From assembly GCF_002217355.1 (NCBI RefSeq), contig NZ_MUHA01000015.1:1-64000 (forward strand): a DNA stretch of 64,000 nucleotides, read 5' to 3'. The position numbers and the translations under genes are program-made. This document shows positions 1 to 64,000 of this stretch, piece by piece. The stretch is from Flavobacterium oncorhynchi (lineage in GTDB: Bacteria; Bacteroidota; Bacteroidia; Flavobacteriales; Flavobacteriaceae). The notes under the pieces are model-generated. The model saw only the letters and a list, made by a program, of their open reading frames with translations, was not told where the DNA came from and did not search any database. How positions within the stretch are numbered: position 1 is the first letter of the stretch; every line of letters begins with the position of its first letter.

Positions 1-640
1 ATTGTGATGAAGTAACTTCAGTTATAGTAGTTAGCCAGCCGACAATCGATGCAGTAACAGAAACAACAGCTTCGATCAATGGTTACACAGGAGGAACAAC
101 CCCAGCTTTAACGTTAAATGATAAATTAAACGGAGCTGCTGTAGTAGTGGGTACTAACCCAGGAGAGGTAAGAGTTACCCCGGTAACTGTGCCATTGGGA
201 TTAACTCTGAATGCAGACGGAACAGTAACTGTTGCAGCAAATACAGCTGCAGGAAATTATGATCTAACGTACAAAATCTGCGAAGTAACCAATCCAACAA
301 ATTGTGATGAAGTAACTTCAGTTATAGTAGTAGGTAAATCAATTATCACTGCATTGACGGAGACTACAGATGCAATCAATGGAAGAGTTGGTGGAACGAC
401 ATATTCATTAGTTAAAAATGATCTTTTAAACGGAGTTGCAGTTGTTATTAAAAATAGTAATGGAGGAGTAATCTTGACAAGTGTAAGTGTACCAGCAGGA
501 TTAACTTTAAATGCAGACGGAACTGTAAAAGTAGATGCGGGAACGCCAGTAGGACTTTATGAGGTTGAATATACAATTTGCGAATTTTTAAATCCAACAA
601 CAAATTGTGCAACTGTCAAAAGTTATGTTCTTGTTACAGG
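1..640 (+). repeat. In-frame tandem repeat of about 300 bp in the adhesin gene
   Basis: Positions 1-31 are identical to 301-331, exactly 300 nt (100 codons) apart, and the following unit at about 601 is similar but diverged. Later units near 655-945 and 970-1255 are recognisable only at protein level. The array evidently continues upstream of the window. Confidence 0.8.
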
Positions 641-1937
641 TTCAGCTCCTAGTGCAGGATTATTAAAAGCAAATGATGACAATGGAGGAACTATTGATAC
701 TAATAAAGGTGAAAAACCAAACGTAAATGTCTTTAAAAATGACACTTATAATGGTTTGCCATTAGATCCTTCAACTGTTATTTTAACAACAGTAATTTCA
801 AATCCTAATTTAATTTTAAAAGCGGATGGATCAATAGAAGTAAAAGATGGAACTCCAGTTGGGGATTATGAATTGACATACCAAATTTGTGAAGTCTTAA
901 ATACAGATAATTGCAGTCAGGCAAAAGTGAAAGTTTCAGTTGAAAACAGCGTTGATCCTGAACCGCCAATTTCAAAAATTGTACTTGGAAACGATCAAGG
1001 TGTTGCAGATGGAATAAATGGTTCACTTGAATTCATCAATGTTTTAGACAATGATTTCTTGAATGACAAGCCAATTAGTTCTCTAGATATTGTAATTACT
1101 AATATATCAAGAAGTCCATATTTTGAGTTTAATTCAGATGGAACAGTAAATGTGAAACCAAATACGCCGGGAGGAAATTATGCAATTGCATATCAAGTTT
1201 GCGAAAAAGCAGATTCATCTAATTGTAGTACCGGAATGTTAAATGTTTTTGTTGAAGTTCCAGAAATTGCACTTGTAAAAACAGCGGTATTCAATGATGA
1301 AAATGGTAACGGAGTTGCTAATGCAGGCGAAACAATTACATATAGATTTGTGGTAACAAATACAGGAAATGTTCCATTAAAAGGAATTATGATTACAGAT
1401 CCTTTAGTTGGAGTTAAAGTCTTTGGTCAAGCAATTGATCTAGATGTTAACGAATCTAATGACACTAATTTTACTGCAGAATATAAGATCACACAAAGTG
1501 ATATTAATTTCGGAAGCGTGAGTAATCAAGCTAGTGTAAAAGGAAGCAGTGCAAAAGGAGTTGTAGTTGAAGATATTTCTGATGATGCAAGCCTTACAGA
1601 TGATAAACCAACTGTTTTAGGTCTAAAAGGATGTGTGATAAAAGTCTTTAATGCTTTCTCTCCAAATGGAGATGCTAAAAATTCAAGATTCTACATTCAA
1701 GGATTAGAATGTTATCCAAACAATACAGTAGAGATTTACAATCGTTGGGGAGTATTAGTTTTTGATATTGACCGTTACAATAATGAAGATCGAGTGTTTA
1801 CAGGATATTCACAAGGACGTACAACTATTAGTGAAACTGCTGGATTACCTGTTGGAACTTATTTTTATATTATTAAGTATACTGATAGCGATTCTAACCC
1901 TCACGAACTTTCAGGTTATTTATATCTAAATAAATAA
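1..1937 (+). CDS. Large repetitive surface adhesin, T9SS type B sorted (3' part, truncated by window edge)
   Basis: The frame is open from the first codon of the window (position 3), so this is the C-terminal part of a longer protein; the first in-frame GTG at 147 is not a real start. Visible in order: about four Ig/cadherin-like repeats of roughly 100 residues, each ending in a Y-x-I-C-E motif and a second cysteine; a DUF11-like domain at about 1260-1600 (ALVKTAVFNDENGNG, then TNTGNVPLKG); and a C-terminal gliding-motility-associated sorting domain at about 1640-1937 (FNAFSPNGD, VEIYNRWG, GTYFYII). That last domain is the T9SS type B signal, which in characterised cases needs a PorP/SprF partner, and such a gene follows at once. 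Inferred role: exported, surface-bound SprB-like adhesin. The ligand cannot be told. Confidence 0.9.
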   Translation, partial: CDEVTSVIVVSQPTIDAVTETTASINGYTGGTTPALTLNDKLNGAAVVVGTNPGEVRVTPVTVPLGLTLNADGTVTVAANTAAGNYDLTYKICEVTNPTNCDEVTSVIVVGKSIITALTETTDAINGRVGGTTYSLVKNDLLNGVAVVIKNSNGGVILTSVSVPAGLTLNADGTVKVDAGTPVGLYEVEYTICEFLNPTTNCATVKSYVLVTGSAPSAGLLKANDDNGGTIDTNKGEKPNVNVFKNDTYNGLPLDPSTVILTTVISNPNLILKADGSIEVKDGTPVGDYELTYQICEVLNTDNCSQAKVKVSVENSVDPEPPISKIVLGNDQGVADGINGSLEFINVLDNDFLNDKPISSLDIVITNISRSPYFEFNSDGTVNVKPNTPGGNYAIAYQVCEKADSSNCSTGMLNVFVEVPEIALVKTAVFNDENGNGVANAGETITYRFVVTNTGNVPLKGIMITDPLVGVKVFGQAIDLDVNESNDTNFTAEYKITQSDINFGSVSNQASVKGSSAKGVVVEDISDDASLTDDKPTVLGLKGCVIKVFNAFSPNGDAKNSRFYIQGLECYPNNTVEIYNRWGVLVFDIDRYNNEDRVFTGYSQGRTTISETAGLPVGTYFYIIKYTDSDSNPHELSGYLYLNK

Positions 1938-1947
1938 AAATTACAAA

Positions 1948-1976
1948 CGGCTTAGTATTAAGCTAAGCCGTTTTTT
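1948..1976 (+). terminator. Rho-independent terminator after the adhesin gene
   Basis: An 8-bp perfect stem (CGGCTTAG with CTAAGCCG, 7-nt loop) is followed directly by seven T. It lies between the adhesin and the PorP/SprF gene, so the downstream genes may depend on partial read-through or a further promoter. Confidence 0.8.
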
Positions 1977-1989
1977 TAAATTCTTTTAA

Positions 1990-2895
1990 ATGAAAAAATT
2001 AAGCTTAATTTTTATATTCTTTTCCGTTGTAGGCTTTGCGCAGCAAGATGCTCAGTATACACAATACATGTACAATACTATAAATGTAAATCCCGCATAT
2101 GCTGGTTCACGAGGAGTAATGAGTGTTTTTGGATTGTATCGTACCCAATGGATAGGGCTTGACGGTGCACCAAAAACCAGCAGTTTTTCATTAAACACCC
2201 CAATAAATAACAGCGATATTGGAATAGGGGTTTCGCTTGTAAATGACAAAATTGGACCTACAAATGAAAATACCTTATCTACAGATATATCTTATTCAAT
2301 ACCAACATCCGAAACCTTCAAACTTTCGTTTGGAATTAAAGCAACAGCCAATTTATTCAATTTAGACATAAACAAACTTACTCCCGAAGATCAGGGAGAT
2401 CCACAGTTTCAGGACTTAAATAATAAATTCTCGCCAAATATTGGAGCAGGAGTTTATTGGCACTCAGACAAAGCCTATGTTGGTTTTTCCATTCCAAATT
2501 TCATAGAAACAAATAGATATGATGACAATGATGTCGCAATTTTTAAAGATAAAATCAACTATTACCTAATGGCAGGTTATGTATTTGATCTTAATTATTA
2601 TCTCAAATTTAAACCAGCTGTTCTAACAAAAATGGTTCAAGGAGCCCCTTTACAAGTTGATTTATCAGGAAATTTTATGTTTAATGAAAAGTTTGTCGTG
2701 GGATTGGCTTACAGATGGAGTGCTTCATTAAGCGCAATGGCAGGTTTTCAAGTCTCAGAAGGAATGTATATAGGCTACGCTTATGATCGTGAAACGACTA
2801 AGTTAAACAACTATAATTCAGGTTCTCACGAAATATTCCTTCGTTTCGAGTTTTTTAATAATTACAATAAAATGATATCTCCAAGATTCTTCTAA
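1990..2895 (+). CDS. PorP/SprF family type IX secretion membrane protein
   Basis: This 301-residue protein starts with a signal peptide (MKKLSLIFIFFSVVGFAQQ) and continues with the family's typical opening, QYTQYMYNTINVNPAYAGSRG, then an amphipathic beta-strand-rich body expected to form an outer-membrane barrel. SprF of F. johnsoniae is needed to secrete the type B adhesin SprB, and family members sit next to their cognate adhesin. The gene lies 52 bp after an adhesin with a type B sorting domain, so it is inferred to be the dedicated partner of that adhesin. The following OmpA-family gene starts 11 bp downstream and is probably cotranscribed. Confidence 0.92.
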   Translation: MKKLSLIFIFFSVVGFAQQDAQYTQYMYNTINVNPAYAGSRGVMSVFGLYRTQWIGLDGAPKTSSFSLNTPINNSDIGIGVSLVNDKIGPTNENTLSTDISYSIPTSETFKLSFGIKATANLFNLDINKLTPEDQGDPQFQDLNNKFSPNIGAGVYWHSDKAYVGFSIPNFIETNRYDDNDVAIFKDKINYYLMAGYVFDLNYYLKFKPAVLTKMVQGAPLQVDLSGNFMFNEKFVVGLAYRWSASLSAMAGFQVSEGMYIGYAYDRETTKLNNYNSGSHEIFLRFEFFNNYNKMISPRFF

Positions 2896-2906
2896 TATAT
2901 GCCATA

Positions 2907-4994
2907 ATGAAAATTAAAAAAATAGGTTATTCAGTTCTATTACTATGCTTCTTTTTCCAAATAAATGCGCAGACAAAAGTTATAAGTAAAGAAAATAAAA
3001 CTAAAAGCAGCAAGGAGGTTAAACTTGCAAAAAAAGAAGAGAAAGCAAAAAAAGCATATGCAAAACGAGTAAGCAAAGCGGATAAAAAATATGACAATTA
3101 TGAATATGTAGATGCTATAAAGGCCTACAGAAAGGTAATGGAAAAAGGAGATTTTGACGAAAAACTGCTTCAAAGACTTGCAAACTCTTATTATTTTACA
3201 GCCGATTTAAGAAATGCAGAAAAATGGTATGGAGAACTTTACAGAATCAATAAAAATCAATTACCAGAATATTTATACAGGTATGCGCAATCCTTAAAAT
3301 CAGTAGGACATTATCAAAGAGCAGATCAAATCTTAGAAATATTTAACACCAGAGCTACGTCAGAAAATAGAGCTGCTTTAGTTAGAAACGAGAAAAATTA
3401 TTTAGACGAAATTAAATCCAATTCGGGACGCTTTGTAATCGCCGATGCTGGAGTTAATTCTGAATTTTCAGATTATGGAGGAGTAATTTATGATAACAAG
3501 ATTATTTTTACTTCTGCAAGAGATACCGGCGGAATAGCCAGAAAAAACTTTAAATGGACAAATAAATCCTTTTCTACTTTTTTTACAGCAGATTTATTAC
3601 CAGATGGAAGTGTTGGAAAAGTGAAACTTTTCTATAAAAAAGACCATGGAAACTTTAATGAATCTTCTCCAGTGTTTACAAAAGATGGACGCACAATGTA
3701 TTTTACCCGAAATAATTTTATTGATGGTAAAAGAGGAGAAAATAATAAGAATGTAACGCTTCTTAAACTTTATAAAGCAGAATTGGTTGATGATAAATGG
3801 GATAATGTAAAGGAGCTGCCTTTCACAAGTGATCAATACAGTACTGCACACGCTGCTCTAAGCATAGACGAAAAAACGTTGTATTTTGCTTCAGACATGC
3901 CTGGAACTCTTGGAGAATCTGATTTGTACAAAGTAACCATAAATACAGATGGAAGTTTTGGAACACCTCAAAATTTAGGAGCACAGATAAATACAGAAGG
4001 CAGAGAAACATTCCCATTTGTCTCAGGTGATAATGAATTGTATTTTTCTTCAGACGGACGTCCAGGTTTAGGTGGCCTTGATGTGTTTGTTGTAAAAATG
4101 AATGAAGACGGAACGCTGGACGAAGTTCAAAATGTTGGACAGCCAGTAAACAGTAAACAAGATGATTTTGCTTTTATAATCGACAGTAGAAAGAGAAATG
4201 GATTCTTTTCGTCAAACCGCGAAAACATGCATGATTCAGATAATATCTATCGATTTACAGAAATAAAAAAATTGGTATGCGAACAAGCACTGTCAGGAAT
4301 AATTACAGATGCTGAATCAAATGAAATTTTAGCAAATGCTTCTCTTATTTTGTTTGATGAAAATTTCAATACGCTGCAAAATGTTGAATCTGATGAAAAA
4401 GGCAATTATGCTTTTGAAAACGTAAAATGCGGAAAGAAATATTCTATCAGAGTTGTTAAAGACGGTTTTAACAGAAAAGATGTTTCAATTGCTTTAAAGA
4501 AAGAAAATGGTAAAACTGAATTACCAATTGGGTTGCATAAAAATGTGCAGCCTGCCGAAATTAAGAAAATAGCGGTAAATAAATTAGCTATTAAACCTTT
4601 GAAAATAGGGACTATTAACGTCGGGTCAGATTTGGTAAAATTACTTCACATTCCGATGAACTTTTTTGATTTAGGAAAAGCTACAATTAAAAAATCATCC
4701 GAAGCTTCGCTAATTAAAGTTGTACAAGCCTTAAATCAGTATCCGAATTTAAAATTAGATATTCGATCACATACAGACAGCCGATCTTCATCTGAAAGTA
4801 ATCAAATTTTATCTGATAAAAGAGCCCAGTCAACAAGAGATTGGTTAATAAGTAAAGGAGTTGATGCCAGTAGATTAACGGCAAAAGGATATGGTGAAAC
4901 ACAGTTAGTTAATAAATGTGCAGACGGTGTAAAATGTACCGAACAACAGCACCAGTTAAACAGACGCAGCGAATTTATTGTAGTTGCAATGTAA
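2907..4994 (+). CDS. OmpA family protein with TPR, PD40 beta-propeller and carboxypeptidase-regulatory domains
   Basis: This is a 695-residue exported protein with signal peptide ending FFFQINAQ. Domains in order: a lysine-rich helical stretch and TPR-like region (about 25-150), WD40-like PD40 repeats (about 170-450, with repeated YFxSD and FFSSN strands), a carboxypeptidase-regulatory-like Ig fold (about 455-540), and an OmpA peptidoglycan-binding domain (about 585-695, with HTDSRSS and NRRSEF). This architecture commonly closes adhesin-PorP/SprF operons in Flavobacteriia. The likely job is to anchor the surface complex to peptidoglycan from the periplasmic side. That role is inferred; the domain calls are firm. 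Confidence 0.9.
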   Translation: MKIKKIGYSVLLLCFFFQINAQTKVISKENKTKSSKEVKLAKKEEKAKKAYAKRVSKADKKYDNYEYVDAIKAYRKVMEKGDFDEKLLQRLANSYYFTADLRNAEKWYGELYRINKNQLPEYLYRYAQSLKSVGHYQRADQILEIFNTRATSENRAALVRNEKNYLDEIKSNSGRFVIADAGVNSEFSDYGGVIYDNKIIFTSARDTGGIARKNFKWTNKSFSTFFTADLLPDGSVGKVKLFYKKDHGNFNESSPVFTKDGRTMYFTRNNFIDGKRGENNKNVTLLKLYKAELVDDKWDNVKELPFTSDQYSTAHAALSIDEKTLYFASDMPGTLGESDLYKVTINTDGSFGTPQNLGAQINTEGRETFPFVSGDNELYFSSDGRPGLGGLDVFVVKMNEDGTLDEVQNVGQPVNSKQDDFAFIIDSRKRNGFFSSNRENMHDSDNIYRFTEIKKLVCEQALSGIITDAESNEILANASLILFDENFNTLQNVESDEKGNYAFENVKCGKKYSIRVVKDGFNRKDVSIALKKENGKTELPIGLHKNVQPAEIKKIAVNKLAIKPLKIGTINVGSDLVKLLHIPMNFFDLGKATIKKSSEASLIKVVQALNQYPNLKLDIRSHTDSRSSSESNQILSDKRAQSTRDWLISKGVDASRLTAKGYGETQLVNKCADGVKCTEQQHQLNRRSEFIVVAM

Positions 4995-5019
4995 AAAATA
5001 AGTTTCTTTAAAATCTAAT

Positions 5020-5054
5020 AAGCCCTTTTTTAAATCTAGAAAAGGGCTTTTTTT
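5020..5054 (+). terminator. Rho-independent terminator after the OmpA-family gene
   Basis: A 10-bp stem AAGCCCTTTT / AAAAGGGCTT with a loop of about 10 nt is followed by a T run. It ends the adhesin/PorP/OmpA unit. Confidence 0.85.
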
Positions 5055-5256
5055 ATGATAACTCTTTAAAAGTTAAAAAAGCTGATTTTTGGCAAAAAAG
5101 AGCCGTAAATGTTTTTGTTCTTTAGTGTATAGTTTTAAAAAGTTAAAAAACAATGTATAATGTTTAAAATGAATGTGTTGTATTTTCAAAAGATAGGGTT
5201 AGAAGTAAATAGTGTGCAATTTTTTTTTAACTTTATAAATCTAAAATTTTTCAGAT

Positions 5257-5682
5257 ATGACTGTAGATCAAATACTAAACGCAAAAGGTAAAAATGTTTA
5301 TTCGGTACATTCAACAACAACAGTTTATGAAGCTTTGAAAGTAATGGGCGAAAAAAACATAGGAGCAATCCTTGTTATTGACGGAAATGACTTAAAAGGA
5401 ATTTTATCTGAAAGGGATTATGCTCGAAAAATTGTTTTAAAAGATAAATCATCCAAAGAAACCCTTGTACATGAAATCATGGAAAGCAATGTTTTTTCGG
5501 TTAAATTATCCAATAATATCGAGGATTGTATGGAGTTGATGAGCTCAAAGAGAATCAGACATCTTCCAGTTTTAGAAAACGAAATTGTAGTAGGAATAAT
5601 TTCGATCAGCGATGTGGTAAAAGCTGTTATCGAAATTCAAAAAGACACCATTAATCATTTAAATTCCTATATCTCACAGTAA
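5257..5682 (+). CDS. CBS domain protein
   Basis: A 141-residue cytoplasmic protein made almost entirely of two CBS motifs (about residues 8-60 and 75-130), with the usual signatures GAILVIDGNDLKGILSERD and RHLPVLENEIVVGIISISD. CBS pairs bind adenine nucleotides and act as energy-sensing or regulatory modules. No catalytic domain is attached, so its partner is unknown. It is a single gene between two terminators, about 260 bp after the previous gene, and carries no obvious TAnnTTTG box. Confidence 0.88.
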   Translation: MTVDQILNAKGKNVYSVHSTTTVYEALKVMGEKNIGAILVIDGNDLKGILSERDYARKIVLKDKSSKETLVHEIMESNVFSVKLSNNIEDCMELMSSKRIRHLPVLENEIVVGIISISDVVKAVIEIQKDTINHLNSYISQ

Positions 5683-5709
5683 ATAAATTTTATGAAATAT
5701 AACTTTTTA

Positions 5710-5740
5710 AATAGTCCATTATGTCATGGGCTATTTTTTT
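5710..5740 (+). terminator. Rho-independent terminator after the CBS gene
   Basis: A 10-bp stem AATAGTCCAT / ATGGGCTATT (one G-T pair, 6-nt loop) is followed by a T tract. Confidence 0.85.
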
Positions 5741-5807
5741 GACGTTATTAATTTAACATTTTAACAAAAGAAAGTAGTAAAAACATACCTTTTTAAGCTA
5801 AGACTTA

Positions 5808-5815
5808 TATCTTTG
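5808..5815 (+). promoter_or_regulatory. Bacteroidota -7 box upstream of malic enzyme
   Basis: TATCTTTG matches the TAnnTTTG consensus and lies 25 bp before the ATG. No clear TTG -33 element at standard spacing is visible. Confidence 0.6.
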
Positions 5816-5840
5816 TAAGCTAGAATAAAAGCTAAAAATA

Positions 5841-8132
5841 ATGAACAAAGAGAGTAAAAAAAGAGAGGCATTACTGTACCACGCAGAGCCAACTCCAGGA
5901 AAAATTCAAGTAGTTCCAACAAAAAAATATGCAACCCAAAGAGACTTATCACTGGCTTATTCGCCGGGAGTTGCTGAACCATGTTTAGAAATCGCAGCAA
6001 ACAAAGAAGACGTTTATAAATATACAGCAAAAGGAAATTTAGTAGCTGTAATTTCAAATGGTACAGCTGTTTTAGGTCTTGGAAATATAGGTCCTGAGGC
6101 AGGAAAACCAGTAATGGAAGGGAAAGGTTTACTGTTTAAAATCTTCTCAGACATTGATGTTTTTGATATAGAAATCGATACCGAAAATGTTGAAGAATTT
6201 ATTCAAACGGTAAAAAATATTGCCCCAACTTTTGGAGGTATCAATCTTGAAGATATTAAAGCACCAGAATCTTTTGAAATTGAAAGAAGATTAATAGAAG
6301 AATTAGACATTCCGGTAATGCATGATGATCAGCACGGAACTGCGATTATTTCTTCTGCAGCCTTAATCAACGCACTTGAATTAGCAGGCAAAAAAGCCGA
6401 AGAAGTAAAAGTTGTTGTTTCAGGAGCAGGATCTGCTGCAATTGCTTGTACCGACCTATATGTTTTATTAGGAGTAAAAGTCGAAAATATTTTAATGTAC
6501 AATAGTAAAGGACTTTTAACAAAAGACAATCCTTCACTTTCAGAATTACAATTAAAGTACGCGGTTAACGGTCCTAAGATTGATTTAGCAGATGCAGTAA
6601 ATGGAGCAGATGTTTTCATCGGATTATCATCAGGAGATATTCTGTCACCTGAAATGTTATTGACAATGAAAGAAAATCCGATTGTGTTTGCAATGGCAAA
6701 TCCAAATCCGGAAATCGATTATAATTTAGCTGTTCAAACGCGAAAAGACGTTATTATGGCTACAGGACGTTCAGACTTTCCTAACCAAGTAAATAATGTT
6801 TTAGGTTTTCCATATATTTTTAGAGGAGCGTTAGATGTACGTGCTACTAAAATTAATGAAGAAATGAAAATGGCGGCTGTAAAAGCTTTAGCTATTTTAG
6901 CAAAAGAACCAGTTCCAGAACAAGTTAACGTAGCTTATGGTGCGACAAAATTAGGTTTTGGTCAAGAATATATCATTCCTAAACCTTTTGATCCTCGATT
7001 AATTACTATTGTAGCGCCTGCAGTTGCTAAGGCAGCAATGGAATCTGGAGTAGCAAAAAAACCTATTACAGATTGGGCAGCTTATGAAGATGTGCTTCGT
7101 GAGCGTATGGGTAATGATAACAAAATGGTGCGTTTAATTACCAATCGTGCTAAATTAAATCCTAAACGAGTTGTTTTTGCAGAAGCAGATCATTTAAATG
7201 TTTTAAAAGCGGCTCAAATTGTTTATGAAGATGGTATTGGTTCGCCAGTATTATTAGGAAATAGAGAATTAATTTTAGAATTAAAAGCCGAATTAGGTTT
7301 TGATGCTGATCTTGAAATTATTGATCCTAAAACTAATGAAGAAGAAGCAAGACGAAATCGATTTGCAAATTCTTATTGGGAAACTAGAGAGCGTAGAGGA
7401 GTTTCATTACTTGATGCTCAGAAGTTTATGCGCGAAAGAAATTATTTTGCAGCAATGATGGTTAATGAAGGAGAAGCTGATGCTGTAGTTACAGGTTACT
7501 CAAGAAGTTATCCAAGTGTTGTAAAACCAATGCTTCAGCTAATCGAAAAAGCGCAAGGAGCATCTCTTGTTGCGACTGCAAACATGATGCTTACATCTCG
7601 CGGACCAATGTTCCTGTCAGATACAGCAATTAATATCAATCCAAGTTCAGAAGATTTAGTGAACATTGCTATTATGACAGCGAAAACAGCAAAAATGTTT
7701 GGTGTTGAGCCTGTTATAGCGATGGTTTCTTATTCAAACTTTGGATCATCAACAAGTCAAAGTGCTTCAAAAGTAAGAGAAGCAGTTGCTTATTTACATA
7801 AAAATCATCCAGATATGATTGTTGATGGTGAAATTCAAGCAGATTTTGCTTTAAATCCAGATATGCTTAAAGAAAAATTTCCTTTCTCTAAATTAGCAGG
7901 TAAAAAAGTTAATACATTAATCTTTCCTAATTTAGAGTCAGCAAATATTACATACAAATTGTTGAAAGAGTTATATAAAGTTAATTCTATTGGGCCAATT
8001 ATGATGGGAATGGGTAAACCAGTTCACATTTTTCAATTAGGAGCAAGTGTTGAAGAAATGGTCAACATGGCAGCAATTGCGGTAATTGACGCGCAGCAAA
8101 AAGAAAGTAAAAAAAACAAATTAGCAGAGTAG
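5841..8132 (+). CDS. maeB: NADP-dependent malic enzyme with C-terminal phosphotransacetylase-like domain
   Basis: This 763-residue protein oxidatively decarboxylates malate to pyruvate, producing NADPH. The N-terminal malic domain carries [12 protein letters not shown] and the metal-site region [12 protein letters not shown]. The NAD(P)-binding domain shows [10 protein letters not shown] and later [10 protein letters not shown]. From about residue 430 a phosphotransacetylase-like domain follows ([29 protein letters not shown]), which in MaeB enzymes is thought to be regulatory rather than catalytic. Length fits the MaeB hybrid family (about 760). It has its own promoter and is followed by ruvA with a separate promoter. 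Confidence 0.96.
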
Positions 8133-8158
8133 TACAATAAAGTAAGGATCAAATAATA

Positions 8159-8192
8159 TTGTCTTAATTTTATTGCATTTTTGTTATATTTG
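8159..8192 (+). promoter_or_regulatory. Promoter of ruvA-sprA
   Basis: A TTG at 8159-8161 and a perfect TAnnTTTG box (TATATTTG, 8185-8192) are separated by 23 bp. The ruvA ATG follows 18 bp after the box. The box lies upstream of the chosen ATG and inside a longer reading frame, which argues against the upstream alternative start at 8181. Confidence 0.65.
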
Positions 8193-8210
8193 ATACTTAT
8201 AAATAATACT

Positions 8211-8792
8211 ATGATAGCACATTTGCAAGGGAAATTAGTTGAAAAAAATCCCACAGAAGTTGTAATTGATTGTGGTGGAGTGGGATACCATGTAAACATA
8301 TCGTTGCATACCTTTTCATTAATTCCTAATGCTGATTTTATAAAATTGTATACGCATCTTCAAATCAAAGAAGATGCGCATACTTTATTTGGTTTTGTCG
8401 AAAAATCAGAGCGAGAAATATTTAGAATGCTTTTGTCTGTTTCAGGAATTGGAGCCAATATTGCGAGAACAATGCTGTCTTCTATTGAACCTAGACAAAT
8501 TATCAATGCCATAGCATCGGGAGATGTCGGTGTTATTCAATCGATAAAAGGAATAGGAAACAAAACTGCACAGCGAGTAATACTTGATTTAAAAGAAAAA
8601 GTGTTAAAGTTGTACGATTTAGATGAAGTTTCCGTAGTTCAAAACAATACAAATAGAGATGAAGCGTTATCTGCTTTGGAAGTTTTAGGATTTGTTAGAA
8701 AAACTTCAGAAAAAGTAGTCGAAAAAATTGTAAAAGAAGATCCGGAAGCTACCGTAGAAACGATTATTAAAAAAGCATTAAAAAGCTTGTAA
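8211..8792 (+). CDS. ruvA: Holliday junction branch migration protein RuvA
   Basis: A 193-residue protein starting MIAHLQGKLVEK, the standard RuvA N-terminus. An in-frame TTG start at 8181 would add ten hydrophobic residues and lies within the promoter, so it was rejected. Domain I (OB fold) carries VVIDCGGVGYHVN. Domain II holds two helix-hairpin-helix motifs (VSGIGANIARTMLSS, IKGIGNKTAQRVILDL). Domain III is the small C-terminal RuvB-contacting helix bundle (DEALSALEVLGF). RuvA tetramers bind four-way junctions and load RuvB. In Flavobacteriia ruvA commonly precedes sprA, as here (24-bp gap). Confidence 0.96.
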   Translation: MIAHLQGKLVEKNPTEVVIDCGGVGYHVNISLHTFSLIPNADFIKLYTHLQIKEDAHTLFGFVEKSEREIFRMLLSVSGIGANIARTMLSSIEPRQIINAIASGDVGVIQSIKGIGNKTAQRVILDLKEKVLKLYDLDEVSVVQNNTNRDEALSALEVLGFVRKTSEKVVEKIVKEDPEATVETIIKKALKSL

Positions 8793-8816
8793 ACCCAATC
8801 TTGATAAACGAATTGT

Positions 8817-11800
8817 ATGCGTAAAATTTGTATTTTTTTGCTGGTTTTATTATGTGGTAACGTTTTGCGATCACAAGTAAATCCGGCGGCTCAAGATACA
8901 ACCAAAACTCAGTTTTCTGTTGGAAAATTAGAGTTAGAAAATCCGCCTAGTATACTCTCAGCTTATCGATACGATCCAATTACAGATCGTTACATTTATA
9001 CAAAATCAGTCGATGGTTTTTCCATTGATTATCCCCTTATTTTAACACCCAAAGAATACGAAGATTTAGTTTTAAAAGAATCTAGAAGAGATTATTTTAG
9101 AAAGAAATCCGATGCAATCGATGGTAAGAAAGCAAACAGCGAAGCTGCCAAAAAAGATTTACTGCCACGGTACTATATTAATTCAAGCCTTTTTGAAAGT
9201 GTATTTGGAAGTAACACTATCGACGTAAAACCTACCGGATCTGTTGAGATGGATTTAGGTATGCGTTATACAAAACAAGACAACCCTTCATTCTCACCTC
9301 GTAATAGATCAAGTCTTACGTTTGATTTCGATCAGCGAATCAGTATGAGTTTGATGGGTAAAGTAGGAACAAGATTAGAGGTAAACGCAAATTACGATAC
9401 ACAATCAACATTTGCTTTTCAGAACTTATTTAAACTGGCCTATACGCCATCAGAAGATGATATCATCCAAAAAGTAGAAGTTGGTAATGTCAGCATGCCG
9501 CTTAATAGTACCTTAATCCGTGGAGCTCAGAGTTTGTTCGGGGTTAAAACACAGTTGCAATTTGGAAAAACAACCATTACAGGCGTTTTTTCAGAACAAA
9601 AATCACAAACAAAAAGCGTCGTTGCCGAAAACGGAGGGACAGTTCAAAACTTTGATTTGTATGCTTTAGATTATGATAACGATCGACACTTTTTCTTATC
9701 TCAATATTTTAGAAATAAGTATGACGCATCTCTAAGGAATTATCCAATTATTGATAGTCGTGTACAGATAACAAGATTAGAAGTTTGGGTAACCAACAAA
9801 CAAAATCGTATAAGCACAAACAATAATAACTTAAGAAACATTATAGCGCTTCAGGATTTAGGTGAAGGCCAGATTAGTGGTATTCCAGATAATGAAGTTG
9901 TTGTAATAAGTTCTAGCACTGGATTTTTTAATAATCCTGTAGATACACCAACAAATAATACCAATAATAAATATGATCCAGCGACCATTGGCCAAGCAGG
10001 AGCATATTTAAATTCTAATATTAGAGAAATAGTAACTGCAAAATCAGGATTTAATAATACCAATGTAAGCGAAGCCACTGATTATTCGGTATTAGAAAAT
10101 GCTCGAAAATTAACAGCGGCAGAATACACATTTAATCCTCAATTAGGATATTTATCGTTGCAGCAGCGTTTAGCAAACGATGAAATTCTTGCAGTAGCTT
10201 TTGAATATACAGTTGGTGGAAAAGTGTACCAAGTAGGAGAATTTGGAAGTGATGGTATTGACGGAACAGTAGTTACTGGTAATAATAATGGCAATCAGGC
10301 AATTATAACACAGAGCTTAGTTTTAAAAATGCTGAAAAGTAATTTGACAAACGTTAAAAATCCAGTTTGGAATTTGATGATGAAAAACGTTTATCAAATT
10401 CCACAGGCCTATCAAATTAAACAAGACGACTTTAGGTTAAATATCCTTTATACAGACCCGTCGCCTATAAACTACATTACACCAGTTCAGGGAACTACTT
10501 TTCCTCCAAATCCGGCACCAGATAGTAAAGTGGAACAAACGCCATTATTAAACGTTTTCAACTTAGATCGCTTAAACTACAATAATGATCCGCAAACAGG
10601 TGGAGATGGATTTTTTGATTACATTCCTGGAATAACAGTCGATGTTCAAAACGGGCGTGTAATTTTTACAACAAAAGAACCTTTTGGAGAGCTTATCTTT
10701 AAAAAATTACAAAACAGCGCAGGAGAGACATACAACGATCCAACAACTTACAATGCCAATCAGCAAAAGTATGTTTTTAGAAATATGTATAAAAACACTC
10801 AGGCAGGAGCATTACAAGACAGCGATAAAAATAAATTCTTATTAAGAGGAAAATATAAATCATCAGGAAGCAACGGAATACCTATTGGAGCATTTAATGT
10901 ACCTCAAGGATCTGTTGTGGTTACTGCAGCCGGACGAAGACTAGTTGAAGGTATCGATTATAGTGTCGATTACCAACTAGGAAGAGTACAAATTTTAGAT
11001 CCTTCACTTCAGGCATCAAATACACCTATAGAAGTTTCGTTAGAAAATAATTCAATCTTCGGGCAGCAGACTAGAAGATTTATGGGGTTCAATGTTGAGC
11101 ATAAAATTTCAGATAAATTTGTTGTTGGAGGAACTTATTTAAAAATGACCGAAAGACCATTTACTCAAAAATCAAGTTATGGTCAAGAGTCAGTAAATAA
11201 TACCATTTTTGGTTTTAATGGAAATTACTCGACAGAAGTTCCGTTTTTGACAAGATTAGCAAACAAATTGCCTAATATTGATACAGATGTACCTTCGAAC
11301 TTATCTATTCGCGGAGAAGTCGCATTTTTAAGACCAGATGCACCAAAAGCAAGTGATTTTGAAGGAGAAGCAACTATTTATGTTGATGATTTTGAAGGTT
11401 CGCAGACTACAATCGATATGCGATCTGCTTATGCATGGAGTTTAGCATCAACACCATTTGTGAATTCTATAAACGATAATACATTTAATGCCAATTCAAA
11501 CACTTTAGAATACGGTTATAAAAGAGCAAAACTATCTTGGTATACTATTGATCCAATTTTTTATTCTTCAAAACCATCTGGAATTTCAAATGATGATTTG
11601 TCTTTAAATACAACAAGAAGAATTTACAGTCGAGAATTATATCCAAATACCGATATTGCTCAAGGACAGATTCAGGTAGTCAATACGCTTGATTTAACCT
11701 ACTATCCATCAGATAGAGGACCTTATAATAATAACCCAAATTTTAGTTCAAGCAATCCATCGTCAAATTTTGGTGGAATCATGCGAGCTTTAAACTCAAC

Positions 11801-14800
11801 AAATTTTGAACAAGGAAATGTAGAGTATATTCAGTTTTGGGTGCTGGATCCTTATGTTGGAAATGGAGAGACACCGGGAACTAATACAGGTAAAATATAT
11901 TTCAACTTAGGAGAAATTTCCGAAGACGTTTTAAAAGACGGAAGAAAACAATATGAAAACGGATTGGGGCCAGATCAAATTATGGTTAACCCGCAGCCGC
12001 TTTGGGGTGATGTCCCTGCATCACAATCTTTAATTTATGCTTTTGACACCAATCCAGAGAACCGAAAAAATCAAGATGTTGGTTTAGACGGTCTGCCAAG
12101 TTCAAAAGAAGGGGCAATTTATACAAATTACGCAGGAGAAGCTGACCCTGCCGCAGACGATTATACCTATTACTTAAATACTGACGGTGGTGTTCTTGAG
12201 CGTTATAAAAATTACAACGGAGTTGAAGGAAACTCAGCAGTAAGTATTAATGATCCAAATCGTGGTTCAACAACTCTTCCGGATGTTGAAGATATTAATC
12301 GTGATAATACGATGAGTACCATCAATGCTTATTACGAATATAGTATTGATGTAAAGCCGGGAATGCAGGTAGGGCAAAATTATGTTACAGATATTAGAGA
12401 AGTAAGTAATGTCGAACTGCCAAACGGAGGAACAACTACAGCAAGATGGATTCAGTTTAAAATTCCAGTTTCTCAGCCACAAAACACAATTGGTAATATT
12501 ACAGATTTTAGATCTATTCGTTTCATGCGTATGTTCATGACCGGATTTAATAATCAGACTACCGTGAGATTTGGAGCCTTAGATTTAGTAAGAGGAGAAT
12601 GGAGAAGATATACAGGAACCCTTGATGCAAATGATCCAAATCCAGACGATGATGGAGTAGAGTTTGATGTAGCTGCAGTAAATATTCAAGAAAATGGAAC
12701 AAAGTGTCCGGTAAATTATGTAATTCCACCAGGAGTTCGAAGAGAGCAGTTGTATAATAACAATACTGTTATCAATCAAAACGAGCAATCTTTGGCGGTG
12801 CGAATTGGTGGTGTAGGTTTGCAGTATCAAGATTCAAGAGCGGTTTTTAAAAACGTAAGTGTTGATATGCGTCAATACAAAAAACTTAAAATGTTTTTAC
12901 ATGCCGAATCTCTGCCAAATGAAAATACACTTGAAGATGATGAAATGGTTGGTTTCATTCGTTTTGGAAATGACTTTACACAAAACTTCTATCAAGTAGA
13001 AATTCCATTAAAAGTTACTAGAACAGGAGGTTCTTGTACGATAAGCCCAGACTTGGTTTGGATGGAAGAGAATAACATAGACTTAGCTCTTGATTTACTG
13101 ACCAGTATGAAAATTAAAGCCATGTCTATTGATATCAATTCAGATAAGCGCGATATTAATGGAATTTATTATCCTGATGATGATTTATCAAGCGGGGGAG
13201 ATGGTGACGGCAGATTAAAATTAGGTATAAAAGGAAATCCTAATTTTGGTTTAGTGCGAAACTTAATGGTTGGAGTAAAAAGCAGAGCCGATCATAAAGA
13301 TATAAAAGGAGAAGTTTGGTTTAATGAACTTCGATTAGCAGATTTAGAGAATAAAGGCGGAATGGCAGCAATATTAAATGTTGACACTAATATGGCCGAT
13401 TTTGCAACTGTTTCTGCAACTGGTAGAAAAAGTACAATAGGTTTTGGATCTTTGGAACAGGGTGCAAACGAGCGCAGCCGTGAAGATGTGCAGCAATACA
13501 ACATTGTTACCAATTTAAATTTAGGGAAATTACTGCCTCCAAAATGGGGAATCAACCTGCCGTTTAATTATGCAATCGGTGAAGAAGTGATTACGCCAGA
13601 ATATGATCCTTTTAATCAGGATATTAAGTTAGATCAGTTAATAAGAGAAACGACAAATGAGGCTGAAAAAGATAATATCAGAACTCGTGCTGTAGATTAT
13701 ACGAAACGTAAAAGCATCAACTTTATTGGTGTTAGAAAAGACAGAGCTCCAGAGCAGAAACCTCATGTTTATGATGTAGAGAATTTTACATTTTCACAAT
13801 CATACAATCAGGTCGAAAGACATGATTATGAAGTTGAAAACTATGAAGACGAGCAGTCTAGTACAGCTGTAAATTATGCCTATACATTTCAGCCCAAAGA
13901 AGTAGTTCCGTTCAAGACTACAAAGTTTATGAAGAAAAGTGATTATTGGAAAATGTTAAGCGACATCAACTTTAATTATCTGCCGTCAAACATATCTTTT
14001 AATACTAATATTTTAAGACAAAGTAACCGTCAGCAGTATAGATTAGTTGAAGTTGAAGGTATTGGACTTGATCCTTTATATAGAAGAAATTTTGCCTTTA
14101 ATTATCAATATGGTTTTGGATTCAACTTAACTAAATCATTAAAACTAAATTACTCAGCAGCATCAAATAATATCGTTCGAAATTTCTTAAACGATGATAA
14201 TTCTCCAAAAGAAGATTTTAATATTTGGGATGATTATTGGGATATTGGTACGCCAAACCAGCACGTTCAGCAGTTAATATTGAACTATGATATTCCAATC
14301 AATAAAATTCCAATCTTTAGTTTTGTAAAAGCGAGTTATTCTTATACGGCCGATTACAGTTGGAATCGTGCTTCAACAGCATTTACTCAATACGAAGACA
14401 CCAATGGTAATATATACGATTTAGGAAATACAATCCAAAACGCAAATTCTAATACACTTACTACAACCTTAAACATGAATATGTTGTACAAGTACTTAGG
14501 ATTAACGCCAGGTGCAAAATCTCCTGCAAAACCTAAAACAGCAGCGCCGCCAAAACCAGGTGAGAAAATTGTTAATACAGCAAAACCAGTTGTAAGCAGC
14601 AGCCCTTTTTATGATGGTTTAATCGGGGTGTTGACAAGTGTGAAAAATGTTCAAATTAATTACACCAAAAACAGCGGTACCGTTTTACCTGGATATACAC
14701 CAAGTATAGGTTTCTTAGGAACATCAAAACCAAGTTTAGGATTTGTATTTGGTAGCCAAGATGACGTTCGTTACGAAGCTGCAAAAAATGGATGGCTTAC

Positions 14801-16019
14801 AACTTACCAAGATTTCAATCAAAGTTTTACACAAGTTTCAAATAAGCTTTTAAAAGTTACCGCAAATATTGATTTGTTTCCTGACTTAAAAATTGATTTG
14901 TCAATGGATCGTGCCTATTCTGAAAACTCATCAGAACAGTTTAGTGTTGATCCAGCAACGAGAGAATATTTGCCGTTGTCGCCTTATACTTATGGAATGT
15001 TTTCTATTTCGACAGTTTTGATTAAAACAGCTTTTTCAACGAGTGATGAAACACAGTCGGCTGCATTTGATGATTTTAGAAACAATCGCTTAATAATTGC
15101 AAACCGTTTGGCAGGAGAACATTATGGTGCAGGAGTTGAAATTCCTAGATATGGAGATGCAAATAATCCAATTCCGGCAGAAACAGATCCTAATTATAAA
15201 ATATATGTGGCCAATCAAGGATATCCTATTGGTTATACAAAAAGTAATCAAGCTGTTTTATTGCCATCATTCTTGGCGGCATATACAGGCGCTGATGCTT
15301 CTGGTTCATCTACAGATATTTTTAGAAGCTTTCCAATTCCAAACTGGAGTATTAAATATAATGGATTAATGCGCTATAAGTATTTTAAAGATAAATTTAA
15401 GCGTTTCTCATTACAGCATAATTATAGAGCATCTTATACTGTGAATCAGTTTAGATCTAACTTTGATTTTAATGATCCTGCTAAGACGCAAGACGTTAAT
15501 ACTAATTTCTATAATCAAATTATTATGTCTAACGTTAACTTAGTTGAGCAGTTTAGTCCATTAATTCGAATGGATTTTGAATTGAAGAGTTCTTTAAGAG
15601 TGCTTTCTGAGATTAAAAAAGACAGAGCCTTATCAATGAGTTTTGATAATAACTTATTGACAGAAGTTAGAGGTGTAGAATATATAATTGGATTAGGATA
15701 TCGTTTTAAAGATGTTATTTTCTCGTCAAGATTAGCAGATTCTCCAACAGGAATTATTAAGAGTGATATAAATATTAAGGCCGATTTCTCATTTAGAAAT
15801 AATGAAACATTAGTACGATATTTAGATTACGATAATAATCAACTTGCGGCAGGACAAAATATTTGGTCGTTAAAATTAACAGCTGATTATTCTTTTAGTA
15901 AAAACTTGACAGCAATATTTTATTACGATCATTCATTTTCAAAGGCTGTTATTTCAACATCATTTCCTTTAACGAATATTAGATCCGGGTTCACACTTCG
16001 ATATAATTTCGGAAATTAA
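8817..16019 (+). CDS. sprA: SprA (Sov), outer-membrane translocon of the type IX secretion system
   Basis: A 2400-residue exported protein with signal peptide [20 protein letters not shown]. SprA forms an extremely large (36-strand) outer-membrane beta-barrel through which T9SS cargo leaves the periplasm, and is required for gliding adhesin secretion in F. johnsoniae. The length is typical of the family, and the barrel strands are visible throughout as alternating aromatic and polar segments. Recognisable stretches include the [18 protein letters not shown] block near residue 860 and the C-terminal barrel strand ending FTLRYNFGN. The gene is intact, with no frameshift. It sits 24 bp after ruvA and is followed by gcvH with its own promoter. 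Confidence 0.97.
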
Positions 16020-16056
16020 ATTTGAGTTTCTAAACAGGAATTTCTTAGAAGATTAT

Positions 16057-16064
16057 TACATTTG
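16057..16064 (+). promoter_or_regulatory. -7 box upstream of gcvH
   Basis: TACATTTG matches TAnnTTTG and lies 40 bp before the gcvH ATG. No convincing -33 element was seen. Confidence 0.55.
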
Positions 16065-16104
16065 TTGCAGAATTATTAAATTATCAATTTTCAAACACAC
16101 AATT

Positions 16105-16485
16105 ATGAGCATACCAGCAAATTTAAAGTACACAAAAGATCACGAATGGGTTAGCATCGAAGGAGATGTTGCAACAGTAGGAATTACTCATTTCGCACAG
16201 AAAGAGTTAGGAGATATTGTGTATGTTGAAGTAGAAACTTTAGATCAAACACTTGATAAAGACGAGGTTTTTGGAACAGTTGAAGCTGTAAAAACAGTTT
16301 CAGATTTGTTTTTGCCTTTAACAGGAGAAATTATTGCTTTTAATGATAGTTTAGAAAGCGCTCCAGAAACAGTAAACTCTGATCCTTACGGAGCAGGATG
16401 GATGATTAAGATAAAAATTGCAGATGCTTCAGAAATAGAATCATTATTGTCTGATGAAGCATACAAACAATTAATAGGTGCCTAA
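16105..16485 (+). CDS. gcvH: Glycine cleavage system H protein
   Basis: A 126-residue lipoyl carrier that shuttles the aminomethyl group between the P, T and L proteins of glycine cleavage. It starts [16 protein letters not shown], and the lipoylated lysine is K63 in the motif [11 protein letters not shown]. The length is normal for the family. The other glycine cleavage genes are not in this window. The stop codon overlaps the GTG start of the VanZ-like gene by 8 nt, so the two are translationally linked. Confidence 0.97.
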
Positions 16486-16861
16486 ACAAATCCTTTTAAT
16501 CTGGGCGATTATTTGCTCGGGAATCATTGCATACCTTTGTTTGATAGATTCAAGTAAAATACCAGCAGTCAATTTTCCGAGTATAGATAAAATCGTGCAC
16601 TTTTGTTTTCATTTTGGATTTACAATTTCGTGGATTTGTTTTTTCAAAAAAGAACTCAAAGGAAAAGAAGCAGATGATTACAAAGCCTATTTGATTTCGT
16701 TTATATTCTCCGTTTTTTTCGGAATTACAATCGAAATTTTGCAAAATATTGCAACAGTTACAAGAGCTTCAGATGTAACAGATATTTTAGCAAATGCATT
16801 AGGCGCAATTGTAGCAGTTTTTTCTGCTATAGCTTTCAAAAAACAGATTGACAAAATATAA
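16478..16861 (+). CDS. VanZ-like family membrane protein
   Basis: A 127-residue integral membrane protein with about four transmembrane segments (near residues 4-20, 35-53, 66-86 and 100-120). The motif [15 protein letters not shown] and the later [10 protein letters not shown] match the VanZ-like family, named after the teicoplanin-resistance protein but of unknown biochemical activity in most members. The GTG start at 16478 overlaps the 3' end of gcvH by 8 nt; no later start keeps the first helix. The gcvH-vanZ pairing is common in Flavobacteriia without a known reason. Confidence 0.85.
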
Positions 16862-16870
16862 GAATGTAAT

Positions 16871-16893
16871 AACCCACTTCGGTGGGTTTTTTT
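16871..16893 (+). terminator. Rho-independent terminator after the VanZ-like gene
   Basis: A compact hairpin AACCCAC-TTCG-GTGGGTT (7-bp stem, stable UUCG tetraloop) is followed by T7. Confidence 0.9.
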
Positions 16894-16944
16894 ATGGTTT
16901 AAAAATAAAGATTTCTAAAAACTTATTTTGTCAGAATTTTAATG

Positions 16945-16952
16945 TATTTTTG
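16945..16952 (+). promoter_or_regulatory. -7 box upstream of deoC
   Basis: TATTTTTG matches TAnnTTTG, 25 bp before the ATG at 16978. A start further upstream at 16942 would fall on top of this box. Confidence 0.55.
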
Positions 16953-16977
16953 TAGAATTCGATCTAATTTCAAAATT

Positions 16978-17721
16978 ATGGATGTTAACCACTATTTAGA
17001 TTCAACATATTTAAAAACAGCTTCTCAAGCCGGACTTACGGAAGAAGAGAATACTATTGTTGTAAAAAAAGCAATTGAAGAAGCAATTCAAGAAAAGTTT
17101 AAATTAATTATGATCAGGCCAAATTTTGTGACTATGGCCAAAGAAATGATCGTAAAAGCAAACTCAGCTTTACTTGTTGGTACTGTAATAGATTTTCCAG
17201 AAGGAAAATCAAGTTTAGAAATTAAGATAAAAGAAGCCAATGAAGCAATTGAAAATGGAGCCGACGATTTAGATTTTGTTTGCAATTATGAAGCTTTCAA
17301 AAATGGTAATACTGAATTAGTGAAACAAGAAGTTCTAATAGGAACTCAGATTGGGCTGGCAAACAATAAAACCGTAAAATGGATTATAGAAGTCGCAGCT
17401 TTGAATGAAAAAGAAATTATTCAGCTTTCGTCACTTATAAAAAATGTAGTTGTATCCAATTTTAATGAAGAAGATTACGCATCAGTTTTTGTGAAATCTT
17501 CAACAGGATTTTATAAAACCGAAAATGATCTGCCAAACGGTGCAACAATTCCTGCTGTAATTATAATGTTAGAAAATGCATCTCCGTTGTCTGTAAAAGC
17601 TGCAGGCGGCGTTCGTTCGTATGAAGATGCAGTAGAAATGATTCGTTTAGGAGTTAAACGTATTGGAACTTCAGCAGCAAAAGTAATTTCAGATGGTGGC
17701 AATACTACAAATCAGTATTAA
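16978..17721 (+). CDS. deoC: Deoxyribose-phosphate aldolase
   Basis: This 247-residue TIM-barrel enzyme cleaves 2-deoxyribose-5-phosphate to glyceraldehyde-3-phosphate and acetaldehyde in deoxynucleoside catabolism. The Schiff-base lysine is K173 in FVKSSTGF; the second catalytic lysine is K207 in VKAAGGVR; the DLDFV segment near residue 97 is the third conserved site. The ATG at 16978 (MDVNHYLDSTYLK) fits the family start; a longer frame from 16942 overlaps the promoter. The next gene begins 18 bp downstream. Confidence 0.95.
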   Translation: MDVNHYLDSTYLKTASQAGLTEEENTIVVKKAIEEAIQEKFKLIMIRPNFVTMAKEMIVKANSALLVGTVIDFPEGKSSLEIKIKEANEAIENGADDLDFVCNYEAFKNGNTELVKQEVLIGTQIGLANNKTVKWIIEVAALNEKEIIQLSSLIKNVVVSNFNEEDYASVFVKSSTGFYKTENDLPNGATIPAVIIMLENASPLSVKAAGGVRSYEDAVEMIRLGVKRIGTSAAKVISDGGNTTNQY

Positions 17722-17739
17722 TTATAAGTCTAAATTTAC

Positions 17740-19854
17740 GTGAACAAGATTTTTTTACTTGTTGTAGCTCTTTTATATCCTTACTTTCTCTTTTCACAAG
17801 AAACAAAAATAAAACTCGGTTTTTCTACAGAGCAATTTCCAGTTTTTTCAAATTGTGAAAATCTTCGATCTAAAAATCTTGAAAACTGCTTTTATAAAGA
17901 AGTTCAGGATTTTGTATTTAATAATTTTGGAGTTCCCGAAAATCTTCAGCACAACAATTATAAAGGAGAAGTTAAAGTGCTTTTTGAAGTTGATGCCAAT
18001 GGCAGCTTTAAAGTAATTTATGTAAATGCAGCAAATGAGTTATTGTCTGATGAAGCCAAACGCGTTTTTAGTAAATTTCCTAAAATAAAACCTTCTACTT
18101 ACAGCGGAAAACCAACTTACTCTCAATATACCATCTCCATTGACATACCTTTAAAAAATGCAGATCAAATAGCCCAAGAAGCTTTGGCTGCCGCCGAGAT
18201 TTTAAGGCCAGTCGAAAAACCTATGACAGAATTAGACAGTGTAGTCTATAAAAAGTACAAAATGCCTGAATTTGAGAGTCATTTAAATGTACCTTTTTCG
18301 CACAGTTATTATGCGCAGTTTGATGGCGCTCTCAATCAAGTAGGAATTAATAACCATACAGCTTCAAAACCTTATACTTATACAGAGGTGTCTAGATATT
18401 ATAATCTGAAAGCAGTAAATCAATCACTTCAAAAAAACGTTTCGACTTGGTTAGGAAGAAAATTTTGGAATGAAAATATGGTTCAGATTCAAGGAGAGGA
18501 TTATTGGCTGGCATTAAATCCAATTGTCGATTTACAAGTGGGAAAAGCCTCAGATATTGATGCTTCATGTACTTATGTAAATACTCGCGCGTTGAATTTT
18601 AGAGGAGGATTAGGAAAGCAAATTAATTTCACTACAACAGTTTTTGAAAGTCAAGGTCGTTTTGCAGGTTATTTTAATGATTATGCCGAATCGATAAAAC
18701 CGTCTGGAGGAAATTCTGCAATTATTCCAGGAGTTGGAATTGCCAAGCGATTTAAAACTGATGCTTATGATTTTCCTTTAGCAGAAGCTGATATAACTTT
18801 TACACCAAGTAAAGTTTTCGATTTTCAGTTGGGTTATGGCAGAAATTTTATTGGAGACGGCTATCGCTCTTTACTTGAAAGCGATGGAGCCAGTCCATAT
18901 CCTTATTTTAAAATTAATACCACTTTTTGGAAGATAAAATACACCAATACTTATATGTGGCTTAAGGATGTTCGCCCAGATGTAACAATCGAGAAAACAT
19001 ATGCATCAAAGTTTATGGCAAATCATTACTTAAGCTGGAATGTTTCAAACAAATTAAATTTTGGCTTTTTTGAGTCTGTGGTTTGGATAGATTCTAATAA
19101 TAGAGGATTTGATGTTAATTTTGTAAACCCAATTATTTTTTATCGAACAGTCGAATTTACATCTTCTTCAAAAAGCGGAAATGCACTTTTAGGGATAACG
19201 TCAAAGTACAAATGGAATAATCAAATCAATTTATACGGACAGTTTTTAATAGATGAATTTTCCGTATCAGATGTAAAAGCCGCAAATAAAAGTTGGAAGA
19301 ATAAATTTGGAAGTCAAATTGGAGCCAAATATTATAATGCATTTCAAGTAAAAGACCTGTTTTTGCAATTAGAATACAATCACGTTCGACCTTATGTGTA
19401 CTCGCACAGCGCTGTAATTACAAACTACGGACACAATAATCAAAGTATTGGGCATCAATGGGGAGGTAATTTTGAAGAACTAGCGGCAATCGCACGTTAT
19501 CATAAAGGGCGTATTTTTGCAGATGCCAAAATTACAACCGGTACAAGAGGATTAGATTTTGACACTGCAGAAGACAATTACAATTATGGTGGAAATATTT
19601 ATAAAGGTTATGATGAAAAAAGACCTTATAATACCGGTGTAAAAGTAGGGCAGGGAAATAAAACAAGTATTTTTATTGGCGATATTCAAGGTGGTTATCT
19701 GATAAACCCAATTACTAATTTAAAGCTTTTTGGGAATTTTATTTATAGAAATTTTGATCCAACAAAAGAAACTACGTCAACTTTTAAACAAAATACCACT
19801 TGGTTTACGGTAGGATTACGCTCTGATATTTTTAATTGGTACTTTGATTATTGA
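17740..19854 (+). CDS. remB: Probable gliding motility protein RemB (TonB-C-like domain plus outer-membrane barrel)
   Basis: A 704-residue exported protein. The GTG at 17740 gives a good signal peptide (MNKIFLLVVALLYPYFLFSQ), and no later start would. Residues about 20-140 form a TonB-C/energy-transducer-like domain (GEVKVLFEVDANGSFKVIYV). The rest is a beta-rich barrel resembling the Wzi/capsule-assembly fold (GYGRNFIGDGYRSLLES, FWKIKYTNTYMWL). In F. johnsoniae, as I recall, remB lies four genes after sprA with gcvH, vanZ and deoC between, exactly the order here, and remB mutants have reduced motility. The name rests on that synteny and architecture; the biochemical role is unknown. Confidence 0.75.
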   Translation: MNKIFLLVVALLYPYFLFSQETKIKLGFSTEQFPVFSNCENLRSKNLENCFYKEVQDFVFNNFGVPENLQHNNYKGEVKVLFEVDANGSFKVIYVNAANELLSDEAKRVFSKFPKIKPSTYSGKPTYSQYTISIDIPLKNADQIAQEALAAAEILRPVEKPMTELDSVVYKKYKMPEFESHLNVPFSHSYYAQFDGALNQVGINNHTASKPYTYTEVSRYYNLKAVNQSLQKNVSTWLGRKFWNENMVQIQGEDYWLALNPIVDLQVGKASDIDASCTYVNTRALNFRGGLGKQINFTTTVFESQGRFAGYFNDYAESIKPSGGNSAIIPGVGIAKRFKTDAYDFPLAEADITFTPSKVFDFQLGYGRNFIGDGYRSLLESDGASPYPYFKINTTFWKIKYTNTYMWLKDVRPDVTIEKTYASKFMANHYLSWNVSNKLNFGFFESVVWIDSNNRGFDVNFVNPIIFYRTVEFTSSSKSGNALLGITSKYKWNNQINLYGQFLIDEFSVSDVKAANKSWKNKFGSQIGAKYYNAFQVKDLFLQLEYNHVRPYVYSHSAVITNYGHNNQSIGHQWGGNFEELAAIARYHKGRIFADAKITTGTRGLDFDTAEDNYNYGGNIYKGYDEKRPYNTGVKVGQGNKTSIFIGDIQGGYLINPITNLKLFGNFIYRNFDPTKETTSTFKQNTTWFTVGLRSDIFNWYFDY

Positions 19855-19970
19855 AATTTTTAATAAGATTTTTCGAAGTAATTGTGTTAAAGAATTGAAA
19901 CTTCTCGATTTGGGACAGTTTTATTGAAAAAAATCTAAATTTATAGTTCTAAATTCTACAATCAAATTTG

Positions 19971-19978
19971 TACATTTG
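19971..19978 (+). promoter_or_regulatory. -7 box upstream of the heme O synthase/oxidase cluster
   Basis: TACATTTG matches TAnnTTTG, 32 bp before the TTG start of ctaB, at the end of a 156-bp intergenic gap. Confidence 0.6.
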
Positions 19979-20010
19979 CACCACTCAAAAAAAATACAAA
20001 CACTACGGTA

Positions 20011-20913
20011 TTGAACGCTTCAAAAAAAACATTTTCAATAAAAGCAATATTTCAGGATTTCAAAGAGATTACTAAAGCAGGTTTAGCTATTAGTGTTTTG
20101 TTTTCTTCAATTGCTGGATATTTATTAGGTGTAAATGATGAGCATCCTTTTAAATGGAGTGTTTTGGCTGTTTTGGCAGTTGGTGGTTATTGCATGGTTG
20201 GAGCATCAAATGCTTTTAACCAAGTAATCGAAAAAGACATCGATTCTTTAATGGATCGCACAAAAAATCGTCCAGTTTCTTCAGGACGTATGTCGCCAAC
20301 AACAGCGTTAATTGTTGCTAGTCTACTTACTATTATTGGTATTTCACTGCTTTATACAATAAATGCTAAATCAGCAATGTTTGCTGCAATTTCAATATTT
20401 CTATACACAAGTATTTATACACCATTAAAAACAGTAACTTCATTGTCTGTATTTGTAGGTGCATTTCCTGGAGCAATTCCTTTTATGTTAGGCTGGGTTG
20501 CTGCGACAGGAGAATTTGGCATAGAAGCAGGTACATTATTTTTAATTCAGTTTTTCTGGCAGTTTCCTCATTTTTGGGCAATCGGCTGGTTTTTATATGA
20601 AGATTACGAAAAAGCAGGAATCTTTATGCTTCCAACTGGAAAAAAGGATAAAGGGACAGCTCTGCAGGTTATTTTATATACAGTTTGGCTTATTATTGCT
20701 TCATTACTGCCAGTTTTAGGGTATACAGGACAATTGTTTATTTCGCCAATAGCTGCAGTTCTAGTGTTTTTATTAGGCTTATGGATGTTATTTTTTGCTG
20801 TTCGTTTGTATCAGCTTCGAACTGCAAAAGCTGCAAGAACATTAATGTTAGTTAGTGTGTCTTATATTTCGCTGTTGCAGATAGTATATATAGTAGATAA
20901 ATTTTTAAGATAG
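20011..20913 (+). CDS. ctaB: Protoheme IX farnesyltransferase (heme O synthase)
   Basis: A 300-residue polytopic UbiA-family prenyltransferase that converts heme B to heme O for the terminal oxidase. The first prenyl-diphosphate/Mg motif is NAFNQVIEKDIDSLMDRTKNR (NxxxDxxxD type, about residues 68-88), and the second region is FLYEDYEKAGIFML. Seven to nine transmembrane helices are visible. The start is a TTG at 20011 directly after the promoter; the first in-frame ATG would remove the N-terminal cytoplasmic segment and first helix. It is followed 6 bp later by a subunit III gene. Confidence 0.95.
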   Translation: MNASKKTFSIKAIFQDFKEITKAGLAISVLFSSIAGYLLGVNDEHPFKWSVLAVLAVGGYCMVGASNAFNQVIEKDIDSLMDRTKNRPVSSGRMSPTTALIVASLLTIIGISLLYTINAKSAMFAAISIFLYTSIYTPLKTVTSLSVFVGAFPGAIPFMLGWVAATGEFGIEAGTLFLIQFFWQFPHFWAIGWFLYEDYEKAGIFMLPTGKKDKGTALQVILYTVWLIIASLLPVLGYTGQLFISPIAAVLVFLLGLWMLFFAVRLYQLRTAKAARTLMLVSVSYISLLQIVYIVDKFLR

Positions 20914-20919
20914 TTATTT

Positions 20920-21507
20920 ATGGAAATGACAATGACAAAAAGTGAAGAGCAAGTAAGGAAATCAAAATCAGCTAAGTTGATTTTGTTGTTCGCAATGGTT
21001 AGTATGACCATGATGTTTGCTGGACTTACAAGTGCATTTGTGGTGAGTAAGTCAAGAGCTGACTGGTTGAAGAATTTTGAATTGCCAACAGCGTTTTATT
21101 ATAGTACAGCAGTTATCATTGGGTGCAGTGTTACTTTTTATTTGGCTAAAAAAGCCATTCAAAAAGGAAATAGAAGCGCTACAACTGCTTTTTTATTAGG
21201 AACATTAGCCTTAGGGATCTTGTTTGTTGTGCTGCAGTTTGCTGGTTTTGGACAAATTGTACAAAGCGGGTATTATTTTACTGGAGAAGGTAGCTCAATT
21301 ACTACAACTTTCTTGTATGTAGTAACCGTTACGCACTTATTGCACTTGGCTGGAGGGTTAATTTCACTTTTAATTATAATTTATAATCATTTTAAACAAA
21401 AATACAATTCGACTCAAACTCTTGGAATAGAACTAGGTGCGATGTATTGGCACTTTTTGGATTTATTATGGTTATATTTATTTTTATTTTTATATTTCTT
21501 TAAATAA
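20920..21507 (+). CDS. Heme-copper oxidase subunit III (short form)
   Basis: A 195-residue protein with five transmembrane helices typical of the subunit III/CyoC fold. Landmarks are the LLHLAGGL segment and the C-terminal MYWHFLDLLWLYLFLFLYF, which matches the family's YWHFVDxxW signature. Subunit III stabilises the oxidase core and contributes to proton uptake. It lies between ctaB (6-bp gap) and a second, longer subunit III gene, a pairing that is common in Flavobacteriia. Subunits I and II are not in this window. Confidence 0.9.
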   Translation: MEMTMTKSEEQVRKSKSAKLILLFAMVSMTMMFAGLTSAFVVSKSRADWLKNFELPTAFYYSTAVIIGCSVTFYLAKKAIQKGNRSATTAFLLGTLALGILFVVLQFAGFGQIVQSGYYFTGEGSSITTTFLYVVTVTHLLHLAGGLISLLIIIYNHFKQKYNSTQTLGIELGAMYWHFLDLLWLYLFLFLYFFK

Positions 21508-21517
21508 GAAAAAAACG

Positions 21518-21525
21518 TAAATTTG
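21518..21525 (+). promoter_or_regulatory. Possible internal -7 box before the long subunit III gene
   Basis: TAAATTTG matches TAnnTTTG and lies in the 42-bp gap, 24 bp before the ATG. It could allow subunits III-IV to be transcribed independently of ctaB. Confidence 0.45.
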
Positions 21526-21549
21526 GGAACTTTTTAACGAATATCTTTT

Positions 21550-22536
21550 ATGGGAGCGACAGTTACTACTGCAAACAACGACGAAAAAACTTGGGGAGGC
21601 GGTCATGAGATTCAGCCACTAGGAGCAAGTTATGGTAAAATGATGATGTGGTTTTTTATCGTATCAGATGCCTTGACTTTTTCTGGATTTTTAGGAGCCT
21701 ATGGTTTTTCTAGATTTAAATTTATTGAAACTTGGCCATTGGCTGATGATGTGTTTACACACTTTCCTTTTATGCATGGTGTTTCGGCTCCTATGTATTA
21801 TGTAGCCTTAATGACTTTTATTTTGATTTTTTCATCTGTAACAATGGTTTTGGCTGTTGATGCAGGGCATCAATTAAAGAAAACAAAAGTTGCAATTTAC
21901 ATGTTCTTAACAATTATTGGAGGTTTAATCTTCGTAGGCTCACAAGCTTGGGAGTGGAAAAACTTCATTAAAGGTGAGTACGGTGCAGTTGAAACAGTAG
22001 GTGGTAGTTTGTTACAATTTGTTGACAAAGACGGTAAAAGAGTTGCTCTTGCTGATTTTGCTGTAAAATTACCAGAACAAAGAGAAGCTTTGACAAGAAA
22101 TAAAACAACTTGGTTCATGGAAGATGCTCATGCATTGCCATCTTACACAGTTGCCGAAGTTCAAGCAGGATTTAAAGCACATCCTGAATTATTGATCAGA
22201 ACAGAAAAGCTTACTGAGAAAAAGAAGAAAACTGTTCTTGATAGAGCAGAATCTGAAGCTCATTTAGCAACTGCAAAATATGTAGTAGAAGGTGCAAACT
22301 TGATTAGAAATGAATACGGAAACAAATTGTTTGCTGATTTCTTCTTCTTTATTACAGGTTTCCACGGATTCCACGTATTTTCTGGAGTAATTATTAATAT
22401 CATTATTTTCTTTAATGTATTATTAGGAACTTACGAGAAAAGAAAAAGCTACGAAATGGTAGAGAAAGTTGGTTTATACTGGCACTTTGTAGATTTAGTT
22501 TGGGTATTTGTATTTACAGTTTTCTACTTAGTTTAA
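21550..22536 (+). CDS. Cytochrome c oxidase subunit III, long form with an internal hydrophilic insertion
   Basis: A 328-residue subunit III with the family motifs MMMWFFIVSDALTFSGF near the N-terminus, GSQAWEWKNFI about residue 130, GFHGFHVFSG about residue 275 and YWHFVDLVWVFVFTVFYL at the end. Between the WEWKNFI helix and FADFFFFITGFHG, where most homologues have a short loop, there are about 110 mainly hydrophilic residues (about 142-255) rich in Lys, Glu and Ala. The reading frame is clean, so the insertion is real protein. It forms an operon with the short subunit III and subunit IV. Confidence 0.92.
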   Translation: MGATVTTANNDEKTWGGGHEIQPLGASYGKMMMWFFIVSDALTFSGFLGAYGFSRFKFIETWPLADDVFTHFPFMHGVSAPMYYVALMTFILIFSSVTMVLAVDAGHQLKKTKVAIYMFLTIIGGLIFVGSQAWEWKNFIKGEYGAVETVGGSLLQFVDKDGKRVALADFAVKLPEQREALTRNKTTWFMEDAHALPSYTVAEVQAGFKAHPELLIRTEKLTEKKKKTVLDRAESEAHLATAKYVVEGANLIRNEYGNKLFADFFFFITGFHGFHVFSGVIINIIIFFNVLLGTYEKRKSYEMVEKVGLYWHFVDLVWVFVFTVFYLV

Positions 22537-22554
22537 TTTTAGATTTTAATTATT

Positions 22555-22905
22555 ATGTCACACGAGCACGTATCAAATACAAAAAGAATCTGGTTTGTTT
22601 TCGCTTTACTATCAGTAGTAACTACAGTAGAAGTTATTTTAGGTATTCTTAAACCAGAATCATTAGAACTTACTCATTTTGTTGGTTTGAATTTATTAAA
22701 CTGGATATTTTATATCTTAACTATTTTCAAAGCATATTATATAGTATGGGCATTTATGCACATGGAAGGTGAAAAAAGCAACCTTAGATGGTCTGTTGTA
22801 TCACCTGTTATATTCCTAGTTTTATATTTATTGTTTATTCTATTGACAGAAGGACATTATATTTATGGGGTTTTTAAAGATTCTACTATTAAATGGAATT
22901 TTTAA
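22555..22905 (+). CDS. Cytochrome c oxidase subunit IV-like protein
   Basis: A 116-residue membrane protein with three transmembrane helices (about 10-28, 43-65 and 78-100). It matches the prokaryotic COX4 family (KRIWFVFALLSVVTTVEVILGI, FKAYYIVWAFMHMEGEK). It is a non-catalytic accessory subunit of the aa3-type oxidase. It starts 18 bp after subunit III and is followed by a strong terminator, so it ends this transcription unit. Confidence 0.9.
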   Translation: MSHEHVSNTKRIWFVFALLSVVTTVEVILGILKPESLELTHFVGLNLLNWIFYILTIFKAYYIVWAFMHMEGEKSNLRWSVVSPVIFLVLYLLFILLTEGHYIYGVFKDSTIKWNF

Positions 22906-22925
22906 CATGATATTAATTCGAAAAG

Positions 22926-22950
22926 AAGCTCCGTTTTGCGGAGCTTTTTT
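22926..22950 (+). terminator. Rho-independent terminator after oxidase subunit IV
   Basis: The perfect 8-bp stem AAGCTCCG / CGGAGCTT with a TTTTG loop is followed by a T run. Confidence 0.9.
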
Positions 22951-22958
22951 TATTTTTG
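22951..22958 (+). promoter_or_regulatory. -7 box upstream of the Sco-like gene pair
   Basis: TATTTTTG matches TAnnTTTG. It directly abuts the preceding terminator and lies 25 bp before the ATG at 22984. Confidence 0.55.
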
Positions 22959-22983
22959 TACCTCAATAACTTCTGTTAATACA

Positions 22984-23640
22984 ATGAAAAAAAATATAGT
23001 TCTTTTTGTACTTTTTGTTTTGCCAATTGTAGCCTATTTGTTTTTTGCTTCAGGCGTAAATAGTTTTACAACACTTCCGGTAATTACACCAAAGATTGCT
23101 GATTTTGGAGATTGGAAATCTTTAGATGGCAAAAAAGTTTCTCTCGATAAAAAAATTACGGTTTTAGGATTTTCGGGTTCTGATATTTTAAGTAACAGAG
23201 GAAATTATTTTAATCTCAACGAAAAAATATATAAACGTTATTATGGTTTTGAAGATCTTCAATTCGTAGTAGTCTGTCCAGAAGGTACAGAAGAAGAAGC
23301 TCAAAAAGTACTTGATGCACTTAAGCCTTTTACAGATGTTAAAGGATGGAATTTTATTTTTGCTCCACCTGCTGAAATAGAAACTTTTTACAATCAATTG
23401 CATTTAAAAGGAAAACTAGATAAAAATCTTGGAACTCCAAATGTTTATATCATAGATAAAGAAAGAAACTTAAGAGGTCGTAAAGGCGGAGACAAAGATA
23501 AAAAGGATGAGTACAAAGAAGGGTATAATACTTTTCATCCTTCAGAATTGAGTAATGAAATGCTTGATGATTTTAAAATTATTTTGTACGAGTACCGTGC
23601 AGCATTAAAAAAGAATCATAACGCTACTAAACAACTTTAA
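22984..23640 (+). CDS. Membrane-anchored thioredoxin-fold protein, Sco relative lacking the CxxxC site
   Basis: A 218-residue protein with one N-terminal membrane anchor (about residues 4-22) and a soluble domain with the Sco/thioredoxin outline (ITVLGFSGSD, QFVVVCPEGTEEEA, NVYIIDKERNLRGR). The copper-binding CxxxC motif of Sco is absent: its place reads GFSGSDILSNRG. A later start (22984, not 22936) is chosen because the upstream codons overlap the promoter and terminator. It sits 11 bp before a genuine Sco gene, suggesting a structural or regulatory helper in oxidase copper assembly. Function beyond that is unknown. Confidence 0.8.
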   Translation: MKKNIVLFVLFVLPIVAYLFFASGVNSFTTLPVITPKIADFGDWKSLDGKKVSLDKKITVLGFSGSDILSNRGNYFNLNEKIYKRYYGFEDLQFVVVCPEGTEEEAQKVLDALKPFTDVKGWNFIFAPPAEIETFYNQLHLKGKLDKNLGTPNVYIIDKERNLRGRKGGDKDKKDEYKEGYNTFHPSELSNEMLDDFKIILYEYRAALKKNHNATKQL

Positions 23641-23651
23641 ACGTATATATA

Positions 23652-24341
23652 ATGTTCAAAAACAAATCATACATAGGGATTTCATTTATTATTCTAATTT
23701 TTGGAATTTATGCAGTACCTAAAATAGTAGATAGAATAAAGAATGGTGAAGTTGTAAAAGGAAACCGTTTGGATAATGTAGGTTTGAAAAATTCAAAAGC
23801 AGATGGAAAATTAATAACTATAGGTCCAGCTCCAAAATTCGAATTGACAAATCAAGATAACGTTAAAGTATCTAACGCTGATTACAAAGGGAAAGTTTAT
23901 GTATTAGAATTTTTCTTTACTACTTGCCCTTCAATCTGTCCAAAAATGAATTTAAGTATGTTGGAGATTGAGAAAACGTTTTTTGGTAATCCAAAATTCG
24001 GAATTGTTTCTATTACGATTGATCCAGCTCATGATACACCACAAGTATTAAAAGATCATGCAAAGCTATTGGGAGTGAAATCGTCAACTTGGAATTTTCT
24101 AACTGGAGATAAAACTACAATAATGGATTTATCTAATAAAGGATTTAATCTTTATGCGGGAGAAAATGAAAAAGTAAGTGGTGGTTTTGAGCACTCAGGT
24201 TTATTTGCTTTAATAGATAAAGACGGAAACATTCGCTGCAGAAAAGATGAGTATGGTAACCCAAGTATTTATTATGACGGTTTAGATAAAAAAGGAGTTA
24301 GAGAAATTCAACAAGATATTAAAATATTATTAGAAGAATAA
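23652..24341 (+). CDS. SCO1/SenC family copper chaperone
   Basis: A 229-residue membrane-anchored protein (helix about residues 7-24) with a thioredoxin fold. The copper site is complete: C92 and C96 in TTCPSICPKM, and H181 in FEHSGLFALID. Sco proteins deliver copper to the CuA centre of oxidase subunit II or reduce its cysteines. Neighbours fit this: a Sco-like gene lacking the cysteines upstream, a DUF420 gene 2 bp downstream, and oxidase subunits nearby. Confidence 0.94.
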   Translation: MFKNKSYIGISFIILIFGIYAVPKIVDRIKNGEVVKGNRLDNVGLKNSKADGKLITIGPAPKFELTNQDNVKVSNADYKGKVYVLEFFFTTCPSICPKMNLSMLEIEKTFFGNPKFGIVSITIDPAHDTPQVLKDHAKLLGVKSSTWNFLTGDKTTIMDLSNKGFNLYAGENEKVSGGFEHSGLFALIDKDGNIRCRKDEYGNPSIYYDGLDKKGVREIQQDIKILLEE

Positions 24342-24343
24342 AA

Positions 24344-24886
24344 ATGGAAGATCAGTCTTTAGAAAAAAAGTTTAGCAAATTTATTATTGCCGTTTCGATT
24401 GTGATACCTGTGGTTGTTGCAATTTTATTCGGAATTAAACTAAAAGATTTTGGAATAAACGTAGAGCCGCTTTCTTTTTTACCTCCTATATACGCTACCA
24501 CAAATGGTATTACAGCAATTGTTTTAGTTTGGGCAGTTATTGCGGTTAAAAATGGAAAACGAAAGCTGCACGAAAGATTAATGACTCTAGCAATTGGTTT
24601 ATCAGTAGCTTTTTTAGTGATGTATGTCGCTTATCATATGACAGCAGATTCTACTAAGTTTGGAGGTGAAGGTATAGTGCGTTATGTGTACTTCTTTATT
24701 TTATTAACCCATATTTTGTTGTCAATTGCGATAATTCCATTAGTGTTAATCACGTATGTAAGAGCACTCGCAAAACGATTTGACAAACACAAAAAAATAG
24801 CTAAAATTACTTTTCCGCTTTGGTTGTATGTTGCGGTTACAGGTGTTGTAGTTTATTTAATGATTTCTCCGTATTATGCAAATTAA
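24344..24886 (+). CDS. DUF420 family membrane protein
   Basis: A 180-residue membrane protein with about five helices (near 14-31, 45-65, 80-101, 110-135 and 155-175). It matches the DUF420/CtaM-like family. The Bacillus-type member CtaM is needed for aa3 oxidase maturation, and the operon position right after a Sco gene supports a similar role here. Conserved histidines occur in KRKLHERLMT, YVAYHMTAD and LTHILLS. It starts 2 bp after the Sco stop codon. Confidence 0.85.
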   Translation: MEDQSLEKKFSKFIIAVSIVIPVVVAILFGIKLKDFGINVEPLSFLPPIYATTNGITAIVLVWAVIAVKNGKRKLHERLMTLAIGLSVAFLVMYVAYHMTADSTKFGGEGIVRYVYFFILLTHILLSIAIIPLVLITYVRALAKRFDKHKKIAKITFPLWLYVAVTGVVVYLMISPYYAN

Positions 24887-24891
24887 AAACA

Positions 24892-24920
24892 AAAATAAGT
24901 TTCAAGTTTCAAGTTTCAGA
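24892..24920. repeat. Triplicated AAGTTTC direct repeat
   Basis: Three consecutive 7-bp AAGTTTC units lie in the short gap between the DUF420 stop and the start of the small CxxC protein gene. They are probably a slippage product or the remnant of a dispersed repeat. They are a reason to reject the longer reading frame that would start at 24876. Confidence 0.5.
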
Positions 24921-25145
24921 ATGCAGAGAATATCTTTTGTAGTCTTGTTATTCTTTGTTGGAGTTGTTGCAAATGCACAATGTGCAATGTGTAGAGCAGC
25001 ACTTGGCGGCGATTCAAATGTAAAAAAAGCGGAAGCAGTAAATGATGGAATCGTTTATTTAATGGTTATTCCGTATTTACTTGTTGGTATAATTGGATAT
25101 CTTATTTATAGGATGTACCAATCTAAAAAGAAAAAGGCAGAATAA
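24921..25145 (+). CDS. Small exported membrane protein with N-terminal CxxC motif
   Basis: A 74-residue protein. From the ATG at 24921 it has a signal peptide (MQRISFVVLLFFVGVVANAQ), then a short mature N-terminus CAMCRAALGGDSN containing CxxC, one transmembrane helix (about 43-64) and a basic tail. The longer frame from 24876 would place the signal peptide internally and spans a simple repeat. I do not recognise a named family. As the last gene of the Sco/DUF420 unit, a metal or thiol role in oxidase assembly is plausible but unproven. Confidence 0.75.
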   Translation: MQRISFVVLLFFVGVVANAQCAMCRAALGGDSNVKKAEAVNDGIVYLMVIPYLLVGIIGYLIYRMYQSKKKKAE

Positions 25146-25162
25146 TTATTCTGCCTTTTTTT
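25131..25162. terminator. Bidirectional terminator between convergent genes
   Basis: A perfect 30-bp palindrome (AAAAAGGCAGAATAA and its complement) places an A run on one side and a T run on the other, so it can work in both directions. It overlaps the 3' end of the small CxxC gene and abuts the stop of the DUF4403 gene. Confidence 0.85.
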
Positions 25163-26567
25163 ATTTCAATCCGTTAACCGATACATTTACCGTTCCTTTA
25201 ATTTTTATAAAAGCAATGATCGCTTGATTCGTCAGCTGTATTTTATCAAACTGAATATCTTCCATTTTTCCATTAACAAAAACTCCTGGCATAGGCGAGT
25301 AATTTTTAAGATAAGCAGCCATGTTTTTTTTGCCTTCTTCTAAATTTGGCTGTATAGAATAACGACAGCTTTGTTCCATTTTTCGAATTACATATCCTTG
25401 TGCGAGCCAGCTTGCAGTTCTCATTAGCTTACTTTTAGTGTCTAGAACGTAATCAAGTTTGTCGAAATAGATTTCTTTAGTCTGTGGATTGTATTGTGGA
25501 AATCCGTTTAAATAAAGCGTTCCGTTTATAGAACCTAAAACATCTAGAGCAATAACCATTTTTCCATCTTTATGCCAAATAGTAACATTTTTAACCGTTA
25601 TTTTTTTGCTTCCAGAACCAAACTCTTGTCCGGCAAAATTCTTAGTCATAATTTTTGAAGCATCTACATAGCTCGAAATTGCAGCAATATTTGCTGAAAT
25701 CTGATTCGGAATTTTTGTAACGGGCTTTAAAACAATTTTATTAGCATTGAATTTAGATTCAGGTTGTTTGCCTACAATAGTTTCCATATTGCATTTCATA
25801 CCCATATCCATTAAAAAGGAATCATTTTTAAGTTTTGCATTAGTCGAGTAAATTTCAACAGGAACAATTCTGAGCCAGCTTTCATAAGTATCACTCATTT
25901 GAAATGGTGTACAGATTTTTTCTAAAGCAGATAAAACATTAGGTTTAAAATCCATAGACTTTTCAATTGCGTCATCTATTTTGCGTTCCAATTTAGATTT
26001 GAAAATGGAGATAGCGGGATTTATTAAATAAGTAATAGGCATATTTTTTCCAAAAACACTCATTGTAGGACTTTCGTTCCAGTCAAGTGATTTGAATTCC
26101 GTTTTGGTGTTTAATTTCCAATTTGTCAAAGCAGCTTCGCTGGATAAAGTAATTACTCCGTTTAAATTAAATTCGCGTATATCGTAAAGATCAACTCCTA
26201 GTTTCTTGGTTCCTATTCTGTATTTTATATTGGCTTTTAACGGCAGGATTGTTTTTATTTTTTTATCCGGATTGGCTGGGTCATTTTGAATTTTTATAGG
26301 AGCCTGTTTCCAAATTTTCATTTGAATGTCGTCATCTTCGATATCATTATCCTCATAAATTAATCCCGTTAATAAAGCATTTGTCTGGCTTTCAATATCA
26401 GTGAGTTTTACTGTTATTGGCAGGTTTATGAAAGACGGGTTTGCATCATAAACTAAGGGACTTGCGTCATCTGGCTCCGGTTTTAGCGTGTCTAGTTTTT
26501 GAGTTGTTGAACAGCTGGCAATTACTGTAAATACTGTAAATAGTGATAACCTTAAAAGAAATTTCAT
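25161..26567 (-). CDS. DUF4403 family lipoprotein
   Basis: A 468-residue protein. The ATG at 26567 gives a lipoprotein signal (MKFLLRLSLFTVFTVIASC, lipobox cysteine 19) followed by the usual STTQ linker; a longer frame from 26594 overlaps the promoter region and was rejected. The body matches DUF4403, made of duplicated BPI/TULIP-like folds (SFINLPITVKLTDIESQTN, NPAISIFKSKLERKIDDAIEKSM). TULIP folds bind lipids, so an envelope lipid-handling role is possible, but no function is established. It is convergent with the oxidase assembly cluster and divergent from the efflux operon. Confidence 0.85.
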   Translation of the reverse strand: MKFLLRLSLFTVFTVIASCSTTQKLDTLKPEPDDASPLVYDANPSFINLPITVKLTDIESQTNALLTGLIYEDNDIEDDDIQMKIWKQAPIKIQNDPANPDKKIKTILPLKANIKYRIGTKKLGVDLYDIREFNLNGVITLSSEAALTNWKLNTKTEFKSLDWNESPTMSVFGKNMPITYLINPAISIFKSKLERKIDDAIEKSMDFKPNVLSALEKICTPFQMSDTYESWLRIVPVEIYSTNAKLKNDSFLMDMGMKCNMETIVGKQPESKFNANKIVLKPVTKIPNQISANIAAISSYVDASKIMTKNFAGQEFGSGSKKITVKNVTIWHKDGKMVIALDVLGSINGTLYLNGFPQYNPQTKEIYFDKLDYVLDTKSKLMRTASWLAQGYVIRKMEQSCRYSIQPNLEEGKKNMAAYLKNYSPMPGVFVNGKMEDIQFDKIQLTNQAIIAFIKIKGTVNVSVNGLK

Positions 26568-26591
26568 TTGTATTAAATTTTTAAAGTGCAA

Positions 26592-26599
26592 CAAAATTA
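26592..26599 (-). promoter_or_regulatory. -7 box for the DUF4403 gene
   Basis: On the minus strand this reads TAATTTTG, matching TAnnTTTG, 25 bp upstream of the ATG at 26567. Confidence 0.5.
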
Positions 26600-26744
26600 A
26601 GAAAACAATTAAATTATCTTAAAAAAGTGTAACAATTGGTTAAGATCGCCGTCTTATTTAGATATGGAAACGAAATTATTAACGTTTTGTTATCATAAAT
26701 TACTTATAAAAAATATTATTATTGTTTAAAAATTTAACAATACC

Positions 26745-27446
26745 ATGATCGAGATCAAAGATTTACACAAATCCTATAAAATGGGAAGTTCGGAGTTACA
26801 TGTGTTAAAAGGAATAAATTTTAATATAGCCGAAGGAGAATTAGTTGCGATTATGGGATCGTCTGGATCTGGTAAATCTACGCTTCTTAATATTTTGGGA
26901 ATTTTAGATGAGGCAGATTCAGGAAGTTATATTTTAGACAAAACCCCAATTAAGAAGTTGAATGAAACTTTAGCGTCAAAATATCGAAATAAGTTTTTGG
27001 GTTTTGTATTTCAATCCTTTAATTTGATAAACTACAAATCAGCTCTTGATAATGTTGCAATGCCTTTATACTACCAAGGAATAAAAAGAAAAGAGCGTTA
27101 TGATATTGCTTTAAAGTATCTTGAAAAAGTAGGTTTGGGTTCGCATTCACATCATTTGCCTAATGAACTTTCAGGGGGACAAAAACAACGTGTTGCCATT
27201 GCAAGAGCATTAGCATCAAATCCTAAAGTTTTATTGGCTGATGAACCAACAGGTGCATTGGATACTAAGACTTCATACGAAGTCATGGAACTTATTCAAG
27301 GAATTAACGACGAAGGAAAGACTATTTTGATCGTTACGCACGAACCAGATATTGCCGCAATGTGCAAAAGAAATGTTGTCCTGAAAGACGGATTAATTAT
27401 CGATGATAAATTAGTAGAACAAGTTAGAGCTTCATCTTATGTTTAA
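26745..27446 (+). CDS. ABC transporter ATP-binding protein, MacB/LolD type
   Basis: A 233-residue ATPase with Walker A GSSGSGKST (about residues 38-46), a Q-loop in FVFQSFN, the signature LSGGQKQR (about 141-148) and Walker B VLLADEPTGALD. It groups with the MacB/LolD subfamily that powers mechanotransmission rather than classical substrate transport. Its stop overlaps the start of the first permease by 8 nt, so the two are translationally coupled. It is the first gene of a six-gene efflux operon. Confidence 0.94.
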   Translation: MIEIKDLHKSYKMGSSELHVLKGINFNIAEGELVAIMGSSGSGKSTLLNILGILDEADSGSYILDKTPIKKLNETLASKYRNKFLGFVFQSFNLINYKSALDNVAMPLYYQGIKRKERYDIALKYLEKVGLGSHSHHLPNELSGGQKQRVAIARALASNPKVLLADEPTGALDTKTSYEVMELIQGINDEGKTILIVTHEPDIAAMCKRNVVLKDGLIIDDKLVEQVRASSYV

Positions 27447-28683
27447 TATTGAGCGTTGGCAAGAAATATTTGAGGCAATTTCTAAGAATCGACTGCGAAC
27501 CTTCTTAACAGGCGTTTCCGTTGCTTCGGGAATTTTTATTTTGGTGATTTTGCTAGGAGCTGGTAAAGGTCTTCAAAATGGTATTGAAAAACAATTTGAA
27601 CGTGATGCTGCTGGTCTTATCGAGGTTTGGTCTGGTACAACAACAAAGGAGTACAAAGGACTTAACCCAGGAAGACGAATTCAGTATCGAAATAGTGATT
27701 TTAATCAAGCTGTTCAAAAGTTTGAAGATAAACTAGATTTGAGAGCTTCAACACAGAATTATTGGGGAGCACCTTTTGCATACGGAAAGGAATCAGGGAA
27801 TTATCAGTATAGAGGAGTTGATCCAGATTATGGTGATGTTGAAAACCTTACGATAGTTCAGGGACGATATGTAAATGCTAAAGATTTGCAGAATAATGAA
27901 AAAGTCGCTGTTATCGGAATGAAATTAAAAACTGATTTGTTTAAAGACAAAGAAGCTCTTGGGAAAGAAATTTCAATTAATAAAATTAATTTTAAAGTAG
28001 TTGGAATTTTTAGTGATCCGGGAGGAGAAAGAGAAGAAACGAGAGCATATCTGCCTTTGAGTACTGTACAAAGAACTTTTGGGGCCGGAGATAAAATCAG
28101 TAATTTGTTTTTTACTTTAAAAAAGACAAATGATTATGATGAAGCTTTGGCGCAATCTGAAAAGTTTACTCAGGATCTTAAAGATTTATTGAAGAGTAAA
28201 AATATAGTTGCTCCAGATGATGATGGTGGAGTAGGAGTTTACAATTCGGTTAAAGACGCAAAGCAGTTTTATGATTTAAATTTATACATTAGATTGTTTT
28301 TTTGGTGGGTTGGTATCTGTACTATTATTGCCGGTGTTGTTGGGGTTAGTAATATTATGCTGATTATTGTAAAAGAAAGAACAAAAGAAATTGGAATTAG
28401 AAAAGCTTTAGGAGCATCTCCGTTTTCCATTATTTCGATGATTCTTCATGAGTCAATATTTATTACCACAATTGCTGGTTTTGTAGGTTTACTTGCGAGT
28501 TTGTTATTGTTGGAATTTGTTGGACCGATGGTACAGAGTGAATATTTTCAGAATCCTGAGGTAGATTTCAGTGTGGCATTAACAACACTTGCTCTGCTTG
28601 TATTTGCGGGAGCGCTTGCTGGATTTTTTCCAGCGTACAGAGCAGCTAAAATTAAACCTATTGTAGCACTTAGAGACGAATAA
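27439..28683 (+). CDS. ABC transporter permease, MacB/FtsX type (first)
   Basis: A 414-residue permease with the MacB layout: one helix near residues 20-42 (RTFLTGVSVASGIFILVILLGAG), a large periplasmic MacB-PCD domain (about 50-275), and three C-terminal helices of the FtsX domain (about 285-400, with SNIMLIIVKERTKEIGIRKALGA). It starts inside the ATPase gene (8-nt overlap) and ends 2 bp before a second, related permease. The two permeases probably form a heterodimer. Confidence 0.93.
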   Translation: MFNIERWQEIFEAISKNRLRTFLTGVSVASGIFILVILLGAGKGLQNGIEKQFERDAAGLIEVWSGTTTKEYKGLNPGRRIQYRNSDFNQAVQKFEDKLDLRASTQNYWGAPFAYGKESGNYQYRGVDPDYGDVENLTIVQGRYVNAKDLQNNEKVAVIGMKLKTDLFKDKEALGKEISINKINFKVVGIFSDPGGEREETRAYLPLSTVQRTFGAGDKISNLFFTLKKTNDYDEALAQSEKFTQDLKDLLKSKNIVAPDDDGGVGVYNSVKDAKQFYDLNLYIRLFFWWVGICTIIAGVVGVSNIMLIIVKERTKEIGIRKALGASPFSIISMILHESIFITTIAGFVGLLASLLLLEFVGPMVQSEYFQNPEVDFSVALTTLALLVFAGALAGFFPAYRAAKIKPIVALRDE

Positions 28684-28685
28684 TT

Positions 28686-29951
28686 ATGTTTAAAAAAGAT
28701 AATTGGGACGAGATTTTACAGGCCTTAACGGCAAATCCTTTCAGAACAATTCTGACGGCTTTTGGTGTTTTTTGGGGAATTTTTATTCTGGTAATTCTAC
28801 TTGCGGCAGGTAACGGCTTGGAAAATGGAATTAAAAAAGGATTTGACGGAATTGCTACTAATACCATGTTTATGTGGAGTCAGACTACTTCAAAAGCCTA
28901 TAAAGGACTTCCGAAGATACGTCGTTACGATTTTAGAAATAGTGACGTTGCAGCCTTAAAAGCGGCATTACCAGACTTATTATATGTTTCGCCAAGGAAT
29001 CAGTTAGGAGATTTTAACGGGACAAATAACGTGGTTCGTGGTACAAAAACATCTGCATTTACGGTGTACGGAGATTATCCAGAGCTGATAAAACAGCAGC
29101 CGATGGATATTATAAAAGGTAGATTTGTAAATCAGCAGGATATTCAAGAAAGAAGAAAAGTTGCGGTAATTGGTAAGGGAGTTATCAGTGAGCTTTATGG
29201 TAAGGAAGAGGAATGCATTGGAACCTATGTGAAAATTAACGGCATAAACTTTATGGTTGTTGGTGTTTACAATTCTAAACAGCAAGGAGGAAATGCAGAG
29301 CAGGAGCAAAAGAATATCTTTATTCCTTTTACCACTTTTCAGCAGGCTTTTAATTTTGGAGACAAAGTGGGCTGGATGGCTATTACTGCAAAAGATGAAA
29401 CTTCGATTACGTCATTAAAACCAAAAATTCTAGAATTAATTAAAGCGCTTCATTCTGTAAATCCAACTGATGACAGAGCAGTGGGGAATTTTGATTTGTA
29501 TGAGCAATTTAATAAAGTACAAAGTTTGTTTAATATTTTGAAAATCATTGCCTATTTTGTTGGAACGCTGGTTCTGATTTCTGGGGTTATCGGAATTTCA
29601 AATATTATGCTTATTGTGGTTAAAGAACGAACCAAAGAAATTGGAATTAGAAGAGCACTGGGTGCAACACCTGCCGCTATTCGTGGACAAATTTTAGCTG
29701 AATCTATATTTTTAACTATTATTTCAGGTATGTTAGGAATTGCCGTTGCAACTGGAATTATTGCGATTTTAAATATGGTTTTAGATTCGATGCCTCCGGG
29801 CAGTAATACTATGTTTGCTAATCCAAGTGTAGATTTAGGAGTTGTATTTGTTGCCTTACTTATACTAGTAGGGTCAGGTTTGCTGGCAGGTTTTATTCCT
29901 GCACAAACTGCCATTAATGTTAAGCCGGTAGATGCTTTACGAACAGAATAA
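28686..29951 (+). CDS. ABC transporter permease, MacB/FtsX type (second)
   Basis: A 421-residue paralogue of the preceding gene with the same four-helix plan: N-terminal helix in RTILTAFGVFWGIFILVILLAAG, a periplasmic domain, and the C-terminal FtsX block with SNIMLIVVKERTKEIGIRRALGA. Sequence similarity between the two is clear only around these blocks, which suggests an old tandem duplication with specialised periplasmic domains. It is followed after 39 bp by an adaptor gene. Confidence 0.93.
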   Translation: MFKKDNWDEILQALTANPFRTILTAFGVFWGIFILVILLAAGNGLENGIKKGFDGIATNTMFMWSQTTSKAYKGLPKIRRYDFRNSDVAALKAALPDLLYVSPRNQLGDFNGTNNVVRGTKTSAFTVYGDYPELIKQQPMDIIKGRFVNQQDIQERRKVAVIGKGVISELYGKEEECIGTYVKINGINFMVVGVYNSKQQGGNAEQEQKNIFIPFTTFQQAFNFGDKVGWMAITAKDETSITSLKPKILELIKALHSVNPTDDRAVGNFDLYEQFNKVQSLFNILKIIAYFVGTLVLISGVIGISNIMLIVVKERTKEIGIRRALGATPAAIRGQILAESIFLTIISGMLGIAVATGIIAILNMVLDSMPPGSNTMFANPSVDLGVVFVALLILVGSGLLAGFIPAQTAINVKPVDALRTE

Positions 29952-29990
29952 AATTATCAATCAAAAATAATCGATTAAACCAAAAACAAA

Positions 29991-31106
29991 ATGAAAAAAG
30001 GATTTACTGTAACCATTTTAATTTTAATTGCCGTAGTTTTTTTTGGCGCACTTTACTATTTGTACGCAAAGAATCAAGAGCCGCCTATAGTATTTAAAAC
30101 TGAGAAAGCAGAAATTAAAACAATTGTAAAAAATACAATTGCGACTGGGAATATTCAACCTGATGAAGAAGTCTTAATCAAACCAAACATTTCAGGTATT
30201 ATTGAAGAAGTTTATATCAAAGCAGGAGAAAAAATCAAGGCAGGCGACATGATTGCAAAAATCAGAGTAGTTGCCAATGTATCTAATGTAAGCAGTACTC
30301 AAAATCAAGTGCAAACCGCAAAAATTGCTTTAGATAATCAAGAGAAAATTTATCAAAGACAAAAAACACTTTTTGATAAAGATGTAATTTCTGCTAATGA
30401 TTTTGATGCAGCACAATTGGCTTATAAACAAGCGAAGCAAAATTATTTAGCTGCAAAGCAAAGCTTAGATATTGTTAAAACAGGAACAACAACATCATTA
30501 GGAAACTATGCAAATACCTTAATTCGTTCAACTGTAAACGGAATGGTTTTAGCGGTTCCTGTAAAAGTAGGAAATCAGGTTATTGAAAGTAATAACTTTA
30601 ACGAAGGTACTACTATTGCCAGCGTTGCCGATGTTGGAAGAATGATTTTTATTGGAAAAATTGATGAATCTGAAGTAGGTAAAATTAAAGAGAAAATGCC
30701 TATCGAAATTACAGTTGGAGCAATCGAAAACAAAAAATTTGAAGCCGTACTTACTGATATAGCGCCAAAAGGAGTAACAGAAAATGGAGCAATTCAGTTT
30801 GAAATTAAAGCCAAATTAGAAAATAATGACGGTACTTTTATCCGAGCTGGTTTAAGTGCAAATGCCTCTATTATTCTTGAAAAAGCTGATAAAGTAATGG
30901 CTATAAAAGAGTCATTGGTTCAGTTTGACAAGAAAACACAAAAACCATATGTTGAAGTCGAAACCGCTCCTAAGAAATTCGAAAGAAGAGATTTAGTTTT
31001 AGGAGTAAGCGATGGAATTTATGTTCAGGTCAAAAGCGGTATTAAAAACACTGATAATATTAAAATCTGGAACCAAGGTTTAATCAACGAAGGCGAGAAA
31101 AAATAG
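29991..31106 (+). CDS. Periplasmic adaptor subunit, MacA/HlyD family (first)
   Basis: A 371-residue membrane-fusion protein with an N-terminal membrane anchor (about residues 5-25), a lipoyl half-motif (VLIKPNISGIIEEVYIKAGEKIKAGD), an alpha-helical hairpin (about 100-160) and a beta-barrel domain (about 205-290). It would bridge the inner-membrane permeases and the TolC-like channel two genes downstream. The operon contains a second adaptor; the two may form a mixed ring or serve different permease states. Confidence 0.92.
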   Translation: MKKGFTVTILILIAVVFFGALYYLYAKNQEPPIVFKTEKAEIKTIVKNTIATGNIQPDEEVLIKPNISGIIEEVYIKAGEKIKAGDMIAKIRVVANVSNVSSTQNQVQTAKIALDNQEKIYQRQKTLFDKDVISANDFDAAQLAYKQAKQNYLAAKQSLDIVKTGTTTSLGNYANTLIRSTVNGMVLAVPVKVGNQVIESNNFNEGTTIASVADVGRMIFIGKIDESEVGKIKEKMPIEITVGAIENKKFEAVLTDIAPKGVTENGAIQFEIKAKLENNDGTFIRAGLSANASIILEKADKVMAIKESLVQFDKKTQKPYVEVETAPKKFERRDLVLGVSDGIYVQVKSGIKNTDNIKIWNQGLINEGEKK

Positions 31107-31144
31107 ATTGAAATTGTAAGAAGTTTTTTGGTTTTAAAAAATGT

Positions 31145-31152
31145 TAAATTTG
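31145..31152 (+). promoter_or_regulatory. Internal -7 box upstream of the TolC-family gene
   Basis: TAAATTTG matches TAnnTTTG, in the 80-bp gap between the first adaptor and the TolC-family gene, 35 bp before the ATG. It would allow TolC and the second adaptor to be made without the ATPase and permeases. Confidence 0.5.
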
Positions 31153-31171
31153 TACAGCTTGACCGCTGTAC
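31152..31171. promoter_or_regulatory. Inverted repeat at the predicted TolC transcription start
   Basis: GTACAGC, six bases, then GCTGTAC: a perfect 7-bp dyad that begins at the last base of the -7 box and covers the expected start site. It may be an operator for a dimeric repressor or a 5'-UTR hairpin; no regulator gene is adjacent. Confidence 0.4.
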
Positions 31172-31186
31172 TTTCACTCAAAATAT

Positions 31187-32569
31187 ATGAAAATAAATAA
31201 ATATAATAGTCTTGTTTTCGCCATGTTGTTCGGTTTAGGATTATCAGGGCAAGCTCAAACAAAACAATGGACGCTAGAGGAATGTGTACGATATGCATTA
31301 GATAATAACATAACTATAAAGCAGACAGAACTAGATGTTAAGACAGCTGATATTGATAAAAAAGGAGCATTTGGCAACTATTTACCATCAGTAAGCGGAA
31401 ATGCTTCGCATTCTTGGAATATTGGTTTGAATCAGGATGTTACAACAGGACTTTTGCGTAATCAAACTACGCAATATTCTTCTGTAGGACTTAATGCTGG
31501 TGTTGATATTTACAAAGGTCTGCAAAATCAAAATGCATATCGAAAAGCTAAATTATCGATTGTAGCTTCAAAATATCAATTGTTAAAAATGCAGGAAGAT
31601 ATTTCGCTGAATGTGGCAAATGCTTTTCTTCAAATTTTATCGAATAAAGAAGATTTGAAAATAAAAAAAGAGCAGCTTATTATTGATGAAAAACGTTTAA
31701 AACGTTCTGAAGAAATGGTAAATGCAGGAACAATTCCGCGTGGCGATTTATACGATTTAAAAGCGACAGTTGCTACCGATCAGCAAAATATTACTGTTTC
31801 AGAAAATAATTTATTGATTTCAAAACTGAGTTTAGCGCAGCTTTTACAGCTTAAAGAATTTACAGATTTTGATGTTGTTGATGACACGAATGCAAAAGAT
31901 GAAAATAACATCATGGCGCAAAATCCTATTGATATTTACAATAAAGCAAAAGAGACTAGAACAGAGTTAAAATTGGCTCAGACTAATCTTGAAATTGCTG
32001 AGAAAAATGTAGCAATCGCAAAAGGAGCTTATCAGCCGACACTTACAGGTTTTTATGGTTTTAATACGAGAGCAAGTTACAGCGATCAGATTAAGCTAGA
32101 TGCAAATGATAAACCTTATACAGTTGGACCTGATCCTATTTTTGATCAGTTTAGTAAGAATAAAGGGCATAACTTTGGTTTTCAATTGAATGTTCCTATA
32201 TTTAATGGTTTTGCTACTAGAAATAATGTTGAAAGAAACAAAGTAACTTTGGAGAAATCTAAAATAGATTTAGAGCAAAAAAGTTTAGATTTGCAACGTA
32301 ACGTTTATACTGCTTTTACAGATGCAAAAGGAGCTTTAAATACTTATGAGTCAACAGTAGTAACGTTAGAAGCGAGACAACAGGCTTATAATTACGCTAA
32401 AGAAAAGTATGATGTTGGTTTAATGAATTCATTCGATTTTACACAAGCACAAACTTTGTTGACAAATGCACAGTCAAATGTTATTAGATCGAAATACGAT
32501 TATATGTTTAAGATTAAAATAATCGAATTCTATTTCGGAATTCCAATTGTTCCAATTATTTCAAAATAA
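31187..32569 (+). CDS. TolC family outer membrane efflux protein
   Basis: A 460-residue protein with a signal peptide (ending GLSGQAQ) and the TolC start motif WTLEECVRYALDNNITIKQTELDV. Two repeats of long coiled-coil helices are separated by beta-strand segments (LNAGVDIYKG and FQLNVPIFNGFATRNN). It forms the trimeric outer-membrane exit duct. A MacA-like adaptor follows 6 bp downstream, and a full ABC machinery lies upstream. Confidence 0.94.
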   Translation: MKINKYNSLVFAMLFGLGLSGQAQTKQWTLEECVRYALDNNITIKQTELDVKTADIDKKGAFGNYLPSVSGNASHSWNIGLNQDVTTGLLRNQTTQYSSVGLNAGVDIYKGLQNQNAYRKAKLSIVASKYQLLKMQEDISLNVANAFLQILSNKEDLKIKKEQLIIDEKRLKRSEEMVNAGTIPRGDLYDLKATVATDQQNITVSENNLLISKLSLAQLLQLKEFTDFDVVDDTNAKDENNIMAQNPIDIYNKAKETRTELKLAQTNLEIAEKNVAIAKGAYQPTLTGFYGFNTRASYSDQIKLDANDKPYTVGPDPIFDQFSKNKGHNFGFQLNVPIFNGFATRNNVERNKVTLEKSKIDLEQKSLDLQRNVYTAFTDAKGALNTYESTVVTLEARQQAYNYAKEKYDVGLMNSFDFTQAQTLLTNAQSNVIRSKYDYMFKIKIIEFYFGIPIVPIISK

Positions 32570-32575
32570 TTTATT

Positions 32576-33868
32576 ATGTCAAAAAAAACAATTTACTTCT
32601 TACTCGGCGGAGCTGTAGTACTTATCTTCGCATTAGTTGGTCTTTCCAAAGCAGGAGTAATAGGAAGTAAAGATGAAGGAAAAGAAGTTGAAATTTCTAA
32701 AGTAGCATCATCAACAATTGTTGAAACAGTTTCTGCAACTGGTAAAATTCAGCCTGAAATAGAAGTAAAATTATCATCAATGGTTTCAGGTGAAATTATT
32801 GCTTTAAATGTAAAAGAAGGTCAAGTTGTAAAAAAAGGCGATTTATTAGTTAAGATAAATCCTGATTTATACACCTCTGGTTTAGAGCGTTCGGTTGCCA
32901 ATTTATCTGGAACAAAAGCAGGTTTAACACAATCTGAGGCAAGTTTTAAAGAAGCCAAAGCAAGTTACGAACGTAATAAAACGTTGTACGATAAAGGTGT
33001 AATTTCAAAATCAGATTGGGACAAAGCTATTTCAACCTACGAAGTTGCAAAAGCGACAAAGCAAAATGCTTATTATAATGTTCAAAGTGCATCAGCATCG
33101 GTAACAGAAGCACGTGATAACTTAGGACGTACAACAATTTACGCTCCTGCAGACGGAACAATTTCAGTTTTAAATGTTGAGTTAGGAGAACGTGTTTTAG
33201 GAACACAACAAATGGCTGGTACAGAGCTTTTGAGAGTGGCAAACCTAAACAATATGGAAGTTGAAGTTGATGTAAACGAAAATGATATTGTAAAAGTAAA
33301 AATTGGAGACGAAGCTAATGTTGAAGTAGATGCTTACTTAAAAAAGAAATTTAAAGGTATTGTAACCAGTATTTCAAACTCGGCAAGTACGACTTTGACG
33401 TCAGATCAAGTAACAAATTTTAAAGTTAAAGTTCGTATTTTAAAAGAATCTTACCAAGATTTATTAGAAGGAAAACCTAGTACATATTCTCCTTTTAGAC
33501 CTGGAATGACTGCTACAGTTGATATTATTACTACAACTAAAACTAATGTTTTAGCAGTGCCAATTAGTTCTGTAGTTGTAAAATCAGATACTACTGCCGT
33601 AAAAGACTTTAAAGTTGAAGATCCAAATGAAGACAAAAAAACAGCTCCAAAAAGCGATAAAAAGTTTGAGTGTGTTTTTGTAAAAGTAGGAGATAAAGCA
33701 AAAATCAGAATCATTAAAACTGGAATTCAGGATGATACCAATATCGAAGTAATGTCTGGTTTAAAAGCAGGGGATGTTGTAATTACAGGTCCTTACACAA
33801 CAGTCTCTAAAGATTTAAATTCTGGAGATAAAGTGAAGCTTAAAAAAGCGGATGCTCCAAAGAAGTAA
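32576..33868 (+). CDS. Periplasmic adaptor subunit, MacA/HlyD family (second)
   Basis: A 430-residue membrane-fusion protein with an N-terminal anchor (about residues 5-25), a lipoyl segment (VKLSSMVSGEIIALNVKEGQVVKKGD), a helical hairpin (about 105-180) and a beta-barrel domain (about 215-320). A charged, lysine-rich stretch near residues 338-362 interrupts the C-terminal membrane-proximal domain. It is longer than the first adaptor and directly follows tolC, the usual position for the main MacA partner. Confidence 0.93.
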   Translation: MSKKTIYFLLGGAVVLIFALVGLSKAGVIGSKDEGKEVEISKVASSTIVETVSATGKIQPEIEVKLSSMVSGEIIALNVKEGQVVKKGDLLVKINPDLYTSGLERSVANLSGTKAGLTQSEASFKEAKASYERNKTLYDKGVISKSDWDKAISTYEVAKATKQNAYYNVQSASASVTEARDNLGRTTIYAPADGTISVLNVELGERVLGTQQMAGTELLRVANLNNMEVEVDVNENDIVKVKIGDEANVEVDAYLKKKFKGIVTSISNSASTTLTSDQVTNFKVKVRILKESYQDLLEGKPSTYSPFRPGMTATVDIITTTKTNVLAVPISSVVVKSDTTAVKDFKVEDPNEDKKTAPKSDKKFECVFVKVGDKAKIRIIKTGIQDDTNIEVMSGLKAGDVVITGPYTTVSKDLNSGDKVKLKKADAPKK

Positions 33869-33880
33869 AACATTTATGAG

Positions 33881-34153
33881 ATGATGATTGCACTGCACGG
33901 TGGTTTTTCTGAGGAAATGCTTTATGGATTAGGAGGGGGATTTATTGTTGCAGTTTTGTTTCTTATAATTATACACTTTAGAATCTATCAGAGTGCATAC
34001 TATAATGAAGAATATGTGTATTTTTCATCTTTTAAAAAAATTGCTCTTTATTTGGGGTTTATCACTATTAATCTTATTGTAGCATACTTTTTGTTTTTTG
34101 TCTTTATGCTTTTAATTGGCGGAATTTCAAGCTATTTTATTAGAAAATTTTAA
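33881..34153 (+). CDS. Small membrane protein of unknown function
   Basis: A 90-residue, two-helix hydrophobic protein (helices near residues 16-36 and 52-82) with a short polar, tyrosine-rich link between them (RIYQSAYYNEEYVYFSSFKK). I recognise no family. It starts 12 bp after the second adaptor and ends 22 bp before the chosen tsaB start, so it probably belongs to the same transcript. Two ATG codons in tandem (33881, 33884) leave the exact start open. Confidence 0.65.
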   Translation: MMIALHGGFSEEMLYGLGGGFIVAVLFLIIIHFRIYQSAYYNEEYVYFSSFKKIALYLGFITINLIVAYFLFFVFMLLIGGISSYFIRKF

Positions 34154-34175
34154 TAACATTATAAAATTATACACA

Positions 34176-34847
34176 TTGTCTTTTATTCTCAATATCGAAA
34201 CAGCAACCAAAAATTGTTCAGTATCCATTGCAAAAAATGGGGAGACTATTTTATGTAAAGAGATCGCTGAAGAAGGATACTCACACGCTGAAAAACTGCA
34301 CGTTTTCATTGAAGAGGTTATTGCTGAATCTGGAGTTTCAGTTCAAGATTTAAAAGCAGTTGCAGTAAGTCAAGGGCCAGGATCTTATACCGGTTTGAGA
34401 ATTGGAGTTTCAGCAGCAAAAGGATTGTGTTTTGCATTAAATATTCCGCTAATTGCGGTTGATACTTTGCAAACTTTAGCTTCACAGGTTTCTATTTCTG
34501 AAGGGAAAATTATTCCAATGCTTGATGCCAGAAGAATGGAAGTCTACAGTGCTGTTTTTAATGCCAAAGTTGAAATAGAAAGACCAATTCAAGCAGAGAT
34601 TATAAACGAAGATTCTTTTGCTGACTATACTGATACTATTTATTTTGTTGGAGATTGTGCTGATAAATGCAAAGCTGTTTTAACAAAAGAAAATTTTATC
34701 TTTTTAGAAGAAATTAAATATCCGTCAGCTAGAGAAATGAGTAAAATCAGTTATGATAAATATCAAAAAAGCGACACTGTAGATGTCGCTTATTTTGAAC
34801 CGTATTATCTAAAAGATTTTATGATGACACTGCCATCAAAAAAATAA
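34176..34847 (+). CDS. tsaB: tRNA threonylcarbamoyladenosine biosynthesis protein TsaB
   Basis: A 223-residue actin-fold protein that dimerises with TsaD in forming the t6A modification at position 37 of ANN-decoding tRNAs. The family motifs are ILNIETATKNCSVSIAKNG at the N-terminus and VSQGPGSYTGLRIGVSAAKGLC about residues 64-85. The start is taken as the TTG at 34176, which gives the canonical N-terminus; an alternative TTG at 34116 overlaps the upstream gene by 38 nt and adds an unrelated segment. It is convergent with mscS (8-bp gap). Confidence 0.93.
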   Translation: MSFILNIETATKNCSVSIAKNGETILCKEIAEEGYSHAEKLHVFIEEVIAESGVSVQDLKAVAVSQGPGSYTGLRIGVSAAKGLCFALNIPLIAVDTLQTLASQVSISEGKIIPMLDARRMEVYSAVFNAKVEIERPIQAEIINEDSFADYTDTIYFVGDCADKCKAVLTKENFIFLEEIKYPSAREMSKISYDKYQKSDTVDVAYFEPYYLKDFMMTLPSKK

Positions 34848-34855
34848 CACTTATT

Positions 34856-35668
34856 TTATTTTTGAATTGTGTATGGCTGGATAGAAATTCCTGCTTCATC
34901 TAGAGCTGTTTTGCAATTCTCTAATGTTTCAGAAAAAACAGTACCATAATTAGCATTTTTTGCCCACGGGCGCACTGCAAAATCAATAGAGCTGGCAGAC
35001 AGATTTTTTACAAAAACTTCTGGTGCCGGCGCTTTAAGTACATTTGGATTTTTGTTTAAAACATCTAAAAGAATATCTTTTGCCTTTTTAATATCAGAAT
35101 CATACGAAATTGAAAATGTCAAATCGGCTCTTCTTTCTCCCTGCATTGAGTAGTTGATAATTGTTCCGTTTGATAGCGCCCCATTTGGAACAAAAACCGT
35201 TTGGTTATTTCCTGTAAGCATTTTGGTAACAAAAATCTGAATTTCTAAAACAGTTGCAATAACCCCTTGAGCTTCGATAGTATCGCCTACTTTAAAAGGT
35301 TTGAAAACAATAATCAGCATACCTCCTGCAAAATTAGAAAGAGATCCTTGCAATGATAAACCAACAGCAAGTCCCATTGCTCCTAAAATAGCTACAAATG
35401 AAGAAGTTTCAATTCCTAGTTTTGAAATAAAAGTTACAAATAATAAAATTCTAAGTGCCCACAACAAAATGTCAGCAAGAAATTTAGTTAAAGTAGGATC
35501 AAGATTTCTCTTAACCATTATTTTTCGAATAACTCTATTAATTAATCGGATTGCATATAAACCTACAAATAAGATTAAAAAGGCTGAGATTAGCTTTGGC
35601 GAATAATCGATTAGAATGTCAATAAATTTTGCTGCGTAATTACTCAGTTGTTCTGGACTCATGTTCAT
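34856..35668 (-). CDS. Small-conductance mechanosensitive channel, MscS family
   Basis: A 270-residue MscS-type channel with three helices (about 18-38, 60-82 and 85-115). The pore-lining TM3 is recognisable as AILGAMGLAVGLSLQGSLSNFAGGMLI, with the usual Gly/Ala packing, followed by the beta domain KVGDTIEAQGV and the C-terminal domain. It releases osmolytes on hypo-osmotic shock. Two ATG codons (35668 and 35662) are possible starts. The leader contains a hairpin followed by a U run, described separately. Confidence 0.93.
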   Translation of the reverse strand: MNMSPEQLSNYAAKFIDILIDYSPKLISAFLILFVGLYAIRLINRVIRKIMVKRNLDPTLTKFLADILLWALRILLFVTFISKLGIETSSFVAILGAMGLAVGLSLQGSLSNFAGGMLIIVFKPFKVGDTIEAQGVIATVLEIQIFVTKMLTGNNQTVFVPNGALSNGTIINYSMQGERRADLTFSISYDSDIKKAKDILLDVLNKNPNVLKAPAPEVFVKNLSASSIDFAVRPWAKNANYGTVFSETLENCKTALDEAGISIQPYTIQK

Positions 35669-35680
35669 CTTTTTTTTGAA

Positions 35681-35706
35681 TAAAAAAACCTTCTCTCAGA
35701 GAAGGT
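35681..35706 (-). terminator. Hairpin with U tract in the leader of mscS
   Basis: On the minus strand, ACCTTCTCT and AGAGAAGGT (9-bp dyad around a single base) are followed by seven T. It lies between the mscS -7 box and its ATG. It may be the terminator of the upstream gene at 35761-36165 or an attenuator within the mscS leader. Confidence 0.6.
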
Positions 35707-35718
35707 GTATTAGTGGTG

Positions 35719-35726
35719 CAAATATA
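35719..35726 (-). promoter_or_regulatory. -7 box upstream of mscS
   Basis: On the minus strand this reads TATATTTG, a perfect TAnnTTTG, about 50 bp upstream of the mscS start and upstream of the leader hairpin. Confidence 0.5.
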
Positions 35727-35760
35727 AAAATATTTCTTTTTATAGAAAAGCGATGCATTC

Positions 35761-36165
35761 TTAATCTTTGTCCGTTTTGTCAGAAATTTTGTCTATTTCT
35801 GCGGCACTGGCTTCGCTTGCATCGGCAACGGTTTCTGATGCAATTGTTTTAGTATTGTTGGTAAATTCGTTCGTTTTTTCTTTTACAGATTCAACAACAT
35901 TGTCTAATGCGTCAGATGCTTTATCAGCATATTCGCTTACAATGTCTTTTGCCTGATTCGCATAATCAGAGGCATTTGCGATTATAGGTTCAGAAGCTTC
36001 TTTGACTTTCGAAATAGTTTCATCGGCAAAGGTTTCTGCCTTATCGATATAAGGAGCAGCGGCTTCTTTAGCTTGCTCAAAAGTACTTTCGGCTTGGTCA
36101 GCCAGATCAACCACAGTTTCTTTGGCGGTGCCAAATAAATTTTTAAAGAATGAATTTAATCCCAT
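35761..36165 (-). CDS. Amphipathic helical repeat protein of unknown function
   Basis: A 134-residue, strongly acidic, Ala/Glu/Lys/Asp-rich protein with no signal peptide or clear transmembrane segment. From residue 13 to the end it reads as continuous amphipathic helix in 11-residue-like periods (repeats resembling QAESTFEQAKEAAAPYIDKAE), similar in style to YtxH, LEA and apolipoprotein-like proteins. The N-terminal MGLNSFFKNLFG could be a membrane-associating helix. Proteins of this kind are often stress-related, but no specific function can be assigned. Its neighbour downstream is an osmotic-shock channel. Confidence 0.7.
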   Translation of the reverse strand: MGLNSFFKNLFGTAKETVVDLADQAESTFEQAKEAAAPYIDKAETFADETISKVKEASEPIIANASDYANQAKDIVSEYADKASDALDNVVESVKEKTNEFTNNTKTIASETVADASEASAAEIDKISDKTDKD

Positions 36166-36266
36166 AATTTTCTAATTGATTGGTTTATAATACAATATTA
36201 ACGAATTTTTCGTGAAATAGTAATCTGATTACCTAATAATTTGTTGAAAAACAATGAGATATAAAA

Positions 36267-36296
36267 AAAGCGTCCGAGATTATCGAACGCTTTCTT
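36267..36296 (-). terminator. Terminator after the NifU-family gene
   Basis: An 11-bp stem with one mismatch (AAAGCGTCCGA / TCGAACGCTTT, 5-nt loop) is followed on the minus strand by a T run. Pyrimidine-rich sequence also follows on the plus strand. Confidence 0.75.
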
Positions 36297-36316
36297 TATT
36301 TAAAGCAAAACTATTG

Positions 36317-37216
36317 TTATGCGTTTACTGCTTCAACTTTAATAGCTTCATCATTAAGCATGCTTTTCAGCATGTTTTCGATACCACTTTTTAAAGTAAA
36401 AGTAGATGATGGGCATCCGCTGCAAGCTCCTTGCAAAATTACTTTTACCGTTTTATCATCTTCATTATAAGAATCAAAAGCGATATTTCCGCCATCTGCA
36501 GCAACTGCAGGTTTTACGTATTCTTCAAGAATATTAATAATCTGCTGAGATGTAACATCTAGTTTGTCAAATGCTTCATCTTTTGTAACGTCATTTTTAG
36601 TGGCTGTTTGAACTAAACTTTCATCTAAAACAGTTCCTCCATTCTCAATAAATTGTTTAATAAAAGTTCTTAATTCCAAAGTGATTTCTGCCCAGTCGTT
36701 GATTTCATATTTAGTAACTGAAATATAGTTTTCATCAATAAAAACTTCTTTTACATAAGGAAACTTAAATAACTCTTGTGCTAACGGAGACGAAGCTGTT
36801 TGATCGATGTTTTTATACTCAATTGCATTTCTAGTCAGCATTCTGCTTACCACAAATTTTAAAGCTGCTGGGTTTGGAGTTGTTTCTCCGTAAACCGTAA
36901 TAGGCTGTTTTTTTGTCTTAGTTTCATCGATTGTTATAATAACACCGCCTTTGTCTACAAATGCTGCAATTTGTTCTGCAACAGCATCTTTTACATCATC
37001 CCATTCAACAATACTGTATCTTTCGATAGCAATAAAATTTCCTGAGATATAAACCGTTTTTACAAATGGTAAATAAAATAATTGCTGTGCTAAAGGAGAA
37101 GCTTGTGCTTCGTCGATATTTTTGAACTCAAAGTTTTGATTTTGAGTAATAAAATCTTCAAATTCGAACTTTAATATAGTAGGATTTTGTGTTTCTTTTA
37201 TAGTGATTTTTGTCAT
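36317..37216 (-). CDS. NifU-like Fe-S scaffold protein with duplicated Nfu N-terminal domain
   Basis: A 299-residue protein with two tandem Nfu N-terminal domains (about 1-90 and 105-195, each with the pattern ASPLAQxLFxxPxVKxVxI) and a C-terminal NifU domain (about 215-295) holding the cluster-binding C265-x2-C268 in GACSGCPSSTF. Nfu proteins receive and pass on Fe4S4 clusters. The ATG at 37216 is preferred over the TTG at 37234 because that TTG falls inside the minus-strand -7 box. It is a single-gene unit. Confidence 0.93.
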   Translation of the reverse strand: MTKITIKETQNPTILKFEFEDFITQNQNFEFKNIDEAQASPLAQQLFYLPFVKTVYISGNFIAIERYSIVEWDDVKDAVAEQIAAFVDKGGVIITIDETKTKKQPITVYGETTPNPAALKFVVSRMLTRNAIEYKNIDQTASSPLAQELFKFPYVKEVFIDENYISVTKYEINDWAEITLELRTFIKQFIENGGTVLDESLVQTATKNDVTKDEAFDKLDVTSQQIINILEEYVKPAVAADGGNIAFDSYNEDDKTVKVILQGACSGCPSSTFTLKSGIENMLKSMLNDEAIKVEAVNA

Positions 37217-37231
37217 GGTAGTAATTTTTTG

Positions 37232-37239
37232 CAAATTTA
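37232..37239 (-). promoter_or_regulatory. -7 box of the NifU-family gene
   Basis: On the minus strand this reads TAAATTTG, matching TAnnTTTG, 15 bp upstream of the ATG, predicting a very short leader. Confidence 0.6.
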
Positions 37240-37359
37240 CTAAAGTTATTTTCTACTAATACCTATATTTGATTTTTTAATAAAATAATTATGACTCTTT
37301 TGAAGAAATTCGTACTTAATTATTAAGAGTATAAAATATTTGTAAACTCATCGGTTATT

Positions 37360-38349
37360 ATGATGTTAAGAATCAGGTTTTTATTTGTTTTTTTAATCAC
37401 TACTTTTTTTTCTTATTCTCAAGAAGGAATTCCGGTTTATTCAGATTATTTATCAGATAATTATTACTTGATTCATCCGTCGATGGCTGGAGCTGCAAAT
37501 TGCGCAAAAATTAGATTGACAGCTAGAAAACAATGGTTTGGTCAGGAAGATGCGCCTTCGCTTCAAACTTTAAGTTTTAATGGCAGAGTAGGTGAGCGAT
37601 CAGGAGCTGGTATTATTGTTTTTAATGATAAAAATGGGTATCATTCTCAAAAAGGCGTGAAAGTTACATATGCACATCATCTTATGTTTTCAAGAGATGA
37701 AATCGACTTAAATCAGCTTTCATTTGGTATCAGCGGCGGATTGATTCAGAGCCAGTTAGATGAAACTAAATTTGGAGGAACTTTTGATCCTATTGTTTTT
37801 GGTTCAATTCAAAAAGACTCTTATTTTAATGTAGACATAGGTGCTTCGTATAATTTTCTTGATTTTTATGCACACGCGACAATTCAGGGCCTGCTTGAAA
37901 CACGACGAGAGTTATATACAGATTATGAAAGTAATAATTTAAGAAAGTTTCTATTAAGTGCTGGATATGTATTTGGTAAAAGAGACAAGATTACTTGGGA
38001 GCCTTCAATTTTGTTTCAATTGTTTGATCAAACGAAAGAAAAGTCAATCGATTTAAACATGAAAGCTTACAAAAATATGGATTTTGGAAGTTTATGGGCA
38101 GCTTTGTCTTATCGAAGAAGTTTCGATGGTACGCAATTTACTTCAGGAGGAGGTGTTTCATCTCAAAAACTGCAATATTTCACTCCTATTATTGGAGTAA
38201 ACTATAAGAATTTTATGTTTGCTTATACCTATTCTCAAGTTATGGGTGATGTAAAATTTGATACTGGAGGATATCATCAAATAACTTTAGGAATTAATTT
38301 ATTTTGTAAAAAGGAGCGTTACGATTGTAATTGTCCGGCAATTAATTAA
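37360..38349 (+). CDS. PorP/SprF family type IX secretion membrane protein (stand-alone)
   Basis: A 329-residue protein with a signal peptide (ending TTFFSYSQ) and the family opening YSDYLSDNYYLIHPSMAGAANCAKIRLTARKQW, then barrel-like strands. It ends with an unusual Cys-rich tail (FCKKERYDCNCPAIN). Unlike the copy at 1990-2895, no type B adhesin gene is adjacent. It is followed 9 bp later by a gamma-carbonic anhydrase gene. Its cargo must be encoded elsewhere, or it has another envelope role. Confidence 0.9.
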   Translation: MMLRIRFLFVFLITTFFSYSQEGIPVYSDYLSDNYYLIHPSMAGAANCAKIRLTARKQWFGQEDAPSLQTLSFNGRVGERSGAGIIVFNDKNGYHSQKGVKVTYAHHLMFSRDEIDLNQLSFGISGGLIQSQLDETKFGGTFDPIVFGSIQKDSYFNVDIGASYNFLDFYAHATIQGLLETRRELYTDYESNNLRKFLLSAGYVFGKRDKITWEPSILFQLFDQTKEKSIDLNMKAYKNMDFGSLWAALSYRRSFDGTQFTSGGGVSSQKLQYFTPIIGVNYKNFMFAYTYSQVMGDVKFDTGGYHQITLGINLFCKKERYDCNCPAIN

Positions 38350-38358
38350 AAAAATATC

Positions 38359-38883
38359 ATGCTTATTAAATCTGTAAATGGGAAATCGCCTTTGATTCCA
38401 GAAGATTGCTATGTTGCTGAAAATGCTACAATTGTTGGAGATGTTACATTTGGTGACTCTTGCAGTGTTTGGTTTAACGCCGTTATTAGAGGAGATGTTC
38501 ATTTCATAAAAATTGGAAATAAAGTAAACATTCAAGATGGTGCAATAATTCACTGCACTTATCAAAAACATCCAACAATTATTGGAAATAATGTTTCGAT
38601 TGGACATAATGCGATTGTTCACGGTTGCACTATACAGGATAATGTATTAATAGGAATGGGAGCTATTGTGATGGATAACTGCATTGTAGAAAGTAACTCG
38701 ATTGTTGCCGCTGGAGCGGTTTTAACGCAGAATACAGTTGTTCCTTCGGGAACTATTTTTGCAGGTGTTCCTGCGAAGAAAGTAAAAGATATTAACCAGT
38801 CTGACTTTGCAGGTGAAATCGAACGTATTTCAAACAATTATGTGATGTATTCGGGATGGTTTAAAAATGAAGAACAAAAATAA
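38359..38883 (+). CDS. Gamma-carbonic anhydrase family protein
   Basis: A 174-residue left-handed beta-helix protein built of hexapeptide repeats (NATIVGDVTFGDSC, NKVNIQDGAIIH, NNVSIGHNAIVHG). The three zinc-ligand histidines of the gamma class are present: H65, H83 and H88. Length and motifs match the YrdA/PaaY/CaiE group, whose in vivo roles vary; CO2 hydration is possible but not certain. It appears to be in an operon with the upstream PorP/SprF gene and ends just before a long inverted repeat. Confidence 0.92.
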   Translation: MLIKSVNGKSPLIPEDCYVAENATIVGDVTFGDSCSVWFNAVIRGDVHFIKIGNKVNIQDGAIIHCTYQKHPTIIGNNVSIGHNAIVHGCTIQDNVLIGMGAIVMDNCIVESNSIVAAGAVLTQNTVVPSGTIFAGVPAKKVKDINQSDFAGEIERISNNYVMYSGWFKNEEQK

Positions 38884-38891
38884 CAGAAAAT

Positions 38892-38967
38892 AAATTCCAA
38901 TACTAAAAATTCCAAATTCCAATGAAACGTGATTTACTGGAATTTGGAATTTTTAGTATTGGAATTT
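38892..38967. repeat. Perfect 30-bp inverted repeat between convergent genes
   Basis: The left arm 38892-38921 and right arm 38938-38967 are exact reverse complements over 30 bp, separated by 16 nt. Each arm contains internally repeated AATTCCAA units. It lies between the carbonic anhydrase stop (38883) and the response regulator stop (38974). It can act as a bidirectional terminator, but the arms are far longer than needed, suggesting a mobile or REP-type element. Confidence 0.9.
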
Positions 38968-38973
38968 TATAAA

Positions 38974-39690
38974 TTAAAGATTGATTTTTTCAAAGAAAGC
39001 ATTCTTGTAGCTTTCACTTATAGGAATCCGTTTATCGCTAATCAAAACTTTATTTTTTTGTATCGATTTCACATGTTTTATATTAATGATATAAGATCTG
39101 TGAATTCTAGAGAACCCTTTGCTTGAAAGTAAATTTTCAAGTTTTATTAAGCTGATTAATGTTAGTGTATATTTATTATCGGTTGTATAGATTTTTACAT
39201 AATCCTTTAAACCTTCGATGAATAAGATATCAGCAAAATTCATTTTAACATTTTCGTATTCAGCTCTTACAAACATAAAATCCTGTTCGAGCTCTGGAGC
39301 AAGTGTATTTTCAGCAATTGAAGAAACAGCCGCCGTAGGATTAACAATTTGCTGTGCGCGTACTACCGATTTTAGAAAACGATGAAAGGGAATTGGTTTT
39401 ACTAAATAATCGACAGCACCAAGATTAAACCCTTCGACAGCATAATCAGAATAGGCAGTTGTAAAAATTACAAGTGGTTTTTTCTCGATCGTATTTAAAA
39501 AATCTATCCCTGAAAAATGCGGCATTTGAATGTCTAAAAAAATCAAATCAACATTATTTTGATTGATAAATGAAACGGCATCAATAGCATTATTAAAAGT
39601 ACTGATCAATTCAAGTGAATCGACTTTTTGTACAAAATCTTCCAGTAATTCAACAGCTAATGGTTCGTCATCTATAATTACACATTTCAT
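38974..39690 (-). CDS. LytTR family response regulator
   Basis: A 238-residue regulator with an N-terminal receiver domain (acidic pocket D7/D8, phospho-acceptor D53 in LIFLDIQMP, conserved Thr and Lys in TTAYSDYA and VKPI) and a C-terminal LytTR DNA-binding domain (about 135-235, with KDYVKIYT and FSRIHRSYIIN). The ATG at 39690 gives the canonical MKCVIIDDEPLA start. The matching LytS-type kinase is two genes upstream with a dioxygenase gene in between. It has its own -7 box. Confidence 0.95.
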   Translation of the reverse strand: MKCVIIDDEPLAVELLEDFVQKVDSLELISTFNNAIDAVSFINQNNVDLIFLDIQMPHFSGIDFLNTIEKKPLVIFTTAYSDYAVEGFNLGAVDYLVKPIPFHRFLKSVVRAQQIVNPTAAVSSIAENTLAPELEQDFMFVRAEYENVKMNFADILFIEGLKDYVKIYTTDNKYTLTLISLIKLENLLSSKGFSRIHRSYIINIKHVKSIQKNKVLISDKRIPISESYKNAFFEKINL

Positions 39691-39723
39691 CTGCAGGAGT
39701 TTAAATTTATTCGGTTTGGAGCT

Positions 39724-39731
39724 CAAAAGTA
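39724..39731 (-). promoter_or_regulatory. -7 box of the LytTR regulator gene
   Basis: On the minus strand this reads TACTTTTG, matching TAnnTTTG, 33 bp upstream of the ATG, within the gap after the dioxygenase stop. Confidence 0.5.
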
Positions 39732-39788
39732 GTTTTAAACCAGTGAATTAAGTTTTAAAATTATCATAAAATACTGGTTTGATTTTAA

Positions 39789-40499
39789 TTACCCATTTAC
39801 AGTAATTGTTTTGGTCAAAGTATAACCATCAGTCAAATTACCTGTTAAAACTGCCAGTTCGCTGGCAAGACTGTCTGCAAAAACATTATCTCTAGTATTA
39901 GAAGTATCAGCTTGTCCGTGAGCAGCATAATTAGTACTTGAGTAAACAGTACTCGAAGTGCTTTCTGGGAAAGCAATTTGAGTAACTAATAATGAAGATC
40001 CGCTGCTTGACAAAACTTCAACATGTACATGAGGAGCTCTGCCTTGGTACCATCCTGGATAGATAGAAATAAATGAAACTTCTCCTTTAGCATTTGTTGT
40101 TTGTCTTCCTCTTAAAAAATGAACAGAAGTATAATCTGTCTGCTGCATTTGAGTTCCGCCGTATTCAGAATAATTGCCGTCTTTGTCGCAATGCCATACA
40201 TCAACTAAAACATTCGATAGAGGCAGGCAGTTATTGTTTTTATTTTCAATAATTAAATTGATTAATAGGGCAACTCCAACTCGGTCCGATTTTATATTTT
40301 CTAAAACTAATTGACTTGGTGTTTTGATAGGAAAAGGACCTTTAGTTTCAGATGGTGAAACTGTGCAGCTTCCGTTACCAGATAAGTCTGTGCCAGAATC
40401 ATCATTATCACTTTTAGAGCACGATTCTAATATTTTTGAAGCACCAGCCAAAGCTGTGATGCCCAAAAGACCATTTCGGATGAATTTTTTTCTGTCCAT
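39789..40499 (-). CDS. Exported intradiol ring-cleavage dioxygenase-like lipoprotein
   Basis: A 236-residue protein with an N-terminal export signal (MDRKKFIRNGLLGITALAGA, Tat-like though with RKK rather than RR) and a probable lipobox cysteine at C27. The body is the intradiol dioxygenase beta-sandwich: NVLVDVWHCDKDGNYSEYGG, then SIYPGWYQGRAPHVHVEV. The four Fe(III) ligands expected from protocatechuate dioxygenase are all present as Y110, Y151, H157 and H159. The loop between the second Tyr and first His is shorter (6 rather than 13 residues). It lies between a histidine kinase (11-bp gap) and its regulator. The substrate is unknown. Confidence 0.88.
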   Translation of the reverse strand: MDRKKFIRNGLLGITALAGASKILESCSKSDNDDSGTDLSGNGSCTVSPSETKGPFPIKTPSQLVLENIKSDRVGVALLINLIIENKNNNCLPLSNVLVDVWHCDKDGNYSEYGGTQMQQTDYTSVHFLRGRQTTNAKGEVSFISIYPGWYQGRAPHVHVEVLSSSGSSLLVTQIAFPESTSSTVYSSTNYAAHGQADTSNTRDNVFADSLASELAVLTGNLTDGYTLTKTITVNG

Positions 40500-40510
40500 A
40501 ATTTCAAGGT

Positions 40511-41620
40511 TTAATTTACAGTAGTTTTAATTTCATCTAATTTTAGATTTAAATGCACGCGGTAAAATTGGCTGTCTTGGTTTATAGTTAGTTCATGAGC
40601 ATTTGGGTAAAGTAAATCCAGTCTGTTTTGGATATTTACTAGTCCAATACCTGAATTTTCAGGGTCTTTTATATAGTTTTCAATTGTATTTTCAATCCAA
40701 AAATCAAGGTTGTTTTCTGAAATGAAAATTTTAATTTTGATATGTGCTGCACCTTTATAATCTGTTCCGTACTTAAAGGCATTCTCAACAAATGATATCA
40801 GCAGTAAAGGTTCAATAAACTTATTTTTAGTGTCGCCATGAACATTAATTACAATATCTTCAATGTTGTTAAGTCTTAGTTTTTGCAGTTCAATATAATT
40901 CTGAATATAATTTATTTCCTTTTCTAAAGCTACCGTTTTATTATCTGTTTCGTACAGCATATAACGCATTAACTCAGATAATGTGACGATGGCATCAGGG
41001 ACCAAATCAGATTTTTTATGTGCTAGAGAATAAATACTGTTTAGAGAATTGAATAAAAAATGCGGATTGGTTTGTTTGCGCAAATAAGTCAATTCCGTAT
41101 TTGTTCGATGCGTTTCGGCAATTAGTTTGTTTTGTTCGTTGCTGTAAAACTCTGTCAGGGTTCTAATAATTGCACTTATGGTAAGAATTAAAATATAGAA
41201 AAAGGAAGGGCCGATTTTAAAGAAAAGCGGACGTTTCATTTCGATTTTTAAGTTGTCGGTTTTTCGTAAAAGTACAGTTTCATTTGGCATGAAATGTGGG
41301 CGGGCAATATTTGAAGGAGGTAAATGTCTGAATTCAGGAATAAAATAATTAATTCTGATGATCATAAAAGCAGCAATAATTATAAATGCAAATAAAAAAT
41401 ACTGCCAGTACTTTTTTTGTAAAAGAAGGGACGGAACCATGTAATAATAGTTGAGGTAAAACAACATTATTCCTGATGCCCACTGAACATAAAAATCATT
41501 ATTGATCCTAAACGGACTTTCATAAAACTGAATTAAAGAAGTCAGAATGAAGAAAACCCATATAATACAATGGAATAGAATTTTATTTGAGTTAGTATTT
41601 TTGATGGCTCCGATTTTCAT
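40511..41620 (-). CDS. LytS/His_kinase family sensor histidine kinase
   Basis: A 369-residue membrane sensor with four N-terminal helices (about 14-32, 46-64, 73-94 and 138-156), a short extracytoplasmic loop, then the His_kinase domain with phospho-acceptor H187 in RKQTNPHFLFNSLNSIYSLA and an ATPase domain with FVENAFKYG and GIGLVNIQNRLDLLYP. The kinase type pairs with LytTR regulators, and one follows two genes downstream. Its start codon directly abuts the DUF4907 stop codon, so the genes are coupled. Confidence 0.94.
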   Translation of the reverse strand: MKIGAIKNTNSNKILFHCIIWVFFILTSLIQFYESPFRINNDFYVQWASGIMLFYLNYYYMVPSLLLQKKYWQYFLFAFIIIAAFMIIRINYFIPEFRHLPPSNIARPHFMPNETVLLRKTDNLKIEMKRPLFFKIGPSFFYILILTISAIIRTLTEFYSNEQNKLIAETHRTNTELTYLRKQTNPHFLFNSLNSIYSLAHKKSDLVPDAIVTLSELMRYMLYETDNKTVALEKEINYIQNYIELQKLRLNNIEDIVINVHGDTKNKFIEPLLLISFVENAFKYGTDYKGAAHIKIKIFISENNLDFWIENTIENYIKDPENSGIGLVNIQNRLDLLYPNAHELTINQDSQFYRVHLNLKLDEIKTTVN

Positions 41621-41950
41621 TTATAATTTTATTTTTAATAAAATTAATTCATTTTTGTTTACTGTTGGTGATAAGTTTTGGCTGAGTTTTTCAATCACTA
41701 AATGAGCAGTTTTTAATGCATCATCTTCTGTCGAAAAACTTTTGTTGTCACTTATTACGGGTATAATCGATTGTTTAATAATGATTTTGTCTTTATACAA
41801 AATCGAGTATCCCCAGCCAGAAGTGGTTTGAAAAGTTTCTGTTCTATAGGCCTCTTTTTTTTCACAAGAAACCATTTGTAAAACAAGACACAAAAGCAAT
41901 AAATTCTTCTGGATGTTACTCCAGAAGAATTGTTTAGTATTAATTATCAT
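41621..41950 (-). CDS. DUF4907 domain lipoprotein
   Basis: A protein of about 109 residues with a lipoprotein-type signal (NLLLLCLVLQMVSC) and a compact domain GWGYSILYKDKIIIKQSIIPVISDNKSF, then DALKTAHLVIEKL, matching DUF4907, a small family of unknown function often found beside kelch lipoproteins. ATG codons at 41950 and 41956 both overlap the end of the kelch gene; the longer frame from 42010 runs deep into that gene and is unlikely. Its stop directly touches the kinase start. Inferred role: envelope component acting with the kelch protein and sensor. Confidence 0.8.
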   Translation of the reverse strand: MIINTKQFFWSNIQKNLLLLCLVLQMVSCEKKEAYRTETFQTTSGWGYSILYKDKIIIKQSIIPVISDNKSFSTEDDALKTAHLVIEKLSQNLSPTVNKNELILLKIKL

Positions 41951-42947
41951 TGTCATTTTGTTCCTCCAAAGGTTTAAATTCCCAAGCATCATCAAAATAA
42001 GAAGAACCAATTCTTCCTAACATATAAAAACCGCGATTATTTATAGTAAAACCTACAGCATCAGTTCTTGTTGCGCCTTCAAGCGGAGTTCTTTCAACCC
42101 AAAGATCAGTAGTTGGGTTGTACTCCCAAATTGTTTTTATATTTTCGCCTCCAACTACGTATCCTAGTCCATTCATGCTAAAACTTGATGCATTGGCACG
42201 TACAATTGCATATTCGTCATTATACGAATAATCATCAGTGGTATTTTTATCAATATCTCTTTTTCTTGTCCAAGTATCAGTTGCAGGGTCAAATTCCCAA
42301 AAATCTCCCTGGTAAACACTATTATTAATTCCTGTAGCCAGATACGCTTTATCAGCAATTACAAATACAGTTGCATTGCGTCTTTTATTACCGCTAAAAC
42401 CGTTTACAAGTGTCCAGCTGTTTGCTTGATCATCATATTGATAGAAATCTTTTAGATAGTTTCCATCATAACCAGTTCCAAAATAAGCTTTTCCTCCAGC
42501 CTGAAAACCTACAGCAGCATAACGAGCTGTTCCAGCAAAATCTGTTTTTTGAGTCCAGCTGTTGTTGGAAGGATCGTATTGATAAAAATCCTTCAGTTTA
42601 TTAGTTCCGTCATAACCAAGTCCAATGTAACCTTTATTGTTTAATGCAAAGCTAGATGCAGAACTTCTTCCTACACCAATAAAGTCTGCTTTTTGCTCCC
42701 AATAGTCTCCATTTGAGTTGTAAGCCCATAAATCTTTCAAGTATACATCGCCGGTATAACCAGCAGCAACATAAGCATAATCACCAATTACAAAACTTGT
42801 GGCGCTAGACCTTGCCGGCCCATCAAAAGCTGATTTCTTTACCCAGTTTCCCATTAATTCATCATCCTCGTTGTCATTGCTGCAGCTTATAAAGAAGAGA
42901 CTAGAAAGTAATGAAGCGAATAATATTCCTTTTTTAAAATTATTCAT
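41940..42947 (-). CDS. Kelch-repeat lipoprotein
   Basis: A 335-residue lipoprotein (MNNFKKGILFASLLSSLFFISC, lipobox C22) with an acidic NDNEDDE linker and then about six kelch repeats, each of the form RSSATSFVIGDYAYVAAGY followed by a Trp-containing strand, forming a predicted beta-propeller. It is the first gene of a minus-strand operon with DUF4907, a LytS-type kinase and a secreted dioxygenase. Kelch propellers bind ligands or proteins, so it may be an extracytoplasmic sensor or scaffold for the kinase; this is inference. Confidence 0.9.
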   Translation of the reverse strand: MNNFKKGILFASLLSSLFFISCSNDNEDDELMGNWVKKSAFDGPARSSATSFVIGDYAYVAAGYTGDVYLKDLWAYNSNGDYWEQKADFIGVGRSSASSFALNNKGYIGLGYDGTNKLKDFYQYDPSNNSWTQKTDFAGTARYAAVGFQAGGKAYFGTGYDGNYLKDFYQYDDQANSWTLVNGFSGNKRRNATVFVIADKAYLATGINNSVYQGDFWEFDPATDTWTRKRDIDKNTTDDYSYNDEYAIVRANASSFSMNGLGYVVGGENIKTIWEYNPTTDLWVERTPLEGATRTDAVGFTINNRGFYMLGRIGSSYFDDAWEFKPLEEQNDNDN

Positions 42948-42973
42948 AGTGTATTAAAATTTATTTATTGGTT

Positions 42974-42981
42974 CAAAAGTA
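42974..42981 (-). promoter_or_regulatory. -7 box of the kelch/kinase operon
   Basis: On the minus strand this reads TACTTTTG, matching TAnnTTTG, 26 bp upstream of the kelch gene ATG. The 240-bp gap between the divergent genes holds no other recognised feature apart from the box at 43165. Confidence 0.5.
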
Positions 42982-43164
42982 GGTTGGAGAAGGATTTAAA
43001 AAAAAGAAGATATATGTATTGCCCATTTTGATAGACTAAATCAGACTTTTTAAAGGCGAATGAGTTATTGATGTTACTTTATCTATTGTAGATGCTTTTT
43101 TGCCTTTTATAGAACAAAAATGTAAGACTGTATATGTTATGATGCCGTCTAAACCACGCCATTA

Positions 43165-43172
43165 TATATTTG
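43165..43172 (+). promoter_or_regulatory. -7 box of the DUF4270 gene
   Basis: TATATTTG matches TAnnTTTG, 15 bp before the ATG at 43188. The alternative upstream start at 43170 lies inside this box and is rejected. Confidence 0.6.
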
Positions 43173-43187
43173 CGCAAAAAATTGATT

Positions 43188-44516
43188 ATGCGTAAGTTAT
43201 TGTTTGTGTTGTTTGTTGCTTTTACATTATTTTCATGCGGAACAGATACTGATGCAGGAGAGTTTGTAGTTGGATCTGATTATTTGGCGTTGAACAATAA
43301 GGTTGTTATGATTGATACTGTAACGGTCGAAATGTCTACCATAAATTTTGATTCGCTGGTGACTTCAAACCAAAGCCGAATCCTGGTTGGAAATTACGAT
43401 GATCCTATTTTTGGTAAGGTAAAATCGAGTAGTTATTTTCAGTTGTCATCAAGTAATTATGCTTTAAATAATGAAGGTTCCGATACAGAGAATGTTAATT
43501 ATGTTTTTGATTCCATTTCTATGGTGTTAAAGTATGATAACTATTTTTATGGCGATACAACTAAAATTCAAACATTTAATATTCATCGCTTAACGCAAAA
43601 AGTAAAACCAAATACTGATTCTGGAAGTTTTTATAATAATTCGAGTTTGAGTTACGATGAGGAAAGTTTGGGAACATTTTCATACAAGCCGCGCCCAGTT
43701 GGAAAAGATTCGATTAATATAAAAATGAGTAATGTATTTGGAGAAGCTCTTTTTCAAAAAATAAAGAAAAGAGATATTACAGATTTTGACTCTTTTACAG
43801 AGTATCTAAAAGGGCTTGTAATTGTACCATCATCGTCTAACTCGTCAAGTGTTATTGGGTTTAATACTTCCAAGAGTTTAGTGCGTTTGTATTACTCCAA
43901 ATATCAAGCGGGTGTTGATGAGGTTCCTTTTGTGATCGATTTTTCTATTTTAGATGCTACAAAGCAGTTTAATTCTATTTCATTAGATAAAACAGGAACG
44001 TTAATTCAAAATCTGCCTATATCGAGCAGTAAACTTTCGAGCACAGCGACTAACGGACAGGGATTTATTCAGTCTGGAACAGGAGTGGCTTGTCGTATCG
44101 ATTTTCCAAACTTAAGACAGTTGAAATATATTTCAGATAACGGCGCTATTGTCGATGCTCAATTGATTTTAAAACCAGTTAATAATTCTTATTCTGAAAA
44201 ATACCCACTTGCAGATTCCTTAAAAATATATGTAGGCGACAATTTAAATAGAATAAGCAGTTCGTTATTGAATTCTGCTGGAGCAGCAGTTTATGGTATT
44301 TTGAATAAGAAAAGCGATGAGTTCAACGAAAACATCGGATATACTATTCCGTTGGGTAATTTTTTACAAAAGGAAATGCTTCGAGCTTCTGATTCTAAAT
44401 CTTCTTTGATCCTTACGCTTCCTGGTATTTCTAAAACCGTAGATCGAATTGTTTTAGGGGATCAAAAGCATTTAAACAATAAAATTCAACTAAAAATATA
44501 TTACATCTCTTATTAA
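43188..44516 (+). CDS. DUF4270 family lipoprotein
   Basis: A 442-residue lipoprotein (MRKLLFVLFVAFTLFSC, lipobox C17) of the DUF4270 family, recognisable by the N-terminal pattern VGSDYLALNNKVVMIDTVTVEMSTINFDSLVTS and the following SRILVGNYDDPIFG. The family is widespread in Bacteroidota and without known function. The stop codon is followed immediately by the ATG of an outer-membrane protein gene, so the two are translated together and probably act together in the outer membrane. Confidence 0.88.
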   Translation: MRKLLFVLFVAFTLFSCGTDTDAGEFVVGSDYLALNNKVVMIDTVTVEMSTINFDSLVTSNQSRILVGNYDDPIFGKVKSSSYFQLSSSNYALNNEGSDTENVNYVFDSISMVLKYDNYFYGDTTKIQTFNIHRLTQKVKPNTDSGSFYNNSSLSYDEESLGTFSYKPRPVGKDSINIKMSNVFGEALFQKIKKRDITDFDSFTEYLKGLVIVPSSSNSSSVIGFNTSKSLVRLYYSKYQAGVDEVPFVIDFSILDATKQFNSISLDKTGTLIQNLPISSSKLSSTATNGQGFIQSGTGVACRIDFPNLRQLKYISDNGAIVDAQLILKPVNNSYSEKYPLADSLKIYVGDNLNRISSSLLNSAGAAVYGILNKKSDEFNENIGYTIPLGNFLQKEMLRASDSKSSLILTLPGISKTVDRIVLGDQKHLNNKIQLKIYYISY

Positions 44517-45755
44517 ATGAAAAATAAAATAGTTTTTATTTACTGCGCCATTTTAATATCGTTTGCATCATTTTCTCAAAGTATTTCAAGTTCGCCGTAT
44601 TCATTGTATGGAGTAGGCAGTTTGTATGATGCTGATTTTGGATTGCTTCCTTCAATTGGATCAGCGGGAATTGCACTGCCATCAGATAGCTTTATTAATA
44701 ATCTTAATCCAGCTTCATTAGGTTCACTTCCATTAAATCATTTTATGTTTGATGTTGGTGGTAAAGCTATTGCGACAACCTATCAAAACAATTCAAAAAA
44801 GGAGAATCGTAACAATTTTCAATTTTCTCATATTGCTTTTGCTTTTCCAGTTACTAAAAATTCTGGTTTTAGTGTTGCGTTACGTCCGTATTCTAGCTCG
44901 GCATTTAAAATTTCTAATCTTATCCTGCCAATCTCAGATAGTCAGGAATCTTATAGTTTATCAGCAACAGGTTCAGGAGGATTAAATAATTTTGATTTTT
45001 CTTATGGGTATCGATTTGGTAAAAAACTTACGGTAGGAGCGTCTGCAGCTTTGTTATTTGGAAACACTGTTGATGACAGAGTTTTTACAATTCTCAATTC
45101 AATCACTACTATACATAAAAAAACAGATTATAACGGACTTCGTGCAACGTTAGGAACTCAGTATAAAATTGATTCTACGTTTACTATTGGTGCAACAGTT
45201 AAATTACCGGCACAAATTAAAGGTTCAAAAGTACAGTCAGTTGAGTCGATCAATGATGAGGTGGTGAGCGATATTCAACCTGAAACAGTTTCTGATGTAG
45301 ACGATTATTATATGCCTTTAGAAATTGGAATTGGTATTAGTAAACGATTCAAAAAAGTCTTGAATATGACTTTTGATTATGAAAAAAGTTTATGGAATGA
45401 TACGAAACAATCTGGTTTCTATGGTGATTATGTAAATCAAGACAGATTTGCGTTAGGTTTTACTTATTTTAACGAAAAACGAAATTACAGAAAATATTGG
45501 GACAGGGTCAAATATTCTGCAGGTGCAAATTTTGATACGGGATATCTTGAAATAGACGGAAAAAGAATCAACAATGCTTCAATTTCAATTGGAGTTAATC
45601 TGCCTATCGAAAATACTTTTTCGGCCTTAAATATTTCATATTCGTACGGGCAAAAAGGAAGTATTTCAAACAATTTAATCAAAGAAAATTATCATAAATT
45701 GTCTGTAAACTTATCTTTAGATGGTATTTGGTTTGTTAAGAGAAAAATAGAATAA
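44517..45755 (+). CDS. Outer-membrane beta-barrel protein (FadL/PorV-like outline)
   Basis: A 412-residue exported protein (signal peptide ending SFASFSQS) with a Ser/Gly-rich N-terminus (SPYSLYGVGSLYD, then NNLNPASLGSLP, recalling the N-P-A motif of FadL/PorV-type barrels) and regularly alternating beta-strands to the C-terminal strand DGIWFVKRKIE. No specific substrate can be named. The start directly follows the DUF4270 stop (TAAATG), and the gene is convergent with murI (2-bp gap). Confidence 0.8.
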   Translation: MKNKIVFIYCAILISFASFSQSISSSPYSLYGVGSLYDADFGLLPSIGSAGIALPSDSFINNLNPASLGSLPLNHFMFDVGGKAIATTYQNNSKKENRNNFQFSHIAFAFPVTKNSGFSVALRPYSSSAFKISNLILPISDSQESYSLSATGSGGLNNFDFSYGYRFGKKLTVGASAALLFGNTVDDRVFTILNSITTIHKKTDYNGLRATLGTQYKIDSTFTIGATVKLPAQIKGSKVQSVESINDEVVSDIQPETVSDVDDYYMPLEIGIGISKRFKKVLNMTFDYEKSLWNDTKQSGFYGDYVNQDRFALGFTYFNEKRNYRKYWDRVKYSAGANFDTGYLEIDGKRINNASISIGVNLPIENTFSALNISYSYGQKGSISNNLIKENYHKLSVNLSLDGIWFVKRKIE

Positions 45756-45757
45756 AA

Positions 45758-46534
45758 TTAGAAATCTTTTTGGACTACGTTGTACTTATGTTCTAAAATG
45801 GAATCTAAAACAACTGGATTTGAATTAACGTAAAATATAGGTTCGCTTTTTTGAGCTGTTGTAAAACCAACTTTTTCGCGTAAAATATTTTGAGTTTGTC
45901 TTGCTACTGCTTCTCCAGAATCTATAATCTGAATATGTTCAGGAAGTATTTTTTTAATCTGAGGAATTAAATAGGGGTAGTGGCTGCATCCTAAAACAAG
46001 ATAGTCAATGTTTGCATCTATCATAGGCTGCAAGTATGATTCTAAAAGCTGTGTCATTTCAGTAGAATACAAATTTCCATCTTCAATTAACTGAACTAGT
46101 CCATAACCAACCTGTTCAATAATCGTTGTGTTTTGAAACATTTCTGCAGTTTTATTAAACAACTCACTGTTTAATGTTCCTTTTGTAGCCAGGATACCAA
46201 TAACTTGCGTTTTAGAGTTATTGGCTGCAGGTTTTATCGCAGGTTCAATTCCAATAAACGGAATGTCATAATCATTACGGAGTTCACGAATAGCATTAGT
46301 TGTCGCTGTATTGCACGCTACAACAATTAATTTGCATTTCATTTCCAGTAAAAAATCAACATTTTTTTTACTTAAAGCAACAATCTGTTCTTTGGTTTTT
46401 TGACCATACGGAGCATTTTTACTATCGGCTAGATAAATTGTTTTTTCATTTGGAAGTAAGTCATGAATAGCGCTCCAAATTGAAGTTCCTCCAATTCCAG
46501 AGTCAAAAACACCTATAGGATTATCGTTTGTCAT
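45758..46534 (-). CDS. murI: Glutamate racemase
   Basis: A 258-residue enzyme that makes D-glutamate for peptidoglycan. Both catalytic cysteines are present: C74 in VVACNTATTNA and C183 in LGCSHYPYLI, with the N-terminal IGVFDSGIGGTS motif (D11). Length is normal. A perfect -7 box ends only 4 bp before the ATG, predicting a leaderless or nearly leaderless mRNA. The gene stands at the end of the minus-strand envelope block but after a strong terminator, so it is a separate unit. Confidence 0.96.
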   Translation of the reverse strand: MTNDNPIGVFDSGIGGTSIWSAIHDLLPNEKTIYLADSKNAPYGQKTKEQIVALSKKNVDFLLEMKCKLIVVACNTATTNAIRELRNDYDIPFIGIEPAIKPAANNSKTQVIGILATKGTLNSELFNKTAEMFQNTTIIEQVGYGLVQLIEDGNLYSTEMTQLLESYLQPMIDANIDYLVLGCSHYPYLIPQIKKILPEHIQIIDSGEAVARQTQNILREKVGFTTAQKSEPIFYVNSNPVVLDSILEHKYNVVQKDF

Positions 46535-46538
46535 AGTG

Positions 46539-46546
46539 CAAATTTA
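46539..46546 (-). promoter_or_regulatory. -7 box immediately before murI
   Basis: On the minus strand this reads TAAATTTG, matching TAnnTTTG, with only 4 bp between the box and the ATG. Confidence 0.55.
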
Positions 46547-46628
46547 GTATTTTTTGAAACAAAATGATAGTTGAAATTAATTGTAATTTGCGAATGATAT
46601 GTCTTTTTTATTTTAAATAAATGTAAAA

Positions 46629-46667
46629 AAAAACTGTTCAAATTTTTTAAAAATTTGAACAGTTTTT
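46629..46667 (-). terminator. Strong terminator after the bamA-skp operon
   Basis: A perfect 39-bp dyad (19-bp arms AAAAACTGTTCAAATTTTT and complement around one base) ends in T runs on both strands. It lies 20 bp beyond the stop of the last Skp/OmpH gene. Confidence 0.9.
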
Positions 46668-46687
46668 AATTAAAGAATTCGTTTTTA

Positions 46688-47191
46688 TTAGAATCCTAAA
46701 TCTTTTTTTACATCAGCAGTAATGTTTGGACCATCAGCTAATAAAAGAGTAGAACCATCTAAAACATATTGGAAACCTTTAGCTTTTCCAATTTTTTGGA
46801 TAGAAGCTCTTACTTTTTCCATTAATGGTTTTACGATGTCAGTTTCTTTTTGTTGCAATTCTTTTTGAGCATTGTCTCTATAGTCAACAATTCTTTTTTG
46901 CATGTCTTGAACTTCTTTAGAACGATCTCCATTAACAGCTTCTGTTACAGTTGCAGCTTCAGCTTCGTACTTTTTGATTTTAGTTTGATATTCATCAACC
47001 ATTTTTTTGTATTCAGCATCATACGTACCACTTAATTTTTGCAGTTGATTTTGAGCATCAAGCATAGCAGGCATTTTCGACATAATGTCGCTTACATCAA
47101 CATGGGCAACCTTCGCCTGTGCGTTCATTGTGTTACTTGCTCCTAAAATTAGTATTGCAGCAATTAGTAAAGTTTTGATTTGTTTCATCAT
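46688..47191 (-). CDS. Skp/OmpH family periplasmic chaperone (short paralogue)
   Basis: A 167-residue exported protein (signal peptide ending NTMNAQA) with the Skp start KVAHVDVSDIMSKMP and a long central coiled coil (about 45-125) giving the jellyfish-tentacle shape of Skp, and a C-terminal small domain (GFQYVLDGSTLLLADG). Skp trimers hold unfolded outer-membrane proteins on their way to BamA. It is the second of two tandem Skp genes downstream of bamA (14-bp gap), a standard order in Flavobacteriia. Confidence 0.92.
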   Translation of the reverse strand: MMKQIKTLLIAAILILGASNTMNAQAKVAHVDVSDIMSKMPAMLDAQNQLQKLSGTYDAEYKKMVDEYQTKIKKYEAEAATVTEAVNGDRSKEVQDMQKRIVDYRDNAQKELQQKETDIVKPLMEKVRASIQKIGKAKGFQYVLDGSTLLLADGPNITADVKKDLGF

Positions 47192-47205
47192 TTTTAAAAT
47201 ATTAA

Positions 47206-48225
47206 TTAATTATTGGTCGTATTAGTTTTTTGTGTTTCGGCTTCTCTTGCTTTTTTCGCCGCTTCTCTTTCTTCTAATATTTTTTTTCTTCTTTCTTCTA
47301 ATTCTTTTTTACGCTGTTCGTAAAGTTTTTGTCTTTCGGCTGCTTTGTCTACTGCAGGTGCAGCTGTTGTTGTTTCAGCTGCTGCTGGTTTTGCTGTCGT
47401 ACCATCAGTTTTAACTGCTTCGGTTGTTTTTGCTGCCTGAGTTGTTTTTGCTGGTTCAGAAACCGTGCCATTTTTTTTAGCTTCTCTTTCTTCTAGTATC
47501 GCTTTTCGCCTGTCATCATACTCTTTTTTCTTGGCTTCTTGCTCTAGTCTTCTGTCTTCAATAAGCTTTTCTCTAGCGGCTTTTCTTTCATCTAGAACTT
47601 TTTGTCGATCAGCCATAGCAGGATTTTCATCGATAGCATTTTCTTTACTTTCTTGTACTTCCTGATCTTTCAATTGTTTTTTCGTCAATTGTTCTCTTTT
47701 GTCAGTTCTGTTCAAGATACGTATAACCTGATCGCTGATATCAAATCTTTTGTTGCTGAAAAGCATTGTCAAATCTGATGATTTATCAAAAACAAAATCG
47801 TAATTTTTAGCTTCTGCAATATCTTGAACGGCAGTAAATACCTGATCTTGAATTGGCTTTGCCAAAGCAGCTTTTTGTCGAATTAGATTTCCGTCAGCTC
47901 CAAATTGTTTTTGCTGATAATCCAGCATTTCATTTTCTAAGAACTTAATTTCAGTTTCTTTTTCATCAATTAATTCTTTGGTTAACAAAGCTTTTTCTGC
48001 TTTAAGGTTTTCCTTAAGTGTATTGATGTTTGTTTTTTTTGTTTCTATTTCTTGTTTCCACTTTTGAGCTTTCAACTCTAATTGTGATTTTGCTTCTTTA
48101 TAATCAGAAACATTTTCCAAGATATATTCCATATCTATGTAACCAATTCTAGTTGTCTTGCCTTGTGCCTGACTTGTATTAGCTACAATCAAGGCTAAAA
48201 ATATAAATAAAAATTGTTTTCTCAT
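47206..48225 (-). CDS. Skp/OmpH family periplasmic chaperone with long charged C-terminal extension
   Basis: A 339-residue exported protein (signal ending NTSQAQ). The N-terminal half (to about residue 175) is a typical Skp unit with coiled coil (RIGYIDMEYILENVSDYKEAKSQLE). The second half is an extension very rich in Lys, Glu, Arg and Ala (repeated DERKAAREKLIEDRRLEQEAKKKEYDD-like helix, an Ala/Thr-rich hinge near 262-296, then another charged helix). That extension is absent from the short paralogue. It lies between bamA (42 bp) and the short Skp gene. Confidence 0.9.
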   Translation of the reverse strand: MRKQFLFIFLALIVANTSQAQGKTTRIGYIDMEYILENVSDYKEAKSQLELKAQKWKQEIETKKTNINTLKENLKAEKALLTKELIDEKETEIKFLENEMLDYQQKQFGADGNLIRQKAALAKPIQDQVFTAVQDIAEAKNYDFVFDKSSDLTMLFSNKRFDISDQVIRILNRTDKREQLTKKQLKDQEVQESKENAIDENPAMADRQKVLDERKAAREKLIEDRRLEQEAKKKEYDDRRKAILEEREAKKNGTVSEPAKTTQAAKTTEAVKTDGTTAKPAAAETTTAAPAVDKAAERQKLYEQRKKELEERRKKILEEREAAKKAREAETQKTNTTNN

Positions 48226-48267
48226 AACATTACTTTATTCGATGATTTTTAACCAAACGTATTATTT

Positions 48268-50967
48268 CTAAAATTGTTGTCCAATTATAAAGTGAGTTTC
48301 CCAGCCATTTGCTTTGTTTGTAACAGATCCTGGCAGAGCATCGAAACCATAACCAAAATCGATTCCTAATAATCCAAACGCAGGCATGAATACACGTAAA
48401 CCAGCTCCAGCAGAACGATATAAATCGAACGGGTTGTAATCCCTGAATGTTGGATATGATGAACCTGCTTCTAAAAACGTCAAGGCATAGATCGATGCAG
48501 ATGGTTTTAATGTTATTGGATAACGTAACTCCATTGAGAATTTGTTGTAAATAGTTGCTCCAATTTGCTGCCCGTATCTAGAACTTGTTTTGTCTTCAAT
48601 AATTGGCGTCAATGAGTTGTTCGGATATCCTCTTAGCTGTACAGTCTCTCTACCATCCATAGAATACTGCGCCATTCCGTCTCCTCCTAAATAAAAACGT
48701 TCAAACGGTACAACACCTCTAGATTGATCGTAAGCACCTAAGAAACCAAATTCTGTTAATGTTCTTAAAACTAATTTTCCATATACCTTAGTATACCAGT
48801 CTGCTTTAAATTTAACCTTATAATATTCTAACCAGTTGTATTTTTTCTGATCGACTTTTGCTTGATCTGTATCTGCATTTGCATAATCAGATCCCACACT
48901 TACTGTTTGGTTACTACCATTTATAGATTCACTTTTTGTGTAATCTCCAGGATTTATTGGTTGCCCGTCAGCTCCTGTAGTAGTGGTTGTACCAGTATAT
49001 CTTGTTTTGTATTCTTTTTCATTTCCTAAGTTAGCATAATCTACTCCATTAAATAATGAATATGGAGGTGTTACTTTAGCAGAGACACTAAACTCAGAAC
49101 CATAAGTTGGGAATATTGGGTTAACCCCTTTATTACTTCTTGAAATTCCAATAGTGTAAGCTAAGTTTCGTGATGCTCCATTACCAAAGGTAAATAAACC
49201 AGTAAAGTAATTATTCAAATCATAATGCTGGTAACTTACAGATTGTGATAATACGAAATAATCATCTGGCACAGTAAGACGTTTTGCTAAACCAACTTGT
49301 ACTGTAAAAATATTAAAACTTTGGCTTCTATCAACAGTTCTTGTAACATAATTATTATTAAACTGTTTACTGTACGAGATAGATGAGCTAAATTGTACTG
49401 GTTTTTTTCCTCCAAACCAAGGTTCAGAAAATGATAAACTGTAAGTTTGGAAATAAGTACTTCCTTGTAAACGTAATGATACTTTTTGTCCATCTCCCAT
49501 TGGAAGCGGTTTGTAAGCATCTTTGTCAAATAATTTACGTGCCGAAAAGTTGTTGAATGATAATCCTAACGTTCCAATGAAACCGCCGCCGCCGTAACCT
49601 CCTTGAAGTTCAACCTGGCTAGATCCTTTTTCTACTAATTGGTATTCGATATCTACTGTTCCTGCTCCTGGATCAACGTTTCTAAATTCAGGCTTGATAG
49701 ACTCAGGATCAAAGAATCCTAATTGTCCAATTTCACGAATTGTTCTAACTAATTCTTCTTTGCTGTATTTGTTTCCTGGTTTTGTTCTTAACTCACGATA
49801 AATTACGTGGTCATTTGTTTTGTCGTTACCAGTAACGTATATTTTGTTGAAATAGGCAATTGGACCTTCGGTAATTCTAATTTCAAAATCAATAGTATCA
49901 TTAACCGTTTTTACCTCTACAGCATTGATTTTTGAGAACAAATAACCGTTGTTTTGGTACAAGTTTGTAATATCCTCACCATCAGGTTTTGAATTGTCTG
50001 CAATTCTTTTTTCAAGCATTACACCATTATAAACTTCTCCTTTTTTGATTCCTAAATAACGATTTAACTGCTGATCTGAGTAAACTGTATTTCCTAAGAA
50101 TTTTATGTTTCCAAAGTAATATTTGTTTCCTTCTTCAACATTAATTTTAATGCCAAGCATATTTTTCTCTTTGTTATATTTAACAGAGTCATAAATAATA
50201 CGTGCATCACGATATCCTTTTTCTTTGTATGCCGAAATAACTTTTTCTAAGTCGGTTTTGTATTTTTCTGGAATAAATTTAGAAGCTTTTAAAACACGGA
50301 AAACATTTTTCTGTTTCGTGTCTTTCATCGCAGCTCTTAATTGACTTTCTGTAAGTTGTTTATTTCCAGTGAAGTCGATATTGCTGATTTTTACTTTGTC
50401 GCCTTTATCTATACGCACCAACATATTAACCTGATTACCGGCAATTGTATCTGGTGTGGTTGTAATGGTAACTTTAGTATTGTAAAAACCGTCTTTTTTG
50501 TATTTGTTTTCGATGTAGTTTTTCGTGGTAGTAATTAAGTTCTCGTTTACAATTTTGTTTTTGGTTAAATTGTTGTCCTTAATTAAAGCTTCGATTTTGC
50601 TTTTCTTTACACCAGTGATTTTAACTTCATTAAGCTTTGGGAGCTCAACAATATTTAAATCTAGATAAATACTGTCATTTTGAACTCTATTAATGTAAAA
50701 AGCGATTTCGTCAAAAAGACCAAGCTTACCCAATTTTTTAATTGCACCCGTGATTTCTTCTCCCGGTACGGTTATTTCCTGGCCAGTTTGAAGTCCAGAA
50801 AACGTTACTACAGTTTGTTCGTTAAAGCTAATTTTACCAACTACAGAAACTTTGGCCAGTATATACTTTTTTCCTTGATCAAAAGGAACTCTTTCTTGTG
50901 CTTTAATTTGTGAAAAACTACCCAAAAGTAAAAGGGTAAAGACTATTTGTATTCTTTTTTGTAACAC
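48268..50967 (-). CDS. bamA: Outer membrane protein assembly factor BamA
   Basis: The start is taken as the GTG at 50967, seven bp after the uppS stop: it gives a clean signal peptide (MLQKRIQIVFTLLLLGSFSQIKAQ) and an 899-residue protein. The longer open frame to 51099 lies inside uppS and has no signal sequence. Five POTRA domains (about 25-435, with VNEEGxKYYFGNIKFLGN-like units) precede a C-terminal 16-strand barrel of the bacterial surface antigen family (ending GWETHFIIGQQF). BamA inserts outer-membrane proteins; two Skp chaperone genes follow. Confidence 0.95.
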   Translation of the reverse strand: MLQKRIQIVFTLLLLGSFSQIKAQERVPFDQGKKYILAKVSVVGKISFNEQTVVTFSGLQTGQEITVPGEEITGAIKKLGKLGLFDEIAFYINRVQNDSIYLDLNIVELPKLNEVKITGVKKSKIEALIKDNNLTKNKIVNENLITTTKNYIENKYKKDGFYNTKVTITTTPDTIAGNQVNMLVRIDKGDKVKISNIDFTGNKQLTESQLRAAMKDTKQKNVFRVLKASKFIPEKYKTDLEKVISAYKEKGYRDARIIYDSVKYNKEKNMLGIKINVEEGNKYYFGNIKFLGNTVYSDQQLNRYLGIKKGEVYNGVMLEKRIADNSKPDGEDITNLYQNNGYLFSKINAVEVKTVNDTIDFEIRITEGPIAYFNKIYVTGNDKTNDHVIYRELRTKPGNKYSKEELVRTIREIGQLGFFDPESIKPEFRNVDPGAGTVDIEYQLVEKGSSQVELQGGYGGGGFIGTLGLSFNNFSARKLFDKDAYKPLPMGDGQKVSLRLQGSTYFQTYSLSFSEPWFGGKKPVQFSSSISYSKQFNNNYVTRTVDRSQSFNIFTVQVGLAKRLTVPDDYFVLSQSVSYQHYDLNNYFTGLFTFGNGASRNLAYTIGISRSNKGVNPIFPTYGSEFSVSAKVTPPYSLFNGVDYANLGNEKEYKTRYTGTTTTTGADGQPINPGDYTKSESINGSNQTVSVGSDYANADTDQAKVDQKKYNWLEYYKVKFKADWYTKVYGKLVLRTLTEFGFLGAYDQSRGVVPFERFYLGGDGMAQYSMDGRETVQLRGYPNNSLTPIIEDKTSSRYGQQIGATIYNKFSMELRYPITLKPSASIYALTFLEAGSSYPTFRDYNPFDLYRSAGAGLRVFMPAFGLLGIDFGYGFDALPGSVTNKANGWETHFIIGQQF

Positions 50968-50974
50968 TAAAAAA

Positions 50975-51715
50975 TTATTTAATTTGTTCACTGGTTTTTC
51001 CAAATCTACGTTCTCTTTTTTGATAACTAATAATAGCCTCATATAAATCTTGATCTTTAAAGTCTGGCCACAAGACATTAGTAAAATACAATTCTGCATA
51101 GGCGATCTGCCATAGCAAAAAATTACTTATTCTATGTTCTCCACTTGTTCGTATTAACAAATCTACATCAGGTAAATTTTGCGTGTAAAGATGCTCATTT
51201 ATAATTGAATCGTCAATAGCGTCTATTGAAATTATATTATTTTTAACTTTATCACTGATGATTCTAACGGCATTTACCAATTCTTCTCTCGATCCGTAAC
51301 TTAAAGCTAGCGTAAGAGTAAGACGAGTGTTGTTTTTAGTTTTATCAATTACATCAAGGAGCTCTCTTTGTGCGGATTTTGGTAATTTTTCAAGATTCCC
51401 AATTGCATTAAGTCTGATGTTGTTTTCTTGAAGCGTAACTAGTTCTTTTTTTAATGAATTGATTAAAATTTTCATTAATGCTTCAACTTCTAGTTTAGGA
51501 CGGTTCCAGTTTTCTGTAGAAAAAGCATATAAGGTTAAGTACTCGATACCAAGCTTAGCACAAGTTGTAATTGTTTTTTTTACAGATTTTGTACCATTTT
51601 CATGTCCAAATGCTCTTAGAAAGCCTTGTTGTTTGGCCCAGCGTCCATTTCCGTCCATAATAATGGCCAGATGTTTTGGTAAGTTTGATTGATCTATAGA
51701 GTCTATTAAATTCAT
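50975..51715 (-). CDS. uppS: Undecaprenyl diphosphate synthase (isoprenyl transferase)
   Basis: A 246-residue cis-prenyltransferase that makes undecaprenyl diphosphate, the lipid carrier for peptidoglycan and surface glycans. The signature HLAIIMDGNGRWAKQQG holds the catalytic Asp, and later LTLYAFSTENWNRP and DLLIRTSGEHRISNFLLWQ match the family. The ATG at 51715 begins 5 bp after the DUF6089 stop; the longer frame to 51751 overlaps that gene. The order DUF6089-uppS-bamA-skp-skp is typical of the group. Confidence 0.96.
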   Translation of the reverse strand: MNLIDSIDQSNLPKHLAIIMDGNGRWAKQQGFLRAFGHENGTKSVKKTITTCAKLGIEYLTLYAFSTENWNRPKLEVEALMKILINSLKKELVTLQENNIRLNAIGNLEKLPKSAQRELLDVIDKTKNNTRLTLTLALSYGSREELVNAVRIISDKVKNNIISIDAIDDSIINEHLYTQNLPDVDLLIRTSGEHRISNFLLWQIAYAELYFTNVLWPDFKDQDLYEAIISYQKRERRFGKTSEQIK

Positions 51716-51719
51716 TGTA

Positions 51720-52409
51720 TTATTGTGCGCAATAGCAAGGTTTTTGTCCAAAGGTATACGTTAGTGTTAAACCTGAGAAAACATACCAATCATTGTTGTT
51801 TAAATTTCCAAATTTTAAAATGTTTGCATTGTTGGTGTTTGGATTGCTGCCATCAATGTTATCTGTAAATGTATATCGTGCTCCAACTTCGGCCGCTAAG
51901 ACAAAGCGAGATGTTATATTTGATTTTATACCCAGTGTCATTGGTATTGCAAATGAATTTGAGTTTGTACTTTGTGTAATATTTTGGGTTGTCTTATAGC
52001 GATACAATCCGTCATAAATAAAAAAACTTAATCCAGAGTATATATAAGGTGTAATTTTTCTGTGATAATCATGCAAATTAAAATCAAAAAAATTAAACTC
52101 CAAACCCGCAGAGATTTCTTTTATATTATTTTCAAAACGATATCCCCTTCCGCTTCTTCCTGTTTCATCTGAGTCTAAATCATTTCCCGTAATCGTAGAT
52201 TGCGTGTAAGAAATTCGATAAGAGTGACGAGGGCTTTTATTCCATTTATACAAAACGCCAAAAGCCAGTTTATCAGGATTTATGTAAGTTGTACTTCCTA
52301 CATCGCCTACAAAGTTGCTTCCACCAAGAAAAACACCAATCTCATTGATTTGAGCATTTAGTGTAATAAAGGGAAAAAAACATAACAATAAATTAAAAAT
52401 TTTCTTCAT
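51720..52409 (-). CDS. DUF6089 family outer-membrane protein
   Basis: A 229-residue exported protein (signal peptide ending FITLNAQ) with a glycine-rich start (EIGVFLGGSNFVGDVGSTTYINPDKLAFG) and beta-strands that suggest an 8-stranded outer-membrane barrel (OmpA/OmpX size), ending GLTLYTFGQKPCYCAQ-like with two Cys. DUF6089 members are found ahead of uppS-bamA in Flavobacteriia. The function is unknown. It has its own promoter and leads the uppS-bamA-skp operon. Confidence 0.85.
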   Translation of the reverse strand: MKKIFNLLLCFFPFITLNAQINEIGVFLGGSNFVGDVGSTTYINPDKLAFGVLYKWNKSPRHSYRISYTQSTITGNDLDSDETGRSGRGYRFENNIKEISAGLEFNFFDFNLHDYHRKITPYIYSGLSFFIYDGLYRYKTTQNITQSTNSNSFAIPMTLGIKSNITSRFVLAAEVGARYTFTDNIDGSNPNTNNANILKFGNLNNNDWYVFSGLTLTYTFGQKPCYCAQ

Positions 52410-52427
52410 TTAATTCAGAATTGCGTG

Positions 52428-52456
52428 CAAATATAATAATTATCAATACGAATCAA
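52428..52456 (-). promoter_or_regulatory. Promoter of the DUF6089-uppS-bamA-skp operon
   Basis: On the minus strand a TTG (52456-52454) is followed after 18 bp by TATATTTG (52435-52428), a full -33/-7 Bacteroidota promoter, 18 bp upstream of the DUF6089 ATG. Confidence 0.7.
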
Positions 52457-52582
52457 CGTTCCTTTACATAAATGTGCTTTTTTTTCAATTTACAATATGA
52501 ATTTGAGACATTTAATGATGATTCACTACAGGCAGAACGAGAAAATGTCCTATTATCGTATAGTGTTAAGTAAGAAATAGGG

Positions 52583-53467
52583 TTAGTTTCTCTTGTCTTC
52601 GCCCCAAAGCAGTTTGTTTCTTAATGTTTTTAAGAAAGTTTCGCCTGGTATTTCGACCATTTTTATTTTGTAATCAGTTTTTTTGATCTTTAAAATTGAT
52701 TCGTTTTTTACAGAAGAAGTTCTAGAGTCTAATGAAACCAAATATTGATCTTCTCTGCCTGAAACGCGCAATGTAATTTCTGTGTCGTCTGGTATAACAA
52801 GTGGTCTTGCGGTTAAGTTATGCGGTGCAATAGGAGTAATGACTAGACTTTTTACATCTGGCGTTAAAATTGGTCCGCCGCAGCTTAATGAATATCCTGT
52901 AGAGCCGGTAGGGGTAGAAATGATCAAGCCGTCTGCCCAATACGAACTTAGGTATTCGTTGTTTAGGTGAGTTTCTACAGTAATCATCGAAGTAGTATCC
53001 TTTCGGCTTACTGTAACTTCGTTCATTGCGAAATTAAGTTCTGCAAAGGCGTCATTTTTAGGTTCGCACGTTAAACCAAGTAATGTTCGTTCAGATGTTG
53101 TGTAGTTTTGGTCAATAACATACTGCAGTAAGCTGTCGATATTTTCTTTTTGAACTTTCGCCAAAAAACCTAATCTGCCTGCATTTATACCTAAAAGTGG
53201 AACACCTGAACTGCGAACTAAAGCAGCTGCTCTTAACATTGTTCCGTCGCCTCCAATACTAATCAACATCTCAAAGCTATCATCTAAAATTGTGCTTGAT
53301 GAAAAAGTAGAATACTCTTTTTTGACAAGCTGCTTTTCATAGAGCATTTCCAAAAAGTTTTCTTCAATTACAATTTCGACATTATTTGAAGTAAGAAACA
53401 AGAAAATGTCTTTTATAATTGGTTCAGTGCTGTTTTGATAATATTGTCCGTAAATGGCTATTTTCAT
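52583..53467 (-). CDS. nadK: NAD kinase
   Basis: A 294-residue enzyme that phosphorylates NAD to NADP. The GGDG catalytic motif appears in LISIGGDGTMLRAA (about residues 71-84), followed by GINAGRLGFLA, the substrate region ELNFAMNEVTVSRKD and the second motif STPTGSTGYSLSCGGPI. Length is standard. It lies 93 bp after a CBS/ACT protein gene on the same strand and 173 bp before the DUF6089 unit. Confidence 0.96.
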   Translation of the reverse strand: MKIAIYGQYYQNSTEPIIKDIFLFLTSNNVEIVIEENFLEMLYEKQLVKKEYSTFSSSTILDDSFEMLISIGGDGTMLRAAALVRSSGVPLLGINAGRLGFLAKVQKENIDSLLQYVIDQNYTTSERTLLGLTCEPKNDAFAELNFAMNEVTVSRKDTTSMITVETHLNNEYLSSYWADGLIISTPTGSTGYSLSCGGPILTPDVKSLVITPIAPHNLTARPLVIPDDTEITLRVSGREDQYLVSLDSRTSSVKNESILKIKKTDYKIKMVEIPGETFLKTLRNKLLWGEDKRN

Positions 53468-53559
53468 TCGTCTTAATTAGATAATGAGGAAATGTGTTAA
53501 TTTGATAATTTATTTAGTTGAGAACATTTTCTAATTTTCTCATTGACCAATTTTCTAAT

Positions 53560-54219
53560 TTAAATATTAAGATATTTGTCTAAATAATCAGAGCGTTCTT
53601 TTAAGCTGTTAATATAAGTGTCTTCTTGATGCTCTGAGATTATTTCATAACCATATCTTCTGTAAGTTTGAATTATTTCATTCATTGCACCTAATCCTAT
53701 TTTTATGGTAATTTGAACATTCTCTAAATCAGCTTCAGAGACAAAGCATCCTAATATCTTTCCGTTATTGCTTTCGACGATTTGCGTAACCTCACTCATA
53801 GAATAATCTAAAAGACCTTTTTGAACAATAATAATTCCGCCTTGCTCTTTTATAAAAGGAGTTTCTTGAAAGAACTTCATAATGTCCTCTATTTCATAAT
53901 AGCCTACATAGGAGTTGTTTTCGTCAAGAACAGGAATTGTATTGGTGTGGTTTTTTGCAAAAACTTCTAAAACATCCAGCCAAATCATTGATTTTCTAGC
54001 AAAAAAACGTTCTAAAGTATATTTGTAATCAATTATTTTTTTATCTGAATCAAAAGTTTCAACATCATCAGAAGAAATACTTCCAATGAAAATTCCTTCC
54101 TCCAAAACAGGGAAATGAGAAAAATTTACCTCGGCAAAAAAGTCTTGAACCGATGCTATAGTTTCCTGACCATCAATTGGTCCGAAATCATTGGTGATAT
54201 AGTTTGTAATTTCTGTCAT
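53560..54219 (-). CDS. CBS domain protein with C-terminal ACT-like region
   Basis: A 219-residue cytoplasmic protein with two CBS motifs (about 1-60 and 70-125; HFPVLEEGIFIGSISSDDV and TIPVLDENNSYVGYYEIEDI), then an ACT-like regulatory domain (about 135-205, IIVQKGLLDYSMSEVTQIVE). The layout resembles AcuB-type proteins, which sense small ligands. In Flavobacteriia this gene usually precedes nadK, so a nucleotide-sensing role near NAD(P) metabolism is plausible but unproven. Confidence 0.88.
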   Translation of the reverse strand: MTEITNYITNDFGPIDGQETIASVQDFFAEVNFSHFPVLEEGIFIGSISSDDVETFDSDKKIIDYKYTLERFFARKSMIWLDVLEVFAKNHTNTIPVLDENNSYVGYYEIEDIMKFFQETPFIKEQGGIIIVQKGLLDYSMSEVTQIVESNNGKILGCFVSEADLENVQITIKIGLGAMNEIIQTYRRYGYEIISEHQEDTYINSLKERSDYLDKYLNI

Positions 54220-54285
54220 AAATCAATTGGAGATATTTAATGCAAAATAATCAAAAAATACCAAAAACTGCTGCGTTTTACTTTG

Positions 54286-54293
54286 TATTTTTG
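54286..54293 (+). promoter_or_regulatory. -7 box upstream of pdxJ
   Basis: TATTTTTG matches TAnnTTTG, 42 bp before the pdxJ ATG, in the gap between the divergent CBS and pdxJ genes. Confidence 0.5.
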
Positions 54294-54335
54294 TCGTAAC
54301 AAATATAGTGTTACTAGAATTAATTATCTATTTAT

Positions 54336-55049
54336 ATGACAAAGTTAAGTGTAAATATCAATAAAATCGCAACGCTTAGAAACGCACGTGGCGGAAATGT
54401 TCCTGATTTATTAAAAGTTGCTGTCGATATACAACGTTTTGGAGGACAAGGAATCACGATTCATCCACGTCCAGACGAACGACATATTCGGTATCAAGAT
54501 GCGCGCGATTTAAAAGCAATTGTTACTACAGAATATAATATTGAAGGAAATCCGCAGCATAATTTTATTGATTTAGTTCTTGAATGCAAGCCTGATCAAG
54601 TTACATTGGTGCCAGATGCAATTGGTGCAATAACCTCTTCGGCAGGTTGGGATACAATAGCAAATCAATCTTATTTAACAGAAGTTATTCAAGAGTTCCA
54701 ACGAAACGGAATTAGGACTTCTATTTTTGTAGATCCAGTTTTGGAGGTTATTGAAGGAGCGAAAAAAACAGGAACAGATCGAATTGAATTGTACACTGAA
54801 GCTTTTGCACATCAATATGATTTGGGGAATAAAAAAGGAATAGATCCTTATGTTGAAGCTGCAAAATTGGCAAATGAATTAGGGTTAGGAATAAATGCCG
54901 GACATGATTTGAGTTTAGATAATATTCAGTTTTTCAAACAAAACATTCCAGGATTATTAGAGGTTTCTATTGGTCATGCTTTGATTTCAGAAGCGCTTTA
55001 TCTTGGTTTAGATAATGTTGTAAATATGTATTTGAATAAATTGAAATAA
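54336..55049 (+). CDS. pdxJ: Pyridoxine 5'-phosphate synthase
   Basis: A 237-residue TIM-barrel enzyme that joins 1-deoxy-D-xylulose-5-phosphate and 3-amino-2-oxopropyl phosphate to form pyridoxine 5'-phosphate. Motifs: LSVNINKIATLRNARGG at the N-terminus, GITIHPRPDERHI (about 39-51), ECKPDQVTLVP and GINAGHDLSLDN near the C-terminus. Length is normal. An alpha/beta hydrolase gene starts 51 bp downstream. Confidence 0.96.
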   Translation: MTKLSVNINKIATLRNARGGNVPDLLKVAVDIQRFGGQGITIHPRPDERHIRYQDARDLKAIVTTEYNIEGNPQHNFIDLVLECKPDQVTLVPDAIGAITSSAGWDTIANQSYLTEVIQEFQRNGIRTSIFVDPVLEVIEGAKKTGTDRIELYTEAFAHQYDLGNKKGIDPYVEAAKLANELGLGINAGHDLSLDNIQFFKQNIPGLLEVSIGHALISEALYLGLDNVVNMYLNKLK

Positions 55050-55100
55050 GTTTCCAAAAAGATTCTTAGAAAGGATAAATAAATATTTAATGTAAAATAA

Positions 55101-55865
55101 ATGTTATACTCAAAAATAGAAGGCGAAGGAAAACCATTCATTATCATGCATGGATTTCTTGGAATGTCTGACAATTGGAAAACACTTGCAGGACAATATG
55201 TAGAAGCAGGATTTCAGGTTCATATTTTAGATTTACGAAATCATGGGCGCAGTTTTCATTCTGATGAATGGAGTTATGAAGCAATGGTTCAGGATGTATT
55301 TGAATATTGTAATGCGAATAATTTGACTAGAATTGATATTCTTGGGCATTCAATGGGAGGAAAAGTAGCTATGCTTTTTGCGGCAACACACCCGGAAATT
55401 GTAGATAAATTAATCGTTGCAGATATTGGTCCTAAATTCTATAAACAGCACCATCAAGATATTTTGGCGGGGTTGAATGCAGTTGATTTTTCTGTAAAAC
55501 CAAGTCGAAATGATGTTGAAGAAATAGTAGCGCAATACGTGCCTGACTTTGGAACTCGCCAGTTTTTATTAAAAAATTTATATTGGAAAGAACCTGGTCA
55601 GTTAGCATTTAGATTTAATCTCGCTGTTTTTAATAATAATTTGGATGCAATTGGAAAACCGCTGGCAGATAATTTGGTTTTTGATAAACCGACATTATTT
55701 ATTCGTGGCGGAGCATCGGGGTATATTTTAGATTCAGATCTTGAAGATATTCGAAAACATTTTCCTAATTTAAAATTAGAAACCATTCCAAATGCGGGGC
55801 ATTGGCTTCATGCTGAAAATCCAAAAATGTTTTTTGAATTGACAACAACGTTTTTAAAAGAGTAA
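55101..55865 (+). CDS. Alpha/beta hydrolase
   Basis: A 254-residue alpha/beta hydrolase resembling the YbfF esterase group. The oxyanion region is HGFLGMSDNW, the nucleophile elbow is GHSMGG with S84, and the histidine is H234 in NAGHWLHAE; a likely acid is in the IRGGASGYILDSD segment. It is predicted to be cytoplasmic, since no signal sequence is seen. Substrate specificity cannot be predicted. It sits in the pdxJ to tig stretch on the same strand. Confidence 0.9.
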   Translation: MLYSKIEGEGKPFIIMHGFLGMSDNWKTLAGQYVEAGFQVHILDLRNHGRSFHSDEWSYEAMVQDVFEYCNANNLTRIDILGHSMGGKVAMLFAATHPEIVDKLIVADIGPKFYKQHHQDILAGLNAVDFSVKPSRNDVEEIVAQYVPDFGTRQFLLKNLYWKEPGQLAFRFNLAVFNNNLDAIGKPLADNLVFDKPTLFIRGGASGYILDSDLEDIRKHFPNLKLETIPNAGHWLHAENPKMFFELTTTFLKE

Positions 55866-55918
55866 CTTTTTTTGATAAAAAAAATGTTACTTTTATTAAA
55901 ATTTAAAAAGAAAAAGAT

Positions 55919-56263
55919 ATGAAATTATTACTTAGACTTCTTGTTACGGCTGCTTTGGTTTTGTTAATTGCTAACTTTCTTACAGGAGTGCATGTGGCCA
56001 GTTTTACTACAGCAATTATCGTTGCAGTGGTTTTAGGGTTATTGAATCTTTTTATAAAACCAATACTGGTTATTTTGACATTGCCGGTAACAGTGGTTAC
56101 ATTGGGATTGTTTTTATTGGTTATTAATGCCGTCATCATTTTGTTGTGCACTAATATTGTAGGAGGATTTGCAGTTGATTCACTCTGGACAGCTTTATTG
56201 TTTAGTGTTATATTATCTATTCTGCAATCTATTGCATATAAAATAGTAGGAGACGATAAATAA
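55919..56263 (+). CDS. Four-TM membrane protein, phage holin superfamily IV-like
   Basis: A 114-residue protein of nearly continuous hydrophobic sequence with four transmembrane helices (about 5-22, 25-50, 53-78 and 85-107), matching the family annotated as mycobacterial 4-TM phage holin (pattern LLNLFIKPILVILTLPVTVVTLGLF). Stand-alone chromosomal members are common in bacteria with no phage nearby, so the holin name should not be taken as evidence of a prophage. The function is unknown. Confidence 0.85.
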   Translation: MKLLLRLLVTAALVLLIANFLTGVHVASFTTAIIVAVVLGLLNLFIKPILVILTLPVTVVTLGLFLLVINAVIILLCTNIVGGFAVDSLWTALLFSVILSILQSIAYKIVGDDK

Positions 56264-56312
56264 AGGCATTAAAGTGACTTAAAAACCACTTCAAATACAA
56301 TATATTAAAAAC

Positions 56313-56351
56313 TTGGTTGGGTTGCAAAAATTTTATAATTTTGCAACCCAA
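56313..56351 (+). promoter_or_regulatory. tig promoter embedded in an inverted repeat
   Basis: A TTG (56313-56315), 20-bp spacer and TAATTTTG (56336-56343) form a consensus promoter, 35 bp before the tig ATG. A 13-bp perfect dyad (56317-56329 with 56339-56351, 9-nt loop) overlaps it, and a TTTTATT tract follows. The dyad may also terminate the upstream gene. Confidence 0.6.
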
Positions 56352-56377
56352 TTTTATTATGTAAATTAAAGAAGAAG

Positions 56378-57700
56378 ATGGATATTAAAAGAGTAGCAAT
56401 AGACGCTGTGAATGAAACGATTGTATTAAACGTTGTTCACATGGATTATAAAGGTCAAGTAGCAAAAAGAATAAACGAAAAAATGCCATTGGCTACCGTG
56501 AAAGGTTTTAGAAAAGGACAAGTTCCTAAAGACCTTGTTGAAAAACAATACGGAAAAGCGATCAAGCAAGAAGAAGTTAAAAAAGTAGTTGATTTAGCTT
56601 TAGAGCGTTTTGTTCAATCTGAAAGATTAAATCTTTTAGGAACTCCTCTTGCTAAAGAAAACGAAAACTTTGATTGGGATGCTGAAGAACTAACTTTCGA
56701 ATATGAAATTGGTTTAGTTCCAAACTTCGAAATTGATTTAGAAGCAAAAAATAATATCGTAAAATATATCGTAACGGCTGATGATAAATTAATCGACGGT
56801 CAAGTAGAGCGTATCCAAAAACAATTCGGAAAAGCAATCCCGCAAGAAGTGGTGTCTGCAGATTCTGATTTAACTGGAACTTTCTCAAACGAAGAAAAAG
56901 GTATCAACAATACAACTACAATTTCATTATCTACTTTCAATAAAGCTGCTGGAGATAAATTCATCGGTAAAAAAGTTGGAGATGTTGTTGCAGTAAGCAC
57001 AAAAGGTTTATTTGAAGACGATCACCAATTAATGGATTACTTAAAAGTATCTCATGATGATGTTCACGGTTTAGATATCGAAGTAAACTTTACAATCGAA
57101 GCAATCAACGGAGCTGAATTAGCTGAATTAAACCAAGAGTTATTTGATAAACTTTTTGGAGAAGGAAAAGTAGCTTCTTTAGAAGATTTAAAATCTAAAA
57201 TTAAAGAAGACGCTGAAGCTCAATTTGCACAACAAGCAGATCAAAAATTATTATTAGACGTTCAAGATTTCTTGATCGAAAGCACAAAATTTGATTTACC
57301 AGCTGAATTCCTTAAAAAATGGTTACAAACTGTTGGAGAGAAAAAACTTTCTGCAGAAGAAGCTGAAGTGGAATACGCAAGATCTGAAAAAGGTTTACGT
57401 TTTCAATTAATCGAAGGAAAAGCTATGGCTCAAAGCAATATCCAAATTACATTTGATGATTTGAAAGCTTTTACAACAAACGCTATCAAACAACAAATGG
57501 CTCAATTTGGTCAAACTAACCCAACTGACGAAGAAGTTCAAGGAATTGTAGCAAGAGTTTTATCTAACCAAGAAGAGGTGAAAAGACTTTCTGAGCAAGT
57601 TGTAGCAGAGAAATTGTTAGAATTGTTTAAAGAAAAAGCAAATCCAACAACTAAAGAAGTAACTTACGAAGAATTTATTGCTGCTTCTTACGGAGAATAA
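56378..57700 (+). CDS. tig: Trigger factor
   Basis: A 440-residue ribosome-associated chaperone. The ribosome-binding signature is seen in TVKGFRKGQVPKDLV near residue 41. A peptidyl-prolyl isomerase-like middle domain (about 150-250) is less conserved than the E. coli one; the C-terminal helical arms (about 260-440) are rich in charged residues. Codon use is strongly biased to a small set of codons (for example CAA, GAA and AAC), as expected for a highly expressed gene. It is followed by a strong terminator and then clpP-clpX. Confidence 0.95.
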   Translation: MDIKRVAIDAVNETIVLNVVHMDYKGQVAKRINEKMPLATVKGFRKGQVPKDLVEKQYGKAIKQEEVKKVVDLALERFVQSERLNLLGTPLAKENENFDWDAEELTFEYEIGLVPNFEIDLEAKNNIVKYIVTADDKLIDGQVERIQKQFGKAIPQEVVSADSDLTGTFSNEEKGINNTTTISLSTFNKAAGDKFIGKKVGDVVAVSTKGLFEDDHQLMDYLKVSHDDVHGLDIEVNFTIEAINGAELAELNQELFDKLFGEGKVASLEDLKSKIKEDAEAQFAQQADQKLLLDVQDFLIESTKFDLPAEFLKKWLQTVGEKKLSAEEAEVEYARSEKGLRFQLIEGKAMAQSNIQITFDDLKAFTTNAIKQQMAQFGQTNPTDEEVQGIVARVLSNQEEVKRLSEQVVAEKLLELFKEKANPTTKEVTYEEFIAASYGE

Positions 57701-57817
57701 ATTTTAGTCTGAAAGTCGAAAGTTGTAAAGTCAAAAGTTAAGAAGCAGACTTCATTAACTTGATTTTAAAAATTAAGATTTTATTACAGAAACTGAAAGA
57801 TAAAAATAATTATATTT

Positions 57818-57861
57818 GAACGTCAATGGAAGTTTTTCTTCTATTGACGTTCTTTTTTTTT
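57818..57861 (+). terminator. Strong terminator after tig
   Basis: A 15-bp stem (57818-57832 with 57838-57852, one G-T pair) and TTTTT loop is followed by a tract of nine T. Confidence 0.92.
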
Positions 57862-57910
57862 GTTTCAGGTTTCAGTTGGTGAACGTTTCTTAGTTAAAAA
57901 AAAAACTTAG

Positions 57911-57928
57911 TCCCGATAACTATCGGGA
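57911..57928. repeat. REP-like palindrome TCCCGAT-AACT-ATCGGGA
   Basis: A perfect 7-bp stem with a 4-nt loop and no T tract. Palindromes of this CCCGAT/ATCGGG type are, to my knowledge, frequent in intergenic regions of Flavobacterium genomes. Confidence 0.6.
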
Positions 57929-58048
57929 TAGCAGCTTGAAACCTTAGTATTTTAAAAAAGAAGACAAATTGACATCCTTTAGAAAGAGGTACAACCTTTG
58001 ATAAAAGAATATATACATTAAATAAAGTAAAACTTAGAACAGATACAT

Positions 58049-58723
58049 ATGAACTACGGTAAAGAATTCAAAAAATTTGCTACAAAGCACCAAGGAGTAA
58101 ACGCGATGTACTATGACAAAATCATAGCAGCGATGAATCCAACTAATATGACTCCATATATTATCGAAGAACGTCAGTTGAATATTTCTCAATTAGATGT
58201 GTTTTCAAGATTGATGATGGATAGAATTATTTTTTTAGGAACAGGTATCGATGATCAAATTGCAAACATCGTTCAAGCTCAATTACTATTTTTAGAAAGT
58301 GCTGATGCTTCAAAAGATATCCAAATTTACTTAAACTCTCCAGGAGGAAGCGTTTATGCAGGATTAGGAATTTATGACACGATGCAATACATCAAGCCAG
58401 ACGTAGCAACAATTTGTACAGGAATGGCAGCTTCTATGGGAGCGGTTTTATTATGTGCAGGAGCGGCAGGAAAACGTTCGGCTTTACCACATTCAAGAGT
58501 TATGATTCACCAGCCATCAGGGGGAGCACAAGGAGTTGCAACTGATATGGAAATCAACTTACGCGAAATGTTGAAATTGAAAGATGAATTATACAACATC
58601 ATCTCGCAGCATTCAGGACAAACTTTTGATAAAGTACACAAAGACAGTGAGCGTGATTACTGGATGATTGCTGACGAAGCAAAAGAATACGGAATGATTG
58701 ATGAAGTATTAAGAAGAGGATAA
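58049..58723 (+). CDS. clpP: ATP-dependent Clp protease proteolytic subunit
   Basis: A 224-residue serine protease subunit. The catalytic triad is complete: S129 in GMAASMGA, H154 in VMIHQPSGG and D203 in HKDSERDYW, with spacings (25 and 49) identical to E. coli ClpP. The N-terminal about 25 residues (MNYGKEFKKFATKHQG) are longer than the mature E. coli protein and may be a propeptide. Fourteen subunits form the chamber fed by ClpX, encoded next. The clpP-clpX gap contains an inverted repeat with the clpX promoter. Confidence 0.97.
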   Translation: MNYGKEFKKFATKHQGVNAMYYDKIIAAMNPTNMTPYIIEERQLNISQLDVFSRLMMDRIIFLGTGIDDQIANIVQAQLLFLESADASKDIQIYLNSPGGSVYAGLGIYDTMQYIKPDVATICTGMAASMGAVLLCAGAAGKRSALPHSRVMIHQPSGGAQGVATDMEINLREMLKLKDELYNIISQHSGQTFDKVHKDSERDYWMIADEAKEYGMIDEVLRRG

Positions 58724-58727
58724 TCTT

Positions 58728-58884
58728 TTAAGCTTCTAAGTTGCTAAGACACTAAGGTTCTAAGTGTTCTTTGCGATTTAAATTTTAAATAAAAAAATAA
58801 AAATATTAAGCTGTAAGGAGTTAAGTTTTAAAGTTTTAATTGAAAAGCTTAGAAACTTAGTATCTTTGCAGCTTAGTAACTTAA
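58728..58884. repeat. Long imperfect inverted repeat between clpP and clpX
   Basis: The left arm 58728-58766 and right arm 58846-58884 are reverse complements at 31 of 39 positions, about 80 bp apart. Both arms consist of CTTAG/CTAAG-rich units. The element occupies almost the whole intergenic gap and its right arm contains the clpX -7 box. Confidence 0.8.
58840..58868 (+). promoter_or_regulatory. clpX promoter
   Basis: TTG (58840-58842), 18-bp spacer, TATCTTTG (58861-58868): a full Bacteroidota promoter, 23 bp before the clpX ATG and located in the right arm of the inverted repeat. Confidence 0.7.
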
Positions 58885-58891
58885 ATAAAGA

Positions 58892-60124
58892 ATGGCAAAA
58901 GTAGTATTAGAATGTTCGTTTTGTGGAAGAAAAAAGCCAGAAACTAATTTATTAATCGCGGGTATCAATGCACATATCTGTGACAAGTGTATTGAACAAG
59001 CACACGGAATTGTATTAGAAGAATTAAAATCAAGCGGAAGTTCAAAACTTGTAGGGGACTTAATTTTAAAGAAACCAAAAGAAATTAGAGCTTTCTTAGA
59101 TCAATACGTTATCGGACAAGACCAGACTAAAAAAGTAATGTCGGTTGCAGTTTACAATCACTACAAACGTTTAATGCAACAGCAATTAGATGATGAAGTA
59201 GAGATTGAAAAAAGTAACATTATCATGGTTGGTCAAACCGGAACAGGAAAAACATTAGTTGCTAAAACAATCGCAAAAATGTTAGACGTTCCTTTGGCTA
59301 TTGTTGATGCAACTGTATTAACAGAGGCAGGTTATGTAGGAGAAGATGTTGAAAGCATTTTGACACGCTTACTGCAAGCTGCGGATTATGATGTAACCAA
59401 AGCCGAAAGAGGAATTGTGTTTATTGATGAAATTGATAAAATTGCACGCAAGAGCGATAATCCATCAATAACGCGTGACGTTTCTGGAGAAGGTGTTCAA
59501 CAGGCATTATTAAAACTATTAGAAGGAACAGTTGTAAACGTACCGCCAAAAGGAGGACGTAAACACCCAGATCAAAAATTTGTAGAGGTGAATACTCAAA
59601 ACATCTTGTTTATTGCCGGAGGAGCTTTTGATGGAGTGGAGCGTATTATTTCAAAACGTTTAAACCGTCAAGCAGTTGGATATTCAACTTCTAAAAATGT
59701 CGATAATATTGACAAAGACAATTTACTGCAATATATTATTCCAAAAGATATTAAGGATTTTGGATTGATTCCAGAGATTATAGGTCGTTTGCCAGTTTTA
59801 ACACATATGGATCCGTTAGATCGCGAAACACTTCGTGCTATTCTAACACAGCCTAAAAATGCATTAGTAAAACAATATCAGAAATTATTTTTAATGGATG
59901 AGGTTGAATTTACTATTACAGATGAAGCATTAGATTTTATTGTTGATAAGGCATTAGAGTATAAATTAGGAGCTCGTGGATTACGTTCGCTTTGCGAAGC
60001 AATCTTAACAGATGCAATGTATGAACTGCCAAGTTCTGATGATAAAGTTTTATCGATCGATAAAGATTATGCAGAGCATACTTTAAGTAAAAACTTATTG
60101 AAGCGTATGGAAATTGCTTCTTAA
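58892..60124 (+). CDS. clpX: ATP-dependent Clp protease ATP-binding subunit ClpX
   Basis: A 410-residue AAA+ unfoldase. The N-terminal zinc domain has C8-x2-C11 and C30-x2-C33. Walker A is GQTGTGKT (114-121), Walker B is [10 protein letters not shown], and sensor motifs follow. The ClpP-docking loop, IGF in E. coli, reads VGY here (RQAVGYSTS). The C-terminus LKRMEIAS is followed by a double terminator. A decayed copy of this 3' end lies at 61925. Confidence 0.97.
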
Positions 60125-60135
60125 ATCTTGATATT

Positions 60136-60173
60136 ACTTTGTCAAAGTTCAAAACTTTGACAAAGTTTTTTTT
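60136..60173 (+). terminator. clpX terminator, first hairpin
   Basis: A perfect 14-bp stem (ACTTTGTCAAAGTT and complement, CAA loop) is followed by a run of T. Confidence 0.9.
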
Positions 60174-60176
60174 ATA

Positions 60177-60207
60177 AACCTGTTCATTTATTTGAATAGG
60201 TTTTTTT
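60177..60207 (+). terminator. clpX terminator, second hairpin
   Basis: A 10-bp stem AACCTGTTCA / TGAATAGGTT (one G-T pair) is followed by T7. A homologous hairpin recurs at 61985-62018. Confidence 0.8.
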
Positions 60208-60330
60208 ATGCTTTTTTTAGAATTTCAACCCGTTTTCGGGTAATTCAAATAAATTCGTACAAAACAAACTTATTGTAGGAATTTATTCTATATATTTAGT
60301 TTGTAGTTTTAATCTTAAATATTGTAAATT

Positions 60331-61539
60331 ATGAAGCAAAAAATTCAAAAAATTATTATTTTAAGTATTGTAATGATAATTTCAGTCACTTTTTTGAGGT
60401 GTCAAAAAGATGATGATTCATCAAATCAGCAGCAAAGTAAAATTCAGACGGTCACTCTTGATGAAGCAAAAAATTTTCTGACAAATTCAAAAATTAATTC
60501 TTTTGGAAAATCAGCAAACAACAAATTTGAGAATCTAGAGTTTGATAAAATTTCACAAGAAAAAATTAATGGTACCAATCAGTTGTTAACAGTAATACCC
60601 TTGGCAACAAACAATAATCTTCAAAATGATAGAGTATTATTATTGAAGGTTGAAAACGAAATTAAGAGTGCAGTTTTTACAATGTACCCTGATGAGAATT
60701 CTGTTATAGGAAGTTTTTCAGGGACGTTATTTTCTTACTCTTTGGATGGTAATTTTATTAGCGGATACAGGGCAAAAAATGGAGTTATTGTAAGTTATTT
60801 TGTTGAAAATAATACTGTAAAATCTACAAGTGGCAAAGCTATACGATTAAACGAAGTTGTAGTTGAAAACAATTATCAATTGGTATATGCATTAGATATG
60901 TTTGGATCTTATAGCTTATTTGGCAATAATAATATGTATGGAGGTGGATACAATGATTATAATGGAGTTGAGTACTATTCTTGGGATGCAGGTCGCGAAA
61001 TCTTTTCTGCTGATTTGACAGATGTAATTATGCCTCCTCCTCCAAAATTACCCATAAGTGATATTAAAAAGTTCTTAAGTTGCTTAAATACAGCAGCAAG
61101 TGCAAATTTAACCGTTTATGCAGAAAAAACTAATTTAGCAAAGGTTAATGTAGGTCATGCTTTTATATCTATTTCGCAAGGTAATAATGTAATGATTTAT
61201 GGATTTTATCCAGAAAACGGATATGATAAATCATTTTCTGGACCAGGAATAATGGGTGAAAATGGGGAGCATGCTTATGATGTATCAGGAAATATAGGAC
61301 AAATTACTCCACAGCAATTACAGAAAATTATATCTTTGTCAGAAAAATATCAAAATAGTTGGTACGATTTAGATGCTAATAATTGTTCAGATTTTACAGC
61401 TGATGTATTGAATATTGTGGGAGTTGCAAGTAATAATTCGTTCGAGACACCTGTTACAGTTGCAAACACATTACAAAAAGTGCCAAATCATACTTCTAAT
61501 CCAAGTTATGCACCAAAAACAAAAAGAACATGTCCATAA
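60331..61539 (+). CDS. Lipoprotein with C-terminal permuted-papain (LRAT/NlpC-like) domain
   Basis: A 402-residue exported lipoprotein (hydrophobic signal to C24, lipobox FLRC unusual at -1, then an acidic DDDSS linker). The N-terminal domain (about 35-180) is uncharacterised, beginning VTLDEAKNFLTNSK as in several Flavobacterium secreted proteins. The C-terminal domain (about 245-402) has H276 in NVGHAFISI, then YGFYPENGY, and C352 in DANNCSDFTADVL. The His-before-Cys order and N-C-x-x-F motif are those of permuted papain folds (LRAT, YiiX, some Rhs/T6SS effector tips), so amide, ester or peptide bond cleavage is inferred. It overlaps the next gene by 10 nt and lies between two copies of the clpX 3' end. 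Confidence 0.8.
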   Translation: MKQKIQKIIILSIVMIISVTFLRCQKDDDSSNQQQSKIQTVTLDEAKNFLTNSKINSFGKSANNKFENLEFDKISQEKINGTNQLLTVIPLATNNNLQNDRVLLLKVENEIKSAVFTMYPDENSVIGSFSGTLFSYSLDGNFISGYRAKNGVIVSYFVENNTVKSTSGKAIRLNEVVVENNYQLVYALDMFGSYSLFGNNNMYGGGYNDYNGVEYYSWDAGREIFSADLTDVIMPPPPKLPISDIKKFLSCLNTAASANLTVYAEKTNLAKVNVGHAFISISQGNNVMIYGFYPENGYDKSFSGPGIMGENGEHAYDVSGNIGQITPQQLQKIISLSEKYQNSWYDLDANNCSDFTADVLNIVGVASNNSFETPVTVANTLQKVPNHTSNPSYAPKTKRTCP

Positions 61540-61907
61540 TAAAAATTCTAAAAATAGTAGCAATAATTTCATTTTTAATGCTACCAGGGCTTAGTGAAAA
61601 TGGAATTCCATATTTTGCTTTTTTATTATATTGTTTACGTCAATTTATTACTGATCTATTTGGTAATTCAAATTCGATATTTTGGGAAGGATTTCTTGTT
61701 TTGCCTATATTGGCAACTTTAATTGTTTTTCTTATTAGCAAAGTCAATAAAATTTTGTCTTTTTGCTTTTTAGGTTTATTAATAACACAGATACCTAGTT
61801 TAATAACTAATTATAAAAGAATAGATTTTTTGTTTTTATTTCTTTTTTTGACTTTTATAATATCGTCAATTTGTGTGATTGTGTTAATAAAAAAGAAACA
61901 GAGGTGA
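61530..61907 (+). CDS. Small polytopic membrane protein coupled to the lipoprotein gene
   Basis: A 125-residue protein with four to five predicted transmembrane helices (near 5-20, 27-44, 54-70, 74-92 and 98-119) and a basic C-terminus (IKKKQR). No family is recognised. Its ATG lies inside the last codons of the lipoprotein gene (10-nt overlap), so it is translationally coupled and probably partners that protein. An immunity-like or anchoring role is only a hypothesis. Its base composition (AT-rich, T-runs) is like that of other membrane genes here. Confidence 0.7.
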   Translation: MSIIKILKIVAIISFLMLPGLSENGIPYFAFLLYCLRQFITDLFGNSNSIFWEGFLVLPILATLIVFLISKVNKILSFCFLGLLITQIPSLITNYKRIDFLFLFLFLTFIISSICVIVLIKKKQR

Positions 61908-61924
61908 AATCTTCATTTTTATGA

Positions 61925-62020
61925 TTATTGAAAAGCATGGAAATTGCTTCTTATCTCAAACAACTTTGTCAAAGTTTACTTTTAAACCTGTTCATTAAAT
62001 TGAGCAGGTTTTTTTTTAAA
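61925..62020 (+). repeat. Decayed second copy of the clpX 3' end and terminator
   Basis: The order of matching blocks is the same as at 60095-60207, 1,830 bp away. The clpX stop TAA reads TAT here, the first hairpin has lost its right half, and the second hairpin is retained with changed but still pairing bases (G-T to G-C and T-A to T-G). Confidence 0.8.
61985..62018. terminator. Terminator between the membrane-protein gene and glxA-type gene
   Basis: A 10-bp stem AACCTGTTCA / TGAGCAGGTT (6-nt loop) is followed by T9 on the plus strand, serving the accessory pair. The minus strand has only a short T run, so termination of the convergent gene is less certain. Confidence 0.8.
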
Positions 62021-62025
62021 ATTTT

Positions 62026-62991
62026 CTATTGCACCCTAAACTTTTCTCGATATTCAATAGGTTTCATTCCAACCATTTTATAAAATACTTTTCTAAAAGC
62101 TTTCGGGTCATTATATCCCGTTTTTTCAATAATCTCTGAAATAGAAAGCTGTGTTTGTTCAAGATATTTTTTAGAACTCTCCACTCTAATATTTTGCAGA
62201 TATTCAATTGGCGGAATCCCGGTAACTTGTTTAAAACGACGCGTCATGTTTCTGGCACTCGTGGGAATGTCTTTTGTGATTTCTTCCAGTTTTTCTATGC
62301 TGTGGTATTGGCTTTCAATTTTATGCTGTAACATAGCAACCAAAGTATCATTATGCAGATGATTTGGCCTAAAAGTACTGAAATAACTTTGTTTGTATCG
62401 ATTTAAATCAATAGAGAAAATCTTGGCAATTTGTACTGCAATTTCATTGCCGCAATATTTTTGAACTAAAAGAATTAGCAAATGAAATGTTGAGGTCGAA
62501 CCGCCGCTTGTATACAAACTGCCATCAGCAGTTAAAGTTTCTTCTGGTTTTAGTTTTACCATCGGAAAAGCTTTTGTAAAAGCACTGCAGGCATCAACAT
62601 GAGTAGTAGCCAGTTTTTCGTTTAATAATCCTGATGCAGCAAACAAAAATGCTCCTGTGCAAAAACTCGCCAGTTCAGCTCCAGATTGGTGCTGTTTTTT
62701 TAACCACGGAATAAAGTTTTTATTTTTTGCGATCATTCCGCTCATATCATCAGTAGTGAAAGCAGGAATCAAAATCAAATCCAAAACTTTGTTTGAAGTT
62801 TCAATAGAGTTGGTTTCATATCCAAATAAAGATTCCTCATTAATTTGTTCTACTGATTGAAAAACCATAATATTAAATGGTTTTTCAGGTTCTTTGCTTA
62901 ATTTATTAGCTGTTTCAAACACTTCTAAAATTGCAGCAATACTCAACAATTTATACTCGTGAGGGACGATTAAACCTACTCTTGTGCTCAT
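62026..62991 (-). CDS. GlxA family transcriptional regulator (DJ-1/PfpI domain plus AraC HTH)
   Basis: A 321-residue regulator. Residues about 1-190 are a DJ-1/PfpI-like domain (RVGLIVPHEYKLLSIAAILEVFE, then LASFCTGAFLFAASGLL with the nucleophile-elbow Cys). Residues about 215-321 form a double helix-turn-helix AraC domain (TSARNMTRRFKQVTGIPPIEYLQNIRVE and ISEIIEKTGYNDPKAFRKVFYKMVG). The ATG at 62991 gives the usual MSTRVGLIVP start. It is divergent from the VOC/SRPBCC genes, which it may control. Confidence 0.93.
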   Translation of the reverse strand: MSTRVGLIVPHEYKLLSIAAILEVFETANKLSKEPEKPFNIMVFQSVEQINEESLFGYETNSIETSNKVLDLILIPAFTTDDMSGMIAKNKNFIPWLKKQHQSGAELASFCTGAFLFAASGLLNEKLATTHVDACSAFTKAFPMVKLKPEETLTADGSLYTSGGSTSTFHLLILLVQKYCGNEIAVQIAKIFSIDLNRYKQSYFSTFRPNHLHNDTLVAMLQHKIESQYHSIEKLEEITKDIPTSARNMTRRFKQVTGIPPIEYLQNIRVESSKKYLEQTQLSISEIIEKTGYNDPKAFRKVFYKMVGMKPIEYREKFRVQ

Positions 62992-63025
62992 GATTCTGTG
63001 GTTTTTTGCAAGATTAATGATGTAA

Positions 63026-63033
63026 CAAATGTA
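63026..63033 (-). promoter_or_regulatory. -7 box of the GlxA-type regulator gene
   Basis: On the minus strand this reads TACATTTG, matching TAnnTTTG, 34 bp upstream of the ATG at 62991. Confidence 0.5.
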
Positions 63034-63098
63034 AGTAAAATGTCTCAAATGCCCCTAAAGTTGACTTTTATTGTATCCTAAAGCCGATAGTAATATTC

Positions 63099-63106
63099 TA
63101 AATTTG
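63099..63106 (+). promoter_or_regulatory. -7 box of the VOC protein gene
   Basis: TAAATTTG matches TAnnTTTG, 28 bp before the VOC gene ATG. With the box at 63026 it forms a divergent promoter pair about 65 bp apart. Confidence 0.5.
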
Positions 63107-63134
63107 CTTTAAATAATTTGTAACTTTAGATATT

Positions 63135-63545
63135 ATGGAGACAAAAATTTATATAAATCTTGCTGTAAAAGATTTAAAAAGAGCAATTTCATTTTTTAAT
63201 GAATTGGGGTTTTCTACCAATTTGAAATTTACAAATGAAAAGGGAGCCTGTATTGTTATTGGTAAAAACATAAATGTAATGCTTTTGCTTGAAGAGTTTT
63301 ATAAAACGTTTACCGATAAAGAGATTTGTGATTCAAATACAACCAGCGAAGTTCTTATTTCTATTTCTGTTGAAACACGTAAAGAGGTCGACGAAATAAT
63401 AGACAAAGCAGTCAAAGCAGGAGGAACAGATTATCAAAAAGCAAACGATTATGGATGGATGTATCAAAGAACTTTTTTAGATTTAGACGGACATCATTGG
63501 GAAGTTTTCTTTATGGATGAAACTCAGATTCCGGATCAAATGTAA
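63135..63545 (+). CDS. VOC family protein (glyoxalase/bleomycin-resistance/dioxygenase fold)
   Basis: A 136-residue protein with the paired beta-alpha-beta-beta-beta modules of the VOC superfamily (YINLAVKDLKRAISFFNELGFS and, in the second half, YQRTFLDLDGHHWEVFFMD, where His/Glu are typical metal ligands). Members of this subgroup are often annotated as lactoylglutathione lyase-like without proof. It is divergent from the GlxA-type regulator and 43 bp before an SRPBCC gene. Confidence 0.88.
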   Translation: METKIYINLAVKDLKRAISFFNELGFSTNLKFTNEKGACIVIGKNINVMLLLEEFYKTFTDKEICDSNTTSEVLISISVETRKEVDEIIDKAVKAGGTDYQKANDYGWMYQRTFLDLDGHHWEVFFMDETQIPDQM

Positions 63546-63588
63546 TTACAGTATAAATCAAAGTATAATTTAAAAAAAAATATAAACA

Positions 63589-63993
63589 ATGATAACAGTA
63601 CAAAATACAGTCAATGCATCAATAAACAAAGTTTGGGATTTTTGGACTTTACCGGAACATATCACAAAATGGAGTTTTGCCTCTCCAGATTGGCACACAC
63701 CTTATGCCGAAAATGATTTGCAAGAAGGCGGAAAGTTCAAATCGACTATGGCAGCAAAAGATGGCAGTATGAGTTTTGATTTTGAAGGTGAATACACACT
63801 GGTGCAGCCAAATGAAAATATTGAATACATAATGGCCGACGGCAGAAAAGTTGAAATTACTTTTAAGGAAACGGAGAATGGAGTAGAAATTATTGAAAGT
63901 TTTGACCCAGAAACTCAAAATCCTGAAGAAATGCAGCGCGGCGGCTGGCAGGCCATTTTGGATAACTTTAAAAGATATGTAGAGAATAATTAA
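63589..63993 (+). CDS. SRPBCC (START/AHSA1-like) family protein
   Basis: A 134-residue protein of the START/Bet v1 fold, AHSA1-like group: VNASINKVWDFWTLPEHITKWSFASPDWH at the N-terminus, then GGKFKSTMAAKDGSMSFDFEGEY and the C-terminal helix GGWQAILDNFKRYVENN. Such proteins bind hydrophobic ligands; a specific ligand cannot be given. It is complete, ends seven bases before the window edge, and is probably cotranscribed with the VOC gene. Confidence 0.9.
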   Translation: MITVQNTVNASINKVWDFWTLPEHITKWSFASPDWHTPYAENDLQEGGKFKSTMAAKDGSMSFDFEGEYTLVQPNENIEYIMADGRKVEITFKETENGVEIIESFDPETQNPEEMQRGGWQAILDNFKRYVENN

Positions 63994-64000
63994 TTTTTTT

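Follow-up and report, generated by a model that had tools for sequence, protein, structure and literature searches.

The window analysed here, a 64,000-nucleotide stretch of Flavobacterium oncorhynchi contig NZ_MUHA01000015.1, contains a locus of five genes on the minus strand and, transcribed away from them, a pair of genes on the plus strand. The features are as follows.

38974..39690, minus strand: LytTR response regulator, with receiver and LytTR DNA-binding domains (Response_reg 76 bits, LytTR 69 bits)
39724..39731, minus strand: -7 box TACTTTTG before the LytTR gene, read from the sequence
39738..39779, minus strand: inverted repeat AACCAGT-N28-ACTGGTT before the LytTR gene, a pattern found once in its own genome
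39789..40499, minus strand: exported intradiol ring-cleavage dioxygenase (Dioxygenase_C, PF00775, 41.4 bits against a cut-off of 27.3)
40511..41620, minus strand: LytS-type histidine kinase (His_kinase, PF06580, 87 bits, above cut-off)
41621..41953, minus strand: DUF4907 protein with an N-terminal anchor (PF16250, 80 bits, above cut-off)
41940..42947, minus strand: kelch-repeat lipoprotein (Pfam Kelch_1, 89 bits, above cut-off)
42974..43014, minus strand: candidate promoter element TATATCTT-N25-TACTTTTG of the kelch operon
43131..43172, plus strand: candidate element TATATGTT-N26-TATATTTG of the BamH-like/BamG-like unit
43188..44516, plus strand: DUF4270 lipoprotein, a putative BamH-like paralogue (PF14092 and predicted fold)
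44517..45755, plus strand: BamG-like outer-membrane protein, a paralogue (sequence match to 9n2d_B)

An earlier note had read the minus strand as kelch lipoprotein, DUF4907 protein, LytS, exported intradiol dioxygenase and LytTR, and all five genes lie where it placed them. The DUF4907 and kelch genes share a 14-base overlap, LytS abuts DUF4907, and the dioxygenase follows LytS after 11 bases. The divergent BamG- and BamH-like neighbours of the kelch operon had been overlooked.

The dioxygenase is a member of PF00775 in which Pfam found no further domain, and it reached none of the named catechol or protocatechuate dioxygenase equivalogs of NCBIfam (best TIGR02423, 34.2 against 126.25 bits). 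Among solved proteins, the mite protein Tetur07g02040 is nearest to it in sequence, and a published study reports that this protein cleaves catechol in vitro (PMC9167512). Alignment with this protein bore out the numbering of the four iron ligands described earlier as intact (Y110, Y151, H157 and H159), and these two tyrosines and two histidines are complete in 129/129 window-like dioxygenases. As for the export or lipoprotein signal that had been proposed, the N-terminal Cys is present, but the lipobox of the window protein is unusual and non-canonical (ILESC-SKSDNDDS). A strict lipobox pattern is satisfied by 42 of 98 relatives, and a Cys aligns to Cys27 of the window protein in 111 of 129. 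This N-terminal Cys, the acidic stretch that follows and the retained Cys45 and Cys91 would be consistent with a location in the envelope. Pairwise dN/dS lay between 0.03 and 0.09 in six of seven comparisons, with dS above 1 in five of these six and the seventh saturated, values that point to strong purifying selection on the enzyme.

The sensing pair combines a kinase with a His_kinase domain bearing H and N motifs and a regulator with receiver and LytTR domains. LytS carries the motifs NPHFLFN, ENAFK and GIGLVN and has N-terminal membrane segments; by hydropathy its extracytoplasmic loop is short (about residues 95-133), and Pfam found no separate sensor domain. The regulator contains the motifs DDE, LDIQMP and KP, and its best NCBIfam score, to BtsR, is far below the cut-off (132.9 against 246). 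Its gene most likely starts at ATG 39690 (MKCVIIDDEPLA): in 19 of the 24 Flavobacterium loci compared, the equivalent codon begins the longest frame. The TTG at 39726 falls within the -7 box.

That LytTR has a -7 box of its own was correctly noted before; the same sequence also precedes kelch (42981-42974). Of the 24 gaps before LytTR compared in Flavobacterium, 15 contain a TAnnTTTG box; the short gaps do not. With this promoter-like box of its own, LytTR may be uncoupled from the genes upstream. The inverted repeat in this gap was considered as a candidate regulator site; its left arm decays and is not kept in all relatives. As for the two divergent units, the TATATSTT element was drawn from the window itself; finding it there therefore proves nothing, and only its recurrence in relatives carries weight. 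In a set of 76 loci that counts some genomes twice, the kelch-operon element found a match in 66 and the BamH-like/BamG-like one in 61, with similar elements in both units in 56 loci; L081, L128 and L244 lack it. The pattern is not rare, with 3 places in the genome against 4 for a reversed control.

In the kelch protein, the lipobox Cys is followed by an acidic stretch (C-SNDNEDDE). Judged by sequence, these residues resemble the surface export signal of Bacteroidota lipoproteins, as described in PMC5080379. Comparisons of the kelch protein had known kelch propellers in their top 60 matches, such as designed proteins, KLHL and Keap1, an uninformative result. DUF4907 is predicted to be a small beta-beta-beta-alpha domain (AlphaFold2 mean pLDDT 85.5) with a lipobox-like VSC at its N-terminal anchor; the lipobox pattern is missing from 3 of 71 genus-type and 29 of 68 class sequences. 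Foldseek gave no match to this fold under E 0.001, and its profile had no convincing match to PDB sequences (best E 0.24). VIA returned weak matches, the best being MmoD (Z 5.6), with HVO_2922, a DUF1508 protein, at Z 5.1; a DUF1508/YegP-like fold is a tentative candidate for DUF4907.

The BamG-like protein is homologous to chain 9n2d_B, 'Bam G' (E 3.9e-38, residues 4-411); the names BamG and BamH are taken from PDB entries with release dates in 2025. The window DUF4270 protein had no sequence match to BamH among PDB sequences, and that of L082 had no convincing one (best E 0.18). The predicted fold of the window DUF4270 protein matched the BAM chains 9hjm_G (Z 18.8, 365 residues aligned, rmsd 6.7), 9n2d_C (Z 17.5, 397 aligned, rmsd 8.4) and 9his_G (Z 16.6, 386 aligned, rmsd 7.5), the next row falling to Z 10.0. 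The protein thus appears to share the BamH fold, albeit with high rmsd and from a model of low confidence (mean pLDDT 63). The window pair is not orthologous to canonical BamG and BamH, which are other genes of the same genome, located on two different contigs and matching the solved F. johnsoniae chains at E 1.2e-221 (BamG) and E 2.2e-240 (BamH). The canonical BamG is 29% identical to the window BamG-like protein.

Gene-neighbourhood conservation had been set beforehand as a check on the proposed grouping, and the adverse outcome, a lack of co-occurrence elsewhere, did not appear. Among 49 further dioxygenase loci of the Flavobacterium type, 48 have the LytS-dioxygenase-LytTR order with kelch, which rules out that the five genes are neighbours by chance; the remaining locus runs into a contig edge. 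All 49 loci (46 of the records are Flavobacterium) have DUF4907 by tblastn. In 26 other Flavobacterium loci gathered through DUF4907, at least 4 of which are common to the set of 49, the kelch gene adjoins DUF4907 in every case, and LytS and LytTR are present in 24. The dioxygenase is found in 4 and absent from 22, one of the 22 being truncated by a contig end before LytS. The dioxygenase is thus an optional, dispensable addition to the locus. Together with its other positions in other genera, this speaks against the weight that the earlier word 'split' would give to the enclosure of the enzyme by the two-component genes. Comparison of remnant scores with shuffle maxima was clear for L067 (88 against 31) and marginal for L069 (31 against 28), and scores in L056, L057, L058, L060 and L068 were not above shuffles; a single remnant, that of L067, is therefore claimed.

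Outside the genus, we used 69 of 82 DUF4907 match rows, of which L090 and L113 had no DUF4907 call (n = 67). Kelch adjoins DUF4907 in 38 of these 67 class loci. The BamG/BamH-like pair lies beside kelch-DUF4907 in 7 of them and in 24 of the 26 genus loci. Counting dioxygenases at any location, 16 of the 27 genomes with DUF4907 have one, compared with 1 among 123 other genomes; genus and genome size both confound this difference, and it was given little weight. Among the 27 DUF4907 genomes sampled, 5 have a copy in the kelch locus and 11 have one elsewhere, and none has both (p 0.054), which is at most suggestive of mutual exclusion.

The proposed tie between the exported dioxygenase and a sensing pair found support in a class sample drawn from 115 PF00775 rows. 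Of the rows scoring above the cut-off, 63 were weaker and 46 stronger: 60 regions took in 61 of the former (all but the window's own and one other), and 20 regions took in 20 of the latter. The 6 rows under the cut-off were left aside. After 12 of the 80 regions without a window-type profile match had been dropped, 30 window-like relatives, 19 weak-score rows and 19 higher-scoring controls remained. Nine of the 30 window-like relatives, a group defined by a 140-bit line set after seeing the neighbourhoods, had a same-strand LytTR gene no more than three genes away, against 35 of 660 background genes (binomial p 1.7e-5). All nine also have LytS within three genes; they fall within six family codes and are therefore not nine independent events. 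The controls had LytTR nearby in 0/19 cases on the same strand (1/19 on either), and the weak-score group in 4/19 (8/19 on either). Several of the higher-scoring controls also look exported.

Within the kelch/DUF4270 locus, the dioxygenase occupies four positions: between LytS and LytTR in Flavobacterium, between kelch and DUF4907 in L244, before kelch in L231 (Flaviramulus), and after the BamG-like gene in L241, a 3.3-kb contig showing no kelch gene. A single origin of the dioxygenase in this locus was rejected (p-AU 0.00079; 14 rows, 11 of Flavobacterium type, labelled by gene context before the tree was built), and supported branches of the dioxygenase tree force at least three changes of context label. 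By this phylogenetic test, the enzyme entered the locus more than once. Stand-alone dioxygenases elsewhere lie behind a different LytS-LytTR clade (20 rows, support 96/85), with the genome's other 15 LytS proteins all outside it, and the tie of the dioxygenase to LytS/LytTR looks real. Kelch-locus LytS proteins fall in several parts of the LytS tree, their label needing five changes. A pirin-type neighbour was detected with our own profile in 22 of 44 dioxygenase loci outside the Flavobacterium kelch type, and Pfam confirmed Pirin_C_2 in both proteins scanned; none was found by Pfam among ten window neighbours. Pirins can act as quercetinases, and this neighbour suggests flavonoid or catechol chemistry for the related dioxygenases.

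The reading we prefer, although we put it at about an even chance, is that LytS/LytTR control a cell-surface locus, which has repeatedly gained a catechol-cleaving enzyme. Its older core would be the second BamG/BamH-like pair, an outer-membrane protein with a surface lipoprotein, transcribed in Flavobacterium away from kelch and DUF4907, with LytS and LytTR at the end of the kelch operon. The absence of the dioxygenase from 22 of 26 Flavobacterium loci implies that this core works without it. The exported enzyme has joined this locus more than once, and a second LytS/LytTR clade elsewhere. Most likely it is an effector at the surface, opening catechol-type rings outside the cell (candidate substrates are plant phenolics and humic-type or siderophore-like catechols), and it would be produced in response to envelope or aromatic stress sensed by LytS. 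More tentatively, the old pair with kelch and DUF4907, in some families beside a dedicated LytS/LytTR, may form an alternative complex under signal control, for outer-membrane assembly or at the surface, with dioxygenases recruited repeatedly as its enzyme and catechol sensing and cleavage taking place there; we regard this fuller version as possible but doubtful.

The same absence from 22 loci, the loss recorded clearly in L067 and marginally in L069, and the 21 of 30 relatives with no same-strand LytS/LytTR neighbour would also suit a mobile accessory gene that by chance lands in transcribed gaps of this operon, the LytS/LytTR genes and the kelch/BamGH-like core having an unrelated function. 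The separate LytS clade paired with dioxygenases over several families, the LytTR enrichment over both background and higher-scoring PF00775, the repeated entry into one locus and the strong purifying selection speak against such a passenger, which we consider conceivable, if doubtful in its turn. Somewhat less probable is that LytS/LytTR senses the state of the second BamG/BamH-like machine, the role of the dioxygenase being limited to shielding that surface complex from catechols or quinones. The pair's place beside kelch-DUF4907 in genus and class loci and the similar promoter elements on both sides agree with this; however, LytS does not adjoin DUF4907 in 4 of the 7 pair-holding class loci (L082, L083, L088 and L092; in L082 and L083, LytTR or LytS genes lie further off), and membership of the pair in a BAM complex is hypothetical.

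Least probable, and in our view unlikely, is a reading that builds on the earlier note's suggestion of kelch and DUF4907 as extracytoplasmic sensor parts: the two would form the sensor of LytS, and the dioxygenase would make or destroy its ligand, in signal processing rather than detoxification. A sensor partner is plausible, since the LytS loop is short and lacks a Pfam sensor domain. Some LytS-linked DUF4907 proteins, such as that of L226, miss the lipobox pattern, which would be compatible with anchoring in the inner membrane. In 24 of the 26 genus loci kelch and LytS stay side by side in one locus, and kelch-locus LytS is scattered in its tree as if it had joined kelch repeatedly. Against this, same-strand LytS lies within three genes in only 4 of the 67 class DUF4907 loci and not in the other 63, so that a dedicated sensor role for DUF4907, and for kelch with it, is weakly supported. 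Flaviramulus L231 keeps kelch, LytS, LytTR and the dioxygenase with DUF4907 undetectable, and the DUF4907 fold search gave no sensor-domain match.

Our literature searches found, in the library covered, no paper naming DUF4907, none joining LytTR, histidine kinase and kelch in Bacteroidetes, none joining intradiol dioxygenase and LytTR, and none joining any four of kelch, lipoprotein, Bacteroidetes, histidine kinase and LytS. For DUF4270 one paper came up (PMC10434189), in which BT1785-86 stands at 3.6-fold with P 0.437, not significant. If the preferred reading is correct, three subjects so far pursued separately become linked: sensing by LytS/LytTR in Bacteroidota, the cleavage of aromatic rings outside the cell, and the BAM machinery, whose structures were solved recently. 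It would offer testable genes for how Flavobacterium may handle extracellular catechols; it would also give DUF4907 proteins their first context and provide a paralogous BamG/BamH pair to study. The recurrence of an exported dioxygenase with a sensing pair hints at an unstudied cell-surface handling of catechol-type chemicals.

Among known systems, the Bacteroidota BAM (9n2d, 9hjm, 9his) has its canonical pair on two contigs here, whereas the window paralogues are adjacent and divergent from kelch. The LytS/LytTR pair of the window has the His_kinase and LytTR domains of BtsS/BtsR and LytS/LytR, but its LytS differs in having a short loop in which no known sensor domain was found, and exported dioxygenase and kelch genes are linked to it. 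Pirin-type quercetinases (Pirin_C_2) are neighbours of related dioxygenases elsewhere, with none found among the ten window neighbours scanned by Pfam. Spider-mite Tetur07g02040/TuDOG is likewise exported, belongs to PF00775 and has four identical iron ligands, and its cysteines align with Cys45 and Cys91 of the window dioxygenase. A secreted intradiol dioxygenase of Streptomyces reportedly carries a lignin-binding domain. Unlike the mite enzymes and this Streptomyces protein, the window dioxygenase has an N-terminal lipoprotein-like Cys and LytS/LytTR genes alongside.

The window carries the following genes, five of which had been placed correctly by the earlier note, while the divergent pair on the opposite strand had been overlooked there:

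42947-41940, minus strand: kelch lipoprotein, sharing 14 bases with the DUF4907 gene
41953-41621, minus strand: DUF4907 protein, overlapped by the kelch gene
41620-40511, minus strand: LytS-type kinase, abutting the DUF4907 gene
40499-39789, minus strand: intradiol dioxygenase (PF00775), 11 bases after LytS
39690-38974, minus strand: LytTR regulator, 98 bases after the dioxygenase
43188-45755, opposite strand: BamG-like outer-membrane protein and DUF4270 lipoprotein, divergent from the kelch operon

In the window sequence, LytS and LytTR have both kept their catalytic motifs. We conclude that this cluster of genes is genuine, conserved and not a product of chance and, as far as our searches of one open-access library show, that this combination of known families is undescribed.

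Counting the window's own genome, DUF4907 (PF16250) was found in 27 of 150 genomes near it. In all 26 other Flavobacterium loci the DUF4907 gene adjoins a kelch gene, and 24 of them have LytS and LytTR (of the two loci lacking LytS, L066 stops at a contig edge and L080 is a different kind of locus); the dioxygenase is present in four. A genome scan yielded 49 dioxygenase loci of the Flavobacterium type (75-98% identity; 46 titled Flavobacterium), a set that overlaps the previous one by at least those four loci. The neighborhood described in the earlier note proved to be conserved in this set, with the order LytS-dioxygenase-LytTR intact in 48 of the 49 loci, the remaining one being cut off by a contig end, and with DUF4907 present in all of them. 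The dioxygenase gene has also been lost, since the locus L067 retains its first ∼88 bases within a 225-base gap between LytS and LytTR, the remnant of an internal deletion. Given this remnant and the presence of the gene in only 4 of 26 loci, we conclude that the operon is the older element and the dioxygenase an optional one.

Our strongest new result is the link between the dioxygenase and LytS/LytTR. The tie to a sensing pair that had been suggested from the window is now borne out by three lines of evidence, namely, other LytS-LytTR pairs, a family-search sample, and four positions within the kelch/DUF4270 locus. Outside the kelch locus, relatives of the dioxygenase often lie directly behind another LytS-LytTR pair. 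In 44 loci that are not of the Flavobacterium kelch type (sets of 13 and 31), a same-strand LytTR gene was found no more than three genes away in 25 and a LytS gene in 22, these positives including the kelch-type loci L231 and L244. With the exception of those two loci, the neighboring kinases of this set formed a separate clade (20 rows; support, 96/85) that contains none of the genome's 15 other LytS proteins, in a tree whose background consisted of the window's genome and the kelch loci only.

The class sample was drawn by family search and not by neighborhood (PF00775 in 86 of 395 class genomes; 80 regions fetched). Of its 30 window-like dioxygenases, as delimited by a 140-bit line drawn after the neighborhoods had been seen, nine had LytTR and also LytS nearby on the same strand, and 21 had no such same-strand neighbor. 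Compared to the background, in which LytTR was near 35 of 660 genes, this corresponds to a binomial p of 1.7e-5, a value that overstates independence because the nine positives are spread over six family codes. Most genomes of the class have LytTR genes (94 of 99); near higher-scoring PF00775 controls, LytTR was found in 0 of 19 cases on the same strand and in 1 of 19 on either strand.

Within the kelch/DUF4270 locus, a label assigned from gene context prior to tree building, the dioxygenase lies between LytS and LytTR in Flavobacterium, between kelch and DUF4907 in L244, before kelch in L231 (Flaviramulus basaltis), and after a BamG-like gene in L241, whose short contig shows no kelch gene. 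The L244 dioxygenase nests with a Pustulibacterium dioxygenase from another type of locus (97/73). A single group comprising these dioxygenase rows of the kelch/DUF4270 locus was rejected (p-AU, 0.00079); label changes on the dioxygenase tree alone do not separate gain from loss.

Other arrangements were also seen. In L170, L243, L260 and similar loci, a pirin-type gene and the gene of a conserved protein of 166-175 amino acids come after a stand-alone LytS-LytTR-dioxygenase set; two of these conserved proteins were scanned and gave no Pfam match. Small PF00775 proteins of a more distant group (L310, L316, L321, L353 and others), several of which carry a C-[DE]-x-C motif behind the signal, often adjoin LytTR on either strand (8 of 19).

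Pfam finds no sensor domain in LytS, whose extracytoplasmic loop is short, so that the kinase possibly works with a sensor partner. The kelch and DUF4907 proteins, which the earlier note had put forward as possible parts of such a sensor, are weakly supported in this role, as most DUF4907 loci of the class have no LytS nearby (it is present in 4 of 67). The predicted fold of DUF4907 is of good confidence (85.5), and nothing matched it clearly in fold and sequence comparisons. In one family of the class (L086, L089, L091, L093, L096), DUF4907 follows three successive kelch genes, with no LytS or LytTR among the neighbors shown.

The iron ligands of the dioxygenase (Y110, Y151, H157, H159) are indeed intact, being aligned with identical residues of the spider-mite dioxygenase Tetur07g02040, its best solved relative, and kept in 129 of 129 window-like sequences. 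The gene is under purifying selection: of seven pairwise comparisons, six gave a dN/dS of 0.03-0.09, five of them with dS above 1, and one was saturated. The mite enzyme is described as cleaving catechol and 4-methylcatechol, and some secreted family members from bacteria and fungi as able to open procyanidins, caffeic acid and caffeoyl-CoA (PMC9167512). The window dioxygenase scores far under the cut-offs of the catechol and protocatechuate equivalogs compared. By our own profile, a pirin-type gene adjoins the dioxygenase in 22 of the 44 loci that are not of the Flavobacterium kelch type and in 9 of the 30 window-like cases of the class sample; Pfam called Pirin_C_2, the quercetinase C-terminal cupin, in both pirin-type proteins scanned. 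In the kelch protein and the dioxygenase, a Cys is followed by Ser and acidic residues, similar to export signals described for Bacteroidota (PMC5080379). The dioxygenase lipobox is unusual in the window and strict in 42 of 98 relatives, and 111 of 129 sequences have a Cys aligned with Cys27. From these sequence features we infer that both proteins may reside at the cell surface; our statements on mechanism, signal and substrate of the locus are likewise inferences.

Of the unexpected features of the locus, the second BamG/BamH-like pair is the most interesting. Genes related to this pair are found next to kelch-DUF4907 in 24 of the 26 genus loci and in 7 of the 67 class loci. Six of the seven class loci show the divergent layout of the window, L101 running the same way, and in four (L082, L083, L088, L092) LytS is not adjacent to DUF4907. 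Most Flavobacterium relatives have a DUF6268 outer-membrane protein gene between DUF4270 and kelch, which is missing in the window (42948-43170), L181 and L182. In 56 of the 76 loci examined, both divergent units carry TATAT[CG]TT, placed ∼25 bases ahead of a TAnnTTTG box (shuffled sequence gave a mean of 0), with the element absent from L081, L128 and L244; the pattern as such occurs at 3 places in the genome versus 4 for a reversed control.

The BamG-like protein matches 9n2d_B, named 'Bam G' (E 3.9e-38), and the predicted DUF4270 fold (model mean pLDDT, 63) matches BAM chains with Z 16.6-18.8 and rmsd 6.7-8.4, the next row reaching 10.0; 9n2d_C carries the name Bam H. Since the same genome encodes its canonical BamH and BamG elsewhere (E 2.2e-240 and 1.2e-221 to the solved proteins), the pair in the window is paralogous to them. 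DUF4270 relatives in the class score 108-186 bits to the window copy versus ≤28 bits to the canonical BamH of the window's genome, except in L142 (40 versus 38 bits). The BamG-like tree is poorly resolved, with L092 nearer canonical BamG. These comparisons make an old age of this second pair probable rather than certain.
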